Source: a virus
IMG/VR virus record: IMGVR_UViG_3300037427_001625
Location: 1-21,853 of that record
Length of the DNA stretch: 21,853 nt
Strand: one strand, 5' to 3'
The position numbers and the translations under genes are program-made. Shown here in pieces: positions 1 through 21,853 of this stretch. Under the pieces are notes generated by a model. That model was given only the letters and a program-made list of their open reading frames with translations. It ran no database searches and had not been told where the DNA came from. Numbering within the stretch: the stretch's first letter is position 1; every line of letters begins with the position of its first letter.

Positions 1-1
1 A

Positions 2-1699
2 CAAGTAACTATTATTAATTCTGGTCAGGCATATACATATCAACCTGGAGTTACATTTAGTGATCCAAAGGAAACTGTAGCAGGTATTCTAACTGCAACT
101 GTAGGTGTTGGTACTACCAATAGTGGTCAATTATCAATGGTATCCATTGCTAATTCTGGAGATGGATATAACTTTACACCAATCATCACAGTTGCACCTC
201 CACCAGATCCGATAGGTAATGCAATATACGTTGGTATATCAACTTATCAACTACCAGCAGGATTTGAAGGTATTCATATAAATCCTGCAGGAGATAGGAT
301 GTATGCTGCTTTTGGATCTTTAGGATATACTGTTGGTGAGATACATGAGTGGGTACTATCTACACCTTGGGATGTAACCACTGCGGTATTAGATAATATA
401 AAAATATTAAACTTCACACTGCAATTTACATATGCTACTGGTGTGGACTTTAAACCAGATGGTAAAACAATGTATATCTCTGGTCAGACATCTTCTGGAT
501 TTAAAGTAGCACAATACTCATTAGCAACTGCATGGGATATTGGTGATACTGTAACCTATGTTACTAGTATATCGACTGTAAGTCCTTCAGGAGTTAGATT
601 CCAAGATAATGGAAGTCATATGTTCCTTATGGATACAGACAATCCAGATACTATTAGAAAATATGAATTAATTACACCTTGGCTTATATCATCAGCAATC
701 AGTACTCCAGTACAAACATTAAATATTGGTACTCTTTGTAATAGTGAATCAACTTCTAATGCATTTAACTTTAAAGATGATGGATCAGAACTATATGTAA
801 GTGGTTTAGATAATGCATCAGTTTATATTCTTACATGTGGAACAAACTGGGATCTTGGTACATTAACATTAAAAGGAACCTTAAACGTATCATCTAAAGA
901 TAGTAATCCATTAGATGCCTTCACAAACCCAACTTCAACTAGATTTATAGTTGCTGGTGGAACTGGAAGGTTTGTACACACATACAACATAGACCTAACA
1001 GCAACAGCAACAGTATCACTAGTTGGTGAGAATCTTGCGGTAACTGCTATATCAAATCCTGGTGGAACTTATGATGCAGCAAATCCACCAATCATATCAG
1101 TTCAACCACCAACTCCTCATAGAAGAGCAACTGGTTATACCCTAGTTAATGATGGTAAGGTAACAGATATTGTTATGCAAGATAGAGGATATAATTATAG
1201 ATCTGCACCAACTATTGAAATTGCTCCACCAACACAACCTGTAACAGCAACAGCAACAGTTAAAACTGAAAATGGAAGCGTTGTTGATATATTCATAGGT
1301 AATGTTGGATCTGGTTACTATGAAGCACCAACACTAACGTTTAGTGAACCTGGACCTCTCTATGTTCCACAAAAAGCTGAAGTGTTTGAAAGAGATGGAC
1401 AAGAATGGACATATGATGGATATAACTGGAGAAAACGTCTATCTTATGGTGTTATATACAATGATCCAAATATCGACTCTCTAGTAGAGAAGGGTGGTAA
1501 AGATGTATCAAGAACTGTAACTAATATAGAATACGAACAACAAATAGAAGATAAGAAAAGAGAAATTTATGTTCTAAAGACAAATTTCCTTGGTATTATC
1601 TTAGATGACCAAGACTCTCAAAGTGAATACAAAAAAGGTTCTGAACAATATGTGTCCAGAACCTTAAAGAAGGGAGATAATCCCCGATTATACGAATAA
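2..1699 (+). CDS. Fibre-like virion structural protein, 3' part (5' end outside window)
   Basis: The reading frame is open from the left edge of the window, so the Met codon at 137 is probably internal and the gene begins upstream. I see at least five copies of a short beta motif of the form N-x-G-x-G/A-Y followed by P and then PP (near bases 20, 150, 1055, 1185 and 1305). Such GxGY repeats occur in phage tail fibre and baseplate proteins. Between the second and third copies lies a stretch of about 265 residues with roughly five blade-like units, each with F-x-x-DG-x-x-MY-like and TPWD-like elements, which suggests a beta-propeller. The C-terminal 130 residues are charged and unlike the repeats. 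The protein probably contributes to host recognition or to the baseplate. The stop codon abuts the stop of the convergent gp32 gene. The family is inferred from composition and repeats, not from a named homologue. Confidence 0.75.
   Translation, partial: QVTIINSGQAYTYQPGVTFSDPKETVAGILTATVGVGTTNSGQLSMVSIANSGDGYNFTPIITVAPPPDPIGNAIYVGISTYQLPAGFEGIHINPAGDRMYAAFGSLGYTVGEIHEWVLSTPWDVTTAVLDNIKILNFTLQFTYATGVDFKPDGKTMYISGQTSSGFKVAQYSLATAWDIGDTVTYVTSISTVSPSGVRFQDNGSHMFLMDTDNPDTIRKYELITPWLISSAISTPVQTLNIGTLCNSESTSNAFNFKDDGSELYVSGLDNASVYILTCGTNWDLGTLTLKGTLNVSSKDSNPLDAFTNPTSTRFIVAGGTGRFVHTYNIDLTATATVSLVGENLAVTAISNPGGTYDAANPPIISVQPPTPHRRATGYTLVNDGKVTDIVMQDRGYNYRSAPTIEIAPPTQPVTATATVKTENGSVVDIFIGNVGSGYYEAPTLTFSEPGPLYVPQKAEVFERDGQEWTYDGYNWRKRLSYGVIYNDPNIDSLVEKGGKDVSRTVTNIEYEQQIEDKKREIYVLKTNFLGIILDDQDSQSEYKKGSEQYVSRTLKKGDNPRLYE
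1631..1665 (-). terminator. Intrinsic terminator of gp32, inside the convergent fibre gene
   Basis: A perfect 9-bp inverted repeat (AAGGTTCTG at 1635-1643 and CAGAACCTT at 1657-1665, 13-nt loop) is followed on the minus strand by a U run (A run at 1631-1636 on the plus strand). It lies about 35 nt beyond the gp32 stop codon. It is also translated on the plus strand as part of the fibre C-terminus. There is no U tract in the plus direction. Confidence 0.75.
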
Positions 1700-2611
1700 T
1701 TAACTCTCTGCGAGTTTTTGGAAGTAACTCATAGCATCATCTTCTTCATCTGAAGCTGCTGGAGCGGCAGATACTGCCTCTTCTGCTGCTTTACGAGAAG
1801 CAAAGTCGGGTTTATATGAACCACGAGCATTGTCCTCATCACGCACCTCTACGTCTACACGAGCAGGTGCTTTTTTAACGCCAAGAACATAGTCCAAACG
1901 CTTCTTCAAATCTTCATAAGACTTGAATTGATCAGCAGCGACTAATGCCTGAAGTGAATATTCAGTCTTCCAAATTGCTTCCATTGCATCATCATCCTCC
2001 AAGAGTGGAGCAGGTGTTGCAAATTCAGACTTATCATAATTCCAATAACCATCAACCTTGCGAATCTTTAATTTAAAGTCCGCACCTTGCCAAAAATCAA
2101 ATGGATTAATAGGCGACTCATCTTCAAATTCTGGTTGCATTGCTGCCATGATCTTATCAAAGATCTTTGCACCAAATTTGTAAAGATATACCTTACCCTC
2201 ACTAGCAGGGTTAGCAGGATCTTTTACGACATAGATGTTTGCGTAGTAAGAAAGCTTACGCTTCTGCTTACGTACTGTCGTTTTGTCGTCTTCATTACCA
2301 CTATTCCATAATTCTCTATTATGCTCAGATACTGGATCTTTACCACCAAGAGTGGTTAAAGAATTCTCAATATACCATCCACCTGGTCCTTGGAACCCGT
2401 GTGAGTACATTTTTACCCAAGGTAGATCTTCACTATCTGGAGCAGGTAGGAATCGAATAACAGCATATCCGTTACCCGTTTTATCCATCTCTGGTTTCCA
2501 GAGTCTTTCGTCCTGATTTCCAGAACCACTGTTCATCTTTTCTACTTCTTTTACCAATTTTTGGGTAAGAGAACCTAAAGATGATTGCTTTTTTAAATTA
2601 GCAAATGACAT
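1700..2611 (-). CDS. 32: gp32-like single-stranded DNA-binding protein
   Basis: This 303-residue protein matches T4 gp32 along its core: the GNGYAVIRFLP strand, HGFQGPGGWYIE, the KRKLSYYANIYVVKDP segment, and the GKVYLYKFG strand. It binds ssDNA cooperatively during phage replication, recombination and repair. It has a basic N-terminus (the cooperativity region in T4) and a long acidic C-terminal tail ending in DEEDDAMSYFQKLAES, the part that recruits partners in T4. It has no cysteine, so the T4 zinc ligands Cys77, Cys87 and Cys90 are missing; the aligned loop reads GGKDPVSEHNREL. The gene is last in the minus-strand replication cluster, after gp59 and a DUF1825 gene. It has its own promoter (2681-2708), a structured leader and a terminator. 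An AGGA-type ribosome site lies just upstream of the ATG. Confidence 0.97.
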   Translation of the reverse strand: MSFANLKKQSSLGSLTQKLVKEVEKMNSGSGNQDERLWKPEMDKTGNGYAVIRFLPAPDSEDLPWVKMYSHGFQGPGGWYIENSLTTLGGKDPVSEHNRELWNSGNEDDKTTVRKQKRKLSYYANIYVVKDPANPASEGKVYLYKFGAKIFDKIMAAMQPEFEDESPINPFDFWQGADFKLKIRKVDGYWNYDKSEFATPAPLLEDDDAMEAIWKTEYSLQALVAADQFKSYEDLKKRLDYVLGVKKAPARVDVEVRDEDNARGSYKPDFASRKAAEEAVSAAPAASDEEDDAMSYFQKLAES

Positions 2612-2676
2612 ACGTATTCCTCGTATTTGTTGTATTCGGCTTGTGTGTATCCTTTAAGGCAATTGCTGTAGGATAC
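2612..2676 (-). promoter_or_regulatory. gp32 mRNA leader with hairpin, possible autoregulatory element
   Basis: The predicted transcript start is near 2674, giving a leader of about 63 nt. Its 5' end can fold into a 7-bp stem (GTATCCT/AGGATAC at 2670-2676 and 2647-2653). An A-rich, apparently unstructured stretch then runs to the ribosome site. T4 gp32 represses its own translation by binding a pseudoknot plus an unstructured leader, and the arrangement here is similar in outline. I did not establish a pseudoknot. Confidence 0.45.
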
Positions 2677-2697
2677 TTACAGTATAGTGCAATTGCC
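2658..2697. repeat. 9-bp inverted repeat overlapping the gp32 promoter
   Basis: GGCAATTGC at 2658-2666 and GCAATTGCC at 2689-2697 form a perfect inverted repeat. The core GCAATTGC is itself a palindrome, so there are two copies of an 8-bp palindromic site. One copy lies in the spacer between the -35 and -10 elements. The other lies downstream of the likely start site. This geometry would suit an operator, but the function is inferred. Confidence 0.5.
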
Positions 2698-2708
2698 GTG
2701 AAAGTCAA
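2681..2708 (-). promoter_or_regulatory. Sigma70-type promoter for gp32
   Basis: On the minus strand TTGACT (2703-2708) and TATACT (2681-2686) are separated by 16 nt. Both are close to the bacterial -35 and -10 consensus. The promoter lies directly downstream of the DUF1825 stop codon, so gp32 can be transcribed separately from the genes upstream. Confidence 0.7.
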
Positions 2709-3035
2709 TTATTGAACCTGCTTCTTCATCTGATTTATCATCTTCTCCATATTAGTGAAAACTACTGACATGTCAATGTCATCAGGTAAACCCATCATTT
2801 TAGCAGATGCCATAATATTCTCCTTCATCTGTTTAGCAGCAGGATCATCTGATAACGTTAATCTAGTATATAAAATCTTTTGCTTCTCTAATAATGTAGA
2901 GATTAATTCTACGTGCTTAAGTTTCTCTTCTTTACCCATAGAGTAAAAACTAAATGCACTCTGATACAGATCTTCCTGTAATTCTGCTATATGGGCAACT
3001 TCTGCACGTACCACATCGGAGTCAAAAAAATTCAT
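2709..3035 (-). CDS. DUF1825 family protein
   Basis: The 108-residue protein begins MNFFDSDVV and then has helical segments and a C-terminal FTNMEKMINQMKKQV. This fits the DUF1825 family, small proteins found in cyanobacteria and cyanophages; I know of no established biochemical role. I chose the ATG at 3035 rather than the GTG at 3044. It has AAGGAG 8 nt upstream, it matches the family's usual M-x-FFDS start, and it makes an ATGA overlap with the gp59 stop. The gene sits between gp59 and gp32, where T4 has no gene, so a role linked to phage replication or transcription is possible but inferred. It supports a cyanobacterial host. Confidence 0.8.
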   Translation of the reverse strand: MNFFDSDVVRAEVAHIAELQEDLYQSAFSFYSMGKEEKLKHVELISTLLEKQKILYTRLTLSDDPAAKQMKENIMASAKMMGLPDDIDMSVVFTNMEKMINQMKKQVQ

Positions 3036-3622
3036 AAAATGCACTCCTTCAAGATTTTCTTAAACTTAAATACATCAATATTTAGGAATGATTCATACTT
3101 ATTCATATTAGTAGAAACTAACGCCCAAACAGGATCTTTGAGTTTTTTATCATAATCTTTCTTGTAACCCAATATGCGATTAAGTATCACCATAGTCTCT
3201 AATGACAAATTTCCTTGTAAATGCTCTTTTAGTAATAATGGATGAGAAGTCCCATTTACCTCAAAAGTCTTATTAAAGTCTTGTATTGAAATAACCGATT
3301 CTACCTCAGATTTGAACAAATAGGTTAAAGACTGAATTTTACCATTCCACGAAATATAGGTTTTTTCACCTTCTCTGATAATATCACCAATCCACAATCT
3401 TTGCGGATCTCCCGAAGATACAAAATTAGATACAAAGAAGTCAATTACCTCTTTTTCACTTTTTTGCCTACTTAACTTCTCAAACCAAAAACGATCCTTC
3501 CTCTTATAAAAGGATTGTAAAGATGCTCGGACTTTACCACAATATTTGTGGTAGTCATAATTATCTTTAGTAAAATGATTCTTTAAAGCCAAATAAGTTT
3601 TGTATACTTCAAATGGTGTCAT
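3032..3622 (-). CDS. 59: gp59-like loader of replicative helicase
   Basis: The 196-residue protein resembles T4 gp59 in length, basic helical composition and start (MTPFEVYKTYLALKNHF). In T4, gp59 binds gp32-coated forked DNA and loads the gp41 helicase onto the lagging strand, coupling recombination to replication. The position between gp33 and gp32 matches the T4 gene order, which strengthens the call. The stop overlaps the DUF1825 start as ATGA. A 60-nt gap with a weak hairpin separates it from gp33 upstream. Confidence 0.88.
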   Translation of the reverse strand: MTPFEVYKTYLALKNHFTKDNYDYHKYCGKVRASLQSFYKRKDRFWFEKLSRQKSEKEVIDFFVSNFVSSGDPQRLWIGDIIREGEKTYISWNGKIQSLTYLFKSEVESVISIQDFNKTFEVNGTSHPLLLKEHLQGNLSLETMVILNRILGYKKDYDKKLKDPVWALVSTNMNKYESFLNIDVFKFKKILKECIL

Positions 3623-3658
3623 AATCTTGAAAAGGGTATTTCGTGAAAAATGCCCTCG

Positions 3659-3682
3659 ATAAAATTTCCGACTTTTTCGGAA
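3659..3682 (-). terminator. Weak hairpin after gp33, possible attenuator
   Basis: Directly after the gp33 stop the minus strand reads TTCCGA, a 5-nt loop, TCGGAA, and then ATTTTAT. The 6-bp stem with a short, interrupted U tract looks like a weak intrinsic terminator that would let part of transcription continue into gp59. Confidence 0.4.
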
Positions 3683-3952
3683 TTAAAAGACCAATTTCGC
3701 TCTGGTAGTGCGTTTCAAAAAGTTTAACTCTGTTGCATCAAACTTAATCTTCTCCTTCAATGGTTTGGAGATTAACTTTGGTACTGATTCCAGATCTATA
3801 CTATTACAATCACAAAAGTATATGATTGCATCAATATAATTCATGTTAGCATTGTCCTTGACAAGAGTCTCAATCTCCTGTGCAAATTTAGATGGACAAA
3901 AAAACTTTTTTTCTAGTGCCTTTTCAAACTCTGCATCTAGTTTAGCTGGCAT
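3683..3952 (-). CDS. 33: gp33-like late transcription co-activator
   Basis: The 89-residue protein aligns with T4 gp33 in its central part: a segment like MNYIDAIIYFCDCNSID, then LISKPLKEKI, then LNFLKR, matching T4 MSYLEATTAFLEENSI, IPSGIIEKI and ENLLRP. In T4, gp33 bridges host RNA polymerase and the sliding clamp at late promoters. The T4 clamp-binding tail (LDFLL) is not evident; this protein ends in RAKLVF. A longer open frame starts at 4090, but the ATG at 3952 is preferred. It begins with the MPAKLDAEF stretch and overlaps the upstream nuclease gene by only 11 nt. Late promoters of T4 type in this window fit its presence. Confidence 0.85.
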   Translation of the reverse strand: MPAKLDAEFEKALEKKFFCPSKFAQEIETLVKDNANMNYIDAIIYFCDCNSIDLESVPKLISKPLKEKIKFDATELNFLKRTTRAKLVF

Positions 3953-4619
3953 AACTCTCGATTTTGTGTTGAATAAATTCCCGAATATATTCTGTGAGTA
4001 GTTTAATGTACTTCTTTTTGTCATACTCCTCATAAACAATAGATTCTCCATTTTCACATGCCATGATGATGACAAGTTTCTTGACGGCAATGCCAGTCAA
4101 TTCATATAACATACAACCGTATGCCATACATTGTACAAAGTAGTGATCGACCCACTTCCTTGGTTTAGGTTTTTTAGATGTCTTAAAATCTATTATGGCT
4201 AATTCGCCATTATACTCTGCGATACAGTCCACAGTACCTGCAATGCCCAGTTCTTTACTATACAGTGAACCTTCTAGAGCATGAACCCTAGATATTTTAT
4301 TTAGTTCACTTTTATAGATCTTAAAAAGCATTTGAGATAAAGGTTGTACCTCTGGCAACTCGTGGTTGTACAGATACGCCTCAGTAAGAGTATGTGTATC
4401 TGTACCACGACTAGTTGCTTGTCTAGTGATGCGATCTGCCTCTGCATCACCCACTTTCTTTCGCCAGTTAACAAATATCTCTTTGTTATGGTGACTTGTT
4501 ACCGAGGTTATGGATACTAATTTAAGTAGTTCGTCTTCATCAGGAACTGAATAATAACGAACACCATCTATAGTTTCCCTCGATAACTTAGGGAGATCCA
4601 GATCGACATGTTCAAACAT
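3942..4619 (-). CDS. PD-(D/E)XK family exonuclease (RecB/Cas4-like fold)
   Basis: The 225-residue protein carries the PD-(D/E)XK nuclease core: a His in GTDTHTLTE (His76), Asp131 in GTVD, the D-x-K triad in IIDFKTSKK (Asp144, Lys146), and a following Gln163/Tyr167 helix. These residues bind Mg2+ and the scissile phosphate in RecB-like nucleases. I do not see the four-cysteine iron-sulfur cluster of Cas4. It probably takes part in DNA recombination or in degradation of host DNA. It begins one base inside the PhoH stop (TAATG), so the two are translationally coupled. It overlaps gp33 by 11 nt. Confidence 0.85.
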   Translation of the reverse strand: MFEHVDLDLPKLSRETIDGVRYYSVPDEDELLKLVSITSVTSHHNKEIFVNWRKKVGDAEADRITRQATSRGTDTHTLTEAYLYNHELPEVQPLSQMLFKIYKSELNKISRVHALEGSLYSKELGIAGTVDCIAEYNGELAIIDFKTSKKPKPRKWVDHYFVQCMAYGCMLYELTGIAVKKLVIIMACENGESIVYEEYDKKKYIKLLTEYIREFIQHKIESYAS

Positions 4620-5377
4620 TACATTGATAAACTATGTTTTGCCATTATGTACTCTTTACAGAGACCAGAACGTACAATATCTTCCATACCAAATTCAATA
4701 AAATCAAATGATGGCATGATTCTAAGGATCTTTGTAAAATCCATGATACCATTACGCTCGTTTGTTTTTGTTAGGTCAGACTGTGAAGCATCTCCACAAA
4801 AACAGATCTTGGTGTTTTCACCAGACCTTGTAATTATACTATCAAGTTCATGATAATTCAAGTTTTGGAACTCATCAACAATAATGATAGCATTGTCTAG
4901 AGTTGTACCTCTAAGAAATGATGTTGACCAAAAACTTATAGTACCTTGAGTTTTTAAGTTACCGTACAACATTTCAAAGTCAGAATCAGTTTCTAACTCA
5001 AACATATACTTCACCATATTCTTGTATGGTATTTGATAAAGTAAGGACTTGTCTTCATGATCGCCAGGAAGAAAACCAATTTCACGAGTAGCAACTAGAG
5101 ATCTAACAATATAGATCTTCTCATAAGGTGTTGTATGATCTAATACATCTGCTAGTGCATTATATAATGTAATAAATGTCTTACCAGTTCCTGCTGCACC
5201 GTAAGCAACAATATTCTGATTATTTTTATAACAACGATACAGATTCTCTTGATTATCTGTCAAAGGTTCGATCTCTCTCATGAGATCTGCATTGATAGGT
5301 TTCTTTCTTCTTCTTTGCTTGGCAGTCATTCCGACTCCAACTGCTTGATCTTCTTTTGTCCTTCTTTTTCTTGCCAT
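4619..5377 (-). CDS. phoH: PhoH-like ATPase
   Basis: The 252-residue protein has a Walker A motif (GAAGTGKT, residues 60-67), a Walker B motif (IIIVDEFQN, about 164-172) and a downstream GDASQSD motif. This is the P-loop layout of PhoH proteins, which resemble the N-terminal half of helicase superfamily 1. PhoH is widespread in marine phages. Its cellular name comes from phosphate starvation, but its biochemical role in phages is unsettled and may concern RNA. The basic N-terminus (KRRTKEDQ, KQRRRKK) could bind nucleic acid. The gene follows the split carbamoyltransferase after 7 nt and is coupled to the nuclease downstream. Confidence 0.93.
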   Translation of the reverse strand: MARKRRTKEDQAVGVGMTAKQRRRKKPINADLMREIEPLTDNQENLYRCYKNNQNIVAYGAAGTGKTFITLYNALADVLDHTTPYEKIYIVRSLVATREIGFLPGDHEDKSLLYQIPYKNMVKYMFELETDSDFEMLYGNLKTQGTISFWSTSFLRGTTLDNAIIIVDEFQNLNYHELDSIITRSGENTKICFCGDASQSDLTKTNERNGIMDFTKILRIMPSFDFIEFGMEDIVRSGLCKEYIMAKHSLSM

Positions 5378-5384
5378 ACTTGGT

Positions 5385-6476
5385 TTATCCGAGGAATAGA
5401 GAGGTTAATGGGTGACGTTGTGTATTATTCAAAAGATGATGCCACACATAAAATGCAGCACCTATAGAAGTACCACCATCATGAGCACATGGATCAACAT
5501 GGAAGTTAATCTCAGGGAACTCCTTAATATAGCGATAATTATTTACACAGTTAAGAAAATAACCGCCAGATAAAACGACATTTTTAGTGCCTGTTTTATC
5601 TAGCAGTTGCTTTATTAATCTGATAGTATGCTTCTTAGATTCCAATTGAACCTTAGCCAGTACATTAGACATGTCCTCAAAGGATACATCAAAAATCTCA
5701 TCATCGTTTTTTGCAAACTCTGGATCAAAATTAGGACAATTTAACACACGTCTACAAGTATCTAGTAAAACATCATTGTCTGTCACCCAAATATCCCCTT
5801 TGGGATCGTAATAGAACCATTCTTCAGGGTGAACCTCTGCTTTACCATAAGGAGATACTCCCATGCCTTCTCCAGCACCACCTAGTCGGCAAATACCACA
5901 AAGTAAATTAAATAATCCACCATTAGATAAACTATGAGTGATAGCAAGTTTATCATTAATTCTTAGAACACTATTATTAAATGTTGTATCATAAAATCCA
6001 TGATGCTTATGAATAGTCTCTATATTATTACCAGAGAAGTAATACATACTTTCTGCTTCTTTCATATCAACAACTGAATTTACAGGTGCTCCTCCCCCAT
6101 CACAAATTAATGCTGCTGCTTCATCAAAGGATGAAGAATAAAATGCACTAGAGGCATGGAAAAGATGATGTTCCTTTAAATAGTGTTCTTCATCATAAGT
6201 TATACCATATAATTTTAAATTCTTTTTGACTTGCTTTATTGTTTTATCATCAGGGCAATTAGTCCACTTATTCTTAACATAAGAACAAAAAATTATATGA
6301 TCTACATGTTTTGTATACTGAAGAATACATGCTAAACATGCCATCTGAGCATCTAATTCCCACTCCTCTTCTTTATTCCTATTCAACCTATCATCTTCAA
6401 GATAATATAATATCTCTCCATCATCTAACAAACAAATAGATGGATGATGTGATACATTAACACCTAAGATAAACAT
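5385..6476 (-). CDS. Carbamoyltransferase N-terminal (ASKHA/Kae1-like) domain as a separate gene
   Basis: The 363-residue product covers only the N-terminal domain of NodU/CmcH/TobZ-type carbamoyltransferases. It has the metal-binding HHLFHA motif (103-108), LICDGGG, GAGEGMGVSPYGKAEVHP, NVVLSGGYFLNCV and CAHDGGTSIGAAF. In this family the Kae1-like domain transfers the carbamoyl group from an adenylate intermediate to a hydroxyl of the acceptor. The protein ends at HPLTSLFLG, where a full-length enzyme passes into its linker, so the break is at a domain boundary and not a random truncation. The missing C-terminal domain is encoded by the gene just upstream in the transcript, overlapping by 13 nt. 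Both halves keep their motifs and probably assemble into one enzyme. The acceptor substrate is unknown. Confidence 0.9.
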   Translation of the reverse strand: MFILGVNVSHHPSICLLDDGEILYYLEDDRLNRNKEEEWELDAQMACLACILQYTKHVDHIIFCSYVKNKWTNCPDDKTIKQVKKNLKLYGITYDEEHYLKEHHLFHASSAFYSSSFDEAAALICDGGGAPVNSVVDMKEAESMYYFSGNNIETIHKHHGFYDTTFNNSVLRINDKLAITHSLSNGGLFNLLCGICRLGGAGEGMGVSPYGKAEVHPEEWFYYDPKGDIWVTDNDVLLDTCRRVLNCPNFDPEFAKNDDEIFDVSFEDMSNVLAKVQLESKKHTIRLIKQLLDKTGTKNVVLSGGYFLNCVNNYRYIKEFPEINFHVDPCAHDGGTSIGAAFYVWHHLLNNTQRHPLTSLFLG

Positions 6477-7057
6477 GATTGACCTGCCACATTAACTTCA
6501 TTATTAATATGAACTATCTTACTCTCCTCTGGTTGATACACATACTCAATAGAAGATTTGTATAACATATCATACGTATCATAAATGGTATGACATATAA
6601 CCTCACCTGCAAGATTGAGTGATGTATTAAACAACATAGGTATACCAGTCTCCTCATAGAAAGTTTTTATAAGGTGATAGTAATGATAGTTCTGCTCCTC
6701 TGTCACTGTTTGAATCCTACATGTTCCATCAACATGTATAACTCCTGGTATCAACTCCTTCTTATCTTCTTTAACAGGTATAGCATACATCATAAAGGGG
6801 GATGATTTAAGAGTCAACATCTCAAACCAATCAGCAGCATACTCCTCAAGAACACTAGCAGCAAATGGTCTCCACCACTGCCTACCTTTAGCATCATTAA
6901 CCTTCTTCTGTGCTTCAGAATCCCTAGGATCATATAGTACAGACCTATTACCTAATGCTCTTGGTCCTGCCTCTGTTCTACCTTGATGTATACAGACAAT
7001 GTTCTTCTTAACTAGAAGATCAACAACATCATCATAAGTTGCCTGAATATGATTCAT
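6464..7057 (-). CDS. Carbamoyltransferase C-terminal (YrdC-like) domain as a separate gene
   Basis: The 197-residue product matches the C-terminal half of the carbamoyltransferase at 14519-16033. Shared motifs are EAGPRALGNRSVL, QWWRPFAASVLEE, IHVDGTCRIQTV and LFNTSLNLAGEVICHT. In TobZ-like enzymes this YrdC-like domain makes carbamoyl adenylate from carbamoyl phosphate and ATP. It starts with its own Met one base inside the stop of the preceding gene (TAATG). It comes before the N-terminal domain gene in the transcript, the reverse of the domain order in a fused protein. I see no frameshift that would restore a fused frame, because the order itself is swapped. Confidence 0.9.
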   Translation of the reverse strand: MNHIQATYDDVVDLLVKKNIVCIHQGRTEAGPRALGNRSVLYDPRDSEAQKKVNDAKGRQWWRPFAASVLEEYAADWFEMLTLKSSPFMMYAIPVKEDKKELIPGVIHVDGTCRIQTVTEEQNYHYYHLIKTFYEETGIPMLFNTSLNLAGEVICHTIYDTYDMLYKSSIEYVYQPEESKIVHINNEVNVAGQSCLS

Positions 7058-7320
7058 TAAGTCTTATTCACTTTATTCATACGACCCTGAATACCACCTG
7101 CCTTCTCTGCCTTCTTAAGAACTTCAGTCCATCCAGGATGTTTATTATGTAACTTATCTCTCCACTCACCAACCTCTCCAACACCAGGACATGTACTTGG
7201 ATCAGAAAAATCTCTAGTCCATTCTGGGTTGTCAACCTTCCATTGATCCCAGTCATGAACACTCATCACAACTTCTTTCTGTTCTCCAGTTGTAGTATTG
7301 ACTACAGGATAAGTTGCCAT
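7057..7320 (-). CDS. Small FmdB-like phage protein
   Basis: The 87-residue protein (start MATYPVVNTTTGEQKEVVMS, end KKAEKAGGIQGRMNKVNKT) resembles small phage proteins often labelled FmdB-like regulatory proteins. These share a T-x-TGE start, a middle stretch like DNPEW, and a C-terminal W-x-x-VLKK segment. The zinc-ribbon cysteine pairs of cellular FmdB are absent; only one Cys is present. A good ribosome site (GGAGAG, 5 nt before the ATG) supports the start. It is directly coupled to the split carbamoyltransferase, with a one-base overlap. The family call is tentative and I infer no function. Confidence 0.55.
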   Translation of the reverse strand: MATYPVVNTTTGEQKEVVMSVHDWDQWKVDNPEWTRDFSDPSTCPGVGEVGEWRDKLHNKHPGWTEVLKKAEKAGGIQGRMNKVNKT

Positions 7321-7322
7321 GA

Positions 7323-7454
7323 TTACTCTCCGTATAATGATAGAAAATCTAATTGAGATTCTATTTCATCTACTTCTTCTTTTGAGATAGGTTCCCAAGT
7401 TTTACAACTCACCTGTTTAGTATCAATCCAACAGGTAACTTCATCTTCAGTCAT
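7323..7454 (-). CDS. Small hypothetical protein (43 aa)
   Basis: An ATG at 7454 opens a 43-codon frame with start MTEDEVTCWIDTKQVSC and end LDFLSLYGE. It has a strong ribosome site (GAGGAAG, 4 nt upstream). It overlaps the stop of the gene upstream by one base (TGATG) and ends 2 nt before the next start, filling an otherwise empty gap exactly. The product is acidic with two cysteines. I do not recognise the family. Confidence 0.7.
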   Translation of the reverse strand: MTEDEVTCWIDTKQVSCKTWEPISKEEVDEIESQLDFLSLYGE

Positions 7455-7639
7455 CAATCTTCCTCACAATGCTTCTCTACAAGTTCTTGAATTACTTCAC
7501 TAAAAGCATTACGTAATTCATATGCAATGTCACTCTTGTCTTTCTTCAACCTAGTAATAGTTATAGGTGGAAGATCAAGTGTGGCAGTTATCTCCCATAA
7601 ACCAAGATCTTTGTTCTTAGTTGTCTTTACATCAAGCAT
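7454..7639 (-). CDS. Small hypothetical protein (61 aa)
   Basis: This 61-residue frame begins MLDVKTTKNKDLGLWEIT and ends VEKHCEED, with a beta-rich first half and a helical, charged second half. It overlaps its upstream neighbour by 8 nt and its downstream neighbour by one base, as expected in this operon. No family was recognised. Confidence 0.65.
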   Translation of the reverse strand: MLDVKTTKNKDLGLWEITATLDLPPITITRLKKDKSDIAYELRNAFSEVIQELVEKHCEED

Positions 7640-8027
7640 TTGTTTTCCTCATAGGTACTTGTATTGTCCATGACCCACCATCTAGGTCAACCATGTCAAA
7701 GTTCTTCTTAAACTCCTTCTCTCTTTCTTTCTTCTCCTTCTCCATTGTCACATCAATAGATTCAATACTCCTCTCACCATAGTGAGGACGGTTTGGATCT
7801 TTTAGACCCATGTAATCTAGTATCGCACCATCTATCATGTAGTAAAGTGTATCCCAAGTAAGTGTTTCTCTTAGTTGAGATGCAAGTCTATCTATATCAT
7901 TTTTATCAAGATACTCACCAGTTGCTACTGCATTTGAGTAATCTTCATTTTGAGTCAAGAGTTTTGCTCTGATCTCTACCAACTCATTTAAGTTGATAGT
8001 GATTTTTACATCATCATAAATCGCCAT
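7632..8027 (-). CDS. Hypothetical protein (131 aa)
   Basis: The product begins [20 protein letters not shown] and has a Lys/Glu-rich helix near residues 95-108 (MEKEKKEREKEFKKN). It ends in a short beta-like stretch (SWTIQVPMRK). No enzyme motif or membrane segment is visible. AGGA lies about 9 nt upstream of the ATG, inside the end of thyX, which it overlaps by 14 nt. It was not assigned to a family. Confidence 0.7.
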   Translation of the reverse strand: MAIYDDVKITINLNELVEIRAKLLTQNEDYSNAVATGEYLDKNDIDRLASQLRETLTWDTLYYMIDGAILDYMGLKDPNRPHYGERSIESIDVTMEKEKKEREKEFKKNFDMVDLDGGSWTIQVPMRKTNA

Positions 8028-8664
8028 CAGTCCATCCTAATGCTTTAGAAATAATTGGGAACTCACCAACAAAAATGTCACGGATATGTTCAGCGACTTC
8101 TTTGTGCTCCTGCTGTGTTCCATGTCCAGATCGTAGATCAATGTAGTGAATCCAACTACGGACACTACCAGACATGTATAACCTAGTAAGAGTTGCTTGA
8201 GGTAGTACCATTCTAGCACACTCCTTAGCAACACCCTGCTTTAGTAAACTATTATACAAGTCAAGAGCATCATCAAAATGCTTCTCAATAGTTGCCTCCA
8301 TGTATGCTCTATCACGAGGATTAATATCATCAATAGAGTTCTGTCTGTTCTTAGTATCTTGACGACGTAAATCTGGAGTAGGTATACTCAACTGTAGTGC
8401 TGTACTATCAGCATAGCGTTGAGAGAATTGTTGAAAAGTAAAACTTCTATGTCTTAATATCTGAGTAGCAATTGCTAGTGATGTATTAATCTCAACGGTC
8501 ATGAAAGCATGCTCAAAGATGCTCCAATGCTGATGTTTAATACAATACTTAAGAAGACCCTCAAAGGAATCACTCTCTTGGTTCTTGGGGTTGCTCACAC
8601 GAGCACAATATGCAATACTCTTCTCTGCATCAGGAGTGACAGAGACAGGAATAATCTTATTCAT
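8014..8664 (-). CDS. thyX: Flavin-dependent thymidylate synthase
   Basis: ThyX makes dTMP from dUMP using FAD, NADPH and methylene-tetrahydrofolate. The 216-residue protein has the ThyX signature RHRx7S ([11 protein letters not shown], residues 71-81) followed by QRY. It also has the second conserved block [20 protein letters not shown]...SWIHYIDLR. The usual AQ-x-EIR motif near the C-terminus appears as TQQEHKE, a variation worth noting. Length is normal for the family. It overlaps pyrE by 8 nt. ThyX is common in cyanophages and fits raised dTTP demand in phage replication. Confidence 0.96.
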
Positions 8665-9193
8665 TAATAAAATCTTTTAATGTGTAGAGACTTATAAGTT
8701 CTAGACCTGCCAACTTCATAGCAGTATCCGCTTCACCATTCTCTTGTCTATCTACAATAGATACGACACGTTTAACTTCGTAACCAGCATCACGGAGTTG
8801 TTTAACTGCTTTAATTGCAGACCCTCCTGTTGTGATCACATCTTCTAATACAGTTACCTTAGTTCCCTCTGGAAACTCTGGTCCTTCTATCCATGCACCT
8901 GTACCATGTCCCTTAGGTTCTTTACGAACTATAAGAGCATCTACAAATTTCATATCTAAAGCAGAACAAACTGCAACACCTGACACTAACGGATCAGCAC
9001 CAAGAGTAAGACCTGCTACTACAGGAGTATCAACATGTTCTAGAAGCATCATGGAAGCAAGAGTTAATCCTCTTCCAGTCAATGTAACAGGTTTACAATT
9101 GACATAATGCTCACTAGTTTTACCAGAAGAAAGAGTATACTCGCCCTTCTTATAGGCAAACTCCTTCAGTCTAATTAAAAGTTCATCCTTCAT
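8657..9193 (-). CDS. pyrE: Orotate phosphoribosyltransferase
   Basis: PyrE joins orotate to PRPP to form orotidine monophosphate in de novo pyrimidine synthesis. The 178-residue protein has the PRPP-binding loop [13 protein letters not shown] (about 113-125), the [10 protein letters not shown] segment that holds the catalytic Lys region, and a substrate-loop start ([16 protein letters not shown]). No other pyrimidine-pathway gene is in the window, so the phage may add to a host step. It overlaps thyX by 8 nt and the upstream hydroxylase by 11 nt, making a pyrimidine pair with thyX. Confidence 0.95.
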
Positions 9194-9764
9194 CTAAGTA
9201 ATCTCTAAAAATTGTAAGTGCAGAGTTCCAATGGAGGAATTGTCCTGCCTGATTAACAGGGACAAAACATAAAGTCCATCTTCCTTGTGATGTAGGATTA
9301 CTTGTCCCATGTAGGACTCCCACATTAACTAGACTAGGACGATTAGTGTTCGCTTCATAAAGAAGTTCACAATCCTCTTCGTTTGCCCACAAGTTATGAT
9401 GTTGCTCGTTGGTGTACTGACCAGTACCTTGGAATGATTTCTTTACTACTTTATCAGACTTCCACCATTGTGTCACTCCCTCGTCAGGACCCCAAGTCAT
9501 ATTAATCTTTGCATGATTAGTATAACTTGCATGGTCAGTATGAATAGGTATCTTACCACCAGGTGGTGTGTAAAATACTTCCTTTATGAATAGAGTAAGA
9601 CCAAGGTCATTAAACCACTCTTCCATAGGATAGAATGGATAGTCATTAATATAATAGTGCAGTACTTTATCTCCCTGCTGTTTGAAGTTGGGCAGAGGAG
9701 AAATAGTAAAAGGTAAATTTAAATACTTGTGATAAGTATTAGTCTGGGTATCCGTCGTCATCAT
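9183..9764 (-). CDS. 2OG-Fe(II) dioxygenase, aspartyl/asparaginyl hydroxylase-like
   Basis: The protein has an Fe(II)-binding H-x-D (His75, Asp77 in PIHTDHASY) and a distal His with Arg for 2-oxoglutarate (VLHGTSNP... His152, then GRWTLCF Arg162). This layout fits cupin-fold hydroxylases related to aspartyl/asparaginyl beta-hydroxylases. The substrate is unknown; protein side chains are usual for the family. Several Met codons lie close together. I chose the ATG at 9764 because GAGG lies 6 nt upstream, giving 193 residues; an upstream ATG at 9779 is also open. It overlaps the preceding small gene and pyrE. Confidence 0.75.
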
Positions 9765-9924
9765 CAAATGCCTCATCATAAGTTTGGGTTGGATCTACAG
9801 AGGAGAATACTGCAGCCTTCTGATTGTATTGATCGGGATCAGAATAAACTTCAGACTCCAACTCTTCCACGATCTCCTTAAGAGCCATGACCAATACCTT
9901 TAACTTACCTCTGTTTACTTCCAT
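9739..9924 (-). CDS. Small acidic hypothetical protein (61 aa)
   Basis: The 61-residue product begins MEVNRGKLKVLVMALKEIVEELESEV, a probable helix, and ends in an acidic tail ([11 protein letters not shown]). It overlaps the start region of the hydroxylase gene and shares one base with the stop of the gene upstream, the tight packing typical here. No family was recognised. Confidence 0.65.
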   Translation of the reverse strand: MEVNRGKLKVLVMALKEIVEELESEVYSDPDQYNQKAAVFSSVDPTQTYDEAFDDDDGYPD

Positions 9925-10166
9925 TACTTATCGCTTGAAGGTGCTCTAAAGTATTTGTTGATTACTTCTATCTGATCATGATAACGTGCAATCTTATCCA
10001 CTTCAACTTGAATTGCTTCAGTTATATCTGAGTGTTCTCCAATACCTGCTGGATGCTCTAAGTAAACGTTAACGTTTGCCTTATGCTTCTCAATTTCACC
10101 TGTAGCATGTGCTAAGACTGCTCTCAGTAGTTGTTCTCTCATGTGTAGCATACTCTTTCCATTCAT
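9924..10166 (-). CDS. Conserved cyanophage-type small protein (80 aa)
   Basis: The 80-residue helical protein contains MREQLLRAVLAHATGEIEKH, then AGIGEHSDITEAI, then IEVINKYF. From memory it resembles uncharacterised small proteins of T4-like cyanophages; I know of no function. It lies directly behind a sigma70-like promoter (10174-10202) whose predicted start site coincides with this ATG, so the mRNA may be leaderless. A second Met at codon 6 has a purine-rich stretch (GGAAAGAG) just upstream and is an alternative start. Confidence 0.7.
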   Translation of the reverse strand: MNGKSMLHMREQLLRAVLAHATGEIEKHKANVNVYLEHPAGIGEHSDITEAIQVEVDKIARYHDQIEVINKYFRAPSSDK

Positions 10167-10173
10167 AGTTGAT

Positions 10174-10202
10174 ATTATATATTAAAAAAGGGAGGGTGTA
10201 AA
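10174..10202 (-). promoter_or_regulatory. Sigma70-type promoter, overlapping a terminator
   Basis: On the minus strand TTTACA (10197-10202) and a perfect TATAAT (10174-10179) are 17 nt apart. The -35 element lies in the loop of the terminator at 10184-10212. The -10 ends only 8 nt before the ATG of the 80-residue gene. Confidence 0.6.
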
Positions 10203-10212
10203 CCCCTCCCTT
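10184..10212 (-). terminator. Intrinsic terminator
   Basis: The minus strand has a 9-bp perfect stem (AAGGGAGGG at 10204-10212 with CCCTCCCTT at 10188-10196), a 7-nt loop and a run of six Us. It ends the transcript of the 54-residue cysteine-rich gene at 10247-10411. Confidence 0.9.
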
Positions 10213-10246
10213 CACTATTCTTCTTTTTTCTAGATGGTTGGACGTG

Positions 10247-10411
10247 CTAGAGGTGATTCTCTAGACAGATCCTCTTACATACGCTCTCATTGTCATCACA
10301 CTCGACTAGGCACTGAAAATAATCGTTTATAGCGTCATTGGAATCTTCTTGAACTTCTGGATGGATATTACCCCAACCTGCTAATTGATTATAGGAAATT
10401 AGATTGTGCAT
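10247..10411 (-). CDS. Small cysteine-containing protein (54 aa)
   Basis: The ATG at 10411 has GAGG 8 nt upstream and opens a 54-codon frame: start MHNLISYNQLAGWGNIHPEV, end with four cysteines in CLVECDDNESVCKRICLENHL. The spacing C-x4-C-x7-C-x3-C could bind metal or form disulfides. The gene has its own perfect late promoter (10494-10501) and a strong terminator (10184-10212), so it forms a single-gene transcription unit. I recall similar short proteins in cyanophages but no known function. Confidence 0.75.
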   Translation of the reverse strand: MHNLISYNQLAGWGNIHPEVQEDSNDAINDYFQCLVECDDNESVCKRICLENHL

Positions 10412-10440
10412 TTGATGACCTCATAATTGTTTTACTTTGG

Positions 10441-10470
10441 TTAACCCATAATGTAGGAGTTTTCGAGCAT
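10441..10470 (-). CDS. Possible 9-residue leader peptide
   Basis: In the leader between the late promoter and the 54-residue gene, an ATG at 10470 follows GGGAG with 6-nt spacing and opens MLENSYIMG before a TAA. The ribosome site is better than that of many full genes here. It may be a translated leader, or it may be chance. Confidence 0.25.
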   Translation of the reverse strand: MLENSYIMG

Positions 10471-10493
10471 GCTGTTCTCCCGTTCTACGCAAT

Positions 10494-10501
10494 TATTTAT
10501 A
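10494..10501 (-). promoter_or_regulatory. T4-type late promoter
   Basis: TATAAATA, the exact T4 late promoter consensus, lies on the minus strand about 83 nt upstream of the 54-residue gene. The gp33 homologue in this window would act at such sites. The stretch from 10502 to 10612 upstream of it holds no gene I can support. Confidence 0.7.
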
Positions 10502-10614
10502 TGAATTTGGTCCGTATTTGCAGATATATTAACAAAAATTTATGCCTATTAGAAAACCTTATGGGTCGAAAAATACCTGGAGTAAATTTTCCGACTTTTA
10601 TGGAAACGAAAAGC

Positions 10615-10638
10615 AAAAAAGGTGGGTCACCCCACCTT
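10615..10638 (-). terminator. Intrinsic terminator after the DUF4278 gene
   Basis: The minus strand has an 8-bp stem (AAGGTGGG with CCCACCTT, arms 10631-10638 and 10619-10626), a 4-nt loop and a U run (10615-10620). It lies 27 nt past the DUF4278 stop codon. Confidence 0.88.
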
Positions 10639-10664
10639 ATGCTTATGCGTATGCAAGTGTTCGA

Positions 10665-10787
10665 TCAAGCACTAGCAAGTTCTTTTTGGAACTTGACACC
10701 ACGGTAAGACATCTCTGTCTTAGAAGGTGCTGTTTGATTGCGATCATTGGTGTCATACTTAACACCACGGTATGTGACTTGTGCCAT
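10665..10787 (-). CDS. DUF4278-like small protein
   Basis: The 40-residue product carries two copies of a short motif, VTYRGVKYDT and MSYRGVKFQK, separated by about 15 polar residues. This YRG-V-x-Y/F repeat is typical of DUF4278, small proteins common in cyanobacteria and their phages with no known function. I chose the ATG at 10787 because AGGAG lies 8 nt upstream. A longer open frame to 10856 runs into the preceding small gene and has an unrelated basic N-terminus. It shares a transcript with the 54-residue gene upstream and ends at a strong terminator. Confidence 0.8.
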   Translation of the reverse strand: MAQVTYRGVKYDTNDRNQTAPSKTEMSYRGVKFQKELASA

Positions 10788-10819
10788 TGGATTTACTCCT
10801 AAAGTAGTTGGGTTTTTAA

Positions 10820-11034
10820 TCCGTTCCTTTAGTCGGCTTTTGCGTCCCACTCGCAATGAGGTGTTTCTTCTATCACTACGCTGATCATCTCAGCTCGTGT
10901 CTCTTCTTCTATCTTATACTCATTCATCTTATCTAAAAGAGTCTGAGCTTCGATACAAGTAAAGGCGGTTGCGATAACTGCTAGGTGAAACATGGGATGA
11001 ACGATTCCGTTCCGAGTCGGCTTACTTGCGTCCC
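10820..11034. repeat. Composite direct repeat flanking a 54-codon gene
   Basis: Two 29-nt copies, 10820-10848 and 11006-11034, share TCCGTTCC, AGTCGGCTT and TTGCGTCCC in the same order with small indels between the blocks. One copy lies just upstream of the small gene at 10829-10993. The other covers its last codons, its stop and the next 9 nt. The gene is thus bracketed by related sequence, which suggests a cassette or a duplicated regulatory element. Confidence 0.75.
10829..10993 (-). CDS. Small protein with signal-like N-terminus (54 aa)
   Basis: The ATG at 10993 opens a 54-codon frame that starts MFHLAVIATAFTCIEAQTLL and ends HCEWDAKAD. The first 16 residues are hydrophobic and could be a signal peptide or a short membrane helix. 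The rest is helical and acidic with two cysteines overall. I recall comparable short proteins in cyanophages, but no function. There is no clear Shine-Dalgarno site. Upstream lie a late-type promoter (11076-11083), a hairpin and a duplicated 15-nt sequence that overlaps the start codon. Confidence 0.65.
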   Translation of the reverse strand: MFHLAVIATAFTCIEAQTLLDKMNEYKIEEETRAEMISVVIEETPHCEWDAKAD

Positions 11035-11051
11035 TTATGGGATGAACGATT
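10992..11051. repeat. 15-nt direct repeat overlapping a start codon
   Basis: ATGGGATGAACGATT occurs exactly at 10992-11006 and 11037-11051. On the transcribed strand this is AATCGTTCATCCCAT. The copy nearer the gene runs into its start codon (CATCCCATG). The farther copy ends CCCATA instead. Confidence 0.85.
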
Positions 11052-11068
11052 GTGTTAATAATAACACA
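11051..11068. repeat. Perfect 7-bp inverted repeat at the predicted transcript start
   Basis: TGTGTTA (11051-11057) and TAACACA (11062-11068) flank a 4-nt loop. The late-type promoter at 11076-11083 would start transcription at about 11065, within this element. It could be an operator or a 5' stabilising hairpin. Confidence 0.55.
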
Positions 11069-11075
11069 GTTACTT

Positions 11076-11083
11076 TATTTATG
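11076..11083 (-). promoter_or_regulatory. T4-type late promoter (CATAAATA)
   Basis: CATAAATA on the minus strand differs from the T4 late consensus at one base. It lies about 83 nt before the 54-residue gene at 10829-10993, the same distance as the perfect copy at 10494-10501 from its gene. Confidence 0.55.
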
Positions 11084-11111
11084 CAAGTAGTTCTGTAACA
11101 TACGATACGGT

Positions 11112-11303
11112 TTACTCATAGTAAGCAGCATCACCTATCGTACTAGGACATAATAAAGATTCTGCTATTGATCTAGCAGATGGATTGGCATCACATAACT
11201 TCTTCATCCAGATCCTTTCTTCTAAGGTAACTGGTACACCATCATCAGTTATCATCCGACAACAAATGTCGGTAAGTTCTAGTCTGTACTTCGTGCTTAA
11301 CAT
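11112..11303 (-). CDS. Small hypothetical protein (63 aa)
   Basis: The product begins MLSTKYRLELTDICCRMI and continues VTLEERIWMKKLCDANPSARSIAESLLCP. It is a helical protein that I recall as similar to uncharacterised cyanophage proteins. I chose the ATG at 11303 to include the RLELTDICCR stretch, which gives a 59-nt overlap with purN. An internal ATG at 11255 would reduce the overlap to 11 nt. Neither has a clear ribosome site. The larger open frame to 11450 is a purN shadow in its first half. Confidence 0.6.
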   Translation of the reverse strand: MLSTKYRLELTDICCRMITDDGVPVTLEERIWMKKLCDANPSARSIAESLLCPSTIGDAAYYE

Positions 11304-11820
11304 GTTCAATTGCAAGGGGTAAAATACGGTGCTCTTCTTTTTGAATACGACGAGCCAATGTCTCAGCAGTATCATCAGGTCGGATAGGTATCTCTCTTGA
11401 TTGACAGATAACCTCTCCAGAATCCAATTCTTCAGTGACATAATGAACACTACATCCTGTATGAGATTCTTTACTATCTATAGCCTGTTGGATTGCATGC
11501 AATCCTTTATGCTTAGGTAGTAATGATGGATGAACATTTATAATAGTTTTAGGGAATGCTTTAATAAAATCAGATGATATTACTCGCATCCAACCAGCAA
11601 GAACTACAAGATCAACACGCCATGCTTGAAGTAACTGAATTATTGTATCCTCATCCTTCATCTTTATATGACAGTGAGGGATGGCTAATTTGTCTGCTCT
11701 CTTAGCAGCACCACATTCTTTTTTATTGTGTATCATTAACACAACACGATCTTTATCACAAACTCTAACTATATTCTCAAAGTTTGAACCATTACCTGAA
11801 CATAGTACTGCTAAACGCAT
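11245..11820 (-). CDS. purN: Phosphoribosylglycinamide formyltransferase
   Basis: PurN transfers a formyl group from 10-formyl-tetrahydrofolate to GAR, the third step of purine synthesis. The 191-residue protein has the N-terminal strand VLCSGNGSNFENI, the catalytic Asn95 and His97 in INVHPSLLPKHKG, and Asp133 in VTEELDSGEVI. Length is normal. It overlaps the purM stop by 10 nt, so the two purine genes are translationally coupled. Phage copies of purN and purM occur in other cyanophages and should raise purine supply for genome replication. Confidence 0.96.
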   Translation of the reverse strand: MRLAVLCSGNGSNFENIVRVCDKDRVVLMIHNKKECGAAKRADKLAIPHCHIKMKDEDTIIQLLQAWRVDLVVLAGWMRVISSDFIKAFPKTIINVHPSLLPKHKGLHAIQQAIDSKESHTGCSVHYVTEELDSGEVICQSREIPIRPDDTAETLARRIQKEEHRILPLAIEHVKHEVQTRTYRHLLSDDN

Positions 11821-12743
11821 ACAACCTCCCCAATAATGTGTGATTTAAATCCATGTCCATCAATCATTAATTGAGCATCTGTTACTACCTCTTCAGGTAC
11901 TACTAAACAATAACCTATACCCAAGTTAAAAGTATTCTTCATCTCTTCTTCTGCTATCTCACCAGCAAGCATAACCTTACTGAATATCTTAGGTAGTCTC
12001 CAAGAATTATAATCAACGTGTGCTTCCAGTCCATCTGGAATGCAACGTGGAAGATTCTCTGGTATTCCACCACCTGTTATGTGTGCCATACCTAAGATAG
12101 GTATCTCATTTAAAAGATACTGTACCAATGGTGCATAGATTCTAGTAGGAGTAATTAACTCAGGAGTATCTGCCCATGCTATCTTATGTCTCCATAACAT
12201 ATCATTGATCAAACTATATCCATTGCTATGCAATCCACTACTTTCTATACCAATAATTACATCACCTTCTTTGATAAGACTACCATCAACTATCTCACTC
12301 TTCTCTACAATACCAGTACAAAATCCTGCAAGATCAATATCATTAGCAAACCTACCATGTTCAGCAGTCTCTCCACCTAAGAGTTCACAACATGCTAACT
12401 CACATCCCTTAAGAATACCATCCATTATATCATCTAATCTATCATCTAACTTTTTAGTAGAGATATAATCTAAGAAGTGTAATGGTTTAGCACCACATGT
12501 AATCACATCGTTGACACACATAGCAACAAGATCTATACCAATGGTTGTATAATCATTGGCAACTCTTGCAATATTAATCTTAGTACCTACACCATCAGTA
12601 CCAGATACTAAAACAGGTTCCTCATATCCACGGGGAACCTGCATCATACCATTGAATCCACCAATGGAGGGTGCTTTTAATTTGAGTCTGTCTACAAAAG
12701 CATTACCTGCTTGAATGTCTACGCCAGAATCCTTGTAATTCAT
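11811..12743 (-). CDS. purM: Phosphoribosylformylglycinamidine cyclo-ligase (AIR synthetase)
   Basis: PurM closes the imidazole ring of FGAM with ATP to give AIR. The 310-residue protein has GTDGVGTK (about 48-55), CVNDVITCGAKPLHFLDY, the LLGGETAEH block, GLHSNGYSL and ITGGGIPENLPR, all typical of PurM. I chose the ATG at 12743, which makes an ATGA overlap with the upstream stop; a TTG at 12752 is also open. It is immediately followed by purN. Confidence 0.97.
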   Translation of the reverse strand: MNYKDSGVDIQAGNAFVDRLKLKAPSIGGFNGMMQVPRGYEEPVLVSGTDGVGTKINIARVANDYTTIGIDLVAMCVNDVITCGAKPLHFLDYISTKKLDDRLDDIMDGILKGCELACCELLGGETAEHGRFANDIDLAGFCTGIVEKSEIVDGSLIKEGDVIIGIESSGLHSNGYSLINDMLWRHKIAWADTPELITPTRIYAPLVQYLLNEIPILGMAHITGGGIPENLPRCIPDGLEAHVDYNSWRLPKIFSKVMLAGEIAEEEMKNTFNLGIGYCLVVPEEVVTDAQLMIDGHGFKSHIIGEVVCV

Positions 12744-13036
12744 TGACTCCAATCCTCATAAGGTGGTTCCTCTTCTCCAACACGATACTGGAAGTGTTTA
12801 GTATCAAAGTATGATGGTGGTAGAGGTTTAACATCATCATATGCTCCATCTAATCTCTTCTTATGCTCACGTTCATCCAATACTTCATTAATAAGTATCT
12901 TCATCTCCTTAGCATAAGTCTCAGTAAATAATCTCCTTGGATTAATAAGAGCAGGTTTATGTCTTTGTGGTTTACCATCAGGGATATAATTTGGGTCAAC
13001 TGGTCCACCCATACCCTGTGTATCAATCTTGCTCAT
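12740..13036 (-). CDS. Hypothetical protein (98 aa)
   Basis: The product begins MSKIDTQGMGGPVDPNYIPDG and has a basic, helical centre with EREHKKRLDGAYDDVKPLPP. It ends in an acidic, aromatic stretch (EEEPPYEDWSQ). I chose the ATG at 13036 (GGTGG upstream) over a longer frame to 13108 whose extra residues duplicate the upstream gene in another frame. It overlaps purM as ATGA and the upstream gene by 14 nt. No family was recognised. Confidence 0.65.
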   Translation of the reverse strand: MSKIDTQGMGGPVDPNYIPDGKPQRHKPALINPRRLFTETYAKEMKILINEVLDEREHKKRLDGAYDDVKPLPPSYFDTKHFQYRVGEEEPPYEDWSQ

Positions 13037-13241
13037 CCAAATCACCACCATACTCTTCAAGGAGTTTGCTAACCTTATCCTCTGTACCCTCCATAAGTTT
13101 AACCTCATAAAGAGTAGACTTCATATACTTTTTAATTTTTTTGTAATCTTTAAGAAGTTTTTGAACTTCATCATCATTGATTACTACTGTAGCTTTACTT
13201 GGTCCATTACTACCAACGCTACCACCGAATCCTTCTGCCAT
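13023..13241 (-). CDS. Hypothetical helical protein (72 aa)
   Basis: The protein starts MAEGFGGSVGSNGPSKATVV, a flexible glycine-rich start, and continues with Lys-rich helices (EVQKLLKDYKKIKKYMKS). It ends in an acidic tail (YGGDLDEQD). It begins 2 nt after the stop of the gene upstream. A possible coiled coil spans residues 24-60. I see no motif that points to a function. Confidence 0.65.
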   Translation of the reverse strand: MAEGFGGSVGSNGPSKATVVINDDEVQKLLKDYKKIKKYMKSTLYEVKLMEGTEDKVSKLLEEYGGDLDEQD

Positions 13242-13243
13242 AT

Positions 13244-13519
13244 CTAGTCCTTCCTTTTTCTTCTAGGTTTTTTTGGTTCTTGTCCAGCAGGATACCATGT
13301 CTTTGGATTTGCCATACCACCTGCTTGTTTAAATGTTACGAAGTCTTTCTTATACTTGTCATAATAATGATCAAACAAATCAACTTCTTTAGTCGCTATT
13401 GCAAGATCATATACATTTTTACCTTCCAATTTATATGTCACCAAGTATGCAGTGTAAGGTAATTTCTTATCCTCCCCCGCCTCTGGTTTACAATTTTCAT
13501 GTAGAAGAGTGATACTCAT
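13244..13519 (-). CDS. Hypothetical protein (91 aa)
   Basis: The product starts MSITLLHENCKPEAGEDKK and has a beta-like segment with PYTAYLVTYKLEGKNVYDLA. It ends with a very basic tail (PKKPRRKRKD) that could bind nucleic acid or be disordered. The ATG at 13519 forms an ATGA overlap with the upstream stop and is preferred over the frame start at 13534. No family was assigned. Confidence 0.65.
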   Translation of the reverse strand: MSITLLHENCKPEAGEDKKLPYTAYLVTYKLEGKNVYDLAIATKEVDLFDHYYDKYKKDFVTFKQAGGMANPKTWYPAGQEPKKPRRKRKD

Positions 13520-14082
13520 GAACGACCACCCCATGTAACATCTGGGTAAGCAGTTTGAATAATACCTAGAGTTAGTTTATATTTCTTTTGAAGTTGATGA
13601 TCCTTAACTAATACCATTATCTCTGCTTCTTTAGGGTGAAGACCCTCAAGCATCTGAATAAACATTGTCTCTCTACGAAGACCTGACAGACCTGGGTTAC
13701 CACCCTGTAAATAATTGTAGAAGTTCTGGAACTCCTTACGAATTGAGGTATGCTTATTCCTTACTGCTTCATCAGGCATGTAGTCAGAGTTCGCTGCCTT
13801 ATTCATTGTTGCAGATAAGGTATCATCAAATGGTGTCTGCTCATCTGGTTTAGAATAAGGAACTTCTCCTTCAGGAAGTACAGACTTGCATGTGTCATCA
13901 AAATTCCAAATAAGAATAGTGACTAATGGATCACATCTATACTTCTGAAGAACCTCTGCCTTTAACGCAGTGCTCCTTTGCTTGGATGCCAGTTCAAGAA
14001 TCTCATGCATGAATGGATTCGGTTGCAACTCAGGAAGATCATCAATCGTTTTAGTCTTCTTCGTTGTCTTCTGTGGTGTCAT
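13516..14082 (-). CDS. DUF6433-like protein (188 aa)
   Basis: The protein has a basic start (MTPQKTTKKTKTIDDLPEL), a central VLPEGEVPYSKPDEQTPFDD segment, and a C-terminal FIQMLEGLHPKEAEIMVLVKD helix. These features recall DUF6433 proteins, found across T4-like phages of marine bacteria, which have no known function. The family name is from memory and should be checked by profile search. I chose the ATG at 14082, because the frame start at 14091 is a TTG. It overlaps the membrane protein gene upstream by 32 nt. Confidence 0.6.
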   Translation of the reverse strand: MTPQKTTKKTKTIDDLPELQPNPFMHEILELASKQRSTALKAEVLQKYRCDPLVTILIWNFDDTCKSVLPEGEVPYSKPDEQTPFDDTLSATMNKAANSDYMPDEAVRNKHTSIRKEFQNFYNYLQGGNPGLSGLRRETMFIQMLEGLHPKEAEIMVLVKDHQLQKKYKLTLGIIQTAYPDVTWGGRS

Positions 14083-14281
14083 AATTTTCAAATCGAACTG
14101 CTACAATTTCATCAGGAATCAAATTACCATTCTCATCTAACATCTCAGGATGAGTCCACATGTACTGCGGTGTAGTTTCATAAGAATGCTGTCTTGCTAA
14201 CCATCCTATCATACCTCCTACTAAGAGTGCAAGTAAAGACACTACGGTAGTTAGTGTCAAGGTTACTATGGTCATCTCCAT
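14051..14281 (-). CDS. Small single-pass membrane protein (76 aa)
   Basis: Residues 3-25 (IVTLTLTTVVSLLALLVGGM and following) form one clear transmembrane helix, followed by WLARQHS and an acidic C-terminal half. The start at 14281 has GGAG 7 nt upstream; the longer frame to 14332 adds a basic stretch from the neighbouring gene. The role is unknown; it could sit in the host inner membrane. Confidence 0.7.
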   Translation of the reverse strand: MEMTIVTLTLTTVVSLLALLVGGMIGWLARQHSYETTPQYMWTHPEMLDENGNLIPDEIVAVRFENYDTTEDNEED

Positions 14282-14297
14282 GTGCCTTCTCCGAGAA

Positions 14298-14522
14298 TTA
14301 CTTTGTTTTTTTGATGTCAATACTGAACTCAAAATGCAAACGTATCTCTCGTTTAAAGAGAGAGATCACTTTGCCAAACATTATGCGAAATGTTCTAGGT
14401 TTTAGTTGATTCCCCCTCCTGTTACGGTGACGTAACATTAACTCAAACCCCTTGTTAATTTCAAGTGGTTCCTTCTTAATTTTATTTAGAGACTTTTCTT
14501 CTCCATCTTGATCTGTAGTCAT
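14298..14522 (-). CDS. Small basic hypothetical protein (74 aa)
   Basis: The ATG overlaps the stop of the full-length carbamoyltransferase as ATGA, which supports it as a coupled gene. The product is rich in Lys and Arg (LMLRHRNRRGNQLKPRTFRI) with a hydrophobic segment near MFGKVISLF. No family was recognised. A short inverted repeat (TCTCTC/GAGAGA type, about 14344-14362) lies within the gene. Confidence 0.6.
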   Translation of the reverse strand: MTTDQDGEEKSLNKIKKEPLEINKGFELMLRHRNRRGNQLKPRTFRIMFGKVISLFKREIRLHFEFSIDIKKTK

Positions 14523-16033
14523 AGTAATTGTTTAGTCTCATAAAACCAAAGATAATCTAACGCAGACCCACGGAGAGTATTGAGTGCTTGATCAGGTGTT
14601 TCAACTAATGGTTCACCAGCAAGATTCAAACTTGTATTAAGTAATATACCGTGACCACTTAGTTGTTTAAATTGTAGCAAAATATCATAAAGATGTCCAC
14701 TACTTACTGTCTGTACCCTACATGTCTTATCAACATGAGTCACTCCAGGAATTAGATCAGTCTTAACTGGAAAGCATACTGTCATGTATGGATTTGATAT
14801 AGCATCATCAAAATATAGATGAGCATCTTCCTCCAATACTATGGCAGCAAAAGGTCTGTACCATTCTCTCTTCTTAATTCTATTTACAATGTCTCTAGCA
14901 TCAGGATTAAGAGCATTAAATAAGATAGATCTATTACCTAGAGCACGTTGTCCTGACTCTGCAAGTCCATTAAAGACTGCTACAGAACGATTATCATATA
15001 GTAAACGGGCAATCTCATCTACATCAGCATGTCTACCATTATACTTACTAACATCATGCTTGAGTCCATGATGTGCTGTTGTAGTTATAGGTCTAACAGT
15101 TGTGTCCTTAGTTAGTTTTCTATAAGCATACATGGCAGCACCTATAGAGTTACCACCATCATCACATAAAGGTTCAAAATAAAACTTAACTTCTGGGAAT
15201 CTTTTTAGGAGTTGATAGTTAGTAAGGATATTCAATCCATATCCACCACTAATACAAACCTTATTTACACCTAGTTTTTTAACATACTTACCAACTAATT
15301 CACATACTTGTTCTTGACAATGCCACTGTACCTCACAACAATAATCTGCAAACTTTTTATAATTCTCTCTAGTGATATCAATATGATACCTATCTCTCTT
15401 ACGAAATAATACATCTAAAAAGTCTGGACACTCTTGAAAATAATTATTAACACGATCAAGTGTAAACTTAATCTCAAAGATTCGATCACCATAAGATGAC
15501 AATCCCATCGCTTTACCACAGTCATCAATCGTCTGACCAATTGCTAATGCAGCACTGTTATAAAGATTACCAATGTTTGGATCATGTATTACATGTTCCT
15601 CTGACCAGTTCTTTTTATAGACTGGAGTAAACTTAGAAGGATACCTTGCAAAGTAAACACTCTCACCTTCATACTCATCTTCACCAATCACTCCACCACA
15701 AGCATCAACTACTAGAACTAATGCCTTATCAAACCCACTATTATAAAAGGCAAGTGAAGCATGGTGTAAATGATGTACAGATTCTTTTGTCTCTATAAAC
15801 TTAACTCTTGGATTAACCCTACGTATTAACTCCCTCTTCTCATCCTCATCATAGTTAGTATTAAGAATAATATAATCAGGATCAACATCCAATATCATCT
15901 GATAGATATGTTCTATTCTCTCATCATGTTTCTCCCTACTATATCTCTCCTCTTTAAAATAATTTTTGACAACACCATCCTCTAGCACCACAGCAGATGC
16001 TCCATGACCAGAGAATAACGCTACAACTTTCAT
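14519..16033 (-). CDS. Full-length carbamoyltransferase (NodU/CmcH/TobZ family)
   Basis: This 504-residue protein has both family domains in the usual order. The Kae1-like N-terminal domain has HHLHHA (87-92, metal ligands), VVDACGG, GKAMGLSSYG, CISGGYGLN and CDDGGNSIGAA (290-300). The YrdC-like C-terminal domain has ESGQRALGNRS (359-369), EWYRPFAAIVLEE, THVDKTCRVQTV and LLNTSLNLAGEP (464-475). Such enzymes use carbamoyl phosphate and ATP to carbamoylate a hydroxyl group, commonly on sugars or antibiotics. It is somewhat shorter than many cellular members. It is the first gene of the long minus-strand series and has no clear ribosome site. The acceptor in this phage is unknown. Confidence 0.93.
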   Translation of the reverse strand: MKVVALFSGHGASAVVLEDGVVKNYFKEERYSREKHDERIEHIYQMILDVDPDYIILNTNYDEDEKRELIRRVNPRVKFIETKESVHHLHHASLAFYNSGFDKALVLVVDACGGVIGEDEYEGESVYFARYPSKFTPVYKKNWSEEHVIHDPNIGNLYNSAALAIGQTIDDCGKAMGLSSYGDRIFEIKFTLDRVNNYFQECPDFLDVLFRKRDRYHIDITRENYKKFADYCCEVQWHCQEQVCELVGKYVKKLGVNKVCISGGYGLNILTNYQLLKRFPEVKFYFEPLCDDGGNSIGAAMYAYRKLTKDTTVRPITTTAHHGLKHDVSKYNGRHADVDEIARLLYDNRSVAVFNGLAESGQRALGNRSILFNALNPDARDIVNRIKKREWYRPFAAIVLEEDAHLYFDDAISNPYMTVCFPVKTDLIPGVTHVDKTCRVQTVSSGHLYDILLQFKQLSGHGILLNTSLNLAGEPLVETPDQALNTLRGSALDYLWFYETKQLL

Positions 16034-16044
16034 ACTAAATATGT

Positions 16045-16050
16045 TATACT
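16045..16050 (+). promoter_or_regulatory. Possible -10 element for the bilin reductase gene
   Basis: TATACT lies 16 nt upstream of the ATG in a 33-nt divergent intergenic region. I see no good -35 element. The same hexamer is the -10 of the gp32 promoter. Confidence 0.3.
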
Positions 16051-16066
16051 TGATTTAAAACTTGTA

Positions 16067-16747
16067 ATGAGTGTAAAGGATACCTTATTTAAATGTCTTC
16101 AGTATGGTACAGATAATTATGCTGACTATACTCTTTTCGATGATGTAAGTTTACCAGATTGGTTAGAACCAGAAGTAATTGACAATGGATCAACTATCAA
16201 ATCTTATGTATGGAGAACTGATTGGCTCCGAAGGATAAGATTAACTGAATTAAACCTGCAAGGTAAATTTATTGCAGAATCCTTAGTAATGTATCCTGAT
16301 GTTACTAAGGTTAACCCTATCTTTGGAACAGAGTTTGTAAATGCTGGTGACAAAAGATTCTTTGGCACTATAGACTTCCATCCCCTAAAGAATGAGTACT
16401 GGTATATTGATAAGTATATCAATGAATGGTTAGGAGATCAACCCAACAGAACTAAAAACAAATCTAATATATACGATCTAAATAAATTCTTTTCAAAAAA
16501 ACTTTGGATCAAGTCCGAGACATCAGACTTCTATGAAGAATACCTAGAGAAATTAGAATTATATCTTAAAAGATACTTTAAAATGATGGCAAAGCCCCAT
16601 AGAGAATACTCATATGAGGAACAATGTGCATATGATAAACACCTAGCAGGTACAGATCCTGCTTATGGTATTTTAAAAAACTATTATAGCGAAGAATTCG
16701 CAGACAAATATATTAATACCTTCTTATTTGATTCCGCTAAGAGATAA
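16067..16747 (+). CDS. Ferredoxin-dependent bilin reductase
   Basis: The 226-residue protein has the family layout: TDWLRRIRLTELN, then LVMYPDVTKVNPIFGTEF, then GTIDFHPL, and a C-terminal TDPAYGILKNYYSEEFADKY with NTFLF. These enzymes reduce biliverdin, with electrons from ferredoxin, to phycobilins; phage members include PebS and PcyA-type enzymes. Against my recollection of P-SSM2 PebS, the second catalytic Asp (Asp206) is kept as Asp197, but the first (Asp105, in FGMD) is Glu89 here (FGTE). The exact product therefore cannot be assigned. No haem oxygenase gene is in the window. The gene stands alone on the plus strand, lacks a clear ribosome site, and overlaps the glutaredoxin gene tail-to-tail by 11 nt. 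Confidence 0.88.
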   Translation: MSVKDTLFKCLQYGTDNYADYTLFDDVSLPDWLEPEVIDNGSTIKSYVWRTDWLRRIRLTELNLQGKFIAESLVMYPDVTKVNPIFGTEFVNAGDKRFFGTIDFHPLKNEYWYIDKYINEWLGDQPNRTKNKSNIYDLNKFFSKKLWIKSETSDFYEEYLEKLELYLKRYFKMMAKPHREYSYEEQCAYDKHLAGTDPAYGILKNYYSEEFADKYINTFLFDSAKR

Positions 16748-16982
16748 TACTATTCTCTTTTAAATACCTAGCAGTAGATTTACATCCACCAAGTTTCTCA
16801 CCGTTTAATACTACTTGAGGGAAGGTAGATCCTTCCCCAAACTCTCCATAGAATGAGTCTTTATCAAAGTGTTGATCCAATTTGTAAGTAACGTAACTTA
16901 AGTTAGACAGTTTTAATACCTGTTCTATCTTCTCACAATAAGGACATCCATCTTTAGAATAGACAGCAAAATTCTTGGACAT
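16737..16982 (-). CDS. Glutaredoxin
   Basis: The 81-residue protein has the dithiol active site CPYC (Cys13, Cys16), the cis-Pro motif STFPQV (Pro55) and the glutathione-binding LGGCKS (about 64-69). It reduces disulfides with glutathione. In T4-like phages glutaredoxin or thioredoxin can supply electrons to ribonucleotide reductase, but that enzyme is not in this window. A CTAAATA element about 19 nt upstream could be a late promoter variant. Confidence 0.95.
   Translation of the reverse strand: MSKNFAVYSKDGCPYCEKIEQVLKLSNLSYVTYKLDQHFDKDSFYGEFGEGSTFPQVVLNGEKLGGCKSTARYLKENSIIS
16739..16765 (+). terminator. Possible terminator of the bilin reductase gene
   Basis: AAGAGA (16739-16744) and TCTCTT (16754-16759) form a 6-bp stem with a 9-nt loop, followed by TT and AAAT on the plus strand. 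It lies within the 3' coding end of the convergent glutaredoxin gene. The stem is weak. Confidence 0.4.
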
Positions 16983-16990
16983 ATCTACGG

Positions 16991-17014
16991 TATAAAAATG
17001 TATTTAGAAATACA
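16991..17014 (-). terminator. AT-rich hairpin between fibre and glutaredoxin genes
   Basis: TGTATTT (16999-17005) and AAATACA (17008-17014) form a perfect palindrome that could open to a 5-bp stem with a 6-nt loop. TTTTTAT follows on the minus strand. It lies just after the fibre gene stop, so it may be a weak terminator. It also contains CTAAATA (17001-17007), a possible late promoter for glutaredoxin. Confidence 0.4.
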
Positions 17015-17021
17015 GTATACC

Positions 17022-18923
17022 TTAGATGTTAGTAACTAACCAGCCATTAGTGTCATCCCAGAACAATAGTTCAAAGGAAGCACCTTCAGTGTTAACTGTC
17101 ATGTCTGCAGCGTCACCCATAATTGGTTTACCATTCCTAGCAATAGTTAATGCAGCAGCATCAAAGTTCCTTTTGTAATCCATAATCTTAACCCTATCCC
17201 CTTGTGCTGGAGCAGGAGGTAATGTAAGAGTGAATGCACCACCAGTTGCTGTATCACACATTGCTGTTACCCATGATCCAATAGTAGTATTAGAACTTAT
17301 TACTTGATAGTTAGTATCAGGACCCCAAAGAGGTACGTTCCTATTAAGAGACTTATGGAACCATACTAGTTCATCACTAGTAGCATCATATGATAATTGA
17401 GTTAATGTTGTTGTACCAACACCGACGTTACCTTTAATCCATAGGTCTCCGTCAGCAGCAAGGTCACCATATGCCATGACTGCTGTGTTAGCAGCACCAA
17501 TGATTGCTTGAGTTGTAGTAGCAGCAAAACCAACACCGATAGTTGCAATACCAGTAGTACCATTACTTAAATCAATCTGATTACCTCTAAGTGTATCAGC
17601 ATAATATACATACCTCCACCTCTTAGAGTCTTGACCTAAGTCAAAGGAGTTAGCAACACCTGGAGTAATGTTTGAGTTAACGTTAGCATCAAGAACAACT
17701 GCGTTCTCTGTACCCACACCAGTGTTTACAGTACCACCTTGGAAGGTTACAGTACCAGCAAAGGTAGATACACCAACAGTTTGTACGTTACCACCTATGT
17801 GGATGTCATCTGTGATGGTTACCTTAGATAGTTGTGTCTCACCTATAACATTAAGTGCTTTAGATCCTGGATCGGTAATACCAATCCCCATATTCTCTAC
17901 AATGTAAGCATTATTTGCTGATAGTGTAGATCCAATACCTACAGAACCAAAGAAGTGTGTGTACTCTACAAACTTACCAGTAAGAACAAAGTTAACTGGA
18001 CCATAACTTCTCTCAAGTCCTTGAGTTGCTGCTACTTTAAAAGCATGTGTTGTAGTATTAGTAGATGGTATAACATCTAGAATTTGAACAGAAAAAGAAT
18101 CTGTATGAATATCTTGAATCTTTAACCACTTATTACTAACAGGGTCACCTGGTCTAGGGTATGAGTGATCGCTTATATAATTATCCTGAGCACAAGAGAA
18201 TGTAATTGACCCATCCTTAAATCTAACATGATCCTTTGCAGTAAATCCATGTCCCTGAATAGTACATGTCATAATACCTACAACAGGATCATAGATTGCA
18301 TTACTAATAGTATGTGATGTTATATTAGTATCAGCATTAGACCTAATATACATTAAGTCATTAGGTTTACCTGTAATATCAGATCGAACGTGAGTTCCTG
18401 TATTTCCTACAATATAATTGTACTCAAGATAATCAGTAGAAGTCGTACCAAGACCAACCCTTACCTTTGAATTGTAGGTTGCTTTATTACATACAAATAG
18501 ATTGCCTTTAAAATTCTTACCTGCAGGGAATGTGTGTAGAAGATCACTTAGATTAGGATCACTTGCGTAACCTTGTGCAATGATTCCTGCTTGTTGTCTG
18601 TCAGGACTTGTCTCACCAACAAAAGTAAACGCTGAACTAGTATCAGTAGAACGAATTACTACACTCTGTCCACTGGCAACGTATACACTATCTGATTCAA
18701 AATAGTCACCCGATGGTATCTCTTGTTCAAAAACAACATATCCATTCGTATTAAATACATCTACTCCACCAGTGGAGAGTCCTACTCTCACTCGTATGGT
18801 AGCAGAAGTTTGATTGGTACAAGAGACTCTGCCCTCTACCAATGTATCGGCGGGTGCAGTATATAATAGTTGAGTTTTCTCTGCCAAAGTTGGCCTTACA
18901 TTTGCTAATGATCCAAAAGACAT
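17022..18923 (-). CDS. Tail-fibre-like virion structural protein
   Basis: The 633-residue protein starts MSFGSLANVRPTLAEKTQLL. Its N-terminal region has two related units of about 95 residues (LLYTAPADTLVEGRVSC... and LLHTFPAGKNFKGNLFVC...), each with an RVGL-x-T motif. The middle is a low-complexity, Gly/Thr/Val-rich region with IHIGGNVQTVGVSTFAGTV and FDLGQDSKRWRYVYY, typical of trimeric phage fibres. The C-terminal domain contains FTLTLPPAPAQGDRVKIMD and ends in FWDDTNGWLVTNI. It is probably a tail fibre or related adhesin. A late promoter lies upstream at 18958-18965, as expected for a structural gene. I infer no chaperone or receptor. Confidence 0.8.
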   Translation of the reverse strand: MSFGSLANVRPTLAEKTQLLYTAPADTLVEGRVSCTNQTSATIRVRVGLSTGGVDVFNTNGYVVFEQEIPSGDYFESDSVYVASGQSVVIRSTDTSSAFTFVGETSPDRQQAGIIAQGYASDPNLSDLLHTFPAGKNFKGNLFVCNKATYNSKVRVGLGTTSTDYLEYNYIVGNTGTHVRSDITGKPNDLMYIRSNADTNITSHTISNAIYDPVVGIMTCTIQGHGFTAKDHVRFKDGSITFSCAQDNYISDHSYPRPGDPVSNKWLKIQDIHTDSFSVQILDVIPSTNTTTHAFKVAATQGLERSYGPVNFVLTGKFVEYTHFFGSVGIGSTLSANNAYIVENMGIGITDPGSKALNVIGETQLSKVTITDDIHIGGNVQTVGVSTFAGTVTFQGGTVNTGVGTENAVVLDANVNSNITPGVANSFDLGQDSKRWRYVYYADTLRGNQIDLSNGTTGIATIGVGFAATTTQAIIGAANTAVMAYGDLAADGDLWIKGNVGVGTTTLTQLSYDATSDELVWFHKSLNRNVPLWGPDTNYQVISSNTTIGSWVTAMCDTATGGAFTLTLPPAPAQGDRVKIMDYKRNFDAAALTIARNGKPIMGDAADMTVNTEGASFELLFWDDTNGWLVTNI

Positions 18924-18957
18924 TGGCTATATCCTATCGTATAATTTGCAGTAAAAC

Positions 18958-18965
18958 TATTTATG
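18958..18965 (-). promoter_or_regulatory. T4-type late promoter (CATAAATA)
   Basis: CATAAATA lies on the minus strand 34 nt before the fibre gene start. It is one base from the T4 consensus and identical to the element at 11076-11083. Confidence 0.65.
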
Positions 18966-19005
18966 TGTTAGAATATTGGCAAAATTCCTAAATAGAATTT
19001 AAAAA

Positions 19006-19809
19006 ATGATTATAGTTACTGGCTCTCAGGGATTTATTGGTAGACACTTCCTTAATACACTTCAAGATCAAGGTAAAGACATCATAGAAGTTGATCAACA
19101 AGGAGCATGGTATTTTAAAAGTAACTTTGATAAGTGGGATCAAGTAGAATTGATAATACATCAAGGAGCAATATCAGATACAACATATACAAATCTTAAA
19201 GCTTTGTTTAGTTGGAACATAGAATATAGTGAATGGTTGTTTGGAGAAGCAATAAAATATCAAATCCCTATCAAGTATGCATCATCAGCATCAGTATATG
19301 GTCTTCAAAAAGATATCATTAATCCACTCAACTACTATGCACTATCTAAAGTTACTTTAGAATACTGGATTCAAGATCATATAGATGAATTTAAATTGAT
19401 GCAAGCATTCAGATACTTTAATGTATATGGAACAGGTGAAGACCATAAAGGAGATCAAGCGAGTCCTGTATCTAAATTCACTAAGCAAATCAAAGAAGAT
19501 AATAAACTAAAACTCTTTGAAGGTTCTGATAAATTCCTAAGAGATTTTGTATGTGTAGATGATGTATTAGATATTGTTCTTAATAATGATAAACCAACTG
19601 GATTTTATGATCTAGGTACAAGTGAACCAGTAAGTTTTAAACAAGTTGCTGAGTGGGTAGTTGATAAGTATGGTGGAGAGATAGAAGAGGTTCCATTCCC
19701 TGACCATTTAAAAGGAAAGTATCAAGAATATACCTGTGCTAAAAAAGAATGGGGTGATTATAAATTTAAAACTATCCCTGAATATCTTGAGGGATTACCT
19801 GCAAGTTAA
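19006..19809 (+). CDS. hldD: ADP-heptose 6-epimerase-like protein (HldD family)
   Basis: HldD converts ADP-D-glycero-D-manno-heptose to the L-glycero form, a precursor of inner-core lipopolysaccharide. The 267-residue protein has the Rossmann motif GSQGFIG, the IHQGAISDTT segment, the catalytic YASSASVYG and YYALSK (Tyr111, Lys115), RYFNVYGTGEDHKGDQAS with the second Lys (Lys148), LFEGSDKFLRDFVCVDDV, and VPFPDHLKGKYQEYT. These match E. coli HldD closely. It is about 40 residues shorter than the E. coli protein. It is a lone plus-strand gene with no clear ribosome site; CTAAATA lies 11 nt upstream. Other nucleotide-sugar epimerases are possible, but HldD fits best. It is convergent with the 2OG oxygenase gene by a 38-nt overlap. 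Confidence 0.85.
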   Translation: MIIVTGSQGFIGRHFLNTLQDQGKDIIEVDQQGAWYFKSNFDKWDQVELIIHQGAISDTTYTNLKALFSWNIEYSEWLFGEAIKYQIPIKYASSASVYGLQKDIINPLNYYALSKVTLEYWIQDHIDEFKLMQAFRYFNVYGTGEDHKGDQASPVSKFTKQIKEDNKLKLFEGSDKFLRDFVCVDDVLDIVLNNDKPTGFYDLGTSEPVSFKQVAEWVVDKYGGEIEEVPFPDHLKGKYQEYTCAKKEWGDYKFKTIPEYLEGLPAS

Positions 19810-20344
19810 AACTTAAAGTCCGTCTCTCTGAGTCGGACTTTGTTTTGTTAACCCAATGCAGCAATGAGTTAGGAAACATAAATGTTTTACCTACCTCTTG
19901 CTCTGGTCTATGATGTTCATTATTCCAAATGAAATCTAAACTATGAAGATCGTACCAATCAGAATCCTCAGGTAACATTAATATAGTTATCCCTGAGACA
20001 TTACCTTTATGATCATGTGGTGGGGTAAAATCCCCTTTAAAATATCTATTAGCCCATACGTCAACATATAATTCACTAAAACTTGCAGGCTCATACTGCA
20101 CATTAGCACTCTTTATATTCCAACTCTTTAAGTACTCAGGTATAACCTCTCCAATAAATGATGTGAACCCTGAGTCATTAACCTGCTCCTCAGTAAAATA
20201 TACAATCTCAAAATCTCTATCCAATAAGTTTGGAAGATCCTGTTGATGAGTACTATCAACAATAGAATTTAATTCTTTTAATACCTTATCTGGACACGCA
20301 CACTCAAGTATAGATGGACCAAATGGATTAGTTAAATTCATCAT
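19772..20344 (-). CDS. 2OG-Fe(II) oxygenase-like protein, phage type
   Basis: The 190-residue protein has VDVWANRYFKGDFTPPHDHKG, then a distal GKTFMFPNSLLHWV with ERRTLSFN. This matches the 2OG-FeII_Oxy_5-like family common in marine phages. Iron ligands are likely within PHDH (110-112) and His163, with Arg174 for 2-oxoglutarate. The substrate is unknown. It overlaps the prolyl hydroxylase-like gene as ATGA; a second Met codon follows the first. Its 3' end holds the terminator of the opposing hldD gene. Confidence 0.75.
   Translation of the reverse strand: MMNLTNPFGPSILECACPDKVLKELNSIVDSTHQQDLPNLLDRDFEIVYFTEEQVNDSGFTSFIGEVIPEYLKSWNIKSANVQYEPASFSELYVDVWANRYFKGDFTPPHDHKGNVSGITILMLPEDSDWYDLHSLDFIWNNEHHRPEQEVGKTFMFPNSLLHWVNKTKSDSERRTLSFNLQVIPQDIQG
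19815..19849 (+). terminator. Intrinsic terminator of the heptose epimerase gene, inside the convergent gene
   Basis: AAAGTCCG (19815-19822) and CGGACTTT (19834-19841) form a perfect 8-bp stem with an 11-nt loop, followed by GTTTTGTT on the plus strand. The element starts 5 nt after the hldD stop and is fully within the coding sequence of the minus-strand 2OG oxygenase gene. Confidence 0.8.
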
Positions 20345-20943
20345 CCAAGATTTAAAAATGATGTAATAATATACTTATCCTCAGATAAAGGAACCGTACC
20401 TTCATGTCTAAAAAGATAATTACATGGGAAGATTACTAACTTACCTGCTTCTGGTTTAATCTTAAGTTTATAATCCATAAAGTCCGTCTCACCACCTTCA
20501 TCTACTGTATTTAAATACAGAATGATACCAAATGTTCTAATTACATTTGGACCTGCCGACTGATCAACATGCTCTAAAAACTTTCCTTGTCCTTTATAAT
20601 ATACCCTAACAGAATAATCACTAAAGGACATTGGTTGCCCCTGTGGTGTGGGAAGTGTCTTTGAATATTGATTCCATCCATCAGTCATAACATCTGTCAT
20701 GAAGTCTGATATAGGATCATCTGGACTTGGGTATGCCTGTATAGTATTCTTCCTATCTAAATTTGTATGTAGATGTCCATCTTGAACTGAATCATCTCCA
20801 CCATATACCTGTCCCTGCTGATGCAATTCATCATTATTCCAGAACCATTCTATACAACTAGCACATTGAGATGTACTTATTGATTCTGGATGTGTCCATA
20901 TTAAATCCTTAAAGGTAAGGTGATCAGCAACTTCTTTAGTCAT
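20341..20943 (-). CDS. 2OG-Fe(II) oxygenase, prolyl 4-hydroxylase-like
   Basis: The 200-residue protein has the P4H core: VRVYYKGQGKFLEHVDQ (His125, Asp127), ILYLNTVDEGGETDF, KPEAGKLVIFPCNYLFRHEG (His180) and KYIITS (Lys190, for 2-oxoglutarate). Such phage enzymes probably hydroxylate prolines or other protein residues; the target is unknown. I chose the ATG at 20943, with GGAG 4 nt upstream and a one-base overlap with the cupin stop (TGATG). The codon before it is a TTG. Confidence 0.88.
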   Translation of the reverse strand: MTKEVADHLTFKDLIWTHPESISTSQCASCIEWFWNNDELHQQGQVYGGDDSVQDGHLHTNLDRKNTIQAYPSPDDPISDFMTDVMTDGWNQYSKTLPTPQGQPMSFSDYSVRVYYKGQGKFLEHVDQSAGPNVIRTFGIILYLNTVDEGGETDFMDYKLKIKPEAGKLVIFPCNYLFRHEGTVPLSEDKYIITSFLNLG

Positions 20944-21299
20944 CAATCTCCATGAAAAATTCTATGTGAATCTTCATCAAAATGTTGAGTAGAAAATTCA
21001 AACAACTCTGAATCTTCTAAGGCATACATTTGATGTCTCATCTTCCTTGGAACATGGAACTTATCTCCAGGTTCAAGTATCTTAGTATATGATTCTTTTA
21101 AATCATCAGTCTGCCCATAAAATAAATGTATCCTACCAGACTGAAGATAGAATGTCTCATCTTTTAATAGATGGTAATGCCATGAACACCTCTTACCCTT
21201 ATTAAAGAATAAGATCTTACCGCAATACTCTGGACAATTTACAATCCATTTCTCATTGCCCCATCCCTTTTCAACGTATTTAATTTTTGAAAAAGGCAT
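20943..21299 (-). CDS. Cupin-domain protein, mannose-6-phosphate isomerase-like
   Basis: The 118-residue protein has the cupin metal-binding set: His41, His43 and Glu48 in SWHYHLLKDETFYLQSG, and His89 in VPRKMRHQ. The KGWGNEKWIVN start resembles the cupin domain of type II phosphomannose isomerases. It may isomerise or bind a sugar phosphate. The ATG at 21299 is preferred because AAGGAG lies 9 nt upstream; a start at 21320 is possible. It sits between a HAD phosphatase and a 2OG oxygenase, near the heptose epimerase and a carbamoyltransferase, which supports a sugar-related role. Confidence 0.75.
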   Translation of the reverse strand: MPFSKIKYVEKGWGNEKWIVNCPEYCGKILFFNKGKRCSWHYHLLKDETFYLQSGRIHLFYGQTDDLKESYTKILEPGDKFHVPRKMRHQMYALEDSELFEFSTQHFDEDSHRIFHGD

Positions 21300-21630
21300 G
21301 GTCGTTGACTCCTTTGTCATCTATAAAGTGATCTGCATGTGGTTTACCCATGATTAACTCATGGTATTTACAACCCCAGATACTCAACTGCATCTTAGTG
21401 AGTGGTTGTAATAATTCTTCCGCAACTTTTGCTGCTTCTGCATGGGGTTTAGTTTTATTCCTACCCATTGCACGAGCAGTCATGTATATAATATAGTGTC
21501 CTTCATCATATAATTTATTCACTGCCTCTATCCTATCCTTCTTAGGAGTAGCACCTTCATACTGACATGTCCCACACCCCTCACCAGGTGTACAAATAGT
21601 ACCATCAATATCAAAACAATATCTTGCCAT
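21280..21630 (-). CDS. HAD-family phosphatase, small capless type
   Basis: The 116-residue protein has the HAD motifs: FDIDGTIC (nucleophile Asp7, Asp9), YMTAR (Thr51), GKPHAD (Lys96) and FIDDKGVND (Asp104, Asp105). There is no cap domain. Similar short HAD proteins are found in capsule and sugar-nucleotide clusters of bacteria and phages. A small insert after motif I has three cysteines (Cys13, Cys19, Cys22). The start is one base after the stop of the partial carbamoyltransferase gene, so the two are co-transcribed. Confidence 0.82.
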   Translation of the reverse strand: MARYCFDIDGTICTPGEGCGTCQYEGATPKKDRIEAVNKLYDEGHYIIYMTARAMGRNKTKPHAEAAKVAEELLQPLTKMQLSIWGCKYHELIMGKPHADHFIDDKGVNDHAFFKN

Positions 21631-21631
21631 G

Positions 21632-21853
21632 TTATTCTTTACCTAAGTATAGTGTCTTCAATGGATGTCTGGATGTAGACTTAGTTGCATGATAATAATC
21701 AATCTTTGCAAGTCCAATAGATGTTCCAGCATCAGTGGATATAGGTTCAACATATAGTTTAACACCTTCGGGAAGATGTTTCAAGTACTCATAGTTTGCT
21801 ACACAATTCAAAGCACATCCACCAGTTAATACTAAATTCTTCTCACCTGTAAC
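21632..21853 (-). CDS. Third carbamoyltransferase, end of an N-terminal domain gene (partial)
   Basis: The frame is open to the right edge, so only the last 73 residues are seen. They include NLVLTGGCALNCVANYEYL, then VEPISTDAGTSIG, then RHPLKTLYLGKE and a stop. This matches the end of the split N-domain gene at 5385-6476 (NVVLSGGYFLNCV, GGTSIG, RHPLTSLFLG) motif for motif. It stops at the same domain boundary, so this copy also lacks a fused C-terminal domain. Its partner gene, if any, lies outside the window. Confidence 0.85.
   Translation of the reverse strand, partial: VTGEKNLVLTGGCALNCVANYEYLKHLPEGVKLYVEPISTDAGTSIGLAKIDYYHATKSTSRHPLKTLYLGKE

Follow-up and report, generated by a model that had tools for sequence, protein, structure and literature searches.

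A stretch of DNA of 21,853 nt (IMG/VR virus record IMGVR_UViG_3300037427_001625, positions 1 to 21,853), referred to here in its entirety as the window, carries two adjacent genes that probably encode a two-subunit class III (TobZ/NodU-type) O-carbamoyltransferase, with the gene for the C-terminal half (C) transcribed ahead of that for the N-terminal half (N), an order that is probably a relic of the loss of an upstream N gene. The window is of marine cyanophage origin; this 21.9-kb virus record combines T4-type replication genes with cyanophage-style purM, purN, thyX, bilin reductase and phoH. To our knowledge, the class III carbamoyltransferases characterised so far perform both steps, formation of carbamoyl-AMP and transfer of the carbamoyl group, in one chain, so the hand-over of carbamoyl-AMP is hard to study. 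The phages described here offer what appear to be natural two-chain enzymes, in some cases the sole such enzyme in the genome, and would therefore make docking, channelling and sharing of the activating subunit directly testable.

The pair lies in a packed unit (Table 1): a regulator-like gene (phrog_385), C, N, phoH and an exonuclease gene follow one another, with a 1-nt overlap before C, a 13-nt overlap between C and N, and a 7-nt gap before phoH. The reading of the open reading frames and the Pfam assignments agree with the original prediction that both genes are intact. The C product matches only Carbam_trans_C (PF16861, E 3.4e-56, profile positions 2-162 of 170) and the N product only Carbam_trans_N (PF02543, E 2e-15). 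Aligned to the fused phage family phrog_1601 (528 positions), N covers 1-326 and C covers 355-525, so the split falls at the domain boundary, as had been proposed. The order was also read correctly: the PF16861 gene comes first and the PF02543 gene second, opposite to the fused paralogue in the same window, where N precedes C. The pair consists of two separate genes and is not a permuted single protein.

Table 1. Features of the carbamoyltransferase genes of the window and of their surroundings.
Feature	Position	Strand	Remarks
C-half gene, YrdC-like, predicted carbamoyl-adenylate-forming subunit, 197 aa	6464..7057	-	PF16861; K57/R59 and S146/N148 kept
N-half gene, Kae1-like, predicted carbamoyl-transfer subunit, 363 aa	5385..6476	-	PF02543; H10, H103, H107, D126 and D333 kept
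C/N gene overlap, 13 nt, ATGTTTATCTTAG	6464..6476	-	C stop falls within the conserved ILG motif at the N start
Small regulator-like gene (phrog_385)	7057..7320	-	directly upstream of the C-half gene; 1 nt in common
PhoH-like gene	4619..5377	-	directly downstream of the N-half gene, 7-nt gap; locus marker
thyX (PF02511)	8014..8664	-	marks the upstream side of this same locus in relatives
Fused N-C carbamoyltransferase paralogue, 504 aa	14519..16033	-	N then C (Pfam); usual order; comparison only
Third carbamoyltransferase gene, end only	21632..21853	-	N-half lacking a C domain; PF02543 profile 301-345; truncated by the window edge

The 13-nt overlap suits coupled translation of C and N, and is identical in phages S-RIM44 and Sf-FP1 and in surveyed loci L012-L022, L042, L100 and L140. 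In S-RIM44 (NC_047734, 194454-195542) the annotation puts the N-half start at 194529; the homologous ATG lies 75 nt further upstream, at 194454, and the overlap with C is thereby concealed. The third carbamoyltransferase gene of the window ends after the N domain with HPLKTLYLGKE, comparable to the lone N of phage Sf-FS3.

The direct family of the window genes is that of the phage Nol-like carbamoyltransferases (phrog_1601, fused; phrog_20469, lone C). With the class III enzymes TobZ, GdmN, VtdB and NovN (NodU/CmcH family), the pair has in common the two Pfam domains, the catalytic residues, and the best sequence and fold matches. These enzymes are single chains with N before C, whereas the window carries Carbam_trans_N and Carbam_trans_C on two adjacent genes in the order C-N, and its reading frames do not join the pair into one polypeptide with N before C; we therefore regard the pair as a variant, not as a standard class III member. 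By alignment and numbering, the adenylation residues K443 and S530 of TobZ correspond to K57 and S146 of the C-half, where K57, R59, S146 and N148 form a KxR...SxN motif, one of the two motifs (with HxxH...D) described for TobZ and HypF (PMC9654439). In the N-half, H10 corresponds to the catalytic His H14 of TobZ, and H103, H107, D126 and D333 (two His, two Asp) to the Fe ligands of TobZ and GdmN (in the latter H133, H137, D156 and D333; PMC9633730), the first three being spaced as in GdmN. Thus the claim that both halves keep their catalytic residues holds on full alignment, and in the window genes no catalytic column is altered. The AlphaFold2 model of the N-half alone is confident (pLDDT 91.5, pTM 0.92), shows the Kae1-like fold of TobZ and has TobZ as its top PDB match (E 2.6e-18).

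The same residues are conserved well beyond the window. In a residue table of all dereplicated sequences, K57, R59, M89 and S146 are invariant among the split halves, as are the Fe ligands, which were kept in all split N-halves examined. Of the catalytic residues tested, H10 alone departs from this pattern: it is Asn across one lineage, the downstream N-halves of L006, L088, L113 and L204. By analogy, these N-halves may be slow or altered. An H14N variant of TobZ has been crystallised with carbamoyl adenylate bound (PDB 3vex).

To place the pair among its relatives, we read about 290 loci (labels L with a number) from IMG/VR contigs, deposited phages and bacterial genomes. The simple C-N order occurs in about thirty IMG/VR contigs, and the other layouts seen were C-N-C-N, C-N-C-N-N, C-N-N-C-N, split N-C, N-C-N, NC-N (a lone N after a fused NC) and N by itself. 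Protein searches located the reversed pair in three deposited isolates, S-RIM44 (locus order thyX, C, N, regulator, phoH, exonuclease), Sf-FP1 and S-SCSM1 (C-N-C-N); in deposited genomes the genes bear no more than the annotation of two Nol-like carbamoyltransferases. Counting profile matches across whole records gave exactly one C and one N, that is, the reversed pair and no fused enzyme, in S-RIM44, Sf-FP1 and the L140 record (193-kb IMG/VR); since the pair is the only carbamoyltransferase there, C and N can partner only each other within the phage. Both halves are under purifying selection: in comparisons with near relatives, C has a dN/dS of 0.23-0.48 and N of 0.29-0.42, apart from one N comparison with very low dS that gives 1.08.

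Two reading frames where other phages have one could in principle mean a frameshift, an assembly error or a decaying copy of a fused enzyme, but we give this scarcely any credence: the layout recurs in many independent contigs and in isolates, selection is purifying and the catalytic residues are complete, which excludes artefact and decay, and the reversed order by itself rules out a frameshift as the cause. The original prediction had argued the same from the window itself.

The bacterial relatives have a different architecture. All 80 bacterial loci nearest to the C-halves encode fused enzymes save L222, an N-C split, and L287, which has an extra C-fragment; in a set of 150 genomes from one phylum, a single match out of about 135 lay in a reading frame shorter than 260 aa. 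A cellular origin of the split was rejected because the sampled bacterial enzymes are nearly all fused. Both exceptions come from bacterial metagenome-assembled genomes: in L287 a 146-aa C-only reading frame adjoins a fused enzyme, and the two frames of L222 share a long overlap, this split being probably a frameshift.

We used quick SH-aLRT trees, in which many of the IMG/VR records are fragments, to trace the history of the two halves. In the C-half tree, 13 further C-halves from C-N pairs cluster with that of the window (SH-aLRT 95), and the window N-half falls in a 31-row clade made up of split N-halves only, whether from C-N, N-C or lone genes (SH-aLRT 100), in line with the independent two-gene lineage that had been put forward as one possibility. 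The fused paralogue of the window is 28% and 41% identical to the split halves and sits on a long separate branch; descent of the pair from this distant paralogue was accordingly rejected.

The origin of the reversed order is best seen at the locus between thyX and phoH, which in relatives holds NC-N, N-C-N, C-N-C-N, C-N or N alone. At this same locus L113 has NC-N, L088 has N-C-N, and L006 and L204 have C-N; the N-halves of L006 and L204 form one group with the downstream N of L113 and L088 (SH-aLRT 100), and on this placement the four are orthologous. Because relatives have N-C-N and NC-N at the same locus, loss of the upstream N would yield C-N without any inversion. At the ancestral locus two enzymes would have stood side by side (N-C or fused NC, then a second N): a second N would have been gained beside a split or fused enzyme, and the first N then lost, leaving C-N. 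This gain-then-loss account is the simplest, its direction being inferred with the fused bacterial enzymes as outgroup, and the C-N order is best explained as a historical relic and not as an inversion. The order need not mean the rearrangement that had been suggested as one possibility: the reversed order is real, but loss of an upstream N suffices to produce it. As a series of stages in order reversal by gain and loss instead of inversion, the thyX-phoH locus is unusually complete.

A single origin of C-N was rejected for the N-halves, where holding N of L006 and L204 with the window clade gave p-AU 0.00015 in a 37-row test. The C-half tree does not reject a single origin (p=0.39), so the N genes of L006 and L204 may instead have been swapped. 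The tree places the two N genes of L190 (N-C-N) as sisters (SH-aLRT 99), and by this evidence the locus is a duplication of N, the copies flanking a single C. In L155-L158, an N-C pair is separated from a second N-half by thyX and a small reading frame, indicating that the locus has been reshuffled around thyX.

How would the two subunits work? In TobZ, HypF and GdmN, carbamoyl-AMP arises in the YrdC-like part and transfer of the carbamoyl group is the task of the Kae1-like part, the two being connected by a channel (PMC9654439, PMC9633730). By homology, the YrdC-like C subunit would convert ATP and carbamoyl phosphate to carbamoyl-AMP, and the Kae1-like N subunit, with its Fe-binding HxxxH...D...D site, would move the carbamoyl group onto an acceptor hydroxyl. 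The two probably dock, so that the labile intermediate would be handed straight from one to the other, as happens within TobZ between its fused domains. Physical pairing is favoured by gene adjacency, by the overlap, and by the correlated distances of C and N: for 16 C-N pairs the two distance matrices correlate with r=0.79, and 0/5000 permutations reached as high a value, though the correlation may mirror shared phage ancestry only.

A joined C-N read-through model of the relative L041 folds domain by domain (pLDDT 87), but its pTM of 0.70 gives no confident arrangement of the two domains. The want of a confident arrangement in this model would also suit a system with no docking at all, in which carbamoyl-AMP set free by C would reach N by diffusion, as in the t6A pathway, where two separate proteins, TsaC and TsaD, share a labile adenylate (PMC9654439). 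We consider this unlikely, because carbamoyl-AMP is channelled in TobZ and HypF (PMC9654439), and because the conserved adjacency, the gene overlap and the mirrored trees of C and N suggest a close partnership.

HypF also has its YrdC-like part before its Kae1-like part (PMC9654439), and in Foldseek the joined C-N model aligns with it over both domains in that order. HypF, however, is one chain with acylphosphatase and zinc domains and acts on HypE, whereas the window proteins match PF16861 and PF02543 only, and Pfam found no acylphosphatase or zinc-finger domain in them. In t6A synthesis the adenylate-forming and transferring halves (TsaC/Sua5 and TsaD/Kae1) are likewise separate proteins, with KxR...SxN and HxxH...D motifs (PMC9654439); they belong to other families, with other substrates, and handle threonylcarbamoyl instead of carbamoyl, and the window proteins have no Sua5/YciO/YrdC or TsaD Pfam match at E<=0.001.

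A nearby thymidylate synthase gene might point to DNA modification, since an enzyme of this family from a sewage phage, found by MetaGPA, carbamoylates 5-hydroxymethylcytosine (5hmC) and needs ATP and carbamoyl phosphate (PMC8670742). TobZ positions 408, 421 and 423 are linked to the DNA-modifying group (PMC8670742). The window has G36 and R38 at TobZ G421 and R423, the ordinary state, where the 5hmC enzyme has C and T; position 408 is I23 in the window and W in TobZ. The 5hmC enzyme is moreover a single 63-kDa chain, and the neighbouring synthase is ThyX (PF02511), not a ThyA-type (PF00303) hydroxymethylase. A 5hmC-type function was rejected because the group residues do not fit, and we hold it to be very improbable.

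The pair is also unlike the enzymes of pyrimidine synthesis. A gene of cyanophage S-MS29 (OQ504980) has been named pyrBI, aspartate carbamoyltransferase (PMC10436341), and one of S-SZBM1 has been given a pyrimidine role (PMC9146016). The carbamoyltransferase of S-MS29 has its matches in the TobZ-type halves of the window, and the window genes have no PyrB-type Pfam domain (aspartate/ornithine carbamoyltransferase) at E<=0.001; the label used in these two papers is thus unsupported by the domains of the window genes and of the S-MS29 homologue. We found no description of a split or reversed class III enzyme in the literature: where papers mention carbamoyltransferases of cyanophages, they describe neither the split nor the reversed order, and the S-SCSM1 paper does not mention its carbamoyltransferases. 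The recurrent C-N layout is apparently an undescribed variant of a known enzyme type, present but unremarked in annotated GenBank genomes. The original prediction had allowed that the order might be a general cyanophage layout already on record; it is indeed general in one cyanophage group, in deposited genomes and many IMG/VR contigs, but we found no paper that discusses it.

Copy numbers bear on whether C and N always work one to one. In profile counts over whole records, N outnumbers C in at least 6 of 22 records (3 N and 1 C in the L064 record, 4 N and 3 C in S-SSM7) and C outnumbers N in none (0/22), so one C may serve several N. It is possible, though less likely than not, that C acts in trans in this way, as a shared maker of carbamoyl-AMP for acceptor-specific N subunits, lone N genes included, much as TsaC feeds TsaD. 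Such sharing would account for N genes that stand without their own C beside fused or split enzymes (NC-N, N-C-N, C-N-C-N-N and C-N-N-C-N), for lone N genes that retain all Fe ligands, and for the locus of L132, L134 and L138 (thyX, regulator, N, phoH), where C is absent while an N-half that is close kin to that of the window is intact. The extra N genes could, however, have a new function, and the contigs of L132, L134 and L138 are short, so that their C may sit elsewhere. More broadly, and no less tentatively, the cyanophages may use a modular system of one diffusible or exchangeable activating subunit and several acceptor-specific transfer subunits; the orders NC-N, N-C-N, C-N and N would then record how transfer subunits were repeatedly gained and lost around the activating one.

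Also at odds with a shared C is the C-terminal end of these lone N-halves. An LxxLYLG tail is kept in the N-halves of C-N pairs and precedes the C domain in fused enzymes, but is absent from the lone N of L132, L134 and L138. This tail may be part of the contact with C.
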